From positions 1-64,000 of the forward strand of contig CAJXTU010000002.1 of assembly GCA_913060865.1 (NCBI GenBank): 64,000 nucleotides of DNA. The letters are read 5' to 3'. Below are positions 1 through 64,000 of the stretch, in pieces. Positions within the stretch are counted from its first letter, which is position 1; each line of letters starts with the position of its first letter. The translations under genes were made by a program, and so were the position numbers. Below the pieces are notes generated by a model. The model searched no databases. It worked only from the letters and a program-made list of their open reading frames with translations, and was not told the origin of the DNA. This stretch comes from an uncultured Cycloclasticus sp. (GTDB taxonomy: Bacteria; Pseudomonadota; Gammaproteobacteria; Methylococcales; Cycloclasticaceae).

Positions 1-348
<348 letters not shown>

Positions 349-480
349 ATATTTTTCGACCTCTTAAATGGAGGTCTAGATCTTGCTCAATATAGAATTA
401 AACGTTTACTTCAATTTTAAAACTAAAGTGTGTTCAACCTATATTGATTATTTTTTAATACGACTTAAACAATCAACACA

Positions 481-540
481 AGTGCCCACACAAATTACTT
501 GATAAATTTTTAAAGAGCGGGTTCAAACTTGGTCTGAACC
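481..540 (-). promoter_or_regulatory. rrn leader antitermination signals (boxB-boxA-boxC like)
   Basis: Read on the minus strand, a 6-bp hairpin (GGTTCA 520-525 with TGAACC 535-540) is followed by CGCTCTTTAA at 510-519 and then TGTGTGGGCACTT at 481-493. This matches the boxB, boxA and boxC order of gammaproteobacterial rRNA leaders, where Nus factors bind to prevent premature termination. Confidence 0.85.
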
Positions 541-549
541 GGGCCGGCT

Positions 550-577
550 ATTATAATCATTTGCCTTTAACTTGCAA
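550..577 (-). promoter_or_regulatory. rrn promoter P2
   Basis: On the minus strand TTGCAA (572-577) and TATAAT (550-555) are separated by 16 bases and followed by a G+C-rich discriminator (GCCGGCCCGG). That is the usual layout of stringently controlled rRNA promoters. The start point would lie just before boxB. Confidence 0.75.
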
Positions 578-679
578 ACTAATTATTAACTTTCTTTATT
601 TAATAGCCAGCTGTTTTTTTACTGCTTTCTTCCTTTCATTCAGTCGCTAAAGCTGACCGCTTGGCTGGAAGAGAGGCGT

Positions 680-707
680 ATTATAGGGATCATCGCTTAA
701 TGGTCAA
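680..707 (-). promoter_or_regulatory. rrn promoter P1
   Basis: On the minus strand TTGACC (702-707) and TATAAT (680-685) are separated by 16 bases. It lies 130 bases upstream of P2, giving the tandem promoter layout typical of rrn operons. The interval 349-834 between the 16S gene and the next gene is otherwise AT-rich and holds no convincing coding sequence. Confidence 0.75.
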
Positions 708-834
708 CTGTTATTTAACCTGTTTGTCTTAATATAGCCTAAGCTATTGTTATTTTAGAGAATTTTCTTTTCCCTACTTGGACAAGATACTCCGATCCAC
801 TTTCTAGAGCCATTTGTCTAATACTTACCTGTAT

Positions 835-1779
835 TTATGTATAGACCGTCGTAAAGGCGTCATTCAAAACTCCCGTGTGATAAAAAATACCGCTTCCAAT
901 TTGGTCTTCTGTCCAGGTTGTTACAGGTCTATCGCGTTGCGCTAAATAGCCAAGCCCACCAAACGTTTCATTTCTGTTACCCGAAGGGTCAAAAAAGTAA
1001 ATCGTGTAACCTCTTGTTACCCCATGTCTTTGCGGCGTCACATCAATCTTCACCCTATTCTTACCCATAACATCGGCTGCTTTAAGCACGTCGTCCCAAC
1101 TATCCATAAAGAATGCAAGGTGATGTAAGCCATTAATGGGGCCACCAACAAAAGCAATATCATGTGGCGTATTAGAGACTGATAGCCAAGTCGCCATCTG
1201 ACGGTCTCCCTCAGGCCCTACCAAAATTTGTTCTACTAGGTAGAAGTCCAACACATCAATCATGAACTTAGTGTTTTCTTCAACCATATTGACCCCATTA
1301 TCAAGGTCAAACTCACTCATCAATAATGCGTGATCAAGCCAATGTACGCCAGCTCCAACCAAACCATCAGGCCAAGGCTCTGGGTTGACTGTCCCTACGT
1401 CTGTACCGACATATTCTTTGTCAGCATATAGATACATTACATGACCACTGGGTATATTGAACTTTAAACAGCGACCGACAAATGGCAGCGCGTCTTTAGC
1501 AATATCTTCTACTGCAATACCGTAATTTGTAATGCGCTGCTTAAATTCATCTAAATCTGCATTATTTTCTACTTTATAACCAATATTAAGAATGCCTGCT
1601 TTATCCGCTTCGGTAAGAACGACAGAATACTTATCCCATTCATCCCAGCACTTTAGGTACACATTACCCTCTGCATCCTTATGCGTGATTTTCATTCCGA
1701 TAACATTCACGTAATGCTTTATGGATGACTCCATATCCAGCACCCTAATATTAATATGACTAATTCTTAAAACACCCAT
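835..1779 (-). CDS. xylE: Catechol 2,3-dioxygenase (extradiol, class I)
   Basis: Fe(II) extradiol dioxygenase that opens catechol (or methylcatechol) next to its hydroxyls to give 2-hydroxymuconic semialdehyde, the first step of the meta pathway. The 314-residue protein has the two-domain vicinal-oxygen-chelate fold of XylE/DmpB (about 307 residues). Expected ligands are His150 in HWLDH, one His of LHH (219-220) and Glu271 in GNRNETFGG. The second-sphere residues His206, His252 and Tyr261 also match XylE. A strong AAGGAG lies 7 bases before the ATG. It is last in a minus-strand series and follows a XylT-like ferredoxin, the same order as xylT-xylE and dmpQ-dmpB. Confidence 0.96.
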
Positions 1780-1874
1780 AAACTCTCCTTTTATATATCA
1801 CCTTGATATAAATTATTTTTGTCAAATTTATGCTCTCAAAAACAATCAGAAACCACCTTGATTTAAATCAGAAA

Positions 1875-1901
1875 AGGCATTCAAAATAACGTTGAATGCC
1901 T
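1875..1901 (-). terminator. Hairpin between ferredoxin and catechol dioxygenase genes
   Basis: AGGCATTCAA (1875-1884) and TTGAATGCCT (1892-1901) form a perfect 10-bp stem with a 7-base loop. On the minus strand a short TTTTC follows, so it may be a weak terminator or an attenuating/processing hairpin between the xylT-like gene and the xylE-like gene. Confidence 0.5.
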
Positions 1902-2014
1902 ATAGAGTGCTTTTACGCACAAAAAATATTGATATTAACTAACGATAGTTGGGAGAGGAATGGGTGAATCTAGGTTAAAAAAACCTAACCGAGACTGTAT
2001 GGTTACAGCGTAAG

Positions 2015-2347
2015 TTACTTTGTTTTTTTTAAAATATTTTTTTGTAATTTTCCAATAACATTCATACTCAGCGCACTAGTTGGAAAAACCCGACAGGCTA
2101 AAGCACAGCCAGCGTTTTCCTCCTCTATGGACACATGGGCACGGCTCATTTTTTTTGTATGATACGTTCCTTCCATTATTTTTACTTTGCAAACACCACA
2201 GCCGCCTCCATGACAACCGGATGGAATCCCCTTTTTTCCCATTTTGGACATAGCCGATAACACATGTTGTTGTGACGTACAGTTAAAGCTCTCACCAGTA
2301 TCTAGTAAAGTTACTTTAAAAGACTCTTTCACCACAATCGATTCCAT
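2015..2347 (-). CDS. xylT: XylT/DmpQ-type [2Fe-2S] ferredoxin that reactivates catechol 2,3-dioxygenase
   Basis: Chloroplast-type ferredoxin of 110 residues. The cluster Cys lie in GCHGGGCGVC (CX4CX2C) with the fourth in ALACRVFP. The block from there through MSRAHV and ALAC-VFP closely resembles XylT and DmpQ, not the ferredoxins of Rieske oxygenases. In the TOL and dmp pathways this protein re-reduces catechol dioxygenase whose iron has been oxidised by substituted catechols. Its position just upstream of the dioxygenase supports that role. The ribosome site is weak (GAGG about 11 bases before the ATG). Confidence 0.88.
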   Translation of the reverse strand: MESIVVKESFKVTLLDTGESFNCTSQQHVLSAMSKMGKKGIPSGCHGGGCGVCKVKIMEGTYHTKKMSRAHVSIEEENAGCALACRVFPTSALSMNVIGKLQKNILKKTK

Positions 2348-2390
2348 TAATTATTTAACCTCACACATACTACTTACTCTATAAAAATTT

Positions 2391-3110
2391 CTAAATTTCA
2401 GGGGTATACATATCTGAAAAAAAGTAATTTTTCTCAAGGCTTTTATTAGCAATAAGAAGATCAGCAACAGCCTTCACCATAGCAGGCGATCCTGCCGAAT
2501 AAGCTTGCCATTTAGACATATCATTTGGCATTATACGATCAACAACTTCTGTAATTAAACCCGTGTGTCCATCCCAGTCTTCTTGATGAGATAACGCAGG
2601 GTGATAATGAAATCCAGTGTAATTTTTAGCAAGCTTGTGCATATAGTCAGATTCCAACAATTCATCCTCTTCACGACAGCCTAAAAAGTAATGAACCTCC
2701 CGATGAGCCAAATGATCAGATTCATCCAAATAATGAATCATCGAACGAATATAGCTCGCACCCGATGCACCTGCTACAAAAATTACATTTCGATCACTAT
2801 CTTCTCGTAAATAGGCCTCACCCATTGGCATATGCAATTGAATAGAATCGCCTTCTTTCAACGAATAAAGATAAACCGAACCCACACCTAGCTTATCCTC
2901 CTTAACCAACAGTTCAATCTCACCCTTTCTGTTAGGTGATGAAGCAATTGAATAATATGAAGCTTTTTCTGAATCAGGCAACAGAACCGCCAAGTATTGA
3001 CCCGCCTTAAAATAAACCGACTCAGGCTGAGTCAGCTTAATCCTAAGTAAAATAATACCCTTACTAATAGGTGCGGAATAAACGACTTGCCCACTATGTG
3101 TTACTTCCAT
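2391..3110 (-). CDS. Fre/LuxG-like NAD(P)H:flavin oxidoreductase
   Basis: The 239-residue protein has an FAD/flavin-binding barrel followed by a nucleotide-binding domain and no iron-sulfur domain. It resembles E. coli Fre (233 residues) in length and in blocks such as FKAGQYL, GEAYLREDSDR and the C-terminal FF-D-Y-I. The usual GGTG dinucleotide motif reads AGASGAS. Such enzymes release reduced flavin for a partner oxygenase. Its neighbours are two oxygenases that require reduced flavin (3193-4362 and 4544-6094), so it is probably their shared reductase. Serving as reductase for the ferredoxin or the Rieske dioxygenase is an alternative. Confidence 0.8.
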   Translation of the reverse strand: MEVTHSGQVVYSAPISKGIILLRIKLTQPESVYFKAGQYLAVLLPDSEKASYYSIASSPNRKGEIELLVKEDKLGVGSVYLYSLKEGDSIQLHMPMGEAYLREDSDRNVIFVAGASGASYIRSMIHYLDESDHLAHREVHYFLGCREEDELLESDYMHKLAKNYTGFHYHPALSHQEDWDGHTGLITEVVDRIMPNDMSKWQAYSAGSPAMVKAVADLLIANKSLEKNYFFSDMYTPEI

Positions 3111-3192
3111 TTAAATTCTCTTTTTGACGATTAAAAACCGCACGTCATGCCCGTGTGGCTTATAAATACAATGCGGGGAAAACCCCCAATAA

Positions 3193-4362
3193 CTACAGTA
3201 ATGGATGCCCGGACAAACCAAATTGAGTACGACCATAAGACACCATATTATCTTCATAAATTTGTCCCAAATGAATATACACCATGAAGGCATCACGTGC
3301 TGCTGTTTCAAGCGGGTCACCACTGCCCGTTGCAGAAGCTCCTAATAAATTCATAGCATGAAAAGCTAAATCAGACGCCTCCTTACTAATATACGCACGC
3401 CATGCGCCCATTTTATTTTTTTCTTTTTCACTCACCAACGGTGTCCGTGCTGTAATCCACTCTTCTAGCTGATCAACATACTTCTTATTCATGGCCTCAA
3501 TGGCATCCAGCTTAACCATCACTTCAGCAAGGTTACGTTGCGCAATCGGTGACTCTGACTCTTTCATATTATACAAAATACGCTGCCTGCCCTCCATGCG
3601 CACTTTTAAATCTTTAGTAACACGCTGCGCGATACCCGTTGATATCGCTGGAAAGCCTAAGCAAAAGAAAGCCATAAAGGGTGCATTAAAAATCGGCTCA
3701 TCCGAATAATGCCCACCAACCGGCTCCCCCTTATTCTTCACCTTAAGTACAGGCAGCACATGGTGCCAAGGTACGAACACGTCTTCCACCTTAACGCTGT
3801 GGCTACCCGTACCACGAAGGCCAAACGGGTTCCAATCTTCAATTACCTGAAAGTCTTTCTTGTTAACATTCACCAAACAGGGTTGTGGATCCTCGCCAGG
3901 CACTTCAACAATCGCGCCTAAACCCATCCATTCATCCCATAGAATTCCACTGCCAAATGCCCACTGACCTGTCAAGCGCACACCACCATCCACGTATTCA
4001 ACTTGACCTAATGGCATAAAAATATCACCCACCAAGCCATCGCTGTCATACACTTCTTGACGCCCTTTTTCATCTAAGTAGGCAACCCATTGCTCATGCA
4101 AAATAACAAAATACACAAGCCATGCAGCCGAGGCATTGTAATTCGAGACTGTTCTTACAATTTCAGAAAACGTAAATGCACCCATACCTGAGCCACCATA
4201 TTGCACGGGGCGGAGTACTTTATGCATTTCTTGTTGATGCACATAGTTTCTTAATTCTTGTGAGAAACAACCCGCTTTTTCAGCCTCTGCCACCATGGGC
4301 TCAGCTTTTTGTCCAATCAACTCGGCCCTTCTAATCCACTCATCATGCGAAACAATAGCCAC
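3193..4362 (-). CDS. Acyl-CoA dehydrogenase-fold flavin-dependent monooxygenase (HsaA/DszC-like)
   Basis: A 389-residue protein with an all-helical N-terminal domain, a beta domain containing WNPFGLRGTGSHSVKVEDVFVP, and a C-terminal helical domain. The pattern is that of group D monooxygenases (HsaA and 4-hydroxyphenylacetate hydroxylase oxygenase relatives), which use free FADH2 or FMNH2 to hydroxylate phenols. The catalytic base expected in a true acyl-CoA dehydrogenase is not obvious. It starts at GTG with a very strong AGGGAGGGGG upstream. The flavin reductase gene follows 82 bases downstream. The exact substrate cannot be read from sequence; a phenol or alkylphenol is likely from context. 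Confidence 0.82.
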   Translation of the reverse strand: MAIVSHDEWIRRAELIGQKAEPMVAEAEKAGCFSQELRNYVHQQEMHKVLRPVQYGGSGMGAFTFSEIVRTVSNYNASAAWLVYFVILHEQWVAYLDEKGRQEVYDSDGLVGDIFMPLGQVEYVDGGVRLTGQWAFGSGILWDEWMGLGAIVEVPGEDPQPCLVNVNKKDFQVIEDWNPFGLRGTGSHSVKVEDVFVPWHHVLPVLKVKNKGEPVGGHYSDEPIFNAPFMAFFCLGFPAISTGIAQRVTKDLKVRMEGRQRILYNMKESESPIAQRNLAEVMVKLDAIEAMNKKYVDQLEEWITARTPLVSEKEKNKMGAWRAYISKEASDLAFHAMNLLGASATGSGDPLETAARDAFMVYIHLGQIYEDNMVSYGRTQFGLSGHPLL

Positions 4363-4543
4363 TAGTCCCCCTCCCTTTCTTATTTTATTTGTAATTCCAC
4401 TTTTGATAATAAACAGATAATACTCATTACTCTAGTTTTTTAAAACAAACTAACGTCAATACTCTTGAATTCATAATAACTTTATTTGATGATATCACCT
4501 TTAATAATAAGAAATAAAAACGATTAACCAAATGGAGAAGGCT

Positions 4544-6094
4544 GTGAGTGAGCAAAAAAAATCTGTAAAAAAACCGATGACTGGGGATGAATATCTTGAA
4601 AGCCTAGATGATGGAAGAGAAGTTTATATTTTTGGTGAACGTGTTAAAAATGTCACGACACATCCCGCCTTTAGGAATTCTGCCCGCATGACCGCTCGCA
4701 TGTACGACGCCATGCACGATGAATCCAAAGCCAGTATATTAAGAACATCCACCGATACTGGTAGCGGTGGCTATACACAACCTTTTTTCAAAGCACCAAG
4801 ATCTGTTGATGACCTTGTCGCTTCACGTGACGCCATTGCCGAATGGCAGCGTATCGGCTATGGCTGGATGGGGCGCGCACCCGATTACAAGGCCAGCTTT
4901 ATTGCTTCTATGGGGGCTCTGCCTGAATTTTTTGGTGAATACGCAGGTAACGCCAGACATTGGTATAAAGAATCACAAGAAAACCTACTCTACTGGAACC
5001 ACGCCATTGTTAACCCACCGATTGACCGCCACAAGGGTGCTGCAGAAATTGAAGACGTGTGTATTCATGTCGAAAAAGAAACCGACGAAGGGATTATCGT
5101 CTCTGGTGCAAAGGTCGTTGCTACTAACTCTGCATTAACCCATCAAAACTTCGTCGGTTTATACGGTGTCCCTGTTAAGGACCCTAATTACGCAGTCATT
5201 TTTACCCTGCCAATGAACTCACCCGGGTTGAAAATCATCTGCCGTACATCGTATGAATACGCAGCAGGCGCAATGGGCTCCCCTTATGATTACCCACTTT
5301 CTAGTCGCATGGACGAAAACGATTCCATTCTCGTTCTAGATAAGGTCTTAGTGCCTTGGGAAAACGTTTTTGCCTATCGCGATATAGACGTTGTTAACCG
5401 CTTTATATTTGGTTCTGGCTTTATGCAGCGCGCACTATTCCACGGCTGTACTCGTCTAGCCGTAAAACTAGATTTTATCACGGGCCTATTAATGAAAGCT
5501 GTTGAAACAACCGGTGCCGATCAATTCCGAGGCGTACAAGGCAGAATTGGCGAAGTGCTCGCTTGGCGTAATCTATTTTGGAGCCTAACCGATGCGATGG
5601 CGCGAAACCCATCTCCTTGGGGAGATAACGGCGCGCTACAAGTTAACGCAGAAGCATCCAGTGCCTATCGTGTTTTTGCGCCGATGGCATATCCCATGAT
5701 TAAAGATTTGATTCAAAAAGATCTTGGTGCAGCACTTGTCTATTTACCCTCTCACGCAGCTGATTTTAAGAATCCTGAAATCAGGCCTTTCTTAGACCGT
5801 TTCGTGCGTGGATCAAACGGTATCTCAGCTGAGCAACGGGTTAAAGTTTTAAAGTTATTATGGGATTCAATCGGCACAGAGTTTGGTAGTCGTCATGAAT
5901 TATACGAACGTAATTACGCTGGGAACCATGAAGACATTCGCTTACAGTTGCTTGGCGGTGCAAAAATGTCTGGACTAGCTGACGAATTAACAGGCTTTGC
6001 GGATAAATGCTTAGGCGAATATGACCTTGATGGTTGGACAGTACCAGATTTAATTAACCCGGATGATATTAGCATTCTGAAAAATAAACTTTAA
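4544..6094 (+). CDS. hpaB: HpaB-type 4-hydroxyphenylacetate 3-monooxygenase, oxygenase component
   Basis: Reduced-FAD-dependent aromatic ortho-hydroxylase. Identity with E. coli HpaB (520 residues) is evident along the whole length, for example [54 protein letters not shown] and VRGSNG. I place the start at GTG 4544, which has GGAG six bases upstream. An in-frame ATG at 4532 has no ribosome site. It is the only plus-strand gene in this arm and diverges from the other flavin monooxygenase across an AT-rich gap. No hpaC lies next to it, so the Fre-like protein may supply FADH2. It could turn phenol or 4-hydroxybenzoate-type substrates into catechols. Confidence 0.93.
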
Positions 6095-6150
6095 ACTGAA
6101 TTTGTTAAAAACACGTCCATAGTTAAGTTATATAAAAATATTAGGCACAA

Positions 6151-6180
6151 TAAAAACCCCGCAAAAGCGGGGTTCTTTAT
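6151..6180. terminator. Bidirectional rho-independent terminator
   Basis: AACCCCGC-AAAA-GCGGGGTT (6155-6174) is flanked by an A run on the left and TTCTTTATT on the right. It lies between the convergent hpaB-like gene and the Rieske dioxygenase genes, so it can stop transcription from both sides. Confidence 0.92.
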
Positions 6181-6204
6181 TCACTCCTTTTTCACTCTTA
6201 AACC

Positions 6205-6696
6205 CTACAAGTTATATACATCCAGCACAGTATCAACCATATCGTTATGTAAAGTAATTTTTCTATAACATATCTTCAAGCCATCAGCAGTTTTACGTAA
6301 GCGATGCTCTTGAACACCGAATGCTTCACGCGCTTTTTTCAAGCTATAACAATGCGTTACCCAAGATGAATGAACAACGATCTCACCCGCATCATTTTCT
6401 GACACTCTAAAGTTTGTATTAATGTGGCACGTTCTTGGTAGCGGTGTTGTCGCAAAAGATAACTCTGTACGTATTCTAAACACTCTATCCTCAAGCCCTG
6501 AGCGTTCACTGTAATAAATCAGTGAAATCTCACGTGCTGGATCACTCGTTAGGTTATATTCGTCAACCCATGCTGGCATCCAATAAGTAGCGTCTTCCGT
6601 ATATAAATTAATCCACTCATCCCACTGTTTATGATCAAGAGCAGCCGCTTCATTGATAATTACTTCAATTGCTTGATCTTTTGTAGAAACATCCAT
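6205..6696 (-). CDS. Aromatic ring-hydroxylating dioxygenase, beta subunit (BenB-like)
   Basis: The small subunit, 163 residues, has the NTF2-like fold of the BenB/XylY family (about 162 residues). The blocks WMPAW, EISLIYY and GLEDRVFRI match that group. It has no cofactor and forms the alpha3beta3 hexamer with the alpha subunit. Only one base separates it from the alpha gene, so the two are co-translated. Confidence 0.92.
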   Translation of the reverse strand: MDVSTKDQAIEVIINEAAALDHKQWDEWINLYTEDATYWMPAWVDEYNLTSDPAREISLIYYSERSGLEDRVFRIRTELSFATTPLPRTCHINTNFRVSENDAGEIVVHSSWVTHCYSLKKAREAFGVQEHRLRKTADGLKICYRKITLHNDMVDTVLDVYNL

Positions 6697-6697
6697 C

Positions 6698-8056
6698 TTA
6701 TTTCTCCTCTGCTTGTGCTTTTGTCATCATTTCGGCCCACTGTCTATGCTGTGCGATCATTAAACCTTCATCTTCAAGGTTAATACCACATTCGTCTGGG
6801 TTAACGCCCACACTCTTAGCGAAGTCACTCGCGCCATTAACAATATTTTTAGCACCTCGAGACATATCACTCCACTTTGCCTTCTCACCCATAAAGCCTA
6901 ATTGACTATTATAAAAAGCCGTCAAATCATCTGGCGTGGCCATACCTGTCGCATTAAAGAAGTCTTCGTACTGACGTATACGACGTTCACGCGCTACATC
7001 GGACTCCCCTATTGGAGCAATACAGTATGTTGTTACTTCTGTTTTATCAACGGCTACTGGGCGGAAATGACGAATTTGCGTGCTCATTTGATCCATAATA
7101 AAAACATTCGGATAGAGGCATGTATTACGTAGGTAACTGCCCATAAAACTTCCTCTATCTTTACCAAATTTTTCAATAATTTCAGGCATTCTACCACCTA
7201 CATGAAGCGGCCTATCTGTTGGGTTAGGTAGTTCCCCATATAGCGTCACATGACCATTACCGTATGAAAAATAACCCGCAGGCATTTCGGTTGTTCCACT
7301 GGCTAAATCACCCACCGCTACAGGCTTTACCTTATCAGCATCACCTTTTAGCTTTGCTCGGTTAGCAATAGTCATTACATAGTTACCGTGAATGGCTTCT
7401 AAATGATAACCATCTACACCATTTTCAGCTTGGAGCTTCCAGTTGCCATCGTATGTGTATGTTGTGGCACCCGGCAAAATTTCTAGGCCTTCATCTGACT
7501 GGTCAACTAAAAGGTCTATCATTTGCTTTGCATCACGCAGATATTCTGCAAGAGTACAGGCGTTATCATCTAGCACACCAAAAACAAACCCACGGTAGCT
7601 TTCAATATTCCCGATTTTTTGAAGCCCTAAGTCATCCTTACTAAAAGAATCACTATAACCAACATTACCCTTGTGTTCACCACAGTCCATTAATGTTCCA
7701 TCCAAATTAAAAGACCACATATGGAAAGGGCAGGTTAATGATCGCTTGTTACCACCAGCCGTATTAACTAACTGTGCCCCACGATGCGTACAGGCATTAA
7801 TAAAACCATGAATTTCGCCTTTCTTATCACGCGTTATAATCACCGGTTGACGTCCCATGTACGTCGTAAAAAAGTCACCGTTCTCTTTTATCTGGCTTTC
7901 ATGGCACAAATACATCCAATTTTTTTCAAAGATGTACTTCATTTCTAATTCAAAGATTTCTGGGTCTGTGAACACCTTCCTATCAGCACGATAAATACCT
8001 TTCTCTTTATCGTCCATCAAGTAATTTGCAAAATCGATATTATTTTGTTTGCTCAT
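6698..8056 (-). CDS. Aromatic ring-hydroxylating dioxygenase, alpha subunit (BenA/XylX-like)
   Basis: Rieske non-heme iron oxygenase large subunit of 452 residues, the length of BenA. Rieske ligands are Cys89-x-His91 and Cys109-x2-His112. The mononuclear iron site is in ENGVDGYHLEAIH with Asp215, His218 and His223. Family members dioxygenate benzoate, toluate, anthranilate or salicylate at the carboxyl-bearing carbon. No BenC-type reductase and no cis-diol dehydrogenase adjoin the genes. A substrate such as salicylate or anthranilate, which would give catechol directly, is therefore as possible as benzoate. AAGGAG lies upstream of the ATG. Confidence 0.92.
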   Translation of the reverse strand: MSKQNNIDFANYLMDDKEKGIYRADRKVFTDPEIFELEMKYIFEKNWMYLCHESQIKENGDFFTTYMGRQPVIITRDKKGEIHGFINACTHRGAQLVNTAGGNKRSLTCPFHMWSFNLDGTLMDCGEHKGNVGYSDSFSKDDLGLQKIGNIESYRGFVFGVLDDNACTLAEYLRDAKQMIDLLVDQSDEGLEILPGATTYTYDGNWKLQAENGVDGYHLEAIHGNYVMTIANRAKLKGDADKVKPVAVGDLASGTTEMPAGYFSYGNGHVTLYGELPNPTDRPLHVGGRMPEIIEKFGKDRGSFMGSYLRNTCLYPNVFIMDQMSTQIRHFRPVAVDKTEVTTYCIAPIGESDVARERRIRQYEDFFNATGMATPDDLTAFYNSQLGFMGEKAKWSDMSRGAKNIVNGASDFAKSVGVNPDECGINLEDEGLMIAQHRQWAEMMTKAQAEEK

Positions 8057-8250
8057 CCTTTTATTCTCCTTTTCTTACCTTTATTTTATATAGGTAAGTA
8101 TCATTAATATTTCAATCAACCAACACTATCGTGTATATCTCAAACTATATCAATATAATTTTTCTTCAACATGACTTACATCACTTTAAAATATAAGTAA
8201 CTCAATTTTATAACACACTCATTTTAAGCCTACCCAACTTTCAACTTCAG

Positions 8251-8279
8251 CAAGCATAACTACCCTCTCATTATGCTTG
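8251..8279. repeat. Inverted repeat upstream of the Rieske dioxygenase operon
   Basis: CAAGCATAA (8251-8259) and TTATGCTTG (8271-8279) form a perfect 9-bp inverted repeat with 11 bases between. It lies about 195 bases upstream of the alpha-subunit start, a distance compatible with an activator site. No T tract follows in either direction, which argues against a terminator. Confidence 0.5.
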
Positions 8280-8296
8280 TTTAAAAACTGCTTAAC

Positions 8297-8330
8297 AAAA
8301 AAAACCAGCTTTCGCTGGTTTTTTTTGTTT
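8297..8330 (-). terminator. Rho-independent terminator after the DUF1329 gene
   Basis: AAAACCAGC-TTTC-GCTGGTTTT (8301-8322) is flanked by A and T runs on both sides. It sits 27 bases beyond the stop codon of the minus-strand DUF1329 gene and would end the uptake-module transcript. The rest of 8057-8356 holds only the inverted repeat and an AT-rich promoter region. Confidence 0.92.
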
Positions 8331-8356
8331 TACCCGACTTAAGTTTGCCCTCGTTA

Positions 8357-9667
8357 TTATTTACCAAATGAGCGCATATATTGAACACTAAACTGTTTCT
8401 TTTTAACTAAATTTTCATCAACGATGCCTTTAAATTGGCCTGTTGTACAATGCATTGATTGTATATCCATAATTCCAAATGAATCATCAATAGATACGCC
8501 ACTACCTTTATTTATCGGTAAATGATGATCTGGGTGTGCTTGACCGATGCTCCATGATTTCCAGTATTTGCCTTGGCGATCAAATGTAACCGTGCGGGGC
8601 AGTGTAAAGGTTTGCGCATCCATATAGTGAACACGTTTACCCACTGGGTGGTTAGAATCTACGGGTACAGACTCGACAACATACACTTTTCTTAGTGAAT
8701 ATGTCACATTAGGGAAACAGCCACCTTTACCGTGGTATGTTGAATACTTATAACCATCCGCTTCTTTATATTTATCGGTACGTTCTTGTTTCGATGCATC
8801 ATAAAAAGGCATCAGCATTGTTCTAGTACCTTTGTATGTCCAGTTCATATCAGAAACACGGCCGTTATAACCTTCGAAATCCTCAATCATTAAATCAGAA
8901 CCCAAGAATGAGTCTGTTGTTTGACCCGTCGCTAAACGACGCACACGGCGTTGAAAGCCAAGATACAACCAAGAATTATCACGTTTCAAGTCGTTTTTTG
9001 AGCGGTGAATCAATAATTGTGTGTTTTTAACGTCAAATGGTTCGGCCACATTTAAATAAATCGCACGAAACAACCCACCAGGGTTAGGTGAAACCTCTGG
9101 TACTGGGTCTTGACTGACTCGATGCGCAAAATTCATAAAGTAAAAATTAAACTTAATGTTACGTTCAATTTTACCCGTATTCATATTTTTATAGGCCCAA
9201 TAAAATGGAGATATTGCTGCGCTATCTCCCCAGTTATAGCCGTACTGAAAATTCCAAGCTAATTTTTCACCTGCACGTGGATCATCTAAACTTGGCTCCA
9301 TTGGGAATGCGCGACCGGCCATGTAACCTTCTATTTGCCCCGTTTTTTCACCTAATTTAACGTTTTTTGCACCTGCTTTAGTCGCATCGATATACCTTTG
9401 GTTAAGAACAAAATCCATTGGCTCACCCACGGTAATGTCTACCCAGCCATCTTTAATGTGCTTAATCATGCCTTTGTCAAAAACACTGGCATATTTATCC
9501 ACATTGTCTTTATTAATCACTAAACCTGCTACTACGCCTTCAACTGTTGGAAAGCCTTTAGTATATGGTTTAAATGAATTCTCAATATCTATATCCGTTA
9601 CCGCTGATGCGCTTGCAGCAACACTTAATAAAGCAGCCCCAAGTAAACCTTTTGTAAATTTCTTCAT
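8357..9667 (-). CDS. DUF1329 periplasmic protein
   Basis: 436 residues with a clear Sec signal peptide cut after ASASA (about residue 22). The rest matches the DUF1329 family, thought to be a LolA/LolB-like beta fold that handles hydrophobic molecules. Its biochemical role is not established. It follows a DUF1302 barrel protein, an RND/MMPL permease and a YCF48 lipoprotein. This four-gene set recurs in bacteria growing on hydrocarbons, terpenes or other lipophilic compounds. Moving a hydrophobic substrate across the periplasm is the inferred job. Confidence 0.88.
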   Translation of the reverse strand: MKKFTKGLLGAALLSVAASASAVTDIDIENSFKPYTKGFPTVEGVVAGLVINKDNVDKYASVFDKGMIKHIKDGWVDITVGEPMDFVLNQRYIDATKAGAKNVKLGEKTGQIEGYMAGRAFPMEPSLDDPRAGEKLAWNFQYGYNWGDSAAISPFYWAYKNMNTGKIERNIKFNFYFMNFAHRVSQDPVPEVSPNPGGLFRAIYLNVAEPFDVKNTQLLIHRSKNDLKRDNSWLYLGFQRRVRRLATGQTTDSFLGSDLMIEDFEGYNGRVSDMNWTYKGTRTMLMPFYDASKQERTDKYKEADGYKYSTYHGKGGCFPNVTYSLRKVYVVESVPVDSNHPVGKRVHYMDAQTFTLPRTVTFDRQGKYWKSWSIGQAHPDHHLPINKGSGVSIDDSFGIMDIQSMHCTTGQFKGIVDENLVKKKQFSVQYMRSFGK

Positions 9668-9744
9668 TTTATCAATCTCCTTAAATCTTTTTAACTTTGT
9701 AGGAAAATACAGTGACGCTCAACTGAACGCCACTGTCATCATTC

Positions 9745-11712
9745 CTAGAAGCGGTAACGTAGTGTTATTTGAATTTCGTCTTCATTACGTGCGGTACCAA
9801 TCGGCCCATCAATAAAGCGACCTAATGGTTCAATACCGCCTAAACCGGCTTCACCTGATGCTCCACCTGCATGTATTGGGGCGGTACTATCGGTATAGGG
9901 GGAAAATGGACTACATTTAGTACAGTCAGCCCACTCAGCTGGTCCTCTGTCAAACTTAATGTTTGCACCCACTTGTAAGCGCCAGTTATCATCAATTAGC
10001 CAGTCCATAGCCGGTGATACTACATAGGCTTCTGCACCCCAGTCATAGGCTTGAATCACTTTAAAGCTGAGACGATCTTGCATCCACCAGCCTTGTAACA
10101 ACAAGGTTGAAATGTAGTTATTTTCTCTATCTGGTATACCCGCCTCACCAAACGCACGTTGTACACGATTATGCTGAAGGATATGTTGACCAAACGTTTG
10201 GAAAGACAATAAGAACGCTTTGTTTTTATTGATAGAGCGAACAAAGAAATTATGATCCGCACCAATCACCCAACGTGCCACTTCAGACTCAGAGAACAAC
10301 CTTTCTTGTGTTGAGTCAGCAAACTCTTCGCCTTTAGTCCACGCTCCCTCGACTCTGATCGCTGTATCTAGCGCTTCTGAATAGTAGTCTAATGATCCAC
10401 CTACCAAGAACACGCGTGGGAAGTGTATATCGAATGAAATCAGGTGACTGTAGTACTGAGATTCAATGTTGTCGCCATAATTACCGCCTGTCAGCACACT
10501 TCCAGTAAATGGGTTATCCGAAGGAATACCCGCTCTTAAAGAAGGCAGTTGTGACCGCGTATAAAAAGCATTTAATGAGAAGCCAATATCCTTATAAACA
10601 CCTTCAAACTTCACACCTAATTGTGAATTTGCAAGTGACCATTCTGGCATATCTGCTTCACGAATACCCAGTACTCCAGGCCCAAAGTTTGTTGCAATTG
10701 AAGCATCGTCTGGTGTTACACCCGCAAACACTGAGGCTGTACAACCTTCTTCCCAACATAGGTTTAATGAACGGAACAGCTCACCCGCACCTAATATTTG
10801 GTTCGGTGTACCAGATTGACCTAGTTTACTCGGGCGGAATTTATCGAATATCCAAACGAATTGAAGATTCATATCGTCTAACAAATTATTCGCACCAAAC
10901 TGCCATTCAGCCGTTGCCATCCATAATGGGATACGGGTGTCTTCAAACTCGTCGTAAATATTGTTTCTTGAATAATCGATTGGGTTCAAGATATCCAACA
11001 CACGAAAAAGATCCGTACGACCCCATACTTCTTGTTTTTTACCCACACTCAAGTTAAATGTTGTGCCACTATCCATATCGATAACTGCATTGACATATAA
11101 CTCACGTATAAAATCCCAACGGTCGTTAAAATCGGAGTAGCGAAGCTCATTCAAGCTATCATCCATATAACCATCTAGACAACCGCGTGAATCTTTATCA
11201 CAAGGGCGTACCGGCACCGCTAACTCAACACCATGGCCTTTAACCGTATGTCGGCTTTGGCCTAAAATTTCTAAACCCTCGTTACGCAAACCTTCTGTGG
11301 TTAAATTGCCTAATGGAATACCCCCACCTGGTGCGACATTAAATGTACCAGTAGCAGGAACTACAGGTGTTAAAAATACTGCACCACCCGCACCATCACC
11401 ATATTCATCTGAATTCAGGTCATACACACCATCATAAGTCGCCCGGAAGGTACCATTAATACTGACCTCACTAAACGCACCCATATTACCGAGTAATTTT
11501 GTGCCTTCTAGTTGAAGTGTATTACGAAATTTTGACAAGCCAACTTTATTACGAAAGTACGTTGCATTTTCAACGAAACCACTAATTTCTAGTGTGTCGT
11601 CACCTGTATCGATTGATGCTACAGCTTGTTGCGATATCGACAGGCCGCCAACCAGCCCAGCGAGTGCAAAAGCGGCTGCTAATGGCTTAAGGTGCCATTT
11701 GTTATTCTTCAT
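9745..11712 (-). CDS. DUF1302 outer-membrane beta-barrel protein
   Basis: 655 residues. A signal peptide with a long hydrophobic stretch (AAAFALAGLVGGL) is cut after AVA near residue 32. The mature part alternates polar and hydrophobic residues and ends in TLRYRF, a typical outer-membrane barrel C-terminus. It matches DUF1302, a family of FadL-like candidates for uptake of hydrophobic substrates. The family length is usually about 550-700. The gene is separated from the RND gene by 162 bases and may have its own promoter. Confidence 0.88.
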   Translation of the reverse strand: MKNNKWHLKPLAAAFALAGLVGGLSISQQAVASIDTGDDTLEISGFVENATYFRNKVGLSKFRNTLQLEGTKLLGNMGAFSEVSINGTFRATYDGVYDLNSDEYGDGAGGAVFLTPVVPATGTFNVAPGGGIPLGNLTTEGLRNEGLEILGQSRHTVKGHGVELAVPVRPCDKDSRGCLDGYMDDSLNELRYSDFNDRWDFIRELYVNAVIDMDSGTTFNLSVGKKQEVWGRTDLFRVLDILNPIDYSRNNIYDEFEDTRIPLWMATAEWQFGANNLLDDMNLQFVWIFDKFRPSKLGQSGTPNQILGAGELFRSLNLCWEEGCTASVFAGVTPDDASIATNFGPGVLGIREADMPEWSLANSQLGVKFEGVYKDIGFSLNAFYTRSQLPSLRAGIPSDNPFTGSVLTGGNYGDNIESQYYSHLISFDIHFPRVFLVGGSLDYYSEALDTAIRVEGAWTKGEEFADSTQERLFSESEVARWVIGADHNFFVRSINKNKAFLLSFQTFGQHILQHNRVQRAFGEAGIPDRENNYISTLLLQGWWMQDRLSFKVIQAYDWGAEAYVVSPAMDWLIDDNWRLQVGANIKFDRGPAEWADCTKCSPFSPYTDSTAPIHAGGASGEAGLGGIEPLGRFIDGPIGTARNEDEIQITLRYRF

Positions 11713-11874
11713 AATTTCTCCCTATCCCTTATTTAATTATTATATAAAGAAAGCTTACATAAGCTTATTCTAATGTTGCTTTTATACTATTCCGTGCGAA
11801 ATTAGCAACGTATTTCGCGCATCCTTTTAGCCATATAGGCCAAGCGATTACCTCCCCAACAATTCTAACAACAT

Positions 11875-14214
11875 TTATTTTTCTTGAATAAATTTAGGTT
11901 TAAAGGTCATCACCCATGCCGGCACAAGAAACATCGCAGCTAACGCATTCAGCAATAACATTACAATTAACAACATCGCCGCATCTGCTTGAAAGCGCAT
12001 GGTAGATAACATCACCCACATAATAACGCCTGCTACTAATGAGAACGCGGTAAAGCCAATCGCCACACCGGTGGTGTTAATCGCTTGTTTAATAGCCCCT
12101 TCAAAATTACCCAATTTACCGTATTCTTCTTTAATTTTATCCATTATATAAATAGAATAATCCACGCCAATACCGATACCCGCGGCCAAAATGGGGACGG
12201 TATTTACATTAATACCCAAACCCACGATTCCCATATAGGCGTAGGTTAAAGTGGTTGCGAAGCCCATTGCTAGCAACATCAACCAACCTGCATGGATAGA
12301 CCAATAAAACACGGTTACAAATACTAAAATTAGCAAAAATACCAATGGAATCACTAAAATATTGGTCTGATATGAAGCCTCGTTAACTGCCGCTGTTACG
12401 CCGATAAGGCCGCCAGCTAAATGCAGTTCAAGTCCTTCAATTTGAGCTGCGGCACTTTTACTCCATTCCTTCGCCATGTAAATAGCGCGTCGAATCGTTT
12501 CCCCTTTATGGTCTTTATAATAAAAAACAATATTGGCATTTTGCTCATCTGGATCAATAAACTCCAATAACGCGCCCGGAATGGGGCTCGACATCATATA
12601 CGCGAACATCAACCCGCCCATTTCCATTTCATCCTTTGGAAAAACCAACCAACGAGGATCATCATTACGAATAATACGGCTAGCCTGCGTAACTAAATCT
12701 GGCAAGCCTTTAGTTCCGCCTAGATCTGGGTCCGTCATCATATAGTTTTGAAAATCTGCCAATGCTTTTACCGCTTTAGGGTCTTTTAAACCATGGGGCT
12801 TAGTTGAATGAGCCAACACAAACATTTCTTCAGAGCCCGGAAACGCTTCGTTAATCGCTTTGGACGAGATATTGTAATCGTGGTCAGCATACAGCAAGGG
12901 TGAACCTGCCTCAGATTCACCTATCTGCACTTTTGAACTTAAATAGCCACCACCAACTACTAGGGCAAGTGAAACGAATAATGTGTATAAAGCACCTTGG
13001 CGTGTACATGAAATTTTTGACACGACTGGGAATAACTTTTCTAACAACGGATGCGCTGTTGATTTCACACCTCTTTGCGGAAGAATCTCCAACATGACAG
13101 GCAAGAAAATCAGTACCGTAATAATCACACTTCCAGCCCATAACGAGGCGTAAATGGCTAATTTATCGTTAATAGGCACCGAGCCTAATGAGATAAGCAA
13201 TAAACCAATCGCATCGGATATTACACCTAAAGAACCGGGCCGAAATAGGCCTTCAAACGTATTTCTAGCCGCCTCTTGTTTATTACCACTTTCACCTAAC
13301 TCAGCGTAGAAACGTTCTACAATTTGCACGCCGTGTGACATCGCTCGTGCAGACACAAGAAATGGCACGACGAGCATTAAAGGGTCTAAGTTATAACCCA
13401 ATAAAGATAGCATGCCCAAGCCCCACGTCGTGGTTAGAGCAATACCGATGAACGGTAATAATAAACCGTAGAATTTTCTAAAATAAGCAACTAGTAAAAT
13501 TAACAAAATCGCCAAGGTATAACCAAAAATTTGAATGACTTCGCTAACATATGAGGTAACCCAGCCAACCAAAACAGGCTGACCTGTAGCATAAATAGTC
13601 GCACCACCAACTTTCTCTTCATCACGAAGTTTTTTAACTGCATCAAAAACCTGTTCGTAATCTAGATCACCTTCATTAAGGGTACCTTTGATTAACGCTG
13701 ACTTTAAATCAGGTGATACTAATAGGCCGTAAACACGTGGATTTGAGGCCACCTGATTTTGCATTGTTTGTAATTCTTGCTCAGAATAATGTTCTTTAAG
13801 TGGATCGTAATATGGCGCCGACTTCATTGAACCATATTCATTTAGCCACACACGACGCGTATTCCTATGCGTTAAACTATTAACCAAGTTATGATTAATA
13901 GCCGGTAAGGCATCGACCTTGTCTGTTAACCGTTTGATCCTAGCCAAAGTATCATTGGTGAAAATAGTTCCCTTCTCCACCTTAATTGACACAATCACTG
14001 TATTCGCGCCACCAAATGTTTCTGTGAGTTTATTGTGCGTTTGAATATACTCATGCCCTTGGGGCAATAAATCTGCAAAGTTTGAGACCATTTTCACCGC
14101 TGGAATTTGCATGGCAAAAAAGGTACTAATGGCCAAAATGATAAACGCCGTGATTTTTGGGTGAGCAAACACCACTCGATCAATTTTTTTTAGTTGATTT
14201 GTTATCGCACCCAC
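11875..14214 (-). CDS. RND/MMPL-family permease
   Basis: 779-residue inner-membrane protein with the RND layout: one N-terminal helix, a large periplasmic loop, a bundle of five or six helices, then the same pattern again. The conserved GIGVDYSIYIMDKIKEE block in the second half is an MMPL signature. MMPL proteins move lipids and other hydrophobic molecules, usually outwards. In this operon the substrate is more likely the aromatic or hydrocarbon substrate or its products. GTG start with AAGGAGAG inside the end of the YCF48 gene, only two bases away. Confidence 0.9.
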   Translation of the reverse strand: MGAITNQLKKIDRVVFAHPKITAFIILAISTFFAMQIPAVKMVSNFADLLPQGHEYIQTHNKLTETFGGANTVIVSIKVEKGTIFTNDTLARIKRLTDKVDALPAINHNLVNSLTHRNTRRVWLNEYGSMKSAPYYDPLKEHYSEQELQTMQNQVASNPRVYGLLVSPDLKSALIKGTLNEGDLDYEQVFDAVKKLRDEEKVGGATIYATGQPVLVGWVTSYVSEVIQIFGYTLAILLILLVAYFRKFYGLLLPFIGIALTTTWGLGMLSLLGYNLDPLMLVVPFLVSARAMSHGVQIVERFYAELGESGNKQEAARNTFEGLFRPGSLGVISDAIGLLLISLGSVPINDKLAIYASLWAGSVIITVLIFLPVMLEILPQRGVKSTAHPLLEKLFPVVSKISCTRQGALYTLFVSLALVVGGGYLSSKVQIGESEAGSPLLYADHDYNISSKAINEAFPGSEEMFVLAHSTKPHGLKDPKAVKALADFQNYMMTDPDLGGTKGLPDLVTQASRIIRNDDPRWLVFPKDEMEMGGLMFAYMMSSPIPGALLEFIDPDEQNANIVFYYKDHKGETIRRAIYMAKEWSKSAAAQIEGLELHLAGGLIGVTAAVNEASYQTNILVIPLVFLLILVFVTVFYWSIHAGWLMLLAMGFATTLTYAYMGIVGLGINVNTVPILAAGIGIGVDYSIYIMDKIKEEYGKLGNFEGAIKQAINTTGVAIGFTAFSLVAGVIMWVMLSTMRFQADAAMLLIVMLLLNALAAMFLVPAWVMTFKPKFIQEK

Positions 14215-14216
14215 AA

Positions 14217-15209
14217 TTACTCTCCTTCCTTGGTATTAGCAGCAACTAATCGCCCTGAGCCATCATCAATTAATGACTGAAGCGTACCCGCTCCACCACC
14301 CAAAACCAGCTTGTTATCACCTAAAGTGGCAATTGCTCTTAGATAAAAACGAGCTGAAACTGCAGTTGAACGACTCCATTTGGCCACACTATTATTTACC
14401 ATATCCCTTTCTAAAAACGTGCCAAAATCCCCTACTGCGTAGACACCCAACTTACTCGCTGATAACCCATAAATTGGCGCAACTGTTCCAGTCTCTTCTT
14501 TCGCCCACGTGTTTCCACCATCTGCTGTATGAAAAATAACACCGCTCGAACCACCTACCCAGCCAGACTCGCTATTTAAAAAGACTACCGCTAGTGGGAA
14601 AAAATCATTGGGAATAGGCTCTTCTTTTGGTAACCAGTTTTCACCACCATCTTCTGTCGTATAAACACTACCAAACTCACCCACGATAATGCCATGCCGC
14701 TCATCAAAGAATTTCACATACGTAAAAATAAGGTCTTCATCAAATGTTGTCTGCTGCCATGTTTCCCCTTGGTCTGCGCTGCTTAACAAGGTACTGAAGC
14801 TGGCTGCAACCCACAATTTATTATCTGGGCCACAACTGAGAAACTGTGGCGCTTCTTCCGTACCCAAGTTATTAGCTTGCCATGTTCCACCCTTATCGCT
14901 TGAAACCCAAACTTGTTTTTCGGCTGAAACCGCGGCTTGTATGCCATTTGGACAGATAGCAGCACCGATAAAAGAAGGCATATCTGCTGGCTGCTCCCTT
15001 TTCCAGGTTTCAGCCCCGTCACTGGAATTTAGAATAAAACCAATACCAGCCAATAGAACTTCATCATCCAAGCTTGCTGCAGCTTGAATCCGATCCGTCC
15101 TATGAATAGGTTCTTTTTTAGCATCCTCAACACCATCTAACACTAACGGCGCTTCACAAGCGACTAGCGTTAGATAGGCCAATATTCCTAGTAATGCACG
15201 AAACCCCAT
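14217..15209 (-). CDS. YCF48/BNR-repeat lipoprotein
   Basis: About 330 residues. A lipoprotein signal with lipobox LVAC near residue 18 is followed by repeated SSD-GETW / TADGGNTW blades, the mark of YCF48 (photosystem II assembly factor-like) beta-propellers. In non-phototrophs such proteins are found next to RND permeases of the MMPL type, where they are thought to help assemble or hold the transporter. I choose the ATG at 15209, which has GAGG six bases upstream. An ATG at 15215 overlaps that site. The sigma-54 promoter at 15244-15259 would leave a leader of about 23 bases. Confidence 0.87.
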   Translation of the reverse strand: MGFRALLGILAYLTLVACEAPLVLDGVEDAKKEPIHRTDRIQAAASLDDEVLLAGIGFILNSSDGAETWKREQPADMPSFIGAAICPNGIQAAVSAEKQVWVSSDKGGTWQANNLGTEEAPQFLSCGPDNKLWVAASFSTLLSSADQGETWQQTTFDEDLIFTYVKFFDERHGIIVGEFGSVYTTEDGGENWLPKEEPIPNDFFPLAVVFLNSESGWVGGSSGVIFHTADGGNTWAKEETGTVAPIYGLSASKLGVYAVGDFGTFLERDMVNNSVAKWSRSTAVSARFYLRAIATLGDNKLVLGGGAGTLQSLIDDGSGRLVAANTKEGE

Positions 15210-15243
15210 TTCCATCCTCGGTAAAATTAATTTCTATAAATGA

Positions 15244-15259
15244 TGCATTTGTCGTGCCA
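15244..15259 (-). promoter_or_regulatory. Sigma-54 (-24/-12) promoter of the uptake module
   Basis: On the minus strand TGGCACGACAAATGCA matches the consensus TGGCACG-N4-TTGCA with one mismatch, and GG and GC are exactly 10 bases apart. Its position just before the YCF48 ribosome site is right for a promoter. A DmpR-type sigma-54 activator is encoded at 19892-21583. Confidence 0.8.
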
Positions 15260-15276
15260 ACATAAAACCTACGAGT

Positions 15277-15292
15277 TGGTACAGTAAATGCT
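15277..15292 (+). promoter_or_regulatory. Possible divergent sigma-54 promoter toward the alcohol dehydrogenase
   Basis: TGGTACAGTAAATGCT keeps GG and GC with the required 10-base spacing, with one mismatch in TGGCAC and one in TTGC. It points to the dehydrogenase gene and would leave a long leader of about 175 bases. It is weaker than its divergent partner. Confidence 0.5.
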
Positions 15293-15361
15293 CATTCTCA
15301 TCATTAATCAGTGGCTCTATGCATTGATGCTTACGCACTTGATTAAACGCAAAGAAGACAG

Positions 15362-15419
15362 ATGATTAAATGATGATTTAGTAAATCATTAAATCATTTT
15401 TTAATCAAATAATGATTTA
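15362..15419. promoter_or_regulatory. Cluster of ATGATTTA boxes, candidate enhancer (UAS)
   Basis: Four copies of ATGATTTA or its complement lie at 15373-15380 (+), 15382-15389 (-), 15390-15397 (-) and 15412-15419 (+), with a related ATGATTAA at 15362. The first two form a perfect 17-bp palindrome. They lie about 110-175 bases upstream of the minus-strand sigma-54 promoter, the usual enhancer distance for DmpR/XylR-type activators. Confidence 0.6.
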
Positions 15420-15479
15420 AGTCATTATTTATAAAGCATCCTTATTTTATCAACGCTTACTAAATCACGGGAGGAGCTT

Positions 15480-16541
15480 ATGAAAGCAGCTATCTATTAC
15501 GGACCCGAAGACATTAAATGTGGCAAAAAACCCGACCCTAATATTGAAGAACCTCATCAAATTTTAGTTGAAGTAGAGGCTACCTCCATCTGTGGTTCAG
15601 ACTTGCATTTGTATCGTGGTGCGATGGACCCATTTATGGAACGTGGTCATTCACAGATTGGCCATGAATTAATTGCTCGCGTTAGCGAAGTAGGTAATGG
15701 CGTTGGAAAATTCAAAGTTGGCGACCGCGTATCCATGGCTTACTCGTGTTCATGCGGTGAATGTTATATGTGTGAAGTTGGCCAAACGGCACATTGTGAA
15801 ACCACCCAAAAAGCCGTGTATGGTTTTGGCGTACCCTTTGGTGATTTAAACGGCACCCATACTGAAGCTCTTATTTTGCCGCATGCAGAAGGACACGTTA
15901 TTAAAGTACCTGATGCTATTGACGATGCCAGCGCACTCACACTGTCATGTAACTTACCATCCGCCATTATTGCTAATAATCTAGCCGATATTAAGCCCGG
16001 TGAAAACGTTGCAGTCATTGGTTGCGGTCCAACGGGGTTATTAACCATGGACATTGCCTTAGGCAAATCCGCTGGGCAGGTCGTTTGTATTGATCAACTC
16101 GATTATCGCCTTGCCGTAGCAGCAAAAAAAGGTGCTACAACCATCAATTCATCAAAAGAAGACTGGAAAGAAAAAGCCCTCTCTCTAACGAATGGTCGAG
16201 GGTTCGACAAAGTCATTGAGGTGGTCGGGTACCCAGAAACACTTCAGATGTGTTTGGATATCATTCGCCCTGGTGGCACCATTGCGGCCATTGGTGTTTT
16301 CTGTGACCAAGAATTTAACCTAGTTTTGGCAGATGTATTTTTACGTGACATTAGCCTACATATGAATGGCTTTGCAAATGTGCAACCCTATATGTGGGAA
16401 GGTATTCGATTGATGGAACGCGGCGTTGTTAATCCTGCTGAATATTTTTCTCACGAATATAAGCTCGACAATATTGACCAAGCCTTTAAAACATTCTATG
16501 AGAAATCAGACAACGCATTAAAAATGATGATTCGCCCTTAA
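15480..16541 (+). CDS. Zinc-dependent alcohol dehydrogenase (MDR family)
   Basis: NAD(P)-dependent oxidation of an alcohol to an aldehyde. 353 residues. The catalytic-zinc region has CGSDLHLYRG and GHELIARV. The structural-zinc Cys occur in CSCGECYMCEVGQTAHC. The Rossmann motif is GCGPTG near residue 180. It starts at an ATG with GGGAGGAG just upstream. In this island it could oxidise an alcohol made by the neighbouring di-iron hydroxylase-like proteins, or a 4-hydroxybenzyl-type alcohol. The substrate is inferred. Confidence 0.9.
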   Translation: MKAAIYYGPEDIKCGKKPDPNIEEPHQILVEVEATSICGSDLHLYRGAMDPFMERGHSQIGHELIARVSEVGNGVGKFKVGDRVSMAYSCSCGECYMCEVGQTAHCETTQKAVYGFGVPFGDLNGTHTEALILPHAEGHVIKVPDAIDDASALTLSCNLPSAIIANNLADIKPGENVAVIGCGPTGLLTMDIALGKSAGQVVCIDQLDYRLAVAAKKGATTINSSKEDWKEKALSLTNGRGFDKVIEVVGYPETLQMCLDIIRPGGTIAAIGVFCDQEFNLVLADVFLRDISLHMNGFANVQPYMWEGIRLMERGVVNPAEYFSHEYKLDNIDQAFKTFYEKSDNALKMMIRP

Positions 16542-16563
16542 AGATAATTTCGATTTATTTAAC

Positions 16564-16597
16564 CCTTTATCCCCTCTATAAAAACAGAGAATAAAGG
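16564..16597. terminator. Imperfect hairpin between convergent genes
   Basis: CCTTTAT (16564-16570) with ATAAAGG (16591-16597), plus an inner CTCT/AGAG pairing, form an interrupted hairpin between the dehydrogenase and the desaturase-like gene. There is no clear T tract, so terminator function is uncertain. Confidence 0.4.
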
Positions 16598-16623
16598 ACA
16601 TCTTAGGGACAGCAAAACTTTAC

Positions 16624-17532
16624 CTATACAGCAGATGATTTTGAGTGATCATAATTTCGATGAGATTCAATATTCGCAGGAACCAAGCCTAAAGGTTTTT
16701 GAATACTTAGATTATGGGCATTAATTTCGTCATACTTCAAATACCACGCTTTGTGCATTTTATAAAAAGGTATTTCTGGCCATAGATGATGAATAAGGTG
16801 GTAGTTTTGATAAACCATTAATGGCGTCAACAACCCCTCCCAGCCCATACGCATCGTTGTTGCCATATATTTATCTTCTGCTTGGCTCACTGTTGCGGGG
16901 TGGTGCGGTAAAATAACAAACACTACTGCAATTAAAAAAAGCGAGATACGAGAAGGAATAAACCACAGCATAAATATTTCATAGCCATAACCTAAATACA
17001 ACGCTGCAGTAACAAAGATGATTAAGGACGTGTAATAAGCAATTAGACTTTTAGCATGCTTTTTCATCACTTTTTGGCCGTATTTAAAAAAGTAATAGAT
17101 ATAGTACGTATCAAAACAAGACCACTTAAAAGGCACCTGCCACCAAGTCGCCTCATGTTCAAATCTGTCGGGATCTTTTTGCCCATTGGTATGAATATGA
17201 TGCTGATTATGCACCCAACGAACCGGTGCCATTGGTGCATACGGAAAAAGAAACAACAAACCAATATAACCTATCCACTCATTCAACCACGAATACCGCG
17301 ACAATGAACGGTGCGCACTATCATGAATTACGCTGAAAAGACCATAGGTTAGCAAACCGTTAATGATCGCTCCCTGCCACATAGTGATCGTACCGTTTGT
17401 CGCATAAATCCATGTCAAAACGATACTTGGCAAGATAAAAAGAAACATTAAGGTGGTTGGTATTGCAAGTACTGGCGATTTCAAGCAATCTTGAAACGCT
17501 TGCTCGCTATGTGCTAATTCTTCTGCTTTCAC
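16624..17532 (-). CDS. Membrane di-iron desaturase/hydroxylase-like protein 1
   Basis: 302 residues of the membrane fatty acid desaturase/carotene hydroxylase superfamily. Three His boxes are present: HDSAH (70-74), HNQHH (108-112) and HLIHH (245-249), with an extra HH at 210-211. Hydrophobic stretches near 25-45, 52-70, 85-105, 163-185 and 188-210 would hold the iron site at the cytoplasmic face. Members insert O2-derived oxygen into, or desaturate, lipids, carotenoids or hydrocarbons. The start is GTG with AGGAG nine bases upstream. A very similar protein follows at 17821-18735. The substrate is unknown. Confidence 0.85.
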   Translation of the reverse strand: MKAEELAHSEQAFQDCLKSPVLAIPTTLMFLFILPSIVLTWIYATNGTITMWQGAIINGLLTYGLFSVIHDSAHRSLSRYSWLNEWIGYIGLLFLFPYAPMAPVRWVHNQHHIHTNGQKDPDRFEHEATWWQVPFKWSCFDTYYIYYFFKYGQKVMKKHAKSLIAYYTSLIIFVTAALYLGYGYEIFMLWFIPSRISLFLIAVVFVILPHHPATVSQAEDKYMATTMRMGWEGLLTPLMVYQNYHLIHHLWPEIPFYKMHKAWYLKYDEINAHNLSIQKPLGLVPANIESHRNYDHSKSSAV

Positions 17533-17550
17533 TATCGTATTCTCCTAAAT

Positions 17551-17563
17551 GAACGTAACGTTC
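17551..17563. promoter_or_regulatory. Palindrome just upstream of desaturase-like gene 1
   Basis: GAACGTAACGTTC is a perfect 6-1-6 palindrome placed immediately before the ribosome site of the gene starting at 17532. It could be an operator or an mRNA hairpin. The rest of 17533-17766 is AT-rich and shows no other signal. Confidence 0.35.
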
Positions 17564-17766
17564 TCATTATTTTCTAAGTAGGTCAGCTAACCCATCTACT
17601 TAATATTAGTTAATTCTTAAGTATATATAATTATTCTATAATATACAGGAATCTGTAAACAAAAAAATAAACTTTAAGCAAACTTACTTTACAGACAATA
17701 GGTTTTTAGAAGCATCTATTACTTTATAAATTACCAATAGTGTTCTTCACCTATTTAAACAAGCAT

Positions 17767-17794
17767 AAAAAAAGCACTCCAAGAGTGCTTTTTT
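17767..17794 (-). terminator. Rho-independent terminator after desaturase-like gene 2
   Basis: A-run plus AAGCACTC (17772-17779), loop CAA, GAGTGCTT and a T-run (17783-17794). It lies 26 bases past the stop of the minus-strand gene 17821-18735 and separates the two paralogous genes into different transcripts. It could work in both directions. Confidence 0.9.
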
Positions 17795-17820
17795 ATTAAA
17801 AAATTAAGCTATGCGCTTAA

Positions 17821-18735
17821 TCAGGCTGGTTCAACCGTATGTTTCGAATGATCAAAATTAATATGTGATTCAAGGTTAGCAGGAGCTACGCCAAACGCTG
17901 TTTGAAAGCTAACATTTTGCGCATTAATTTCATCATATTTTAAATACCAAACCTTATGCATCTTATAAAAAGGTATTTCTGGCCATAGGTGATGAATTAA
18001 ATGGTAGTTTTGATAAACTAGCAATGGTGTCAATAGCCACTCCCAGCCCATACGCATCGTTGTTGCCATATATTTATCTTCCTCTTGACCCACTTTGTTA
18101 GGCGCATGCGGCAAAATAACAAAGACTACTGCAATCATAAATAAAGCGATACGACTAGGGATAAACCACAACATAAGCAACTCAAGCCCATAACCAAAAT
18201 ATAAAGCTGTTATAAAGCCCGTTATTAGTAATGTATAAAAAATAATAAGAGCTTTAGCATGCCTTTTTACAACCCTCATTCCATACTTAAAGAAGTAATA
18301 GATATAGTACCCATCAAAGCAAGACCACTTAAACGGCACTTGCCACCATTTTGCATTATGCTCAAAAACATCCGGATCCATTGGGCCATTAGCATGAATA
18401 TGGTGCTTATTATGTACCCATCTAAGCGCAACCATCGGTGCATAAGGGAATAAGAAAAACAAACCAACTGAACCGATAGCCTCATTGAGAAACTTATTAC
18501 TCGATAAAGAATGATGAGACGCGTCATGAATAATACTAAACATCCAATAACTTAAAAGCCCATTTATTATAGCCCCCGACCATAAGGGTAAAACCCCGTT
18601 CAGCGCATAATACCAAACAGTAATAATACCAGACAGGGAAAATATAAAAATCAGGGTTGTTGGGACAGCCAAAGCGGGGGCTTCCCTAAGTGACTCGAAA
18701 TATTCTTCACTCGTTGCTGGGTTTTGTGTGCTCAT
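17821..18735 (-). CDS. Membrane di-iron desaturase/hydroxylase-like protein 2
   Basis: 304 residues, closely similar along its whole length to the protein at 16624-17532. The His boxes HDASH (70-74), HNKHH (108-112) and HLIHH (245-249) are in identical register. The two genes thus arose by tandem duplication, but each now has its own upstream region. AGGAGA precedes the ATG by about four bases. Its promoter region is shared with the divergent AraC-family gene and carries a pair of TGTCA palindromes, so that regulator probably controls it. Function as for copy 1: oxygenation or desaturation of a hydrophobic substrate, not identified. Confidence 0.86.
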   Translation of the reverse strand: MSTQNPATSEEYFESLREAPALAVPTTLIFIFSLSGIITVWYYALNGVLPLWSGAIINGLLSYWMFSIIHDASHHSLSSNKFLNEAIGSVGLFFLFPYAPMVALRWVHNKHHIHANGPMDPDVFEHNAKWWQVPFKWSCFDGYYIYYFFKYGMRVVKRHAKALIIFYTLLITGFITALYFGYGLELLMLWFIPSRIALFMIAVVFVILPHAPNKVGQEEDKYMATTMRMGWEWLLTPLLVYQNYHLIHHLWPEIPFYKMHKVWYLKYDEINAQNVSFQTAFGVAPANLESHINFDHSKHTVEPA

Positions 18736-18805
18736 AATCTCTCCTGAATTAAATTCATTTATATTTATAGCTGCTAATTAGAACAAGTCTCAAACTAATA
18801 AATAA

Positions 18806-18842
18806 GTGTCAATATTTGACACGGCCATGTCATTTTGTGACA
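18806..18842. promoter_or_regulatory. Double TGTCA palindrome in the desaturase/araC divergent region
   Basis: GTGTCAA-TAT-TTGACAC (18806-18822) is followed after five bases by TGTCA-N5-TGACA (18828-18842). Four TGTCA half-sites in 37 bases between divergent genes look like the operator for the adjacent AraC-type regulator. Confidence 0.6.
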
Positions 18843-18872
18843 ATACCTACCGGCCATTGCTTAGAGGAATTT

Positions 18873-19883
18873 GTGACCCAGTCGATTATACTCCCTATTA
18901 GCTATATACAAATAGCTATTCGAGAATTGTCCAACAAAGGCATTACGCCTGAGCAAATTTTAGACGGCACCGGCCTAAACACTGATTCGTTACAAGCTGA
19001 TGACTATGTCTCATTAGAGCAATTCATTAACGTTATTCTTAACACAAGAAAACTAAGTTATAACCCTGCAATTGGCCTAGTACTGGGCTCCTTATTACAC
19101 CCCTCAACCCATGGACCCGTTGGCTGGGCCGCTATCAACAGCCCTACATTATCGGACGCCATCAACATTTTTCAGCGATACAGTCAAATACGGACACCCT
19201 TCATTTTGTATACAACACTCACTCAAGGCGACGAATATATCATCCGTCTAACACTAACCGACAATCTCAAGGCTGCCCATACTATTTTTATTGAGGCCAT
19301 GCTGATGTTATTGCAACATATTATTGAGTTTATACTCGGGAGACCAATGACAGAGGCCTGTTTATATATGAATAGTTTCACGCCAAGTTATGCCGATAGT
19401 TACCAGCAATACTTTCATTGCCCTATTCATTTCAATTCTGGACACCTCGAAATTCGCCTTCCTTTGTCATTAAAGGATACCCCGAACCCCAATGCTGACA
19501 AACACATGTACCAAATTGCACTAGAACAGTGCCAAGATGCCTATCATCAGCTACAACGCGATATAAATATTAGCACCGAAGTATATGATTACATATCAGC
19601 AAACTTAAGCTGCTCACCAACACTTGCACATACGGCTATACAATTTCGCCTTACCCCTCGCACACTCACTCGGCGACTTAAAGATCAGCAAACTTCTTTC
19701 CAAAAAATAAAAGATGATGTCTACGCATTTCAAGCCAGCAGTTATTTACGTAGAAGCGCGATATCCATAGATACTTTATCCGTTATTTTTGGTTACAGCG
19801 ACCCTGCTAATTTCAGACGAAGTTTTAAACGTTGGTTTGGACAAACACCTCAGCAATATCGACAACAACACCAAAAGCACTAA
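18873..19883 (+). CDS. AraC-family transcriptional regulator
   Basis: 336 residues from GTG 18873, which has AGAGGA four bases upstream. The reading frame extends back to a TTG at 18816, but that codon lies inside the operator palindrome. The N-terminal half is the arabinose-binding-like domain seen in OruR/ArgR-type activators. The C-terminal 100 residues hold two helix-turn-helix motifs with the AraC signature ending in FGYSDPANFRRSFKRWFGQTPQQYR. It is divergent from desaturase-like gene 2, its likely target. The inducer is unknown. Confidence 0.9.
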   Translation: MTQSIILPISYIQIAIRELSNKGITPEQILDGTGLNTDSLQADDYVSLEQFINVILNTRKLSYNPAIGLVLGSLLHPSTHGPVGWAAINSPTLSDAINIFQRYSQIRTPFILYTTLTQGDEYIIRLTLTDNLKAAHTIFIEAMLMLLQHIIEFILGRPMTEACLYMNSFTPSYADSYQQYFHCPIHFNSGHLEIRLPLSLKDTPNPNADKHMYQIALEQCQDAYHQLQRDINISTEVYDYISANLSCSPTLAHTAIQFRLTPRTLTRRLKDQQTSFQKIKDDVYAFQASSYLRRSAISIDTLSVIFGYSDPANFRRSFKRWFGQTPQQYRQQHQKH

Positions 19884-19891
19884 TAATTCGA

Positions 19892-21583
19892 TTAAATTTC
19901 TTCGTCTATTTTACCTAACCGATAGGCTAGTTGTGGGCGAGTCATCCCCAAAGCTCTTGCAGCTTTAGATAAGTTTCCTTCAGAACGTTTTACAGCCTCT
20001 TTTAATATAGTCTCTTCAATCTCAAATAAATTATTTTGTGCATCAAAGAACATCTCTACAAACTGGTTATAAACGCCCTTATTAACGGTTTTTAATTGGC
20101 CACTGTTATCAACACTTAACTCGGGCGCTTGTTCAATATTCATCATCGCAAAAAGGTGCTTAAGCTCCACCTTGCCGCCATTATCACAAAGCAGCACACC
20201 TCTTTCTATTACGTTTTCAAGCTCTCGGATGTTACCAGGCCACTGGTAAGCTTCAAGCTGGACCATTGCATGATGCGTGATACCTTTAATGTCTTTATGA
20301 TATTTAGCCTTATATTTGGCAATAAAACTGTCTGCCAACAAAGCAATGTCGCATTGCCTATCTCTTAAAGGCGGAACAACAATAGGGTAAACATTTAAAC
20401 GGTAAAATAAATCCCGTCTAAAATGATCTTTTTCAACTTTTGCAAGTAGATCTGCATGGGTAGCCGCTACCACTCGCACATCAACAGAAATAACCTTACT
20501 GCCCCCTACCCGCTCTAACTCACCTTCCTGTAGAACACGTAATAATTTCGCCTGCGCTGAATAAGACAGATCACCAATCTCATCCAAAAATAGCGTTCCA
20601 CCGTTAGCTCGTTCAAAACGACCTTCTCTAGATTGATGTGCACCTGTATAGGCACCCTTTTCAACACCAAACAACTCGGCCTCTAGTAGGTCCTCCGGTA
20701 TCGCTGCACAATTCATGGCTATAAAGGGCTTATCAGCCCGACTACTCTTCCTATGTAAAGCGCGAGCAAACAATTCTTTACCAACGCCCGTTTCACCTAA
20801 CAATAAAACCGTTACTGGGCCTTGCACCGCCTTTTCTAATAGGCCAATCGCCTCTTTAAATGGGGCGGATTCCCCAACAATGTGATCATCTTGTTTATCG
20901 TGCTCATCAAGCCATGAACGTAAACTCACCACTTCATCACGTAAGTCCAGAAATTCATCAACAATACTATTTGCCTCATAGTATTGCTTCAACTCCTCAG
21001 CATTGCCCCACTCATCTAAAGGCTTACCTACGATAATGCAATGGTCATGACCACATGCACGACACGCCTGCTCTACAAAAAGAATCGGTTGCCCAGTAAA
21101 CTCTGAACTGTAACCACTGGCATACCCCACTTCCATCCAACAAACAGGGTCCTCAGAAAGTCCAAAAGCCTTTTGATGCACCTCGCTTTCGTAAGAATTC
21201 TCCCAGCCTAATTCCATGTAAAACTTTTTGGCTTGAATATCTAGCTCAAACTGAGTGGTTGTAACACGAACAATACCTTCAAGCTGATGCAACTGAGGAC
21301 CCACTAAAAACTGATCCTTTTCACTGGCATTAGGGCGCAATTTTCTCGCCAGTTTAGCATCTTCAACACCTGCTTTATAACCGGTTCGCATAATGATGCC
21401 TTTCGCTCTATCTACACCTAATGTTTCTATCAACTCTCGCCGCATAGAACCGAGAGCTTCACTGTGTAGCAGCAACATTCGTTGCTCGCCTAACCAAATA
21501 TGCCCAGTATCGGGTGAAAATCTGATGCGTTCTTTTAAGTCATCACTAGAGGGGTACTGCTGCTGCTTAATTTTATCTACCAT
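19892..21583 (-). CDS. DmpR/MopR/XylR-type sigma-54 activator, probable phenol sensor
   Basis: 563 residues: XylR_N sensor domain (about 18-120), V4R domain with zinc site (about 125-190), linker helix, AAA+ domain (235-465) and C-terminal Fis-type helix-turn-helix (about 525-560). Walker A is GETGVGKE (263-270), the sigma-54 contact loop GAYTGA (310-315), Walker [12 protein letters not shown] (328-338). Cys148, Glu171, Cys174 and Cys182 have the exact spacing of the MopR zinc ligands. His99 and Trp127 fall where MopR binds the phenol hydroxyl. So it probably senses phenol or an alkylphenol. Likely targets include the sigma-54 promoter at 15244-15259. It converges with the AraC gene, eight bases apart. 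Confidence 0.94.
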
Positions 21584-21678
21584 TGGGCATTACAAATTAT
21601 CAAAAATAGTAACGGTAAGCCTAAACCAAAAAATTAATCATTTCATTAAATTTTAGCCTTTTTCATCATTTAATTAAG

Positions 21679-21912
21679 TCAATCAAGCCAATCATCTAAT
21701 TCCGCACCCTTCAGTTCGTTAATTGCGTAATTATTAAAGTCACGATAAACACTCCAATCGTGTATTTTTTGTGGTGCGGATGCTTTCGTCTCCTCTTCAG
21801 CCAATTGACTTTCGTATTTTTTTAGCATCCCCTCACTGTATTCATTACATTGTTGAAGAAAATCTATAATGATGGATTTCTTATCTGCTAACGATAGCGT
21901 GTTTTTAGTCAT
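21679..21912 (-). CDS. Small hypothetical protein upstream of the sigma-54 activator
   Basis: 77 residues, charged and mostly helical, ending in the acidic AELDDWLD. There is no signal peptide or membrane segment. I do not recognise a family. AGTGAG lies about seven bases before the ATG. It is on the same strand as the activator gene, 95 bases upstream of it, and divergent from the ubiX-like gene. A small regulatory or accessory subunit is possible but not shown. Confidence 0.55.
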   Translation of the reverse strand: MTKNTLSLADKKSIIIDFLQQCNEYSEGMLKKYESQLAEEETKASAPQKIHDWSVYRDFNNYAINELKGAELDDWLD

Positions 21913-21988
21913 TTGATTCTCACTTTAAGATTGACGGTGTTTTTGTTTAAGGATATGGTCAATTCCTTTTTTACAATAATAAAACACC

Positions 21989-22564
21989 ATGAAGAAAAAA
22001 ATTATTGTTGCCATCACTGGCGCAACGGGTTCTATATACGGTACCCGCTTACTTGAAATCCTGCAAACAGTTGATGACGTGGAAAGCCACCTTATTCTAT
22101 CAAGCGCAGGCGCCTTAACGGCAAAGCATGAAATCGGTATAAATAAGCAAGCCATAGAGTCTCTTGCAGATGTTGTTCATAACCCTAAAGACATTGGCGC
22201 AACTCTTTCAAGTGGTTCGTTTATTACTCACGGCATGGTCATTGCGCCTTGTTCCATGAAAACACTGGGCTCTATCGCAAACGGCATAGCCGACAACTTG
22301 GTATCACGAGCAGCCGACGTTATTTTAAAGGAGCGCCGCAAACTTATACTAATGGTGCGCGAAACACCATTAAACCTTGTTCATTTAAGAAACATGACCA
22401 CCTTATCTGAAATGGGCGCCATCATCGCGCCACCCGTCCCCGCTTTTTACACCCAACCAAAAACGATTGACGATATTGTTAATCATACTGTTGGAAGAAT
22501 ACTGGACACATTAGATATATCTAATGTAAATTATGTTAGACGCTGGCAGGGCCTTTCAAAATAA
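21989..22564 (+). CDS. UbiX-type flavin prenyltransferase (decarboxylase B subunit)
   Basis: Makes prenylated FMN from FMN and dimethylallyl phosphate, the cofactor of UbiD-type decarboxylases. 191 residues, with the FMN-binding start AITGATGSIYG and the GMVIAPCSMKTLGSIANG, RETPLNL and MGAIIAPPVPAFY blocks of the family. It opens the plus-strand operon that also carries a UbiD homologue (25211-26692) and a D subunit (26689-26922). This matches the B, C and D genes of hydroxyarylic acid decarboxylases such as VdcBCD. A housekeeping role in ubiquinone synthesis is less likely here. Confidence 0.92.
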   Translation: MKKKIIVAITGATGSIYGTRLLEILQTVDDVESHLILSSAGALTAKHEIGINKQAIESLADVVHNPKDIGATLSSGSFITHGMVIAPCSMKTLGSIANGIADNLVSRAADVILKERRKLILMVRETPLNLVHLRNMTTLSEMGAIIAPPVPAFYTQPKTIDDIVNHTVGRILDTLDISNVNYVRRWQGLSK

Positions 22565-22604
22565 TAATCACCCAGCACCTTAATTACACTGCAAAGAGGA
22601 ACTT

Positions 22605-23189
22605 ATGTTAAGCAGACGCACATTTATCAAATCCGCATTGGCCACTAACGTTGCCTTATTAGCCACCCCATCTCAAGCGCTTCAACACGTCTTAACCGGC
22701 TCCGAAGAGATACCCTTACTGGTGTTTGCTGATGAGCATTCACTCAATTCAAAGCACTTTATTTCCAATGTTGCCGAGCGTAAGTCTAATATCGATTTAG
22801 ATATTGGCCAACACTTTGAGCTACTTAGAGAATTTTGCAAAGAATCACCAAGGGGTCAAGTGTCAGGTTTAACTAGAGATTCAGATTTTTTTGCACTTGA
22901 ACAGATCGCAAAAGATTTTGGGTTTTATACCCAATATTCGGCCACCCATCATTATTCTGGAAACACGTTAACGCACGAAGTATCTAGCTCAAAAGACTCT
23001 GCAGAGCTCATTACATCATCGCTTAAAAATGCAAAGGACCAATGGCCTCAATGGCTCGCTAACCATATGCGCGTTTTACCACGAGGAAATTCACAACTCG
23101 TCACGAAAAAAACACAAATCACCTTAGCTAATACTGACCAGCATGACTTTTTAGTTTCTTGGTCTCTCAGCTCAAATAAACATATTTAA
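22605..23189 (+). CDS. Tat-exported protein of unknown function next to PchF
   Basis: 194 residues with a textbook twin-arginine signal (SRRTFIK at 3-9, hydrophobic stretch ATNVALLATP, cut after SQA near residue 25). The mature domain of about 170 residues has no motif I recognise and no Cys pair or metal motif. It lies 13 bases upstream of the p-cresol methylhydroxylase flavoprotein gene, the same neighbourhood as the unassigned pchX of Pseudomonas putida p-cresol operons. A role in export or maturation of the flavoprotein is a guess from position. Confidence 0.75.
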   Translation: MLSRRTFIKSALATNVALLATPSQALQHVLTGSEEIPLLVFADEHSLNSKHFISNVAERKSNIDLDIGQHFELLREFCKESPRGQVSGLTRDSDFFALEQIAKDFGFYTQYSATHHYSGNTLTHEVSSSKDSAELITSSLKNAKDQWPQWLANHMRVLPRGNSQLVTKKTQITLANTDQHDFLVSWSLSSNKHI

Positions 23190-23202
23190 TTCTGGAATAA
23201 AC

Positions 23203-24771
23203 ATGACTAAACCACTCCCACAAGGTATCACTTTAGGTCAGCTTAATGCGGCAGTAGCCGAGATCGAAAAAGTCGTTGGCAAAGACTATGTTTACTTAGA
23301 CGACGTAAAAGAACTACGAAGCTACCGTGACCCATACAACACAACTGACGATGCTGATTTTGCACCATCTGCGGCCGTAGCGCCTCAAAATGTTGAGCAA
23401 ATTCAAAAAATTCTAGCTATCGTCAATAATTATAAAATTCCTGTTTGGACTATTTCAACGGGTAAGAACTTTGCTTATGGTGGTCCTGCTCCGCGCAAGC
23501 CTGGTTATATTGTCCTTGATTTAAAACTCATGAATAAAATTCTTGAGGTGAATGAAAAGCATGGTTACGCCATTGTTGAACCCGGCGTGAGTTACTACGA
23601 CTTATATAACCACATTCAAGAAAAAGGTTTAAAACTTTGGATCGATTGCGCAGCACCCGCTTGGGGCGGCATTGTCGGCAACACATCCGAACATGGCGCT
23701 GGTTACACACCCTACGGTGACCACCTCTTAATGCAATGTGGTATGCAAGTCGTTCTTGCCGATGGCACCATTGTTGAAACAGGCATGGATACCACAGCAA
23801 ACAGCAAAACAGGTGGCTTGTATAAATATGGTCAAGGCGCTGCCATTGACGGTCTATTTACCCAATCTAACTTTGGTGTCATTACCCGTATGGGCATTTG
23901 GTTAATGCCTGAACCTCCTGGCTACACACCGTTTATGATTACCTTGGAAAATGAGCACGATCTTGAAACGGTGACCGATCTCTCGTTACCGCTTCGGGTC
24001 AACCAAGTTATTCATAACGCCCCGATGACGGTTGATTTACTATGGGAATCTGCGATGTCTGTTAGCCGTAGTCAATACTATACGGGTAAAGGCCCTATGC
24101 CAGATAGCCACCGCAAGAAAATGGCTAAAGATCTCGATTTGGGCATATGGAATTACTACGGCGCTGTATACGGCCCAGGCCCGATGATGAAAAATAATAT
24201 GGATGTTATCAGAGATACATTTGGTAGTATTCCAGGTGCAAAATTTCATTATGACGACACCAGAAAAGGTGACCCTGGCTGGGATTATCGCGTTAAGCTA
24301 ATGAAAGGCACCCCTAATATGACTGAATTCAGCTTACTTAACTGGATCGGTGGTGGTGGCCACATCAACTTCTCTCCTATCTCTGCTGCTGATGGCAAGT
24401 CGGCCATGAGGCAATACGAAATGATTAGGAAAAGGTCTCACGAGTATGGTTTTGATTACATTGGCGAATTTTTAATTGGCTGGAGGGATCAACATCATAT
24501 ATTTATGCTCATGTTTGACCGTATGAGCGCTGAAGAAAAGAAACGGGCACATGACTTATTTGCCATCTTAGTTGATGATGCCGCAGCCCTAGGTTATGGC
24601 GAATACCGGACACATTTATCCTTTATGGATCAAATAGCCGGCACCTTTTCTTGGAATGACAACGCGCTTTGGGATACTCATCACGCGCTAAAAGACGAAT
24701 TGGATCCAAATGGTATTCTCTCCCCTGGGAAACAGGGTATTTGGCCAAAAAACTTAAGAGGTAACTCATGA
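23203..24771 (+). CDS. pchF: p-Cresol methylhydroxylase-type flavoprotein (VAO family)
   Basis: FAD enzyme of the vanillyl-alcohol oxidase family that oxidises 4-alkylphenols via a quinone methide and passes electrons to a cytochrome c subunit. 522 residues, close to PchF (about 521). The FAD loop is STGKNFAYGG with Tyr92. The active-site pair Tyr468-Arg469 (EYRTHL) matches Tyr473-Arg474 of the Pseudomonas enzyme. His387 in GGGGHINFSP sits where VAO carries its covalent FAD. No signal peptide is visible, although such enzymes are periplasmic. It overlaps the cytochrome gene by four bases (ATGA). Confidence 0.93.
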   Translation: MTKPLPQGITLGQLNAAVAEIEKVVGKDYVYLDDVKELRSYRDPYNTTDDADFAPSAAVAPQNVEQIQKILAIVNNYKIPVWTISTGKNFAYGGPAPRKPGYIVLDLKLMNKILEVNEKHGYAIVEPGVSYYDLYNHIQEKGLKLWIDCAAPAWGGIVGNTSEHGAGYTPYGDHLLMQCGMQVVLADGTIVETGMDTTANSKTGGLYKYGQGAAIDGLFTQSNFGVITRMGIWLMPEPPGYTPFMITLENEHDLETVTDLSLPLRVNQVIHNAPMTVDLLWESAMSVSRSQYYTGKGPMPDSHRKKMAKDLDLGIWNYYGAVYGPGPMMKNNMDVIRDTFGSIPGAKFHYDDTRKGDPGWDYRVKLMKGTPNMTEFSLLNWIGGGGHINFSPISAADGKSAMRQYEMIRKRSHEYGFDYIGEFLIGWRDQHHIFMLMFDRMSAEEKKRAHDLFAILVDDAAALGYGEYRTHLSFMDQIAGTFSWNDNALWDTHHALKDELDPNGILSPGKQGIWPKNLRGNS

Positions 24772-25211
24772 ACAAGCATCTTTTAATTTTCGCCAGCCTG
24801 TTATTCCTCACTGCTTGCGAGCAACAGGCTACAGAACCCGAAACTAGTCCAGAATCATCCGCTGAAAAAGCGACTACCATGGTGCCCGAAGCATCAGCAG
24901 AGTCAACCTCAAGTTATGTACCGAGCAACCGCTCTGGGAAGGTTATTTTCGCTCTACACTGCGCTGGTTGCCATGACCCTGGTAATGCACATGCGGCAAC
25001 AAAACAACTTGCTCTGGTACGTGGCAAAGATTTAGCCGTAATCATGCAACGTAAAGACTTAGTGCCTGACTACATCAAACATATCGTTAGGGATGGTCTA
25101 CTAGAGATGCCTCCTTTCCGTCCAACGGATATTAATAATGCCGAACTGGATAATTTAGCAAACTACATTGTCGATAGCGCTAAAGCATACACACCTGAGG
25201 AAACTAAATAA
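24768..25211 (+). CDS. pchC: Lipoprotein cytochrome c subunit of p-cresol methylhydroxylase
   Basis: 147 residues. A lipoprotein signal with lipobox LTAC (Cys17) is followed by a Ser/Glu/Ala-rich linker of about 35 residues and a single-heme c-type domain with CAGCH (65-69) and probable axial Met114 in EMPPF. It would take electrons from the PchF active site. Translation is coupled to both neighbours: ATGA overlap with pchF and TAATG overlap with the decarboxylase gene. The Pseudomonas PchC is a soluble periplasmic protein, so a lipid anchor is unusual. Confidence 0.9.
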   Translation: MNKHLLIFASLLFLTACEQQATEPETSPESSAEKATTMVPEASAESTSSYVPSNRSGKVIFALHCAGCHDPGNAHAATKQLALVRGKDLAVIMQRKDLVPDYIKHIVRDGLLEMPPFRPTDINNAELDNLANYIVDSAKAYTPEETK

Positions 25212-26692
25212 TGAGTACCGATAAAAAACCCTTATCCGCCACGGCCAGAGCTGTTGGTGAACGTATTGGTAGCTTACGTGACTTTCTAGAATTTTTAGAA
25301 GAAAACGGTCAATGTATCACTTGGACCGATGAAATAATGCCTGAGCCGGACGTTCGCAATATTGCTGTTGCCGCCGGTCGTGACTCGATGAATGGCCCTG
25401 CCGTTATTTTCAATAATATTGCCGGCTACCCCGGCAAAAAATTGGTACTAGGCGTACACGGTAGTTTCACTAATTTAGCGCTCTTATTGGGCCACCCGAA
25501 AGGCACCACCATTAAGGAATTGTTTTACGACATTATTTCTCGTTGGGGTGATGATAAACCACTGCTTGATTTTATCGAGCCAGAGGCTGCACCCGTCAAC
25601 GAAAACCGTATTACTGACAATTTCAACCTTTACGACTTATTACCGCTGTATCGTATTAATGAATATGACGGTGGCTTTTACATAGGCAAAGCCAATGTTG
25701 TTAGCCGTGACCCACGGGATCCTGATAACTTCGGCAAACAAAATGTGGGTATTTATCGCATTCAGGTGCAAGCACCGGGCGAGTTCACCTTGTTGTCTAT
25801 TCCTGCTCATGATATGGGTCGTCACATCATGGCAGCCGAGCAAGAGAACGTTCCTTTAAAAATCTCTGTTATGCTTGGTAATCACCCAGCCATGTGCATG
25901 TTTGCCGCAACGCCTGTTGGCTATGAGGAGTCTGAGTTTGCTTATGCTTCACAAATGATGGGCAGCCCGCTTCGCCTGACAAAATCAGGTAACGGCATGG
26001 ACATCCTAGCCGACTCAGAAATGATTATTGAGGCCGAGCTGATGAATGGTGTACGCACACTCGAAGGGCCATTTGGTGAGTTCCCTGGCAGTTATAGCGG
26101 CGTTAGAAAAATTCCTCGTTTTAAAGTGACAGCTATTTCACATCGTAATGACCCTATCTTTGAAAATATTTATATTGGTCGAGGCTGGACCGAACACGAT
26201 ACATTAATTGGACTAAATACCTCTGCACCAATATACGCACAGCTTAAAAAAGACTTCCCAGAAGTCGTCGCTGTCAATGCCTTATACCAACATGGTCTTA
26301 CCGGTGTTATTTCCGTTAAAAATCGATTTGCTGGCTTTGCAAAATCTGTAGCGATGCGTGCCTTAGGCACTCCTCACGGCACCATGTACCTTAAAAACTT
26401 AATTATGGTAGATGATGATGTTGATCCTTTCGACCTGAATGAAGTTATGTGGGCATTATCAACACGCACTCGTGCTGATGACACTATTGTTATCCCCAAT
26501 ATGCCGTTGATTCCTATTGACCCTGCTGCAGAAGTTGCTGGTAAAGGCCATCGTTTAATTATTGATGCAACGAGCTTTATGCCACCTGATAAATTGGGTT
26601 CTGATTCAAAGATTGTTACCCCGCCAGCTGGCTCAGAAATTGATGAAATTGCCAAGGTTATTCAACTATTACAAAATGGAGGTCAGTCATGA
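25211..26692 (+). CDS. UbiD-family hydroxyarylic acid decarboxylase (C subunit)
   Basis: Prenyl-FMN-dependent non-oxidative decarboxylase of 493 residues. It has the family's GPFGEFPGSYSG block holding the catalytic Glu, and the C-terminal RADDTIVIPNMP and KLGSDSK blocks. Members such as VdcC and ShdC act on vanillate, 4-hydroxybenzoate or protocatechuate. Given the p-cresol oxidation genes around it, 4-hydroxybenzoate to phenol is the likeliest reaction. The start codon overlaps the cytochrome stop, and its own stop overlaps the D-subunit start (ATGA). Confidence 0.92.
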   Translation: MSTDKKPLSATARAVGERIGSLRDFLEFLEENGQCITWTDEIMPEPDVRNIAVAAGRDSMNGPAVIFNNIAGYPGKKLVLGVHGSFTNLALLLGHPKGTTIKELFYDIISRWGDDKPLLDFIEPEAAPVNENRITDNFNLYDLLPLYRINEYDGGFYIGKANVVSRDPRDPDNFGKQNVGIYRIQVQAPGEFTLLSIPAHDMGRHIMAAEQENVPLKISVMLGNHPAMCMFAATPVGYEESEFAYASQMMGSPLRLTKSGNGMDILADSEMIIEAELMNGVRTLEGPFGEFPGSYSGVRKIPRFKVTAISHRNDPIFENIYIGRGWTEHDTLIGLNTSAPIYAQLKKDFPEVVAVNALYQHGLTGVISVKNRFAGFAKSVAMRALGTPHGTMYLKNLIMVDDDVDPFDLNEVMWALSTRTRADDTIVIPNMPLIPIDPAAEVAGKGHRLIIDATSFMPPDKLGSDSKIVTPPAGSEIDEIAKVIQLLQNGGQS

Positions 26693-26922
26693 GTACGTGC
26701 CCACGCTGTCAATCGACAGAAGATAAGATTCGCGCCGAACATAAAGGCCTCAATGCTCAAGGTGAACTCGTTTGGACTATTTTTCATTGTAACGCCTGTG
26801 AATTTACGTGGCGTGATAGCGAACCTGCATCAACCATCGACTACAACAAACGTGAAGCCTTTTTTAGAGTAGACCCTGAAAAACCGTATCCCGTGATTAT
26901 GCCTCCGGCTCAATATAAATAG
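26689..26922 (+). CDS. Hydroxyarylic acid decarboxylase D subunit (VdcD/ShdD-like)
   Basis: 77 residues with two CXXC pairs (CPRC at 4-7, CNAC near 41-44) forming a probable zinc ribbon. Further blocks are FTWRDSEP and the C-terminal FRVDPEKPYPVIMPP, which match the small D subunits of B-C-D type decarboxylases. Its precise role is not settled but it is needed for activity of several such enzymes. Its presence marks this as a catabolic decarboxylase and not ubiquinone biosynthesis. Confidence 0.9.
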   Translation: MSTCPRCQSTEDKIRAEHKGLNAQGELVWTIFHCNACEFTWRDSEPASTIDYNKREAFFRVDPEKPYPVIMPPAQYK

Positions 26923-26933
26923 GTTTATAGATC

Positions 26934-28370
26934 ATGAAAAATATTATAGAAAACCTTGGCGCTTTATTAGGCGCTGATAACGTCATTAGCCTGTCAAACA
27001 AACCAGCAGAATATCAATTTCTACCAGACCGTATTAACAACGCCGATCGTGAAGTTATTGCAGTCGTTACACCCAGTAATCTTGATGAGCTGCAAAAGCT
27101 ACTCGTGTCCTCAACCGACAAAAGCTATTCACTTTTCAACTTATTAAGCCCTGGAGAAATTAACACGGCTCCAATTCCTGAAAAGGGTCCCATTGTTGTA
27201 ATTGATCTTAAAAAATTAAACAGCATTATTGAAGTAAACACCAAAGCGGCTTACGCACTTATTGAGCCTGGCGTGAGCTATGCTCAACTAAACCAATACC
27301 TAGAAACAAACAACATTCCCTTTATCGTTGATTTCGACAAAAACTCAACCCAGTCAGTTTCAGGCGGCATCAGTAATAGAAGTTATGGCTATACACCGTA
27401 TGGCGACCACCTCATGATGCAGTGTGGAATGGAAGTCATGCTTGCTAGCGGTCGCTTAATACGCACCGGTATGGGTGCGATGCCAGATAGTGAATCATGG
27501 CAGTTATTTAAATATGGTTTTGGTCCTTATGTTGATGGTACCTTTACTCAATCTAGCTTAGGTATTATTACTAAAGTAGGCATTTGGCTTATGCCCAAAG
27601 CTCCAGCTTATAAACCGTTTGCACTTCAACTACCCAATGAAGCAGCAATGAATCAAGCTGTTGAAATTATGCGTGGCATGAAAATCAATATGCTCGTTCC
27701 TAATACCGTTACTGTTGCCTCTGCACAATCAGATGCGCTGCAATTTTCTAATGATAAACTAGAAAAAGTTGGCAATAATGATGAAGCCGCTAAAAAGCAC
27801 CAGTTAGGTACCTGGAATATGTATGGCGCTTTATATAACATGCCCGCTAATGTTGATTTCTTATGGCAAGCCATTAACAGCGCATTCGGCCAAATTGAAG
27901 GGGTTAAATTTTTAACTCAAGAAGCCACTGCGAGTAATCCTGTCTGGGCTCAGCGTGAAATGAAAATGGATGGAAAGTTTAACGCTATTAATCCACACCT
28001 AGCCGGCTATTCATCCATTAATGTGCACTTTGCCAGCCCAATAGACGGTGAAGATGCCGTCAAGATGGATGAGCTACTGCAAAAAGTCAGTAACCCAGCT
28101 GAGCTAAACATCATTAGCCAATTTGCTCTTACTTGGCGCACCATGATGAATCAACTACAAATTCTATATCCTACGGGTAATGCTGAAAAGCTAACCCAAG
28201 CTCGTCAACTCGCGAAACAGCTTATCGACGATTTTTCAGCCCAGGGTTACCCTACCTGCCTAGTCGACGCGGATATGCAAGAAGCCGTTGATGCCGTCAG
28301 CCTAGACGGACTAAAAACGCTAAAAAAACGTGTTAAGAAAGCACTCGACCCGCAGTCTGTCTTTGGTTAA
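26934..28370 (+). CDS. Degenerate PchF-like flavoprotein paralogue
   Basis: 478 residues, clearly homologous to the PchF at 23203-24771. Shared blocks include GYTPYGDHLMMQCGMEV, FTQSSLGIITKVGIWLMP and LGTWNMYGALY. The catalytic features are lost. The FAD loop STGKNFAYGG has become LLSPGEINTAP with no Tyr92 equivalent, and the EYRTHL pair reads YPTCLV. The protein is 44 residues shorter. The frame is open, with a good position 11 bases after the D subunit, so it is a maintained gene. It may be a non-catalytic partner subunit of an unequal heterodimer, or have a new substrate. Confidence 0.85.
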   Translation: MKNIIENLGALLGADNVISLSNKPAEYQFLPDRINNADREVIAVVTPSNLDELQKLLVSSTDKSYSLFNLLSPGEINTAPIPEKGPIVVIDLKKLNSIIEVNTKAAYALIEPGVSYAQLNQYLETNNIPFIVDFDKNSTQSVSGGISNRSYGYTPYGDHLMMQCGMEVMLASGRLIRTGMGAMPDSESWQLFKYGFGPYVDGTFTQSSLGIITKVGIWLMPKAPAYKPFALQLPNEAAMNQAVEIMRGMKINMLVPNTVTVASAQSDALQFSNDKLEKVGNNDEAAKKHQLGTWNMYGALYNMPANVDFLWQAINSAFGQIEGVKFLTQEATASNPVWAQREMKMDGKFNAINPHLAGYSSINVHFASPIDGEDAVKMDELLQKVSNPAELNIISQFALTWRTMMNQLQILYPTGNAEKLTQARQLAKQLIDDFSAQGYPTCLVDADMQEAVDAVSLDGLKTLKKRVKKALDPQSVFG

Positions 28371-28390
28371 TAGCTTATAGCAAAGGTCAT

Positions 28391-28434
28391 CGCTGAATAA
28401 TTTGGTAAAACTCCTTTCACTTGATTATTCAGCG
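28391..28434 (+). repeat. Long inverted repeat before the aldehyde dehydrogenase genes
   Basis: CGCTGAATAAT (28391-28401) and ATTATTCAGCG (28424-28434) form a perfect 11-bp inverted repeat with a 22-base loop, between the PchF paralogue and the first aldehyde dehydrogenase. No T tract follows. It may be an mRNA processing or stability hairpin, or a regulator site. Confidence 0.5.
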
Positions 28435-28508
28435 TACTTCCACCCCCTAGCAAGCAATTTTTTTATGTTAATAACCCTCTTTCAACCCTTAAATATTAGG
28501 TATTTCTT

Positions 28509-29954
28509 ATGATTAAAACCTACGACCTTTGGATCAATGGCACGCAAACAAAACCCAGCAGTGGAAAATACTTTGATGTGCTTAACCCCTTAGATGACAG
28601 CCTTTTTTGTAAAGCTGCTGAATCTAATGAAGCAGATATCAATAAAGCCGTTGATGCGGCACATGCTTGCTTTAAAAGCTACCGCAAGTGTTTAGCAAAA
28701 GACCGTGAAGCCATGCTTATGAAAGCAGCCGACTTACTCGAAAGAGATCGTGACGAGTTTCTAGAGTTACTCATCGATGAAGTCGGCTCACCCATGAACA
28801 AAGCACAGTTCGAAGTCAGTCAAACGATTGGCCAGCTACGTGCAGCGGCGGGTACCGCTCGTCGCATTACTGGGCAAACCATGCCGTCAGACACCCCTGG
28901 GCGTTTAAGCATGAGCGTGCGTAAACCATTAGGTGTTGTCGCTGCTATTACACCGTTTAACGTACCCTTATTAAAAGCGGCAAAATTAGTCGCCTCACCT
29001 TTAGCAACCGGCAATACTGTTGTTTTGCTAACATCAGAAGAGGCACCTGCTGTCTCCTTCCGTTTCGCTAAACTGATGGAAGAAGCAGGCTTTCCAGCCG
29101 GTAGTTTAAATGTAGTGTCTGGCTTTGGTGTTGATGTCGGTGATTTCCTTACCGGCCACTCGCTAGTGAAAGCAGTTATGTTCACAGGCTCCAGTGTTGT
29201 TGGTAAACACATTAGCGAAATTTGTGGCCGAAATATGAAACCTTGCGTGCTTGAGCTCGGTGGCAAAAGCCCTTATATCGTGTTGGCTGATGCGGACCTT
29301 GGCCTCGCTGTACAAAACGCCATTATGGGGATGTTTTTCTATCAAGGACAAGCCTGTATTGCGTCCAGCCGTATTATTGTTGAAGCGCCTATCTACGATC
29401 AATTTATTGAAATGTATAGCGCCGCAGCAAAACAATTATCAATGGGAGACCTACATGATATGTCGACTATTTTAGGCCCTATCATTTCACCCCGCCAACG
29501 TAACCGAGTGCGCTCGCATATTGAAGATGCTGTCGCAAAAGGTGCAACGCTCGTTACCGGTGGTGAATGGGAAGGCAATCGTTGTCAGCCGACCATTCTA
29601 ACTAACGTCACCGACGAAATGACCGTCTGTCGTCAAGAAACATTTGGGCCAGTTACCTCTATTTATTCTGTAGAGAGCGCCGAGGAAGCGCTAGAGCTCG
29701 CAAATGATACACATTACGGACTGAGTGGTGCTATTCACACCAACGACCTCAACAAAGCGTTAACGCTCGCTCACGAGGTTGAAACCGGCATGATACATAT
29801 CAATGCACCAAGTGTTTACGATGAGCCTCACGTACCTTTTGGTGGTATTGGCGATAGTGGCTTCGGGCGTGAAGGCGTTGATATAGATATTGACGCATTA
29901 ACACAGTGGAAATGGATCACGATTCAATTACCCGGCTACGATCAAGCACACTAG
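28509..29954 (+). CDS. NAD(P)-dependent aldehyde dehydrogenase 1
   Basis: 481 residues, the usual length of the class. Catalytic Cys283 is in GQACIASSR and general base Glu249 in LELGGKSP. Asn151 (ITPFN) and FTGSSVVGKHI complete the cofactor and active site. It is related to benzaldehyde, vanillin and salicylaldehyde dehydrogenases. In the operon it would oxidise 4-hydroxybenzaldehyde from the methylhydroxylase to 4-hydroxybenzoate. A second, very similar gene follows 54 bases later. Confidence 0.93.
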   Translation: MIKTYDLWINGTQTKPSSGKYFDVLNPLDDSLFCKAAESNEADINKAVDAAHACFKSYRKCLAKDREAMLMKAADLLERDRDEFLELLIDEVGSPMNKAQFEVSQTIGQLRAAAGTARRITGQTMPSDTPGRLSMSVRKPLGVVAAITPFNVPLLKAAKLVASPLATGNTVVLLTSEEAPAVSFRFAKLMEEAGFPAGSLNVVSGFGVDVGDFLTGHSLVKAVMFTGSSVVGKHISEICGRNMKPCVLELGGKSPYIVLADADLGLAVQNAIMGMFFYQGQACIASSRIIVEAPIYDQFIEMYSAAAKQLSMGDLHDMSTILGPIISPRQRNRVRSHIEDAVAKGATLVTGGEWEGNRCQPTILTNVTDEMTVCRQETFGPVTSIYSVESAEEALELANDTHYGLSGAIHTNDLNKALTLAHEVETGMIHINAPSVYDEPHVPFGGIGDSGFGREGVDIDIDALTQWKWITIQLPGYDQAH

Positions 29955-30008
29955 CTCGCAACCTTACTCATATTACGTATTAACTTAAAAAACAATCAAA
30001 GGACACAC

Positions 30009-31454
30009 ATGACAACTAAACATGAATTATGGATAAATGGTGAACACACTCAACCAGACAGCGGGAAATATTTTAATGTTTTAAACCCACTCGATGATTC
30101 CGTATACTGCCAAGCGGCCGAATCAAATGATGCCGACATCAACAAAGCCGTTGAAGCCGCACATAATTGCTTTAAAACCTACAGTAAAACATTAGCAAAA
30201 GATATCGAGGCAATGCTATGTAAAGCCGCTGACTTAATGGAAAGAGATCGCGCCGAATTTGCTGATATTCTGATTGATGAAATCGGCTCTCCGATGAATA
30301 AGGCAAACTTTGAAATCCAATATGCTATTACTCATTTACGTGCTGCTGCAGGCGTAGCACGCCGAGTAACGGGGCAAACTATGCCATCGGACACACCGGG
30401 CCGTATTAGCATGAGTGTACGTAAACCCTTAGGCGTCGTCGCTGCGATCACACCGTTTAACGTGCCATTAATTAAAGCGGCAAAATTAGTCGCCTCACCC
30501 TTAGCAACTGGCAACACTGTTGTACTTCTTCCATCAGAAGAAGCACCAACACTGTCTTTCCGCTTTGCTCAACTATTACATGAGGCCGGTTTCCCTGCTG
30601 GTTCTGTCAATGTTGTATCAGGTTTTGGTGTTGATGTTGGCGATACATTAAATAGCCACCCATTAGTTAAAACCGTTATGTTCACTGGCTCTAGCCGTGT
30701 TGGTAAACACATTGGTGAAATTTGCGGCAAACAAATGAAACATGCCGTTTTAGAGTTGGGCGGCAAAAGCCCTCTAGTTATTTTAAAAGATGCAGACCTA
30801 GAGCTGGCAGTCAAAACGGCTGTTTTTGGCATGTTCCTATACCAAGGACAAGCCTGTATGGCATCAAGCCGTATCATCGTTGAAGAAGGTATCTATGATC
30901 AATTCATAGCGGCTTATAAGGCTGCCGCTGGCCAACTATCAATGGGCGATTTACGTGAGATGTCTACCATTCTTGGCCCTATTATTTCTCAACGTCAACG
31001 TGACCGTGTCCGCAGGCATATCGAGAATGCGGTAAGCAATGGTGCAACCATTGAAACTGGTGGTAACTGGCATGCTCATGTATGTGAACCGACTATTCTT
31101 ACCGGCATCACAAAAGAGATGGATGTGTGCTACGAAGAAACCTTTGGCCCAGTCACCTCTGTCTACTCAGTTAAAGATTATGACGCGGCACTTGAAATGG
31201 CGAACGACACGCCTTACGGCTTAAGCTCAGCCATTATCACTAACGACTTAAACAAAGCCTTAGATTTTGCAGAAAACATTGATGCAGGGATGGTTCATAT
31301 CAATGCCCCTACTTTATATGATGAGCCACATGTTCCTTTTGGTGGCACAGGTGATAGTGGTTTTGGACGAGAAGGTATCGAAGTAGATGTCGATGCGTTA
31401 ACTGAATGGAAGTGGATTACCATTCAACTGCCTAACGCAGACGCTGGGCACTAA
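30009..31454 (+). CDS. NAD(P)-dependent aldehyde dehydrogenase 2
   Basis: 481 residues, colinear without gaps with copy 1 and identical in most blocks (SDTPGRISMSVRKPLGVVAA, GQACMASSRIIVEE), so a tandem duplicate. Cys283 and Glu249 are kept, so it should be active. Differences cluster between residues 50-120 and 255-275, which could alter the substrate pocket or subunit contacts. It may serve a different aldehyde, for example one from the hydroxylase-like proteins of the island. It ends the operon: a terminator follows 22 bases after the stop. Confidence 0.93.
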   Translation: MTTKHELWINGEHTQPDSGKYFNVLNPLDDSVYCQAAESNDADINKAVEAAHNCFKTYSKTLAKDIEAMLCKAADLMERDRAEFADILIDEIGSPMNKANFEIQYAITHLRAAAGVARRVTGQTMPSDTPGRISMSVRKPLGVVAAITPFNVPLIKAAKLVASPLATGNTVVLLPSEEAPTLSFRFAQLLHEAGFPAGSVNVVSGFGVDVGDTLNSHPLVKTVMFTGSSRVGKHIGEICGKQMKHAVLELGGKSPLVILKDADLELAVKTAVFGMFLYQGQACMASSRIIVEEGIYDQFIAAYKAAAGQLSMGDLREMSTILGPIISQRQRDRVRRHIENAVSNGATIETGGNWHAHVCEPTILTGITKEMDVCYEETFGPVTSVYSVKDYDAALEMANDTPYGLSSAIITNDLNKALDFAENIDAGMVHINAPTLYDEPHVPFGGTGDSGFGREGIEVDVDALTEWKWITIQLPNADAGH

Positions 31455-31475
31455 GCTCTTAAGCTTTATCGAAAC

Positions 31476-31503
31476 AAAAAAGCAGCCTACGGGCTGCTTT
31501 TTT
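31476..31503 (+). terminator. Rho-independent terminator of the p-cresol operon
   Basis: A-run plus GCAGCC (31482-31487), loop TACG, GGCTGC (31492-31497) and six T. It closes the operon starting with the ubiX-like gene. Confidence 0.93.
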
Positions 31504-31553
31504 TATGTCATCGGTTTACTATTAAGCCTCATGCTTATTAAAAGGACAACACA

Positions 31554-31904
31554 ATGATCAAATCTGCCAGTGACTTTATTGCTGAAGCCCAACAACTATG
31601 TAATTGCATTGATGTCGTTACGGCTAAAAAGCTAGCTGACCAAACAGACAGCGTCATTATTTTAGATGTCCGTGAGCCACATGAGGCCGCTGAGGCAAAG
31701 CTTGAACGTTCCATCAATATTCCTCGCGGTTTATTAGAAATGAAAGTTCAAAACCATTGTACCGAACCTACAACCTTGATTTTAACGCATTGCGCGGCAG
31801 GCGGACGAGCCTCATTAGCAGCCGCAAGATTACATGAAATGGGCTATTCCAATGTACATGCCGTTACAGCAAAATTTGCAGATATAAAAAAGATTTTTGA
31901 CTAA
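31554..31904 (+). CDS. Rhodanese-like domain protein
   Basis: 116 residues, one rhodanese domain. LDVREPHE is the CH2A-type block and Cys80 in HCAAGGRAS is the expected persulfide-carrying residue. The loop is of the single-domain sulfurtransferase type. AAAGGA lies upstream of the ATG. It lies beyond the operon terminator and has no clear functional tie to it; its sulfur partner is unknown. Confidence 0.88.
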   Translation: MIKSASDFIAEAQQLCNCIDVVTAKKLADQTDSVIILDVREPHEAAEAKLERSINIPRGLLEMKVQNHCTEPTTLILTHCAAGGRASLAAARLHEMGYSNVHAVTAKFADIKKIFD

Positions 31905-32060
31905 TTGCTGATAATAAATAGATTACCAACTTATAAACACTAAATATTTAGTTATCTAACTGATGCCTTTAGAAGAGAACATACTCTCCTATCAGCCTGA
32001 ACATCAGGAAAGAATATATGGGTAGAATTACATCAATAATCACAGATTAAAAACAACACC

Positions 32061-33740
32061 TTACTTTTTCGCTTTTTTTATTTGCTCATAATAATTATGA
32101 GCATAATTAGCTAAAATATTTTTCCTTTCTTTTTCGTCTACCTTTAAAGAAACTAAGCCCATTCTGGCTAATTCAATACTCGCTTCTATTGTGTCTGACA
32201 CCGCGGCAGACGCGCCAAGCTTTAATAGCTGACTACATTCTGAAGAATTACCGCCTCGAACATAAATAGCTAAATCTTGGTTAGACTCCCGTAAAGAAGA
32301 AACAATTAGTTTTGATGTTTCAAGGTCATTGACCGTTACTATCACTATATGCGAACCTCCAACGCCCACTGAATCAAGTAACCCTTTATTACAAACATCC
32401 CCGTAATACACCGGTAAGTTATTGGCTTGCGATTTTTTTACAACGTCAGGGTCCATATCAATGGCAACAAAGGGCCTTCCTGCCAGTTTTAGTATATCCC
32501 CTACTCTATGCCCAACGCGGCCAAAACCAGCCAATATTATTGGTTGTAATGTTGGCACTGCAATAGAACCTGTTGGCGAGAGCCGTTCTTTAATCAACAT
32601 TTTCTTTGCCCAATCAGCCAGTACCGGGGTGATAAGCAAGCTCAGCAAAATAACCAGTAACAGTTGCTGGTGAATGGCTGGTTCTAAAATTCCTGAATCT
32701 AATGATAAGGAAAACAGCACCAGTGCAAATTCGCCGCTTTGAGCCAAAATTAATGAAACCGCTAAACTTTTTTTCCTGCCTAAACCGAACAAATAGGTTA
32801 ACGGGAATAAAATCAGTATTTTGATGCCAACAAGCAAAACAACTAACCCAACTGAAAATAATGGTTTTTCAATGAGCAAACTTAGGTTTAATGACATGCC
32901 CATTGACATAAAGAACAAGCCTAACAGCAATCCTCTGAACGGTTTTATCTCAGAAATTACTTGGTGTTTATAGGACGAATCAGACATCAACATCCCCGCT
33001 ATAAAAGCTCCCATCGCCATTGAAAGGCCAATGCTCTCGGCAATCAACGACACGCCAAGCACCATTAAAATAGCTGAGGCAGTGAAAACTTCTGGGATTT
33101 TGGTCAGCGCTATTCGATGAAGAATAGGGTGTAAGAAATAACGCCCAAATAGAATAACCACCACTAGAATTAATAATGACTCCGCCAGCGCCAAACCAAT
33201 GTCATCACCAAGACTAAACTCTGGCAAACCTAAAAGTGTTACAAAAGCCAATAAAGGCACTACAGCCAAGTCTTGTAGAAGAAGAATTGAGAACGATGTT
33301 CTACCGTACGTAGACTTCAACAAATGTTGTTCACTCAGTAGCTGTAAAACGAACGCTGTAGAGGACAGCGCTAACGCTGGCCCAATAATAGCCGCCGCTT
33401 TAAACGGTATCTCAAATACGTAATAACTAATTGCTACTAGGGCTAAGCCTGTTATCACCACTTGAAGCGTACCTAAACCAAAGACCATCCGCCTCATCTG
33501 CCATAATCGCGACGGTTTAAGCTCGATCCCAATCACAAATAAAAGAAAGGCGATGCCTATTTCGGCAAAGTGGCTTATTTCAGTTAGGTTATTAACCAAG
33601 CCTAAACCTGATGGACCAACAACCAAGCCTGCAATCAAAAACCCCGGAACAGCGCCGAGTTTCAATGTCTGGCATACCGGCACCACCGCTACCGCAGCCA
33701 CTAGCAAGATAATTAGGTCTTCAAGATAGGCTGATGACAT
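32061..33740 (-). CDS. Kef-type cation:proton antiporter (CPA2) with TrkA-N domain
   Basis: 559 residues. The first 380 form a Na+/H+ exchanger-type membrane domain with about 12-13 helices (start LEDLIILLVAAVAVVPVCQ). The rest is a Rossmann TrkA-N/RCK domain with FGRVGHRVG near residue 407. Related proteins move K+ or Na+ against H+. The C-terminus is short compared with E. coli KefB (601), and no glutathione-related ancillary gene is nearby, so ligand control may differ. It follows nhaA by 13 bases. Confidence 0.9.
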   Translation of the reverse strand: MSSAYLEDLIILLVAAVAVVPVCQTLKLGAVPGFLIAGLVVGPSGLGLVNNLTEISHFAEIGIAFLLFVIGIELKPSRLWQMRRMVFGLGTLQVVITGLALVAISYYVFEIPFKAAAIIGPALALSSTAFVLQLLSEQHLLKSTYGRTSFSILLLQDLAVVPLLAFVTLLGLPEFSLGDDIGLALAESLLILVVVILFGRYFLHPILHRIALTKIPEVFTASAILMVLGVSLIAESIGLSMAMGAFIAGMLMSDSSYKHQVISEIKPFRGLLLGLFFMSMGMSLNLSLLIEKPLFSVGLVVLLVGIKILILFPLTYLFGLGRKKSLAVSLILAQSGEFALVLFSLSLDSGILEPAIHQQLLLVILLSLLITPVLADWAKKMLIKERLSPTGSIAVPTLQPIILAGFGRVGHRVGDILKLAGRPFVAIDMDPDVVKKSQANNLPVYYGDVCNKGLLDSVGVGGSHIVIVTVNDLETSKLIVSSLRESNQDLAIYVRGGNSSECSQLLKLGASAAVSDTIEASIELARMGLVSLKVDEKERKNILANYAHNYYEQIKKAKK

Positions 33741-33753
33741 ACCTACGCTCCTT

Positions 33754-34920
33754 CTATGTAGCCTGTTTTCGGCAACACTTTAAAATCAAGTACCCAACAA
33801 TACCAGATGCAAAAGAGCCCAGCAGAATGGCCAGTTTGTCGGTATATTGAAAGAGACTAGGGTCTTCAAATGCAAGAGATACGATAAATAAGCTCATCGT
33901 AAAGCCTATACCGGTAAGGATTGAGACCCCATATAATTGCATCCAATTGCTTTCGTCAGGAAGTGTTGCTAATTTCAGCTTTATGGCTAACCAACTAAAG
34001 CCAAACACACCCAGCTGTTTACCCAAAAACAAACCTAGCATAATGCCAACCGGAACTGCTCCAGACATTTGATCCAACGAAATATCCGTCACATTGACCC
34101 CAGCATTAACGAACGCAAATAAAGGCAATATAAGGAAAGCCACCCAAAAATGTAAGCCATGTTCAATTTCTTTCAAGGGCGAAAAAATACGATTATTTTC
34201 ATCCTTTCCAGTTATTGGAATGGTGAAAGCAAGTGCAACGCCTGCTAGTGTTGCATGAACCCCCGACTTAAGAACACTGACCCACAAAACGGCACCTACA
34301 ATAAAGTAAGCTGATTTTTTACTAACACCTAAAAGGTTTAAACAAATAAGAACAAGCAATGCTGCTGCCGCTACTGTTATTGATAGGGTAGACAAATCTG
34401 CTGTATAAAAAACGGCAATAATGATAATTGCACCCAAATCATCAATAATAGCTAACGCCATCAAAAACACCTTAAGCGAAACAGGAACGCGATTGCCTAA
34501 TAAAGATAAAATGCCTAATGCAAAAGCAATATCAGTTGCCGTTGGTATGGCCCAACCATCTATAGCGACAGGGTTATCTTTATTGAAAAAATAATAAATA
34601 ACGGCCGGAACAACCATTCCACCAAGCGCAGCAAAACCGGGTAACGCTATTTGCCTTATTGACGACAAATGCCCTTCTAATATTTCACGCTTCACCTCAA
34701 GCCCAATAAGCAAAAAGAATATAGCCATCAAACCATCACTCACCCAGTGTGAAAGTGACTTATCAAGCTCTAGTGGGCCGATACGAATTTCCACAGGTAT
34801 GTGTAAGAAATATTCATAAACGGGCGACATAAAGCTGTTACTAAATAAAAGTGCTAAAAAAGTTGCCAGAATTAATAAAATTCCACTCGCCGATTCTCTT
34901 TTTATAAACTCATCTAACAT
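33754..34920 (-). CDS. nhaA: Na+/H+ antiporter NhaA
   Basis: 388 residues, the same size as E. coli NhaA. Essential Asp130, Asp160 and Asp161 fall in TATDIAFALG and AIIDDLGAI with the spacing of E. coli Asp133, 163 and 164. Exchanges internal Na+ for two protons and keeps pH and sodium balance. It is followed by a second cation antiporter gene and preceded by nhaR, suggesting one salt-stress operon, as expected in a marine cell. Confidence 0.96.
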   Translation of the reverse strand: MLDEFIKRESASGILLILATFLALLFSNSFMSPVYEYFLHIPVEIRIGPLELDKSLSHWVSDGLMAIFFLLIGLEVKREILEGHLSSIRQIALPGFAALGGMVVPAVIYYFFNKDNPVAIDGWAIPTATDIAFALGILSLLGNRVPVSLKVFLMALAIIDDLGAIIIIAVFYTADLSTLSITVAAAALLVLICLNLLGVSKKSAYFIVGAVLWVSVLKSGVHATLAGVALAFTIPITGKDENNRIFSPLKEIEHGLHFWVAFLILPLFAFVNAGVNVTDISLDQMSGAVPVGIMLGLFLGKQLGVFGFSWLAIKLKLATLPDESNWMQLYGVSILTGIGFTMSLFIVSLAFEDPSLFQYTDKLAILLGSFASGIVGYLILKCCRKQAT

Positions 34921-34942
34921 GCTTAACTCTCCTATATAACAA

Positions 34943-35845
34943 TCATTTCGACAGAATATTATTAGCCGACTTTATAACCGCAGACGTAATAACATTTGAT
35001 ATGTGCCTTTCAACAGTAATTGCATAAAAGCTCTCTTTGATTTTATTAACTTCACCTATTGATTTAACTTTATATTGCTCTTCAACTTCTGCTTTAAGAA
35101 CCGTAGGTGCTATAAAAACACCGACACCCTCTTGACCAAACGATTTCATTAACGCGCTATCATCAAATTCAGCCACTATTTTGGGATAAATACGTGCCTC
35201 ACTGATCCATTGATCTAAATCGGCCCGCAGTTGGTTACCCATACTGGGCAGCAATATAGGCATACCATTCAAACATGATGGAAAAGATCCATTAAACCGA
35301 TCTATCAAGGATTTTGTAGCAAAAAAACTGACAGAACACTCGCCCAATTTATGGCTAAACCCACGCGTACTAACAGTAGACGGAATCGGGCGATCAGCGA
35401 TCACTAAATCTAAACGATGAACCGCCAACTCTGCCAACAGTGTATCTAACCCTGTTTCTTTGCAAATCATTCTAGTGGGTTCAGGCATTTGTAATGCGGG
35501 CAGCAATATACGTTGAGCAATCGCTTTAGGAACAACATCTGCAACACCTACACGAAATTGCAGGGCACGTGCTTCAGGCCCGCTTTTCAATGCTTGCTCA
35601 AGCTCACTGCCTAAAGAAAATATCTCATCCGCATAATCCAACACCAATCGACCTGTTTCGGTCATTTCAATATTTCGTCCAACTTTTACAAACAATTCAA
35701 CAGATAAGCTTTCTTCCAAAAGACTTAACTGCCCACTAATCGTTTGCGGTGTGATATTAAGCCGCTCACTGGCCCTCGCTATACTTCCTTCTTTAGCGAC
35801 AGTCCAAAAATACCTTAAGTGTTTGTAATTCATATCAACGACCAA
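34943..35845 (-). CDS. nhaR: LysR-family regulator NhaR
   Basis: 300 residues. The N-terminal helix-turn-helix (NYKHLRYFWTVAKEGSIARASERLNITPQTISGQ) closely resembles NhaR, which activates nhaA in response to sodium. The co-inducer domain follows. The reading frame starts at a TTG at 35845 with AGAGAG upstream. An ATG at 35833 is the alternative start. It is transcribed with nhaA and the Kef-type gene, so autoregulation of the whole block is likely. Confidence 0.93.
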   Translation of the reverse strand: MVVDMNYKHLRYFWTVAKEGSIARASERLNITPQTISGQLSLLEESLSVELFVKVGRNIEMTETGRLVLDYADEIFSLGSELEQALKSGPEARALQFRVGVADVVPKAIAQRILLPALQMPEPTRMICKETGLDTLLAELAVHRLDLVIADRPIPSTVSTRGFSHKLGECSVSFFATKSLIDRFNGSFPSCLNGMPILLPSMGNQLRADLDQWISEARIYPKIVAEFDDSALMKSFGQEGVGVFIAPTVLKAEVEEQYKVKSIGEVNKIKESFYAITVERHISNVITSAVIKSANNILSK

Positions 35846-36153
35846 ATTACTCTCTATTCTCGATGAGTATAGGCTATTAATCGAATTTTACTAACTATTT
35901 GATAGCTCTTCTATTACAAATGTTAAACGACGAATTGATCAGAATATTATAAAAGTAGTTCTAAAGGACCTTTAGTTTCCACTAACTAGGTGAATTTAAA
36001 CAGTCCTTAAAAAATCAGCTAAAACTTTCAAGTGGTTGCAACCCATTTACATTAACTACCAAAACCAAGGATCCGCACGAATTATTAAATGGCTAAGCAA
36101 CATATTTCATTAGAAGCGTTGAAACTAATGGCAGTTGTTTAATAGCGTCATTA
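35846..36153. other. Gap between nhaR and the CRISPR array
   Basis: AT-rich, no coding sequence or strong hairpin seen. It should hold the nhaR promoter (minus strand) at its left end and the leader-distal flank of the array at its right end. Confidence 0.5.
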
Positions 36154-39100
36154 CGGTTCATCCCCACGCTTGTGGGGAACGCTGCCGCTCGTTAATGCCA
36201 AGGGTAATGCTGGCCGGTTCATCCCCACGCTTGTGGGGAACGCGCTATGTACCAGCGGTTTAGCTATGGCGCACTCGGTTCATCCCCACGCTTGTGGGGA
36301 ACGCCTTAAGCCAGTGGCTTTCATTATTTGATCATGCGGTTCATCCCCACGCTTGTGGGGAACGCGTTGCTTGATGTGGGTAAACTGACTAGGAAATCGG
36401 TTCATCCCCACGCTTGTGGGGAACGCTCTAATTCGGGCCCAATGCTTTTCCAATACCGCGGTTCATCCCCACGCTTGTGGGGAACGCTTGAAAAGCTATG
36501 CGGTGAACTAAGGGACGGCCGGTTCATCCCCACGCTTGTGGGGAACGCTTCAACGCATCTTCGATCAGTATCGGCGCGGCCGGTTCATCCCCACGCTTGT
36601 GGGGAACGCCCAAGGCGATTAAAACCGAACTGGCCGCACAACGGTTCATCCCCACGCTTGTGGGGAACGCTAATGAGCATCAATTTGGGGCAAGGGGTAG
36701 ACCGGTTCATCCCCACGCTTGTGGGGAACGCCATATAATTTAGCCACGTGGGTTCGGTTATAGCGGTTCATCCCCACGCTTGTGGGGAACGCCTCAGCGG
36801 TTTCGTTGTAATAGACCATTAAAATGGTTCATCCCCACGCTTGTGGGGAACGCACCATCAGTAGCCTCATCGCTTTTAACAACGCCGGTTCATCCCCACG
36901 CTTGTGGGGAACGCGAACAGCAACAACGGCGGCGGATGAATACACGCGGTTCATCCCCACGCTTGTGGGGAACGCGCGATGGCTTTCTGTTCTAAATGAA
37001 GTGTTCTCGGTTCATCCCCACGCTTGTGGGGAACGCCTCAACTAGAGCGCTCACTAACTGCTCACTATCGGTTCATCCCCACGCTTGTGGGGAACGCTTA
37101 AGCCGCGTTGGTTAAGCGCAAAGTTCAGTCGGTTCATCCCCACGCTTGTGGGGAACGCCTTAAGCCAGTGGCTTTCATTATTTGATCATGCGGTTCATCC
37201 CCACGCTTGTGGGGAACGCGTTGCTTGATGTGGGTAAACTGACTAGGAAATCGGTTCATCCCCACGCTTGTGGGGAACGCTCTAATTCGGGCCCAATGCT
37301 TTTCCAATACCGCGGTTCATCCCCACGCTTGTGGGGAACGCTTTACCCGTTTGCTCAAACTCGTCGTAAAGCCCGGTTCATCCCCACGCTTGTGGGGAAC
37401 GCGGTAGTGGTTAGCTCCCGGTGCTACGGATTCCCGGTTCACCCCCACGCTTGTGGGGAACGCTTTTCTCAACGTCCATTTTTAGCCAGGTACTCCGGTT
37501 CATCCCCACGCTTGTGGGGAACGCAGAATAAGCGGCTTAATTTAAGAATCAAAGAACGGTTCATCCCCACGCTTGTGGGGAACGCGGGTTGCTGTAACCG
37601 CTGTATTTGTAGGCTTACGGTTCATCCCCACGCTTGTGGGGAACGCAGTTATTTAATGATTACATTGTGTTGCCTTCTCGGTTCATCCCCACGCTTGTGG
37701 GGAACGCAAGCTACTATCGAAGAGCTGACTCCCTTAATACGGTTCATCCCCACGCTTGTGGGGAACGCTGTATCAAGGTGGCTGCAATGCGATGGACGCC
37801 CGGTTCATCCCCACGCTTGTGGGGAACGCATTAACCCATGTTTTGCAACGTTTGCATTTACCGGTTCATCCCCACGCTTGTGGGGAACGCGTGAGCGGGT
37901 GACGGTTTGGATGGGTGATGCGGCGGTTCATCCCCACGCTTGTGGGGAACGCCTGGGGTTTGATCAAGCCTTAGCCGATCAAAACGGTTCATCCCCACGC
38001 TTGTGGGGAACGCTCACACGCATGGATGATACTAAAAACATAAGACGGTTCATCCCCACGCTTGTGGGGAACGCTTTTGCTGGCATTGCCCATAATGGTT
38101 TTGTCGCGGTTCATCCCCACGCTTGTGGGGAACGCGATCAGCGAGGAAGGCACATAAGCAAATCTCCCGGTTCATCCCCACGCTTGTGGGGAACGCTTTA
38201 GCGAACTCGTTTGTGTCGTTATTTAGCTCGGTTCATCCCCACGCTTGTGGGGAACGCATGACCGACCTAACCCGCGAACAAGTAAACACCGGTTCATCCC
38301 CACGCTTGTGGGGAACGCTAACTAAAATCCTTCTTAGACATTATTGACTCCGGTTCATCCCCACGCTTGTGGGGAACGCGGGGGTAAAATTGGTGGGCCG
38401 TCTAAATTCAACGGTTCATCCCCACGCTTGTGGGGAACGCCCCTGCCGGACAGGGAAGAGATTGAACGGTCGCGGTTCATCCCCACGCTTGTGGGGAACG
38501 CCCCAGTTTGACCGGAGAAATTGTGTCGTCTAGCGGTTCATCCCCACGCTTGTGGGGAACGCTTGAATATCGGCCAGCATATAAATAGCGGTATCGGTTC
38601 ATCCCCACGCTTGTGGGGAACGCGCCAATAGCGATCACTCCATGTCGTGCGCCATGCGGTTCATCCCCACGCTTGTGGGGAACGCAGCGGCCTGACAAGA
38701 CGGCCATGTCGATAAAGCGGTTCATCCCCACGCTTGTGGGGAACGCCGAAACGGGGCTGCAAATATTAACTAAGCAGCCGGTTCATCCCCACGCTTGTGG
38801 GGAACGCAGATGATTCACTAAATGAACCAAGCTGTATAACGGTTCATCCCCACGCTTGTGGGGAACGCATAATCTCGCCATACGAGCCATCAAACACAGT
38901 CGGTTCATCCCCACGCTTGTGGGGAACGCTCGTTTGGTAGCTGTATGTCACCGTCAATAACCGGTTCATCCCCACGCTTGTGGGGAACGCTTGCTAAGTC
39001 GGTTTTAGGTCTACTGCTTGCTCGGTTCATCCCCACGCTTGTGGGGAACGCCAAGGCGCTCAAATCGGACTCGTTACATTTCACGGTTCATCCCCACGCT

Positions 39101-39722
39101 TGTGGGGAACGCTAATGTTTTCGGCGCAAACGTTGTGTTAGTAACGGTTCATCCCCACGCTTGTGGGGAACGCCTGTTGCGGGTTCTTCACCGACTAATG
39201 CAGAGCGGTTCATCCCCACGCTTGTGGGGAACGCTAACACTTTGAATATTCAACACACTAGAAACACGGTTCATCCCCACGCTTGTGGGGAACGCTAGGT
39301 TTTGGTCGTCAAAATAAGGGATGGCGGCGGTTCATCCCCACGCTTGTGGGGAACGCTTAGGTATTGATGCGTAGTCGGTAATGAAACCCGGTTCATCCCC
39401 ACGCTTGTGGGGAACGCACTCGTAGGCATTTCCGGTATCTGGCTCATACCGGTTCATCCCCACGCTTGTGGGGAACGCCTCAATACCGCCTAGCGCATCA
39501 CCAAAGGTCGCGGTTCATCCCCACGCTTGTGGGGAACGCAGCGGGTTTTTTATGTCCGCAGCTAGTGGCTGCGGTTCATCCCCACGCTTGTGGGGAACGC
39601 TCATCAATTAGAAAGGCGCCAAATATAGGGTACGGTTCATCCCCACGCTTGTGGGGAACGCTCTTGCCTGAGCTATTTCTTGATCTGTTAGCGCGGTTCA
39701 TCCCCACGCTTGTGGGGAACGC
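36154..39722 (-). CRISPR. Type I-E CRISPR array, 59 repeats and 58 spacers
   Basis: The 29-bp repeat begins on the plus strand with CGGTTCATCCCCACGC and recurs every 61 bases. Two intervals are 62 (repeats 29-30 and 41-42), giving 33-base spacers; all others are 32. The transcribed strand is the minus strand, by comparison with the E. coli repeat (stem CCCCAC/GTGGGG, 5' handle ATGAACCG) and by the leader next to cas2. Repeats are nearly invariant. Repeat 12 (36825) has T for the first C and repeat 22 (37435) has C for the eighth base T. Spacers 3-5 are repeated exactly as spacers 17-19. No degenerate terminal repeat is seen at the distal end. Confidence 0.99.
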
Positions 39723-39806
39723 TCTTATTGTACATAATTGATTTACCGAGTAATTTTAGACCAGTTACTGGTTACCAAACAATAAGGTTAAATTTATATT
39801 ATTTTG
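39723..39806 (-). promoter_or_regulatory. CRISPR leader
   Basis: 84 bases between cas2 and the first (newest) repeat. AT-rich, with a CCAGT-T-ACTGG palindrome near 39760-39770. It should contain the array promoter and the sites for spacer integration. I could not find a convincing match to the IHF consensus. Confidence 0.7.
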
Positions 39807-40112
<306 letters not shown>

Positions 40113-41030
40113 TTAATCATTTCGATGCCCTTCATCGCCAATACCTTTTGCTAATGGAATTGCTGGTGGCACGGATTCTTTAGGTGGCTTAGGCGGAGAA
40201 ATATCACCTGCAGCTAGGACATCTTCAATCAATGGAATGATTTTTTTCAGTATTTTTTGCTCTCGAAATATATCACGACAAGCGAGCCTAACTTGTTTAT
40301 CTGGCGCATAAGGATTTTTTGATGCAATTTGAAAAGCTAACGGAACAACTGAATCAAATTTATAGATGTCCGCTATGTCATATACGAATGATAGCGGTTT
40401 TCCTGTGTGTATAAACCCAACGGCAGGCGCGTAACCTGCTGCCAATACAGCTGCTTCTGTTATCCCATAAAGACATGATGTTGCGGCACTTATACATTGG
40501 TTAATCACATCACCTGCCTCCCAATCTTTCGGATCATAGCGCCGACCGTTCCACTTTACGCCATGTTGCTTGGCTAATATTTTGTATGTGCTGCGTACGC
40601 GTGCACCTTCAATACCTCGTAACTGATCCACACTTCTACGTTGTGGTGGTTCCTCTCCAAACCGTAAAGCATACATTTTACGGACTACTTTCAACCTTAG
40701 ACTATCGTCTAGGGCTAGTTTTGCTTGATACAACAATCTATCCGACCTCGCCCCTCCCGGTTGACCTGATGCATATAAGCGAACGCCTGCTTCCCCGACC
40801 CACACCAAAAGAGTGCCAACTTGCGCGGCTAACCTAACTGCTGCATGTGAAACTCTTGTGCCTGGCTCAAGCATAATGCAAGCAATACCACCTACAGGAA
40901 TATGGGTCCGAATACCTGTTTTATCAATTAAAACAAATGCACCATCTTTTACGTCTACCTGACCGTATTCAAGAAATATCATCGAAATGCGGTCTTTCAT
41001 AGGTATAGGTTTTAATGCAGTAAATGTCAT
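40113..41030 (-). CDS. cas1: CRISPR integrase Cas1 (type I-E)
   Basis: 305 residues. Metal ligands Glu141, His208 and Asp221 (with Asp218) fall at the same numbers as in E. coli Cas1, in RGIEGAR and HTGKPLSFVYDIADIYK. It cuts and joins new spacers into the leader-proximal repeat together with Cas2. All key residues are kept, so acquisition should be functional. Confidence 0.98.
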   Translation of the reverse strand: MTFTALKPIPMKDRISMIFLEYGQVDVKDGAFVLIDKTGIRTHIPVGGIACIMLEPGTRVSHAAVRLAAQVGTLLVWVGEAGVRLYASGQPGGARSDRLLYQAKLALDDSLRLKVVRKMYALRFGEEPPQRRSVDQLRGIEGARVRSTYKILAKQHGVKWNGRRYDPKDWEAGDVINQCISAATSCLYGITEAAVLAAGYAPAVGFIHTGKPLSFVYDIADIYKFDSVVPLAFQIASKNPYAPDKQVRLACRDIFREQKILKKIIPLIEDVLAAGDISPPKPPKESVPPAIPLAKGIGDEGHRND

Positions 41031-41064
41031 TTATTGTTTAAATATTTCTTAATTAAGTACAAGG

Positions 41065-41682
41065 TTAAGCCTTAGCAATTGACAAAAGCCCGCAGCCAAA
41101 AGCTTTCGCTGGGCCGATGCCTTTCTGTAACTGCTCAAAAAATAGCTCAGGCTCTGAAATCGTTAATATCCCCTCAAATAAAACGGGTTGAATCTTACCG
41201 CTACGCTTTTCTTTCACTTTACGAAAATACAAAACAGGTTCTGGCTGAATGATTAAAGAATCCAATTGTGCAAAATCATGTAATTTACGTTCTAACCAGG
41301 CTTGTTGCTGTTCTTCATGTAATAAAGGTACTCGAACTGTTTTGGTAAACGTCTTACCCTTTTTTTCTACTGTGCCTTTATCGCTATCTTTAATGGTTTT
41401 TATAGGATTAACCCGTAAACGAAAACGTAATCTCTGGCCTTGCGTGAAAGCTGGATTATAGTCTCTCATACCCAGAATAGCCGGACTACCCTCAGATAAT
41501 TGCGGTGTTGTTGCCGATTGCAATAATATTTTAGAGCCTACACCTTTTTCTAAACTTTCCACACGAAACAGAAAGTCTCTGTTTTCATTGTCACGTTCTG
41601 GGAATAAACGCCATAAGGCTTGATGCAGTTCATAGCTATTTTTAGCCAGCGTCCAGGGAATATGAATTTTACTAAGATACAT
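41065..41682 (-). CDS. cas6e: crRNA endoribonuclease Cas6e
   Basis: 205 residues, two ferredoxin-like domains. His20 (ELHQALWRLFP) matches the catalytic His of E. coli Cas6e. The C-terminal Gly-rich loop GPAKAFGCGLLS is typical. It cuts pre-crRNA after the repeat stem to leave an 8-nt handle. Its start overlaps the end of cas5 by 11 bases. Confidence 0.97.
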   Translation of the reverse strand: MYLSKIHIPWTLAKNSYELHQALWRLFPERDNENRDFLFRVESLEKGVGSKILLQSATTPQLSEGSPAILGMRDYNPAFTQGQRLRFRLRVNPIKTIKDSDKGTVEKKGKTFTKTVRVPLLHEEQQQAWLERKLHDFAQLDSLIIQPEPVLYFRKVKEKRSGKIQPVLFEGILTISEPELFFEQLQKGIGPAKAFGCGLLSIAKA

Positions 41683-42349
41683 TAGCCGCTCCTTTTGTTG
41701 TCGTCATAAACACTTTACGACTGGCAAACTGTCGTGGCTGGTGAATAATCGGCACATCGCGCACCCTTATCTCTCTAGCATTGTTACTATATTCTTCACT
41801 ATAAATAGTCATCGTTATTTCGCTATTCTGAGCAAGTGCCATCAAAGCCGTTTCAGCCTGCATTTTTGTTTCAAATAACGGACGCGTAATAGGACAACTA
41901 CGCCTGCCTAAAAAAGGCGTATAAACAGGTTGCTTTATGGCCTTTTCAATATCTGATAATGAAATAGCCGCTTGTTCCTGTGACCAAATGGCAACCGTAT
42001 AGCAGGCATCTTGCCAATATTCGCGCCATGTTTGAATGGTTTCATGGCTTTTTAAGCCTTGATAATGAACACGTGCATTTTTAACGGTATGATAATCAGT
42101 CATTTTCTGCATGTTTATTTTGTGACCATACTCATCAATTTTCTGATCAACTCGCACCGCAAACGCCACACTACTTGCCAAGGCTTGCAGTCCTGCCTTA
42201 TCTGTTCGGTCTACGCCCAAACAAGCGCCCAACAAGCCCAATAAAACACTGCGCCCAGGAAATAACTCAGAAGGCCGCAAGCCTTCAAAGGTTTCTTTCC
42301 CCCACGCCTGCAATGGACCTTGTAGCTTTAATATTAGAAATTCACGCAT
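41672..42349 (-). CDS. cas5e: Cascade subunit Cas5e
   Basis: 225 residues, Cas5/CasD family (start FLILKLQGPLQAWG, then RPSELFPGRSVLLGLLGACLG). It binds the 5' handle of the crRNA and caps the Cas7 backbone. Order and size agree with E. coli CasD. Confidence 0.97.
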   Translation of the reverse strand: MREFLILKLQGPLQAWGKETFEGLRPSELFPGRSVLLGLLGACLGVDRTDKAGLQALASSVAFAVRVDQKIDEYGHKINMQKMTDYHTVKNARVHYQGLKSHETIQTWREYWQDACYTVAIWSQEQAAISLSDIEKAIKQPVYTPFLGRRSCPITRPLFETKMQAETALMALAQNSEITMTIYSEEYSNNAREIRVRDVPIIHQPRQFASRKVFMTTTKGAANVS

Positions 42350-42367
42350 GATATTTCCTCGCTACAT

Positions 42368-43483
42368 TCAAGTATTTTGACCATTAGCACGTACCCAGCT
42401 TTCTAACTTTGGTAAAGAGACTTGTTGTTTTATATCCTCTGGCAAATCAATAGCTTCCAAAGAAAATTCTGCACAACGTTCAGTCAAACCATAACCACGA
42501 TGTACTTTATCCCAATAAGCATTTAATTCTTTAATCGAGGGTTCACGAAAACCACCGTTATGAGCTACTTTTATTGGTTTTTCAAAAGCATTTGCCAAAG
42601 AAATAGGCTGATCTGAAAAACTGACCAATGCAACATCCGCTAAATTATGAGCGGCAAAGCTTTGTTGTTTTGCACTGGGGACTTCCGTTGCTAGCATATG
42701 TAAAACGTGCGCTGCAATCTCTAAGGCCTGTTCACGGCTTGCATCACCTAAATTTTGTTGTAATTGTCTGAGATTCAAACTGGCGTAACGATAAAATACC
42801 CCTGAAGAAAATTCTTGCGTGTCTAAATGACCCGAGCCAAGCTCTTGTAGATCGTCAACGGCAGTAAACCAGTCTATATCGGCATCAACAGCATGTGTTG
42901 TAATGGCATGAGCTACAGCTAATGCGCCATCAATTTGACCTATTTCACTCATCAAGCCAGAAGTTGCCATACGCCCTGATAAAGCAATATCTAACCCACT
43001 TGCTAAAGCTTGTCGAAATGCAATGCTGTCTTTTTCCACTTGTTTCTGTAGTTTTTTAGGGTCAATGCTCTCCATTTCCATTGCTTTGACCTGATCACAA
43101 AAATAAGCGACTTCCTCTAATACCCATGGTGCTACAGCATCATTTTCTACTTTGGTTTCCGAATCTAATTTTTTTCCACTGATTAACTCAATGGTTTTTT
43201 CAATCAGCTCTTTATCAAACCGTTCACTTAGTGCTTTTAGGACATATTCTTTCAGGTTATTTTTCTCAGGATCCCATAGATGTTTTGTTCGGATACTGGG
43301 TGCCCCTAAATGCTGCCGATAATAATCGCTGTGTCGCATCGTCCGCTTTAAACTTTGACTAGATACTCTAACTCGGCGTTTGCCCCCAAAAACAGCCGAT
43401 TTCTGCATATTCATATCATCACGATTTAAACATGAGGGGCTGTGTGAAATTAAAATGTGAAAATTAATAAAGTTCTCGTTCAT
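42368..43483 (-). CDS. cas7e: Cascade backbone subunit Cas7e
   Basis: 371 residues, Cas7/Cse4/CasC family. Typical N-terminal [32 protein letters not shown]-like block followed by RVSSQSLKR. Six copies line the crRNA in the Cascade complex. AAGGAG is present upstream. Confidence 0.97.
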
Positions 43484-43499
43484 GATTATTACTCCTTGT

Positions 43500-43961
43500 T
43501 TAAGCAGTTGCTTTGGTTTTAGCGTTCGTTTGGTAATAGAAAAAATCTTCTAATAGTTTACGTTTAGCAATATCGTTCCAGTAATACAGTGTTTTAGCCA
43601 TATTCAGCCAATCTATTGTAGGGTTTGCCTGCTTTAATAAGCGTCGTAACTGAATAAGATCATTAGGTTCTTCAGAGCGAATTACCATAAACAGACGTTT
43701 TTCGTTAATCTTGGCTTTCGCCAGAGCTTTGCCTAAAGAGTCGCCATTCTCTGTATGGCTAATCATGGGCAAACAAAATAACAGACGTTGTAGCTGTTGA
43801 TTGCCTTTTTCACCTTGCAAAGTATGATAGAAAGCAGGTATTTCAATTAAATCACTGGGCTTAACCGCTCTTTTTAATTCGGCTTTAGGGCCAGGCTTTA
43901 GATTTTGATAGCGTTGATAAATCGCCAGAAAATCCGGCAGTTTGTTTTCTCCTTCACTCAT
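43500..43961 (-). CDS. cse2: Cascade small subunit Cse2 (Cas11e)
   Basis: 153 residues, all-helical, with the family's RRLLKQA and LARAL-like helices. Two copies stabilise the R-loop. It overlaps the end of cse1 by eight bases. Confidence 0.93.
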
Positions 43962-45450
43962 TTTCTTCTCCTTGTGGCTCTAAGTCTTTTAAATATTTCT
44001 GTAAGGAACGTCTAGCCATCGCTAGGGCTTTTAGCATTTTGGGTTCTTGTCGATAAGGGGTTGTGGCTTGATTAAATAATTCTTTAACAATGCTTTTTAG
44101 TTGTTGCTGTAATGCGTCAAGATCATCTTCAGGCGCTTCAAAGTGTACCTGTGCCAAACTTTTCTGCATTAAGCTTTCAGTTTGCTGGTAATAAATAGCC
44201 TCCACAGGATCGCATAGGTTCACTCCAGAACCATTCACTTTATCTTTTATGCCCACAGCAAATAGGTACAAGGCTTTGCGTAATGCTGTTTTATAAGCCA
44301 ACCCATTCTGAATAATTTGCTGAATAACTTCAACATGTTCAGTCCAGCCTTGTGCCAGACTAAATAAATCATGCCGACGCTCCAGAATAGTGGCTTGATT
44401 ATTTCGATAGCCTCCGACAATTAATTGCATTTTCGCTGACGCAATAAATTTTCTCGCCTGCTTTATCACTGGGGCGGCTTGCTGACCACCTTTATCGCTT
44501 TGCTGATCGACTACTAAACGGCTCATATGTGTCCAAGTCGGAGCATTCGTAGTAAAGGATGGAAATTTTTCCTCTTTGTTGCCTGCTTTAATGGTAAAAA
44601 TGCGGGACGATAAAGGATGCGGCCATACGCCTTCAATGGTGTAGCTGAATTTCTCCTTATTAAATCCAGTATAAACTGGCTCATTACAACCGCAGCAACT
44701 GCATCGTTGTTGCTCGGAAGTGGCTTGCAATAACTCAAAATGCGCAGGTTGCCACAACAAGCCTCTCAATAAGCCTATGGCTGAAGCCTGTATCGTATCG
44801 CCTTTATTGATCGGAGTTAAATAATTGGGTACTTGATCCTTAGTGGTTTCATACCAAGGCATAATTGACGTGATTGTTTCTTCTGTTAGGACATTCAGCC
44901 AGATAGTTTCTCTTGGCGTTTTGCCTTTAATCAATAGCGTGATGGGTGTACTGCCCCGCAAACTACCTTTAAAGCCGCCCCCCATACTGGGACAGTTGTT
45001 TGCCGCGTTAAAAAGCGCAATCGCTACACAACCGTGACATAAACCTTCGATTAAACCTTGTGGATTGACAAAGGTTTTATTGGTTCCATCGGCTACCCCG
45101 GCCATTAGCTTATTCATCGGGGTTGCATCCGTGGATTTCACACCACGAAACTGCATAAACGGCGTCTCAGGATGATCAAGATCGAACCAGTTCAGTTTAT
45201 CCTGAACAGCCGCTTGATAAACCTCAGGCGTTAAAGGTTGGTTGACATATTTCCCCAAGGCTTTTTTATTTTCAGGTGTAAATAAAGTTTGTGTGATTGC
45301 ACTCAATAACTGCAAACAGGCCAGCTCCATATCATCTCGCGGCAAATAAATATCACCCTCTTTTTCCCCACAAAGCAATTGTTGTAGGGTGATTTTTTCA
45401 TAAATGCCTTGATTCTGAATGGGTATCCAGGCAGCTGTTAATAAATTCAT
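43954..45450 (-). CDS. cse1: Cascade large subunit Cse1 (Cas8e)
   Basis: 498 residues, PAM-recognising subunit of type I-E Cascade (E. coli CasA 502). Four-Cys zinc-type cluster is suggested by CHGC (138-141) and CSCCGC (250-255). The C-terminal helical bundle ends in RRSLQKYLKDL. Start overlaps the end of cas3 by four bases. Confidence 0.96.
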   Translation of the reverse strand: MNLLTAAWIPIQNQGIYEKITLQQLLCGEKEGDIYLPRDDMELACLQLLSAITQTLFTPENKKALGKYVNQPLTPEVYQAAVQDKLNWFDLDHPETPFMQFRGVKSTDATPMNKLMAGVADGTNKTFVNPQGLIEGLCHGCVAIALFNAANNCPSMGGGFKGSLRGSTPITLLIKGKTPRETIWLNVLTEETITSIMPWYETTKDQVPNYLTPINKGDTIQASAIGLLRGLLWQPAHFELLQATSEQQRCSCCGCNEPVYTGFNKEKFSYTIEGVWPHPLSSRIFTIKAGNKEEKFPSFTTNAPTWTHMSRLVVDQQSDKGGQQAAPVIKQARKFIASAKMQLIVGGYRNNQATILERRHDLFSLAQGWTEHVEVIQQIIQNGLAYKTALRKALYLFAVGIKDKVNGSGVNLCDPVEAIYYQQTESLMQKSLAQVHFEAPEDDLDALQQQLKSIVKELFNQATTPYRQEPKMLKALAMARRSLQKYLKDLEPQGEENE

Positions 45451-48167
45451 ATCCTTTCCTCTGATGTTTCTATTCGACTCAAGCCAGTCTCTGGTTGATA
45501 AGTAAACTCATAATCGCCGACAACCCCCATAAAGTGTTCTATTGCTATTTGTTTCATTTCCAGCCAAATAACGCCCTCTTTATCAGGCTTGTCTAATCGC
45601 TCGTATTTCCCCCAACTCGCAGGTACAGCAACACTATTAAGGTTGAGTGTTTCAAAATATTTGGCTTCTTCTAGTGTTTCTATAACATCGTCGTTTAATA
45701 AGCATTTATGGCCTTGTTGATTGCGGTAACATGGCACCACACTAAGGCTCATTTCACCATCTCGGGTAAGTGCCATCACATTACCATCGGTATCATCAAG
45801 TCCTGGGTTGTCTCTGACAATTCTTAATGCGTTATAACGACTTGCTTCACTTTCTTGTTCAAATTTTTCAAAACTTTTGATAACAGCTTCTGGCTCATCT
45901 TCCCATTCTTCAATTTTATAAACAGGCTCTATCCAATCTCGATACGCTTTAGGAAAAACAACAACATTTTCTGCCTTCTGTAAAAGCTGCTGTGTGCGCC
46001 ACAAAAATCGGCTACTGCCATAAATTAATTCATGCAATTCATAATCATCCGATTCTGGTAGTAACACGGTACAGTAAGGATTTTTATAAGAATTTGGACG
46101 ATGACGCTGATGGCGATGCAAACGCCCCATACGCTGAAACAATAAATCAACCGGACAAAGCTGAGTCACCAACCAGTCAAAATCTAAATCCAGTGATTGC
46201 TCGACTACTTGTGTCGCCACTAACAAATGTCCTTTGTTTCTAGCCTCTTTTGGCTGAGGTTCTGCGCCAAATAAGTTCAATACCACTTGTTCTTTTTGCT
46301 GTCTATCCCTAAAAGTAAAACGTGAATGAAACAGTAGTATTTGATCTGCCGTTAAATTATCAATGCTTTGTATACGTTCTAATAATATCTGATAAATAGC
46401 TTGTGCATCGGCCACGAGATTACAAACCAAACAGACCTGAGCACCGTCAACCACTGCTTGTAATAAACGCTTGAAAAAATTGTCGTCGGGTAATAAACGG
46501 GGAAGTTTTAGCAAGTCTAGCTGAACATCTAACGGTTTAGGCTGTTGATCAGGCAATTTCTTTAAATCAAAACATTCTGTCTTGCTTGCATGACATTGAG
46601 TGATTAATGGATAGGCAACGTTATCATTATCTAACGAGTTCCCCCAGGCTCTATTCAGTTGCTGTTTTTGATGAAAGGGCAAAGTTGCCGATAATAAAAT
46701 CGCACTGCCGCCAGCCAAGCGTTGTTGCGTTAATACCGCCTCTAATAAACCATACATATAACTATCGTAAGCATGAACCTCATCAATAATTAACACACTA
46801 CGACCGATACCAAAACCACGTACAAATTTATGTTTAACAGGCAGCACGGAAACCAGCACTTGATCTACCGTACAAACGCCTATCTGCCCTAAAAATATCC
46901 GCTTACGACTTTGCGATAACCATAACCCACATTGCACCCATGCTTCTTCCTTGCCTTGAGCTGGTTTAGATTCACAGGCTTGTTTTAAATCGATAAACGT
47001 CTGCTGATAGCTAGCTCGACCATGCGCCAAAACCACATTCGTTTCTTGAGCAAATAATAAAGGCGCGGCCTCTTCCAGTCGTTTTAACATGGCATTAGCC
47101 GTTGCTTGCGTCGGCAGTGCAAAAACAATACTTTCCGCTTGTCCTAATGCCAATAACTGCCAGGCATAAGCCAGTGCCGCTTCTGTTTTTCCTGAACCCG
47201 TCGAAGCTTCGATTAAGGTTAAGTTTTGCCCTTGATGTAAATCATTCACTAAACACTGCACTTGGCGCGGAGAGTTTCCTTTTAATAGCGCATCAATATT
47301 TTGATAAGGTTTAATTTCTCCGATAATACCCGAAGCTTTTAAGGTATTTTCAGCAATCAATAATCGCTGCTGATACCATAGTTTGAGTTTTTCAATGTTT
47401 TCGCAAGGTTGATTATCGTAATAAAAAAAATCTGATGAACCCAGCCAATCACAAACCGAACAAAACCCCGCCAGCATCGTTGCTGCACTTTGTCCGTTTT
47501 TTGTCGTATCAAAAATAGGGGGTGAATGATCTAAGCCGATACCAACGGGGCTTAAAAATAAATCGGCTAAACACGTTAACCACTGTAAACGCGCCTCTTT
47601 GAGTTGTTCGCGTAAAGGCTCTGATACTGCGCCAGGTAACTGGTAGTTATCATTCCCTTTTTCATAATCATCAGGAACAACGCCGTGATGCCCCGCGACA
47701 GGAGCCAGCCAACTTAACCAAGATTCCCATTCATCATTATCATCAAAACAAAAATCATCGTCACCCTGATCGAATCGTTCATTGTTATCCTGATAAAACC
47801 AGTAAAGTCCTGCGGAACCATGATAGTAATTCTTTATTTGATCCGTGCTAAGTTTCGTCCCCAAATTGCTTAATTCAGGATTAACCTGCCTCCATGCTTC
47901 TGGCGCTTTGCGCTGAAAACGAAGATCAAATTTTCCGTAATCATGCAAGGCAATAAAAAACATCATCCAAGCACGAGCCTGTTTTTCTGATAAACATGTT
48001 GATGTTATAAAACTACGCCTGATACTTGGGCTGCTCCTCCACCAAATATCAGCTACTACTACTACATCCAGACAATGATATGGCAGCAAATGATAAGCTA
48101 CACCCGTGCCTTCATTAGCTTTTGCCTTGCCCCAATATTGATAGTAAAGAGCTCCTTGATCACCCAC
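45447..48167 (-). CDS. cas3: CRISPR helicase-nuclease Cas3
   Basis: About 906 residues: N-terminal HD nuclease with HDYGKFD (His75-Asp76 if the GTG at 48167 is the start), then a superfamily 2 helicase with Walker A ASTGSGKTEAALAY, DEVHAYD, SATLP and the QRMGRLHRHQR motif VI. The GTG has AAGGA nine bases upstream and aligns with the start of E. coli Cas3. A TTG nine bases earlier is the alternative. It degrades DNA marked by Cascade. First gene of the cas operon. Confidence 0.96.
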   Translation of the reverse strand: MGDQGALYYQYWGKAKANEGTGVAYHLLPYHCLDVVVVADIWWRSSPSIRRSFITSTCLSEKQARAWMMFFIALHDYGKFDLRFQRKAPEAWRQVNPELSNLGTKLSTDQIKNYYHGSAGLYWFYQDNNERFDQGDDDFCFDDNDEWESWLSWLAPVAGHHGVVPDDYEKGNDNYQLPGAVSEPLREQLKEARLQWLTCLADLFLSPVGIGLDHSPPIFDTTKNGQSAATMLAGFCSVCDWLGSSDFFYYDNQPCENIEKLKLWYQQRLLIAENTLKASGIIGEIKPYQNIDALLKGNSPRQVQCLVNDLHQGQNLTLIEASTGSGKTEAALAYAWQLLALGQAESIVFALPTQATANAMLKRLEEAAPLLFAQETNVVLAHGRASYQQTFIDLKQACESKPAQGKEEAWVQCGLWLSQSRKRIFLGQIGVCTVDQVLVSVLPVKHKFVRGFGIGRSVLIIDEVHAYDSYMYGLLEAVLTQQRLAGGSAILLSATLPFHQKQQLNRAWGNSLDNDNVAYPLITQCHASKTECFDLKKLPDQQPKPLDVQLDLLKLPRLLPDDNFFKRLLQAVVDGAQVCLVCNLVADAQAIYQILLERIQSIDNLTADQILLFHSRFTFRDRQQKEQVVLNLFGAEPQPKEARNKGHLLVATQVVEQSLDLDFDWLVTQLCPVDLLFQRMGRLHRHQRHRPNSYKNPYCTVLLPESDDYELHELIYGSSRFLWRTQQLLQKAENVVVFPKAYRDWIEPVYKIEEWEDEPEAVIKSFEKFEQESEASRYNALRIVRDNPGLDDTDGNVMALTRDGEMSLSVVPCYRNQQGHKCLLNDDVIETLEEAKYFETLNLNSVAVPASWGKYERLDKPDKEGVIWLEMKQIAIEHFMGVVGDYEFTYQPETGLSRIETSEERI

Positions 48168-48449
48168 GCGTAACAATCCTTGTATCCAATGGTCTAACTT
48201 GTGTCCCTGTTATATCTCAAATTACGAGTGTCGTGGCATATTTTTTAATGAGTATCACACTTTGAACTCCGTGTGCCCAAGCAGTCACTCTTCATCAAGC
48301 AACTTATATACGCTCGACACCTATGCTTTTTACCCGTTTTCGCTACACCTAATATTCCGCATGTTGGCAGTTCTACTGCCTATTTCAACATCAATAACCC
48401 CATGTTTGCTGCATTCACCAGCCACGTTTTACGTCCATTCTATATGTCG
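48168..48449. other. Gap between hipA and cas3
   Basis: 282 bases, AT-rich, must contain the cas operon promoter on the minus strand. Open frames on the plus strand across it extend into hipA and look accidental. No clear terminator was found. Confidence 0.45.
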
Positions 48450-49700
48450 TTATTTATTTGTATTGAAAATAGTGTTGATCTTGCTTTTACGTTGCTCAAT
48501 CAACGCGACTATTTTTTTAATAGACTCATTTTCGCTCTGCTGCTGACATTCAGATGCCAATTCAACTGATATTGTCGAGAGTGTATTCGCCATGTCTACA
48601 CACCTTTCCCTCACGAGTTTAAATTTGATGCCGATGTCTTCAGCAAACTGTTCCCAACGTCGTGCAATGATCCAATCAGGTCGGCCTTCCCCGCCTATTT
48701 TCATGGCCATTTTTTGAGCTAGGTTAGGGTAAATTGCTGTGCTCATCAGGTCATAAAAGGGGGCTAGTAACGGCCCTTCTGGTGTTAGCATGAATGAAAC
48801 ATTTTTACCGTGAGCATCCGCATTGCCAATTAAGACATTGAATATGACCCAATTCAGTAATTCGTTTAAATCTTTGGCTGGCTGAATGCTATGGTTTCGC
48901 ACTAATTCAAAACACGCCTTTAGGCTTGGGCCGCCTTCTTTTTCATATTTGTTATTAGGGGGAATGGCCATTGCCTGACAAAAGTCTTCTTGAGGTAATC
49001 GGATGAGGTCACCCTGCTTATTACGAATACGGTCATAACGTGTGATGAGGTATAACGGTACTGCTTTATGTAAAATTTGTGTTTCGGGAACGTTTAAGCC
49101 TATTCTTTCGGCCAATTGCATGGAGAAATATTCATTCTCAACGGTATTAGGGTAATGCACCATTGGCGGTTTTAAAATATGACTACTGGCCGCCACGCCT
49201 CTTGGTATGCTGATCTCATTCCCATCATAAAAAACGGGTAATTTATGCTGTGCGCCTGCAAGCGATAGCCTAATATCTTGTTCACCCGCCATCATCGGCT
49301 GTGAAGGCAAATCAGAAATTAATTGATTTAATGCCTCATCATCAAGTTTTTTATAATCCTTATGCGTTTGCAGTATGGTTCCTTCAGGGAACAAACTTAC
49401 AGCACCCGCACATTCCCCCCCTATGGCTTCTAGTAGAGCAAAATCATTCTTTTCTGACAGGCCTAAGCTTTTCGCTATTAAATACCTTATTTCTGCTTCA
49501 GGTAATAAATTAGCGAAAAAGGGTTTGGCAAATTCGTCATGATAAGGCTCTGCACGTACAGGGAGACTTAATGATAACGGCTGTGAATCATGCCCTGCCA
49601 CCCAATCTGGATGGTACTTAAATACAAAACGTCGATCATCATCTAGGCTTAGTTTCCCTACGCGTTCCGTTGATAGGTACACATCCAGCACTTGGCTCAC
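48450..49700 (-). CDS. hipA: HipA-type serine/threonine kinase toxin
   Basis: 416 residues with HipA N-terminal and kinase domains. Blocks LSLAGAQHKLPV, NADAHGKNVSFM (catalytic loop) and FYDLMSTAIYP (metal-binding Asp) are intact. E. coli HipA phosphorylates glutamyl-tRNA synthetase and induces persistence; relatives have other targets. Its start overlaps hipB by four bases. It lies directly upstream of the cas operon in the same direction. Confidence 0.95.
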   Translation of the reverse strand: MSQVLDVYLSTERVGKLSLDDDRRFVFKYHPDWVAGHDSQPLSLSLPVRAEPYHDEFAKPFFANLLPEAEIRYLIAKSLGLSEKNDFALLEAIGGECAGAVSLFPEGTILQTHKDYKKLDDEALNQLISDLPSQPMMAGEQDIRLSLAGAQHKLPVFYDGNEISIPRGVAASSHILKPPMVHYPNTVENEYFSMQLAERIGLNVPETQILHKAVPLYLITRYDRIRNKQGDLIRLPQEDFCQAMAIPPNNKYEKEGGPSLKACFELVRNHSIQPAKDLNELLNWVIFNVLIGNADAHGKNVSFMLTPEGPLLAPFYDLMSTAIYPNLAQKMAMKIGGEGRPDWIIARRWEQFAEDIGIKFKLVRERCVDMANTLSTISVELASECQQQSENESIKKIVALIEQRKSKINTIFNTNK

Positions 49701-49972
49701 GATGTTGTGCCTGATGTTTTATTGGCTAAAGCAGTGTGTGTCCAACCTCGTGGCTGAATAGCCAGCTCCAAACCCAGGCTGTTGAGCACTTGCAATACTT
49801 TACCCAGTTCAACCGTTGGCTTACCGTTTTCCAAATCAGATACAAAGCGCACACCCACACCGCATAATGAGGCAAATTCAACTTGTGTCGCCCCTTGTGA
49901 TTTTCGTTGCTGACGAATCACATCACCCAATGATTTAGCGCTTAATATTTTCCCGTTCGATAATGGTTTCAT
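49697..49972 (-). CDS. hipB: HipB-type antitoxin and repressor
   Basis: 91 residues with a Cro/CI-type helix-turn-helix (TQVEFASLCGVGVRFVSDLENGKPTVELGKVLQVL, about 30-65). It should neutralise HipA and repress the hipBA promoter. It is translationally coupled to hipA. Two candidate operators lie just upstream at 49997-50063. Confidence 0.93.
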   Translation of the reverse strand: MKPLSNGKILSAKSLGDVIRQQRKSQGATQVEFASLCGVGVRFVSDLENGKPTVELGKVLQVLNSLGLELAIQPRGWTHTALANKTSGTTS

Positions 49973-49996
49973 CTTTTAGATGCCTTTGTTAACAAA

Positions 49997-50063
49997 TATT
50001 CCCGCTCGGTAAATATACATAACAATTCAGCCTGGCACAACAAATTATTCCCTATCGGGAATA
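49997..50063. promoter_or_regulatory. HipB-type operators
   Basis: TATTCCC-N4-GGGAATA at 50046-50063 is a perfect palindrome. A partly matching copy (TATTCCC-N4-GGTAAAT) lies at 49997-50014, 49 bases away. The layout resembles the TATCC-N8-GGATA operators of E. coli hipBA. Confidence 0.7.
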
Positions 50064-50153
50064 TTTAACCTGATACCCATGTTGCTTTAAGTAATAAATA
50101 ATGGATGTTTGCTAATACCTCCACGAGGTTGGGCTATTATTTTTCTTGAACGG

Positions 50154-50408
50154 TTATATATTTAATCCTTTCTGCCCTGGCAACCACTTATCAACCACCA
50201 ACTGAATACGCCCAAGACCTAGGTTTTTAACCCACTTTGCACTGGCATCTATCGTTGCCCATGTTTTGATTGCGCCTTTGAGCGTGGTGACGGTTGTAGC
50301 GCCGCCCTGAGTGACTATATCAACGTGTATAGTTGCGCCATCGGCTACCATTAGTACTTTTTTAACCGCGCCTGCTTCGACCAACGCTCTGATTGTTTTT
50401 TCATTCAT
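50154..50408 (-). CDS. Small ParC-like/partition-associated protein
   Basis: 84 residues from the ATG at 50408, which overlaps the stop of the upstream ribbon-helix-helix gene. An upstream in-frame start at 50459 lies inside that gene. The sequence, with GAVKKVLMVADGATIHV and LKTWATIDASAKWVKNLGLG, recalls small proteins of plasmids and integrative elements annotated as ParC-family partition-associated. I am not certain of this family. It may act with the DNA-binding protein next to it. Confidence 0.6.
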   Translation of the reverse strand: MNEKTIRALVEAGAVKKVLMVADGATIHVDIVTQGGATTVTTLKGAIKTWATIDASAKWVKNLGLGRIQLVVDKWLPGQKGLNI

Positions 50409-50589
50409 TATCGTTAAACAGTCCGTGCTGTTCGTGAATGATGATGCTTTCCTTTTCACAGTGCTGACGTATCAGCATTTCAATCATATTGGCAACGCTA
50501 CGGTGCTCACGGGTAGCCGCTTCTTTAATGGCTTCTTTTATGGCTGGATCAACGCGTAAGTTGAGTGTGGTTGTTTTCTTTGGTGACAT
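50401..50589 (-). CDS. Ribbon-helix-helix (CopG/Arc-type) DNA-binding protein
   Basis: 62 residues from the ATG at 50589: a beta strand TTTLNLRVDP, then helix KEAIKEAATREHRS and VANMIEMLIRQHC, the ribbon-helix-helix pattern of antitoxins and plasmid repressors. Overlapping translation with the gene at 50154-50408 suggests a two-gene unit. No toxin of known type is visible. The frame extends to 50631 but the longer N-terminus looks unlike the family. Confidence 0.7.
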   Translation of the reverse strand: MSPKKTTTLNLRVDPAIKEAIKEAATREHRSVANMIEMLIRQHCEKESIIIHEQHGLFNDNE

Positions 50590-50631
50590 TGAATTTTTCA
50601 ATAGGCTATTATTAATGACAATGTAACGCAT

Positions 50632-51098
50632 TTGTAATGCTAGCCATAGTTTTATTTATATCTCCACTTGAATAAATTATTTACTATTACTACCTAGGTT
50701 TAATTAATCGTAAAGGAAGCGACATCGGATATTGAAAGTAGCTGCGTATCGGTTAGTGTAGGAATTAACTTAATATGCTTATCAAACTTTGCAGACCATC
50801 AATTGGCGGCTTTTCTAGTGGAGAACGTTTTAAATTTTCTAATACCATTGCGCCGAACCGTTGCTTGGTATTTACCATTATCGAGTGTTCTGATGTAAGC
50901 CATTACAACACCCCCACAAAACGAATAGATCGGGGCATCAAGAACCCATGGTTAGGTGAATTATAAGTTTAGTGTTTTTTGCTCATTGAACAGCCTCATA
51001 AATTAATAAGTTATGCAGAATTTGCGTCTTCTGCCTTTCGTATTAATTTAATTTGACGGGCAAGTCTTTTGAATTCCTTGTATGACAAGGTCTTGGAG
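50632..51098. other. Gap between the RHH gene and tRNA-Lys
   Basis: 467 AT-rich bases with no convincing gene. A small hairpin CCTTGT-ATG-ACAAGG (51076-51090) lies just beyond the tRNA 3' end and may help end its transcript. A 63-codon plus-strand frame at 50775-50966 has no family features. Confidence 0.5.
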
Positions 51099-51174
51099 TG
51101 GTGGGTCGTGCGCGATTCGAACGCGCGACCATCGCATTAAAAGTGCGGTGCTCTACCGGCTGAGCTAACGACCC
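51099..51174 (-). tRNA. tRNA-Lys (TTT)
   Basis: 76-nt cloverleaf on the minus strand: acceptor stem GGGTCGT/ACGACCC, D arm AGCTCAGCCGGTAGAGC, anticodon loop CTTTTAA (anticodon TTT), T arm GTTCGAATC, and an encoded CCA at the 3' end. Lysine by anticodon. Confidence 0.97.
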
Positions 51175-51263
51175 TCCAAGAAGGCGAGAATGATACCCGA
51201 TTGCTGAAAAAAGGCAAGCCGAATATGCTTTTTAAACGTGTATTTCATTCAAACACAGTTCGT

Positions 51264-51938
51264 TTAACTCATATAACGCGTAGGGTCTTCAACCTTGGCT
51301 TTATTAAACCCTTGCTGACGTAAGCGGCATGACTCACACTCGCCGCATGCCTCACCATTAACATTGGCTTGATAGCAGGAAACTGTTGCGCTGTAATCAA
51401 CATTCAAGGCATCACCTTTTTGTATGATTTGCGCCTTACTTAAATTGATTAACGGGGTATGAATTTTAAAACCGCCCTCCTCTACACCTGCCTTTGTGGC
51501 TAAGTTCGCTAAGTTTTCGAAAGCGTCGATAAATTCTGGACGGCAATCTGGGTAACCAGAATAATCCACTGCATTGACACCGATAAAAATATCCCATGCC
51601 TCGATCACTTCTGCCCACCCTAATGCTATAGAGAGAAATACTGTGTTCCTTGCTGGCACGTAAGTAACAGGGATACCTGAGCCGTGCTCGGTTGGTACGT
51701 TTATCTCGTCATCTGTTAGCGCTGAGCCGCCAAACTCGCCCATTCCTAATTGAATGATTTTATGGTCTGCTACCTTGTACGTTTTAGCTAAACGACTGGC
51801 CGCTTCTAATTCTGAATTGTGCCGTTGCCCATAGTCAAAACTAAGTGCATAACATTCATAACCTTGTTCTTTTGCTATCGCCAATACGGTGGCTGAATCC
51901 AGACCACCCGACACTAATATAACTGCTTTCTTTGTCAT
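51264..51938 (-). CDS. queC: 7-cyano-7-deazaguanine synthase QueC
   Basis: 224 residues. ATP-pyrophosphatase motif SGGLDSAT at the start, and zinc Cys in [17 protein letters not shown]. Converts CDG to preQ0 in queuosine synthesis. It follows queE by 21 bases, so both probably share the tol-pal transcript. Confidence 0.97.
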
Positions 51939-51959
51939 TATTTGATCGTTAATGCTTGT

Positions 51960-52607
51960 TTACTTACCCGGCTCATCGCCCCATAAATACTTGTGTAACT
52001 GAATTTGAAACCTCACCGGTAATTTATCACTTAAGACCCAGTTAGCAAGATCAGTTGCTTGAAGCTCACCTTGTACAGGAGAAAACAAAACCTCACACTT
52101 TTCTGTTAGACCATGTTTTTGCATATGCTCTTTTGACCATTGAAAGTCGGCCTTATTACAAATAACGTATTTAACTTGGTCTTGCTGACTTAAGTATTGG
52201 TAATTTTCGTGAAGGTTTTTATCACCCTCGCCAGAAGCTGGCGTTTTTACGTCGACAACTTTAATAACACGCTTATCGACTGTTGAGATATCCAGCGCAC
52301 CGCTAGTTTCCAATGAAACGTAATAACCCGCATCACATAACTGATTCATCAGATCATGTATGCGTTTTTGCGCTAATGGCTCTCCACCGGTGACATTTAT
52401 ATAGCGCGCACCCAATTGAGCCACTTTTTGCAAAATATCATCAATACTCTGCGTTTCACCACCATGGAAAGCATACTCCGTATCACAATAGCCACAGCGC
52501 AGTGGACAGCCTGTTAGGCGAATAAACGTAGTTGGCAAGCCCACTGTTTTACCTTCACCTTGAAGCGAGTAAAAAATTTCGGTAATACGTAAGGTATCTT
52601 TCGGCAT
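51960..52607 (-). CDS. queE: 7-carboxy-7-deazaguanine synthase QueE
   Basis: 215 residues, radical SAM enzyme with CPLRCGYC (CX3CX2C) near residue 34 and the family start ITEIFYSLQGEG. Contracts the pterin ring in the queuosine pathway. Located 30 bases after cpoB. Confidence 0.97.
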   Translation of the reverse strand: MPKDTLRITEIFYSLQGEGKTVGLPTTFIRLTGCPLRCGYCDTEYAFHGGETQSIDDILQKVAQLGARYINVTGGEPLAQKRIHDLMNQLCDAGYYVSLETSGALDISTVDKRVIKVVDVKTPASGEGDKNLHENYQYLSQQDQVKYVICNKADFQWSKEHMQKHGLTEKCEVLFSPVQGELQATDLANWVLSDKLPVRFQIQLHKYLWGDEPGK

Positions 52608-52637
52608 GACAATTAAGACTAAAAATTAAGAACGTAT

Positions 52638-53423
52638 TTAGTGTTTTTCTTGGCTTAGTCGGTCAAGCCTTTTCTTTGCAAGACTGGCTACTGTTGTGCC
52701 AGGGAATGTCACAGTAACCCTTTCTAAGGTTTCGCGCGCTTGCTTCCACTGTTTATTCTCATATTGAATAAAGCCTACCTTTAACATAGCGTCTTTAGCT
52801 TTTGAGTGAGAAGGATATTGCAATACCACCTTGCTAAATTCTTCTAAAGCTCGTTTAAAGTCACGGTTAACATAACTCGCCTCACCTAACCAATACAAGG
52901 CATTGGGTACGTAAACACTATTTGGAAAAGCTGAAACGAACGATGAAAAATCAACAATTGATTGTTGGTAACGACCTGATTTTAAACTTGAAAACGCCTT
53001 ATCGTACGCAAGCTTATCTTGCCCATTCAACTCATTAGCTTGATTAATTATCGGCTGGGACGCTTGTGCTGAAGCACCCTGACTAATAGTTGATGAGGAT
53101 GCTTGCCCTACCAATGTCGACGGAACCTTACCTGACTCTAATTGTACGATGCGCCTATCTGTATCAAGGTATAAATCACGCTGGCGTTTTTTCAGTGTTT
53201 CAATTAAATAAGACTGCTCTTCTAATTGCCCACGCATCTGCTGCACTTCCCGCTGAAGCTGTTCGAGGCGGTTATACATGCCTACCATGCTAGACGAAGC
53301 AACCGACGTAGAAGGTGCTTGCGCGCGTACATTTCCATCTATAACAGGCGGCAGAGCTGCCGAAGCAGCTCCACTGACTATGCTTAGAGCAACAAGTTGC
53401 CCGACTATTTTTTTACTAATCAA
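52638..53423 (-). CDS. cpoB: Cell division coordinator CpoB (YbgF)
   Basis: 261 residues: signal peptide cut near SAASAA (about residue 22), a coiled coil (RLEQLQREVQQMRGQLEEQ), a Ser/Gln/Ala linker, and TPR repeats in the C-terminal half (ALYWLGEASYVNRDFKRALEEF). Links Tol-Pal to peptidoglycan synthesis at the septum. Its start overlaps the pal stop by four bases. Confidence 0.95.
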   Translation of the reverse strand: MISKKIVGQLVALSIVSGAASAALPPVIDGNVRAQAPSTSVASSSMVGMYNRLEQLQREVQQMRGQLEEQSYLIETLKKRQRDLYLDTDRRIVQLESGKVPSTLVGQASSSTISQGASAQASQPIINQANELNGQDKLAYDKAFSSLKSGRYQQSIVDFSSFVSAFPNSVYVPNALYWLGEASYVNRDFKRALEEFSKVVLQYPSHSKAKDAMLKVGFIQYENKQWKQARETLERVTVTFPGTTVASLAKKRLDRLSQEKH

Positions 53424-53950
53424 TGTGCTGGGTAAATAAGCTCAACGCGACGATTTAAATGCCAAGATGTTTCATCATGACCTAATGCCACTGGTTTCTC
53501 TTCACCTAATGCAACAGCCTCTGTTTGATTGCCTGAGGCTCCTTGTAGAGACAATAAGTTTTGAACTGTTTTTGCACGCTTTTCACTTAAAGCCACGTTG
53601 TATTCACGTGTTCCACGCTCGTCCGCATGACCTTCAACAAAAATTGAAACACCAGCATTTGACGCTAAATAGGCACCATGTGCGGCTAAGACAGCTTCAT
53701 ATTGAGGTTCAATCGCACTGCTATCAAACGCGAAATAAATAACTTTTGTTGCTAGAGGGCTAGAAGGGTTATCTAGCGGATGGCCTACAAAATCGCTTCC
53801 GTCACCCATGCCTGCGGTATTTGCACCACCAGTTACATCGTTAGTACCGTTTATTCCGCTCGTCGTGCTTTCATCATCGCCAAACATGCTACAACCTGCT
53901 AATGCAGTCGATAATAATAAACTCATCATTACTTTTTGATATCTCTTCAT
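53420..53950 (-). CDS. pal: Peptidoglycan-associated lipoprotein Pal
   Basis: 176 residues with lipobox LAGC (Cys19) and an OmpA-like C-terminal domain (YFAFDSSAIEP, VEGHADERGTREYN, EKRAKTVQ). Anchors the outer membrane to peptidoglycan and binds TolB. Usual position after tolB. Confidence 0.97.
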   Translation of the reverse strand: MKRYQKVMMSLLLSTALAGCSMFGDDESTTSGINGTNDVTGGANTAGMGDGSDFVGHPLDNPSSPLATKVIYFAFDSSAIEPQYEAVLAAHGAYLASNAGVSIFVEGHADERGTREYNVALSEKRAKTVQNLLSLQGASGNQTEAVALGEEKPVALGHDETSWHLNRRVELIYPAH

Positions 53951-54017
53951 TTTACTTCCCCGGTTACGTTTAATATTTAGTGAATTAAGCCCATTGCAAC
54001 AGTAAATAAAATTTTAT

Positions 54018-55322
54018 TTACTGTATCTTAAAAGGTGACCACGCTGGCTCTCTTACCTCGCCACCCTGTAGACGCAGTTTTTGCCTTACTTTGCCATCCG
54101 ATGATACCGCAGCCAATATGGATTTCAAGCCATCATTGGTAGAATATAAAATCATACTCCCATTTGGCGCATAGCTTGGTGACTCATCTAATTGGCCATT
54201 GGTGAGAATACTGGTAAACCCTGTTTTTAAATCTAAGGTGGCTATTCTATATTGACCTTTCACACGTTGCACCATCGTAATGAATTTGCCATCTGGCGAA
54301 TAGCTAGCACGCGCATTGTACGAACCTTCAAAAGTGACCCGAGCTGCCTGCCCCCCATTAACGGAAATACGGTAAATTTGTGGTTTACCGCCACGGTCCG
54401 AGGTAAATATAATTTGACGCCCATCGGGCGACCAATCTGGCTCTGTATCGATAGCATAACTTCTTGTTAAACGACGAAATGAACGAGTAATCACATTATA
54501 GATATAAATATCCGCGCTACCGTCTTTCGACAGTGTTAGTGCCAATTGAGTCCCATCAGGTGACCAAGATGGCGCGCCATTAATGCCTTTAAAAGAACGT
54601 AGCTTTTCACGCTGACCTGTTCTTAGAGTTTGCGTATAAATAGAAGACCGCCGCCCCTCATATGAAACATAAGAAATTTTGTCGCCTCGTGGCGACCAAG
54701 CCGGTGACATAATCGGTTCTGATGAAGTCACAATGGTCTTTGCCCCGTAGCCATCAGCATCCGCTACTTGAATTTTATACTCTGGCTTACCATTCAAGCC
54801 GGGCATAGAGGTAACGTACGCCATCCTTGTGCTGAATGCGCCTTTTTGCCCTGTTAATTTCTCATAAATTAAGTCACTAATGCGATGCGCCACACCCCGT
54901 AAACTTGATCGATTAGCAGGAATACTAAAGCCTGTTAATTGCTCGCCTTTATAAACATCAAATAATTGGAATTGCACAAGCAACTTACCACTAACATCGG
55001 GGATCACTTTACCAACGACGAGATTGTCTTGCCCTAACGCCTGCCAATTACGAAAGTTAACCTGCTCCGCCGTCGAAGGTTTATTCAACATATCAACACG
55101 CGATAAAGGTTTAAACCGCCCGCTTCGAGCCAAATCATCACTCACCACTTGAGCAATATCCACGGGCAAACCACCGGCGACCTGCGTCGTTGAAAAAGGC
55201 ACGACAGCAATAGGTTGCGCCGATGAAACGCCTTGGGTGATCTCAATTTTCAACGCTTCAGCCATCGCTGAGAAACTTAATAAGGCGCTGATTATTAGCC
55301 CTACTTTTATAATTTTTTGCAT
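54018..55322 (-). CDS. tolB: Tol-Pal translocation protein TolB
   Basis: 434 residues, a signal peptide, an N-terminal alpha/beta domain and a six-bladed propeller with repeated PAWSPRGDKIS, PSWSPDGTQLA and PDWSPDGRQII blocks. Periplasmic link between TolA and Pal. Confidence 0.97.
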   Translation of the reverse strand: MQKIIKVGLIISALLSFSAMAEALKIEITQGVSSAQPIAVVPFSTTQVAGGLPVDIAQVVSDDLARSGRFKPLSRVDMLNKPSTAEQVNFRNWQALGQDNLVVGKVIPDVSGKLLVQFQLFDVYKGEQLTGFSIPANRSSLRGVAHRISDLIYEKLTGQKGAFSTRMAYVTSMPGLNGKPEYKIQVADADGYGAKTIVTSSEPIMSPAWSPRGDKISYVSYEGRRSSIYTQTLRTGQREKLRSFKGINGAPSWSPDGTQLALTLSKDGSADIYIYNVITRSFRRLTRSYAIDTEPDWSPDGRQIIFTSDRGGKPQIYRISVNGGQAARVTFEGSYNARASYSPDGKFITMVQRVKGQYRIATLDLKTGFTSILTNGQLDESPSYAPNGSMILYSTNDGLKSILAAVSSDGKVRQKLRLQGGEVREPAWSPFKIQ

Positions 55323-55328
55323 GCTTCG

Positions 55329-56177
55329 CTAGCCCCCTGGCCTAAAGTAAAATTCAAGTGTTCTAAAGTAATTAAACAAACTCGGATCATTCGGCAATGG
55401 TAAAGGTGCTGCCTTTCTGGTTGCAAGTTCAACAGAGCGATCAAAAAAAGAATTCCCGCTCGACTGAATCACTTGCGCGTCAACCACGTCCCCACCTGGG
55501 ATCAAACGAACACGCACAACACAAGATAACCCAGAGATATCGCTCGGCGGCTGTATCCAGTTACGCTCAACTTTCTGCCTAATTAAATCGGTATAACTCG
55601 CCACTGCTGCTTGGGCACGCATTTGCTCTTCTTCTTGTGCCGCTTGTTCACGTAACGCTTGCTCTCTATCGGCTTGCTCTTGTGCCGCTTTAACTTTTGC
55701 CGCTTCTAATTTTTTAGCTTTTTCTCTTGCTAAGCGTTCTTTCAATTTTTTGGCATCTGCCAGCTTCTTTTTCTTCGCCGCGTCAGCTTTTCTCTTTGCT
55801 TCTAATGCTTTTTGTTTTTTTATTTTCGCTTGCTTCGCTGCTTCGTCAGCTTTTTTTTGAGCTAATTTCTTCTTCTCATCAGCTTGCTTCTTTTTCAAAT
55901 CAGTAATTTTTTTCTCTTCAGCTAAACGCTTCTTTTTTAAATCATCTAGGCGTTTTTTTTCTTTTAGCTTTTTTTGTCGCTCCAGTTCTTTGAGTTTATT
56001 TGCTTCTGCTTTTATTTTAGATTCATCAATAGTGGTTGCTTTTACGATATTAACCGGTGGTTTCGTTTCCAGCTTCTTCTCACTTAAATTCACACCAAAC
56101 ACAAAAAAGCCGATCAGTGCTAAATGAAAAATAACCGATAAAATGACCGCGGTTGGATACTTCTTAAATAAACCCAT
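55329..56177 (-). CDS. tolA: TolA envelope protein
   Basis: 282 residues: a single N-terminal membrane helix, a long Lys/Ala/Glu-rich helix (about 60-190), and a TonB-like C-terminal domain (SYTDLIRQKVERNWIQP, CVVRVRLIPGG). The order agrees with the tolQRA complex that spans the periplasm. Confidence 0.95.
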   Translation of the reverse strand: MGLFKKYPTAVILSVIFHLALIGFFVFGVNLSEKKLETKPPVNIVKATTIDESKIKAEANKLKELERQKKLKEKKRLDDLKKKRLAEEKKITDLKKKQADEKKKLAQKKADEAAKQAKIKKQKALEAKRKADAAKKKKLADAKKLKERLAREKAKKLEAAKVKAAQEQADREQALREQAAQEEEQMRAQAAVASYTDLIRQKVERNWIQPPSDISGLSCVVRVRLIPGGDVVDAQVIQSSGNSFFDRSVELATRKAAPLPLPNDPSLFNYFRTLEFYFRPGG

Positions 56178-56191
56178 AAACGTTATATTGA

Positions 56192-56611
56192 TTAATTACT
56201 AGGGTCGGTTAACAAACCAACACTGAGTACGCCTGCCGCTTGTAGCGTTGTCATCGCACGGACTACTTCACCATACGCTACACCTTTATCACCACGAATC
56301 ATCACCGGTGTTTTCGGTTTATTTCGCAACACAGCAGCCACTTTTATTTGTAAGGTTTCGGTTGAAATCGGCTTATCCGTATTCTCTCCAACATCTAAAA
56401 AATACTGCCCTTGCTTATCTACGGTAACAACCAGTGGCTGATTATTACTGTCATCCACTTGCTCTGCATCTGCTTGTGGTAAGTCTATTTCAACCCCTTG
56501 CTGGATTAACGGCGCGGTAATCATAAAAATAATTAACAATACCAACATAACGTCGATATAAGGCACCACATTAATTTCGCCAATCGGTCGGCGTTTATTG
56601 CTACGCGCCAT
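56192..56611 (-). CDS. tolR: TolR
   Basis: About 139 residues. One membrane helix (VPYIDVMLVLLIIFMITAP) with the proton-relay Asp, then a periplasmic domain. The ATG at 56611 gives MARSNKRRPIG, like E. coli TolR. A start at 56623 is possible. It overlaps the end of tolQ. Confidence 0.95.
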   Translation of the reverse strand: MARSNKRRPIGEINVVPYIDVMLVLLIIFMITAPLIQQGVEIDLPQADAEQVDDSNNQPLVVTVDKQGQYFLDVGENTDKPISTETLQIKVAAVLRNKPKTPVMIRGDKGVAYGEVVRAMTTLQAAGVLSVGLLTDPSN

Positions 56612-57302
56612 TCTTTTTCTCATTCATGCTGATGTGCGCCTGGCGTTGCAACACGGTCGTAAAATCATCCATAAAGGTTTCATACCGCGTAGCCAGTCGA
56701 TCAGCATTGGTTGAAAAACGGTTATAAGCGACCACCGCAGGTATCGCAGCAAACAAACCCATCGCTGTGGCGACCAACGCTTCTGAAATACCCGGTGCAA
56801 CTAAGGCCAATGTTGCTTGCTTCATGTTACCCAATGCTTGAAACGAACTCATAATACCCCATACCGTTCCAAACAAACCGACATAAGGACTGGTTGAACC
56901 GACGGTCGCTAAAAAGGGTAAATGATTATCCAGTAAGTCCATTTCTCGCGTGTATTGTGCCTGCATCGCACGTCTAGCACCCTCTACCACGTGCATCGGC
57001 TCCATGCCTTCTTGCAAATTTAAACGTTTATATTCTTGGAACCCCATATGAAAAATACTTTCCATACCGCTTTTATTATGGTGATCAGACCCTACCTGGC
57101 GAGATAACTCGTTCAGATCTATCCCTGACCAAAAACGCTTCTCGAACGTTTCGGTCACTTTGAATGCCGTTTTAAATTCTTTATATTTAGCAAAAATAAA
57201 TGTCCATGATACAAACGATGCCATCACTAATATCAGCATCACAAGCTTTACGACAGGGCCTGCCTGCGTTATCAAATGAACAATGGATAAATCTGTGGTC
57301 AT
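56601..57302 (-). CDS. tolQ: TolQ
   Basis: 233 residues, ExbB/MotA-type proton channel with three membrane helices; the family block TVWGIMSSFQALGNMKQATLALVAPGISEALVATAMGL is intact. It powers TolA with TolR. Confidence 0.96.
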   Translation of the reverse strand: MTTDLSIVHLITQAGPVVKLVMLILVMASFVSWTFIFAKYKEFKTAFKVTETFEKRFWSGIDLNELSRQVGSDHHNKSGMESIFHMGFQEYKRLNLQEGMEPMHVVEGARRAMQAQYTREMDLLDNHLPFLATVGSTSPYVGLFGTVWGIMSSFQALGNMKQATLALVAPGISEALVATAMGLFAAIPAVVAYNRFSTNADRLATRYETFMDDFTTVLQRQAHISMNEKKNGA

Positions 57303-57727
57303 ATTAGTGTCTCTATCATTTTGGTTGGAATGGCTTTAACTTTCATGCTGTTTGCATCTAGGCAAGCGACTTTTATTACCGCTTTGTTTATTATTTCACG
57401 GTTCTCGTCTTCCCGTATGATCGTTTGATGAAAAATCAACGAGGCGCGCTTTAATTCAGCCACCTTGGTCATCACCAGCAAATTATCATTAAACCTTGCT
57501 GGTTTTAGGTAATCCATTTGAACGGCCCTTACCGCAAATGCCACACCCTGTTCGTCAATTAATGCACCTTGTTCAAAGCCTTTACTGCGCAAAAACTCGG
57601 TACGTGCCCTTTCAAGATATTTCAAGTAATTTGCATAGTACACAATGCCCTGCATATCGGTATCTTCATAATAAATCCGAATAGGCCATTGATGATCACT
57701 GTGCATCATAAGATCGTTTGAACCCAT
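57299..57727 (-). CDS. ybgC: Acyl-CoA thioesterase YbgC
   Basis: 142 residues, hotdog-fold thioesterase with YYEDTDMQGIVYYANYLKYLERAR, holding the catalytic Asp. First gene of the tol-pal cluster, overlapping tolQ by four bases. An internal ATG at codon 7 could be the true start. Confidence 0.94.
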   Translation of the reverse strand: MGSNDLMMHSDHQWPIRIYYEDTDMQGIVYYANYLKYLERARTEFLRSKGFEQGALIDEQGVAFAVRAVQMDYLKPARFNDNLLVMTKVAELKRASLIFHQTIIREDENREIINKAVIKVACLDANSMKVKAIPTKMIETLI

Positions 57728-57730
57728 TTT

Positions 57731-58765
57731 TTATTCATCTTCGTCTGAATCAACTTGGTTTTTAGCCGGTGGCTTTAAACCCAAGTGTTGATACGCATGA
57801 CGAGTAGCCATTCTGCCTCTTGGCGTGCGCATTATATAACCCTTCTGAATAAGGTAAGGCTCCAACACATCTTCAACCGTTCCACGCTCTTCACTTAATG
57901 CCGCTGCCAAACTATCCACACCCACTGGGCCGCCATCAAACGTGTCTATCAAAATACTTAACAAACGACGATCCAATTTATCGAACCCACTTTTATCAAC
58001 CTCCAGCATTGACAGTGCTTTGTTTGCAATATCAGCGGTAATCACGCCATCGCCTTTTACATCGGCATAATCTCTCACCCGTCGAAGTAAACGGTTAGCA
58101 ATTCTAGGCGTTCCACGTGATCTAACAGCAATTTCTCTGGCACCCTCAGTATCTGAGCGCAGCGCTAAAATATCCATTGAACGTTGAACAATATGTGAGA
58201 GATCATCATCATTATAAAATTCTAATCGCTGGGTAATGCCGAATCGATCACGCAAAGGTGAAGTAAGCAAACCGGCACGCGTTGTTGCGCCGACCAAGGT
58301 AAATGGGGGTAAATCTAATTTGATTGAGCGTGCAGCGGGGCCCTCGCCAATCATAATGTCTAATTGATAATCTTCCATCGCTGGGTAGAGTATTTCTTCC
58401 ACCACAGGGCTAAGACGATGTATTTCATCAATAAATAAAACGTCACCTTCTTCAAGGTTGGTTAATAACGCTGCTAAATCACCGGCTTTTTCGAGCACGG
58501 GCCCAGATGTTTGACGTAGGTTCACGCCCATTTCATTGGCAATAATATGCGATAACGTTGTTTTTCCTAAACCTGGTGGACCAAAAATTAACACGTGGTC
58601 CAACGCTTCCGAACGTGCGCGAGCAGCCGACATAAAAATTTCCATCTGCTCACGAATAGCAGGCTGACCGATATAGTCTTCGAGGCTTTTAGGCCGAATA
58701 GCCCTGTCTATTGCTTCATCATCCAGCAAATTATCAGAACTAATGAGTCGATCACTTTCTATCAT
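57731..58765 (-). CDS. ruvB: Holliday junction branch migration helicase RuvB
   Basis: 344 residues, AAA+ ATPase with [18 protein letters not shown] and the C-terminal winged helix ending in [17 protein letters not shown]. Standard partner of RuvA and RuvC. Confidence 0.98.
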
Positions 58766-58774
58766 AATGAGTGC

Positions 58775-59374
58775 TTATTTTTTTGCCGCTGATTGTAAGG
58801 CAGAACGAATAATTTGTTCACTGCTTGCGTTATCACTCGCCACTGCCCGCGCTCGCTTTTCTGCATCTTGAGGCTTATAACCAAGCGCTACTAGTGCACT
58901 AATAGCCTCTTCAATAGATGAGGTTGGTTGAACGCTAACACCCGAAGGTACATTCGTGGCACTACCTAGCTGGTCTGGAAGACGATCTCTCATATCGATT
59001 ATAAGTCGTTCGGCGGTTTTTTTTCCAATACCGGGCAAGCGCACAAGAGCAGCCACATTGTTATCGCTCACCCATAAACAGAAATCGTCGACACTAACGC
59101 CCGACAAAATACCCAGTGCAACCTTAGGGCCCACACCGTTTACTTTAATCAAACTTCTAAAGAGTGCCCGCTCTTGTTCTGTTAAAAAGCCATATAAAAT
59201 ATGTGCGTCTTCTCGTACGACAAGGTGTGTACGTATGGACACTTTTTCGCCCAACGCCGGTAAATTAAAAAAGCTCGACATGGGTGTTTCAATATCGTAC
59301 CCGACGCCATTTACATCAATAACAACGTGCGGTGCCTGTTTTTCGTGCACTGTACCACGCAAAAAACCAATCAT
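58775..59374 (-). CDS. ruvA: Holliday junction-binding protein RuvA
   Basis: About 200 residues from the ATG at 59374, which gives the standard MIGFLRG start. It overlaps the ruvC stop by four bases. The OB domain is followed by two helix-hairpin-helix motifs ([23 protein letters not shown]) and domain III. Confidence 0.97.
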
Positions 59375-59865
59375 GCCAATGCCTTTGCTGATGCTTGATT
59401 CGTTTGATCTGTATGGAAATGGCACAGTGCGACCGCTAACGCATCACTGGCATCCATTTGCGGATTGCCTTGTAGTTTTAACAAAATTTTCACCATATGT
59501 TGAACCTGTGTTTTATCCGCACCGCCCTTTCCGACTAATGCTTGTTTAATCTGACGAGCCGCATATTCAAAAACTGCAATCTCATGGTCGAATACCGCAC
59601 AAATGGCTGACGCTCTCGCTTGTCCTAACTTCAATGCAGAATCAGCATTACGGCCCATAAACACTAGCTCTACTGCCATTTCTTGTGGCTTGTAATGTTC
59701 AGTAATTTCTCGAACACCCAAGTAAATTTTCTTCAGTCGCGCGGGTAACTCACCACCACCGGTTCGGATGCAACCACTGTCAATATATTTAACTTCTCGC
59801 CCCAACACTTCTATAACGCCATAACCAGTGGTTCGTGAGCCGGGATCAATTCCTAATATACGCAT
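59371..59865 (-). CDS. ruvC: Crossover junction endonuclease RuvC
   Basis: 164 residues, RNase H-type nuclease, first acidic residue in [12 protein letters not shown], later acidic residues in [10 protein letters not shown] and [12 protein letters not shown]. Resolves Holliday junctions at consensus sites. Confidence 0.97.
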
Positions 59866-59873
59866 ACGATGGC

Positions 59874-60620
59874 TTACTCAGCACTGTCCATTAATTCATC
59901 GGGGAAGTCAGCATTTGAGTAAACGTTTTGCACATCATCCAAATCTTCCAATACATCCAATAAACGTAGAATTTTTTCCGCGTCTTTCTGACTAACCGGT
60001 GATAAATTATCTGCCCTCAAGGTCACTTCAGCCTGTTCATGTGGAAAGCCCAATTCAACCAAGCCATCACGTATAGCCATAAACTCTTCCGGTTGCGTCA
60101 ACACTTCAAACGAACCGTCATCATGCGTGATAACATCATCCGCACCCGCCTCTAAAGCTGCTTCCATTAAGCTATCTTCGTCTAATTCATTCGACAGATT
60201 AATCACACCGAGTTTTTGAAACATGTAATCGACCGAACCACTGGTACCCAAGTTACCACCCGCTTTACTAAAGGCGTGGCGAACTTCTGCTACTGTTCTG
60301 TTTTTATTATCTGTTAAGCAATCGACAATTACCGCTGTGCCAGCTGGGCCATAACCTTCATAACGGATTTCATCAAAGTTTTCTGAATCAGTCGTGCCAC
60401 TGCCTTTTTTAACCGCCGTTTCAATGGTGTCACGCTTCATATTGTTAGACAGCCCTTTATCAACAGCTGCTCTTAAACGAGGATTATTATCTGGGTCTGG
60501 GCCACCGGCTTTTGTTGCTACGGTGATTTCACGAATAAGTTTAGTGAATAATTTCCCACGCTTCGCATCCTGCGCACCTTTACGAAAACGAATATTCGCC
60601 CACTTACTATGACCCGCCAT
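59874..60620 (-). CDS. yebC: YebC/PmpR-family protein
   Basis: 248 residues with the invariant start [18 protein letters not shown] and the three-domain layout of the family, now linked to ribosome rescue at polyproline stretches as well as transcription. It precedes ruvC, as in many gammaproteobacteria. Confidence 0.96.
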
Positions 60621-60699
60621 AACCCAACCTCTTCAAGTAATATTTAACATGAAGAGTGTATCACTACCGCGAATTTTGATTAAGTGAAACCGATACCAA

Positions 60700-61035
60700 T
60701 TACCTTGAGATTCGGATGCACGTACCATGAACTAAAGAAAGCGTTATTTCTTCAGGGCTTACCTCTGCTGGAAAATACACACCGCTTATTTTTGCATTAA
60801 AGAAACTACTGCCTTCCAACTGACAATCACTCAAGTCAACCCCTCTTAAGTCTGCATTCTTGAAATAAGCTCCCGATAAATCGAGACCATTTAAATTAGC
60901 GCCTTTTAAATCAAATGCACGAAGTTTCGCATTTGTTAAATCAACCTCTTTCCCTGCTTGTCGAGCGCCATTAAATTCATCAATTTTATCCTCTTGTAAA
61001 AAGCTGTACATTTTATTTTGTTTTTCTTCCGGCAT
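60700..61035 (-). CDS. Pentapeptide-repeat protein
   Basis: About 111 residues from the ATG at 61035 (AAGG upstream). The central part consists of repeated A(D/N)LXX units (LTNAKLRAFDLKGANLNG, LDLSGAYFKNADLRGVD), which fold into a short right-handed beta helix. There is no signal peptide. The function cannot be read from the sequence; some members bind gyrase. Confidence 0.85.
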   Translation of the reverse strand: MPEEKQNKMYSFLQEDKIDEFNGARQAGKEVDLTNAKLRAFDLKGANLNGLDLSGAYFKNADLRGVDLSDCQLEGSSFFNAKISGVYFPAEVSPEEITLSLVHGTCIRISR

Positions 61036-61044
61036 GATTTTCAA

Positions 61045-61385
61045 CCTTAATAAGCAAGTATGTAAAACTAGTGTAGTCCATCAATCAAAAATAACTATGT
61101 TTAGCTTTTACCCCCTTACGGCGGGGCTCTTTTCAACTTTAATCACAACACAAATGAACCTCCACTCTCACTCTACAGAACGCAGGTTTAAGAATTTCAA
61201 ATCCCAGAGAAAACAACAGCAAATTGAACTACAAACACGTAACAGAGCTTTATTTTTAAATAAACGTTTGTTATTTTTAGCAAAGCATTATTGATACTCA
61301 ACAGCTCAACTTATATTCCATAAGCCCTAGCGTAAACAGTGTTAAAATTCTCAAAGACCCACTTTCTACACATCAGGAAAAACAT
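61045..61385. other. Gap with a possible small protein gene
   Basis: 341 bases. A plus-strand frame from the ATG at 61097 to 61294 would encode about 65 residues with a hydrophobic start and a very basic, Gln-rich remainder. No ribosome site is clear and I do not recognise it. The rest holds the promoters of the flanking divergent genes. Confidence 0.3.
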
Positions 61386-62447
61386 ATGACCCGTTTATTT
61401 GACCCCATAAAAATTGGTGCGTTTGAATTGCCAAACCGTATTGTCATGGCTCCTCTTACCCGTAGCCGTTCAGGAAGCAGCCGTATTCCTAATGCGTTAA
61501 TGGAAGAATATTATGTGCAGCGTAGTACAGCCGGCTTAATTATCAGCGAAGCAACAGCCGTCTCACCGATGGGCGTTGGTTATGCGGATACCCCAGGGAT
61601 TTGGTCTGATGAGCAGGTGGAAGGCTGGAAAAAAATCACCGATGCTGTACACACAGCAGGCGGAAGGATCATTATGCAGTTATGGCATGTTGGGCGAATT
61701 TCTGATCCGATATTCCTTGATGGTCAATTGCCAGTAGCCCCCAGCGCCGTGCAACCTAAAGGCCATGTTAGTTTAGTTCGCCCAGAAAAACCTTTTGTGA
61801 CACCACGTGCATTAGAGTTGAATGAAATCCAAGACATCATAGAACAATTCCGCCATGGTGCTGAAAATGCTAAAAAAGCAGGGTTTGACGGTGTGGAAAT
61901 TCATGGCGCAAATGGTTACTTACTAGATCAATTTCTTCAGGACAGCACGAACCATAGAACGGATAATTATGGCGGCAGCATAGAGAACCGCGCTCGATTT
62001 ATGCTGGAAATTACTGATGCCGTTATTTCCGTCTGGGGTGCAGATCGGGTTGGGATGCACTTAGCCCCAAGAGGGGATGCACACGACATGGGTGACTCTG
62101 ATTTACTGGGTACATTTAGCTATGTTGCAAAGGAACTGGGTAAACGTAAAATTGCTTTTATTTTCGCCCGTGAGCGTGTTAGTGATGAGTGGTTTGCAGC
62201 TAAATTAAAAAAAGCGTTCGGTGGGATTTATATTGCCAACCAAGGGCTCACAAAAGAAAGCGCAAGCTCTGTATTAAATTCAAAAGAAGCTGATGCAGTC
62301 GCATTTGGCCAGCTTTATATTGCCAACCCAGATTTGTTGGAAAGATTTCAAACTAATGCACCACTCAACACGCCCGATCCAACAACTTTCTATGCCGCTA
62401 CCAGCAAGGGATATACCGATTACCCATTTATCTCAGATATAACATAA
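61386..62447 (+). CDS. Old yellow enzyme family NADPH:flavin oxidoreductase
   Basis: 353 residues, FMN TIM barrel with MAPLTRSRS (Thr25), His173-x2-Asn176 in HGAN, Tyr178, and FLQDSTNHRTDNYGGSIENR. Similar to NemA/N-ethylmaleimide and xenobiotic ene reductases. It reduces activated double bonds of enones or nitro compounds. AGGA lies before the ATG. Monocistronic by position. Confidence 0.94.
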   Translation: MTRLFDPIKIGAFELPNRIVMAPLTRSRSGSSRIPNALMEEYYVQRSTAGLIISEATAVSPMGVGYADTPGIWSDEQVEGWKKITDAVHTAGGRIIMQLWHVGRISDPIFLDGQLPVAPSAVQPKGHVSLVRPEKPFVTPRALELNEIQDIIEQFRHGAENAKKAGFDGVEIHGANGYLLDQFLQDSTNHRTDNYGGSIENRARFMLEITDAVISVWGADRVGMHLAPRGDAHDMGDSDLLGTFSYVAKELGKRKIAFIFARERVSDEWFAAKLKKAFGGIYIANQGLTKESASSVLNSKEADAVAFGQLYIANPDLLERFQTNAPLNTPDPTTFYAATSKGYTDYPFISDIT

Positions 62448-62644
62448 AGCATACGCTAAATTGAGATTCTCTAGCATCCAGCTCATTATGGGTAAATCAG
62501 AGCACCTGATGCAAGAACGTCAAAAACTTGGGAAAAGTGCAACTTAGGACAGCCGTTTTAACAAGCTATGGCGTTTTTTAGAGCTGACTAACCAAACTCA
62601 TTTCAAGTTATCCGACTTCTTGGTTTCTTGAAAGTTACCCACCC

Positions 62645-62676
62645 CTTGGTTTCTTGGTTTCTTGGTTTCTTGGTTT
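62645..62676. repeat. Tandem repeat (CTTGGTTT)4
   Basis: Four exact 8-bp copies of CTTGGTTT in a row. Such repeats vary in copy number by slippage. No gene start is close enough to make phase variation likely. Confidence 0.9.
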
Positions 62677-62919
62677 TTCGGCCCGCTCGCTTTGCTTGCT
62701 ACCGTTATTTCGCAAATCAGCTCAGCTCATAATCTGCCTCGTTTGGCATATTGCACTCCTTTACGGAAACGGGTATCAACCCATTTTCTGCAAGCAACCA
62801 AACCCCACAAATCTCTTTGTTCTTTAACCTACAATTAAGTCTTCGCTATATCACCCTCAAGCCTGTTAATTTAGTGAGAACACCCATCATTACAATTAAA
62901 ACTATTATTTCTTAAGCAT

Positions 62920-62946
62920 AAAAAAACCCCGCATAAAGCGGGGTTC
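62920..62946 (-). terminator. groEL terminator
   Basis: AACCCCGC (62925-62932), loop ATAAA, GCGGGGTT (62938-62945). On the minus strand the A-run at 62920-62926 gives the T tail. It lies 26 bases after the groEL stop codon. Confidence 0.93.
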
Positions 62947-62971
62947 TTAATCTTACGACGTGGAAGTCGAT

Positions 62972-64000
<1,029 letters not shown>

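Follow-up and report, generated by a model that had tools for sequence, protein, structure and literature searches.

The window analysed here is a stretch of 64,000 nucleotides from an uncultured Cycloclasticus sp. (contig CAJXTU010000002.1), a member of a marine genus known for the degradation of oil aromatics. It carries two homologues of the VAO/PCMH flavoproteins, PchF1 and PchF2, in one operon with a cytochrome c gene. The features are listed below; partnered PchF1s are those that occur together with a PchF2.

19892..21583, minus strand: divergent XylR_N/V4R sigma-54 activator of the phenol type, MobR/DmpR-like (domain/family search)
21989..22564, plus strand: UbiX/VdcB-type flavin prenyltransferase (family search)
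22605..23189, plus strand: small protein with a twin-arginine (SRRTFIK) signal, a likely export partner
23203..24771, plus strand: PchF1, catalytic VAD-like flavoprotein that keeps Tyr92 and Tyr468-Arg469, with a predicted His387-linked FAD
23746..23889, plus strand: PchF1 residues 182-229, with conserved residues lost in all or most partnered PchF1s (E182Q, R192E/D, W204, Q205, F207Y, K229)
24768..25211, plus strand: cytochrome c, putative electron acceptor subunit, with a lipoprotein-type signal read by eye
25211..26692, plus strand: UbiD-family decarboxylase VdcC, above the NCBIfam cut-off
26689..26922, plus strand: VdcD-like small protein of 77 aa, named by resemblance and operon position
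26934..28370, plus strand: PchF2, 478-aa flavoprotein homologue of the VAO/PCMH fold (profile matches, alignments, AlphaFold2, Foldseek)
27141..27173, plus strand: PchF2 loop LLSPGEINTAP (residues 70-80), a degenerate form of the FAD pyrophosphate loop (alignments)
27384..27608, plus strand: PchF2 residues 151-225, retaining 37 of 39 positions that are conserved in the family (among them E167, R177, W189, Q190, F192)
28257..28262, plus strand: Cys442-Leu443 of PchF2 in place of the catalytic Tyr-Arg (PCMH Tyr473-Arg474, PchF1 Tyr468-Arg469; alignments)
28509..29954, plus strand: aldehyde dehydrogenase 1 (ALDH1)
30009..31454, plus strand: aldehyde dehydrogenase 2 (ALDH2), approximately 74% identical to ALDH1 by cross-hits

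The PchF2 reading frame is open from its ATG and uninterrupted. Using phmmer, we detected homology over its whole length, residues 5-476 matching PCMH (1DII) with E=2e-81 and VAD, EUGO and VAO matching with E values of about 1e-76 to 1e-66. Pfam recognised FAD_binding_4 only, and the C-terminal domain of PchF1 went unrecognised. The AlphaFold2 monomer (pLDDT 87.6, pTM 0.86) is confidently predicted to fold as a VAO-type subunit; the top PDB matches of the model in Foldseek were 1dii (PCMH; E=5e-41, TMq 0.85) and 8s7p (VAD), and eugenol oxidase was matched as well. A low-confidence loop at residues 182-196 was considered as a sign of an interface; since the model of PchF1 is equally low in confidence there, it was discounted as non-specific.

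Residue losses were read from an alignment of PchF2 with PCMH (1DII), VAD (8S7P), other flavoproteins and the PchF1 of the window, whose numbering is used unless PCMH is named. Tyr92 of PchF1 (PCMH Tyr95) lies opposite a gap in PchF2, and the SxGxN loop ahead of it reads L71-P73-E75 instead. The FAD loop SxGxNxxYG as a whole (PCMH S88, G90, N92, Y95 and G96) is absent from all 15 PchF2 orthologues examined, and so is the catalytic, phenolate-binding Tyr-Tyr-Arg set (PCMH Y95, Y473, R474), a coincidence in 15/15 sequences that is more than chance. Both types of covalent FAD anchor are also gone, the His387 position being occupied by Ser361 and the Tyr384-type position by Ala357. Further substitutions are Glu375 to Asn353, Glu422 to Gln396, His431 to Met405 and Asn160 to Gly145 (PCMH Glu380, Glu427, His436 and Asn164, of which Glu427 is retained in some distant orthologues), and PchF2 has no C-terminal tail. 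The lost loop and anchors suggest that PchF2 holds no bound FAD. The original prediction of a paralogue with an intact frame that had lost Tyr92 and Tyr468-Arg469 was therefore confirmed by alignment and extends to every orthologue examined, and a search of the alignment for a Tyr or Arg substituting for the lost set in place found none in PchF2.

Judged by its related loci, the window belongs in or beside Cycloclasticus. Orthologues of PchF2 were identified in 12 Cycloclasticus genomes (59-89% identity) and, outside this genus, in five gammaproteobacteria (L014-L017 and G137; approximately 34-43% identity). Among the 18 genomes of the window's genus and family, PchF2 occurs in 12, all 12 of which also encode PchF1; five of the other six have neither gene, and one, a fragmentary assembly, matches only in part, where a contig ends. 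A sample of approximately 770 genomes from the class and phylum added G137 alone to the known cases, and the pair is thus rare yet scattered. No homologues were found on viral contigs, and plasmid matches were, judged by identity alone, flavoproteins of less than 40% identity. An in-frame TGA suspected in the G137 gene proved to be its ordinary stop codon.

PchF2 lies 3′ of an intact PchF1 gene and a cytochrome c gene, and the order PchF1-cytC-(UbiD-VdcD)-PchF2 holds, within contig limits, in 13/13 loci, with the cytochrome gene between the two flavoprotein genes in every locus that covers that stretch. L017 and G137 retain PchF1, cytochrome and PchF2 and have no UbiD or VdcD, which ties PchF2 to the flavocytochrome rather than to the decarboxylase. 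In maximum-likelihood trees, support was 100/100 for a clade of the PchF2 orthologues and 100/99 for a separate clade of the partnered PchF1s. Each clade contains the same main lineages, namely Cycloclasticus, L014/L016 with L015, and L017 with G137, which indicates a single origin of the pair followed by joint inheritance. The branches of PchF2 are long in these trees, which limits how precisely its origin within the VAO/PCMH family can be placed. Pairwise dN/dS, for pairs with unsaturated dS, was 0.04-0.09 for PchF2, which is therefore not decaying, and approximately 0.02-0.03 for most PchF1 pairs. The gene pair and the purifying selection that the original prediction had proposed to look for are thus both present, and the decay in close relatives that would speak against it was sought and not found, dN/dS being low and frames intact. 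Shared losses, low dN/dS and the invariant linkage to PchF1 and cytochrome together support its central claim of a maintained, catalytically dead pseudo-subunit.

Separately, the region from the regulator to the start of UbiD (19803-25300) is mostly 94-100% identical to locus L005, against approximately 60-90% in the flanks; between the regulator and UbiX, identity falls to 80-88% over two steps of 250 bases. Between the window and L005, dS is 0.006 for PchF1 and 0.85 for PchF2, so that recent recombination probably replaced PchF1 and left PchF2 in place.

We compared the losses of the two proteins over the 129 positions at which at least 90% of 20 flavoproteins lacking a PchF2 agree. Of these positions, 53 were lost in PchF2 and 12 in the partnered PchF1s, and none was lost in both (Fisher p=0.0014); the result is no longer significant when each lineage is represented by a single sequence (p=0.21), and some other settings give p=0.13-0.14. 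The regional form of the pattern is more robust. In the segment corresponding to PchF1 166-240, which was picked after the data had been seen, PchF2 lost 2 of 39 conserved positions versus 51 of 90 elsewhere (p=1e-8), and PchF1 lost 8 of 39 versus 4 of 90 (p=0.007); with one sequence per lineage, clustering in PchF1 falls to p=0.066 and the regional result for PchF2 still stands at 1e-7. PCMH Glu186 is replaced by Gln, and Arg196 by Glu or Asp, in 12/12 partnered PchF1s, and both residues are retained in 15/15 PchF2s, and in 20/20 flavoproteins without PchF2, among them the nearest unpartnered PchF1 relatives (G279 and G373; 60% identity). Trp208 and Gln209 (PCMH numbering) are likewise lost in 12/12 partnered PchF1s and kept in 15/15 PchF2s. 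That PchF1 changed just where PchF2 is conserved suggests, at the level of sequence, that the proteins work only as a mixed pair. The changes in PchF1 may also reflect a single ancestral event of other cause, such as a new interface with the cytochrome.

The position of this segment can be related to published work on the dimer. In VAO and EUGO the substrate path follows the dimer interface, with portal residues Asp192, Met195 and Glu464 of VAO (PCMH Glu177, Met180 and Asp434) and interface-path residues Tyr244, Tyr249, Arg300 and Met303 of VAO (PMC5646868; PMC5089669). VAO Asp192 and Met195 fall just N-terminal of the changed positions of the segment; placed by literature and numbering rather than by coordinates, portal and path residues together appear to bracket the swapped positions. 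PchF2 retains the FAD-domain side of the portal as Asp158 and Met161, in 14 of 15 orthologues, and has lost the cap-domain side (Thr403 and Met405). Such a half-kept portal fits a PchF2 that would still build the interface with no active site of its own.

PchF1 is 54% identical to the VAD of Marinicaulis and 41% identical to PCMH, and its closest PDB relative is 8s7p. In place of the Tyr384-type anchor of PCMH proper it has Leu379, and His387 occupies the VAO/VAD-type position; the N5-contacting Pro152, of the dehydrogenase type, is present, and Ala stands where VAD has a flavin-contacting Asp. VAD oxidises vanillyl and 4-hydroxybenzyl alcohol and is inactive on p-cresol (PMC7617285). The operon had been called a p-cresol operon, a designation that is probably wrong, because PchF1 is nearest to vanillyl-alcohol dehydrogenase, carries the His anchor and is encoded with vanillate-decarboxylase-type genes (VdcB/C/D-like) and two aldehyde dehydrogenases. 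The gene content points to a likely route from alcohol via aldehyde and acid to phenol or guaiacol, which would correct the probable pathway of an aromatic-degradation operon common in Cycloclasticus genomes. Phenol-hydroxylase domains were found in four genes of the genome, at two places.

Several observations concern the remaining neighbours. L010 and L011 have a single aldehyde dehydrogenase, about equally distant from ALDH1 and ALDH2 of the window. Between PchF2 and ALDH1 (28370-28509), a perfect 11-base inverted repeat, CGCTGAATAAT / ATTATTCAGCG, was noticed by eye, with no T run. A scan for sigma-54 promoters gave 46 matches versus 40 expected, none of them convincing. Upstream of the operon in L014, L015 and L016, ORFs of approximately 400 and 250 aa resemble, by eye, subunits of ring-hydroxylating dioxygenases.

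Immediately upstream of the gene for the signal-less flavoprotein, 57 of the 62 flavocytochrome loci encode a small Tat-signal protein, with the cytochrome gene sometimes intervening; 11 other such Tat-signal ORFs occur in the approximately 1.1 Mb of the same loci (L005-L081). The copy in the window (22605-23189) matched no Pfam or NCBIfam family. As judged from gene order and signals, this protein may escort the flavoprotein during Tat export, which would supply a missing step in the transport of PCMH to the periplasm. L014 and L016 have no separate upstream Tat-signal gene, and their own PchF1s carry a Tat signal (L014:6086-7735 and L016:6055-7710); the idea of an export partner is supported by this self-signalling where the separate gene is missing. 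PchF2 is signal-less in these two loci too, and no signal peptide was seen on any PchF2 orthologue.

From the losses and their conservation, the linkage, the purifying selection, the reciprocal pattern and the predicted monomer fold, we propose that PchF2 is a structural pseudo-enzyme subunit that pairs obligately with PchF1 in a heterodimer with bound cytochrome c, the only FAD being that of PchF1; we put the probability of this reading at roughly 0.6. PchF1, cytochrome c and PchF2 would be made from one operon, and PchF2 would stand in for one flavoprotein chain of the two that normally form a VAO/PCMH dimer. PchF1 alone would bind FAD, linked through His, oxidise a para-substituted phenol of the plant or oil type and pass the electrons to cytochrome c, and PchF2 would contribute to the substrate funnel. 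The copy of the segment in PchF1 would serve the dead subunit only and has drifted, and the reversal of charge from Arg to Glu/Asp may favour the heterodimer over a PchF1 homodimer. A more specific version is tentative and, on our estimate, has the odds against it: the chains would have lost complementary halves, PchF2 its FAD binding and catalysis and PchF1 its dimer-side segment, with PchF2 supplying that segment in trans for the dimer interface and the substrate gate of PchF1, and the charge reversal enforcing heterodimer formation.

The original prediction had allowed that PchF2 might "hold, export or regulate" the active subunit; this can now be made more specific, a heterodimer partner being the favoured role and a cytoplasmic chaperone of maturation or proofreading its main rival. 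Such a chaperone would mimic the dimer partner, hold PchF1 until FAD is attached, release it for Tat export and be absent from the final enzyme. The lack of a signal peptide on every PchF2, even in L014 and L016 where PchF1 has a Tat signal, agrees with this, as do the position of the gene after those of the cytoplasmic decarboxylase and a precedent in PCMH for FAD attachment that is tied to a partner protein (Kim 1995, as described in a citing paper). However, signal-less flavoproteins are generally exported in the VAO/PCMH family, related flavoproteins, including the nearest relatives of PchF1, manage without a PchF2, and PchF1 has drifted in the very segment that PchF2 conserves, a pattern that suggests a permanent partner and not a transient one. 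We therefore regard the chaperone as unlikely, if still the strongest competitor to the heterodimer.

Strong purifying selection and an intact fold would equally suit a protein that had acquired a separate function, for instance binding of a phenolic ligand or FAD-free catalysis, and an enzyme with a new activity had been suggested for this gene. This suggestion found no support: the residues conserved specifically in PchF2 are mostly hydrophobic or small, the charged ones being only E342 and D51, no cluster of new catalytic-type residues is present, and PchF2 is invariably tied to PchF1 and cytochrome, so that we consider it improbable. A new catalytic site was rejected because the PchF2-specific polar residues do not cluster. 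Rather less probable again is that PchF2 belongs to the lineage of the alpha-prime subunit PcmJ of Geobacter, the arrangement being then already known. G. metallireducens does have both PcmI and PcmJ with a cytochrome, but PcmJ (39% similarity to BpfA) is about as close to BpfA as PcmI is (41%) and hence not strongly degenerate, whereas PchF2 has approximately 30% similarity to intact members (PMC12724174 for PcmI and PcmJ). A decaying duplicate that hitchhikes in the operon has almost nothing left in its favour: PchF2 does evolve faster than the PchF1 of the same operon, but its dN/dS, its intact frame in all complete copies and the same losses across distant gammaproteobacteria led us to reject decay.

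If the heterodimer is real, it is a well-defined case of a homodimeric redox enzyme that has been divided between a catalytic chain and a structural, dead one, and the sequences of both chains show what each has lost. With only one of two active sites left, it would also provide a test of whether the VAO/PCMH dimer is needed for substrate entry, a proposal that came from simulation and crystallography.

Among known systems, the PCMH of Pseudomonas putida (PchF/PchC, 1DII) likewise combines a signal-less flavoprotein with a cytochrome c, and PchF2 has the same predicted fold (Foldseek TM 0.85); unlike the pair in the window, it is an alpha2beta2 enzyme with two identical FAD-bearing flavoproteins linked via Tyr384. 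The VAD of Marinicaulis flavus (PDB 8S7N-8S7W) shares the His anchor and the N5-contacting Pro with PchF1, differs in its flavin-contacting Asp, and is not known to have a dead partner. The VdcBCD-type non-oxidative hydroxyarylic acid decarboxylases are represented in the operon by the UbiX, UbiD (VdcC) and VdcD-like genes, which are pathway neighbours only, given that the pair occurs without them in L017 and G137. The unequal flavoprotein subunits that had been mentioned for G. metallireducens are a real precedent, PcmI and PcmJ (PMC12724174), so that the kind of arrangement is already known. As in the window, two unequal flavoprotein genes and a c-type cytochrome gene lie in one cluster. The enzyme, reportedly described by Johannes and co-workers in 2008, is said to be an alpha-alpha'-beta2 complex with FAD on alpha only, and we know of no reciprocal loss described for it. 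Strong degeneration is apparently absent from PcmJ, in contrast to PchF2 with its loss of the FAD loop, the anchor, the catalytic residues and the C-terminal tail; this degree of degeneration in the second chain, with a matching change in the active one, was not described in the literature searched, which comprised papers outside subscription. The active subunit of the window is also VAD-like, with a predicted His-linked FAD, unlike that of Geobacter. By analogy, we infer an arrangement akin to the unequal-subunit enzyme of Geobacter but more extreme.
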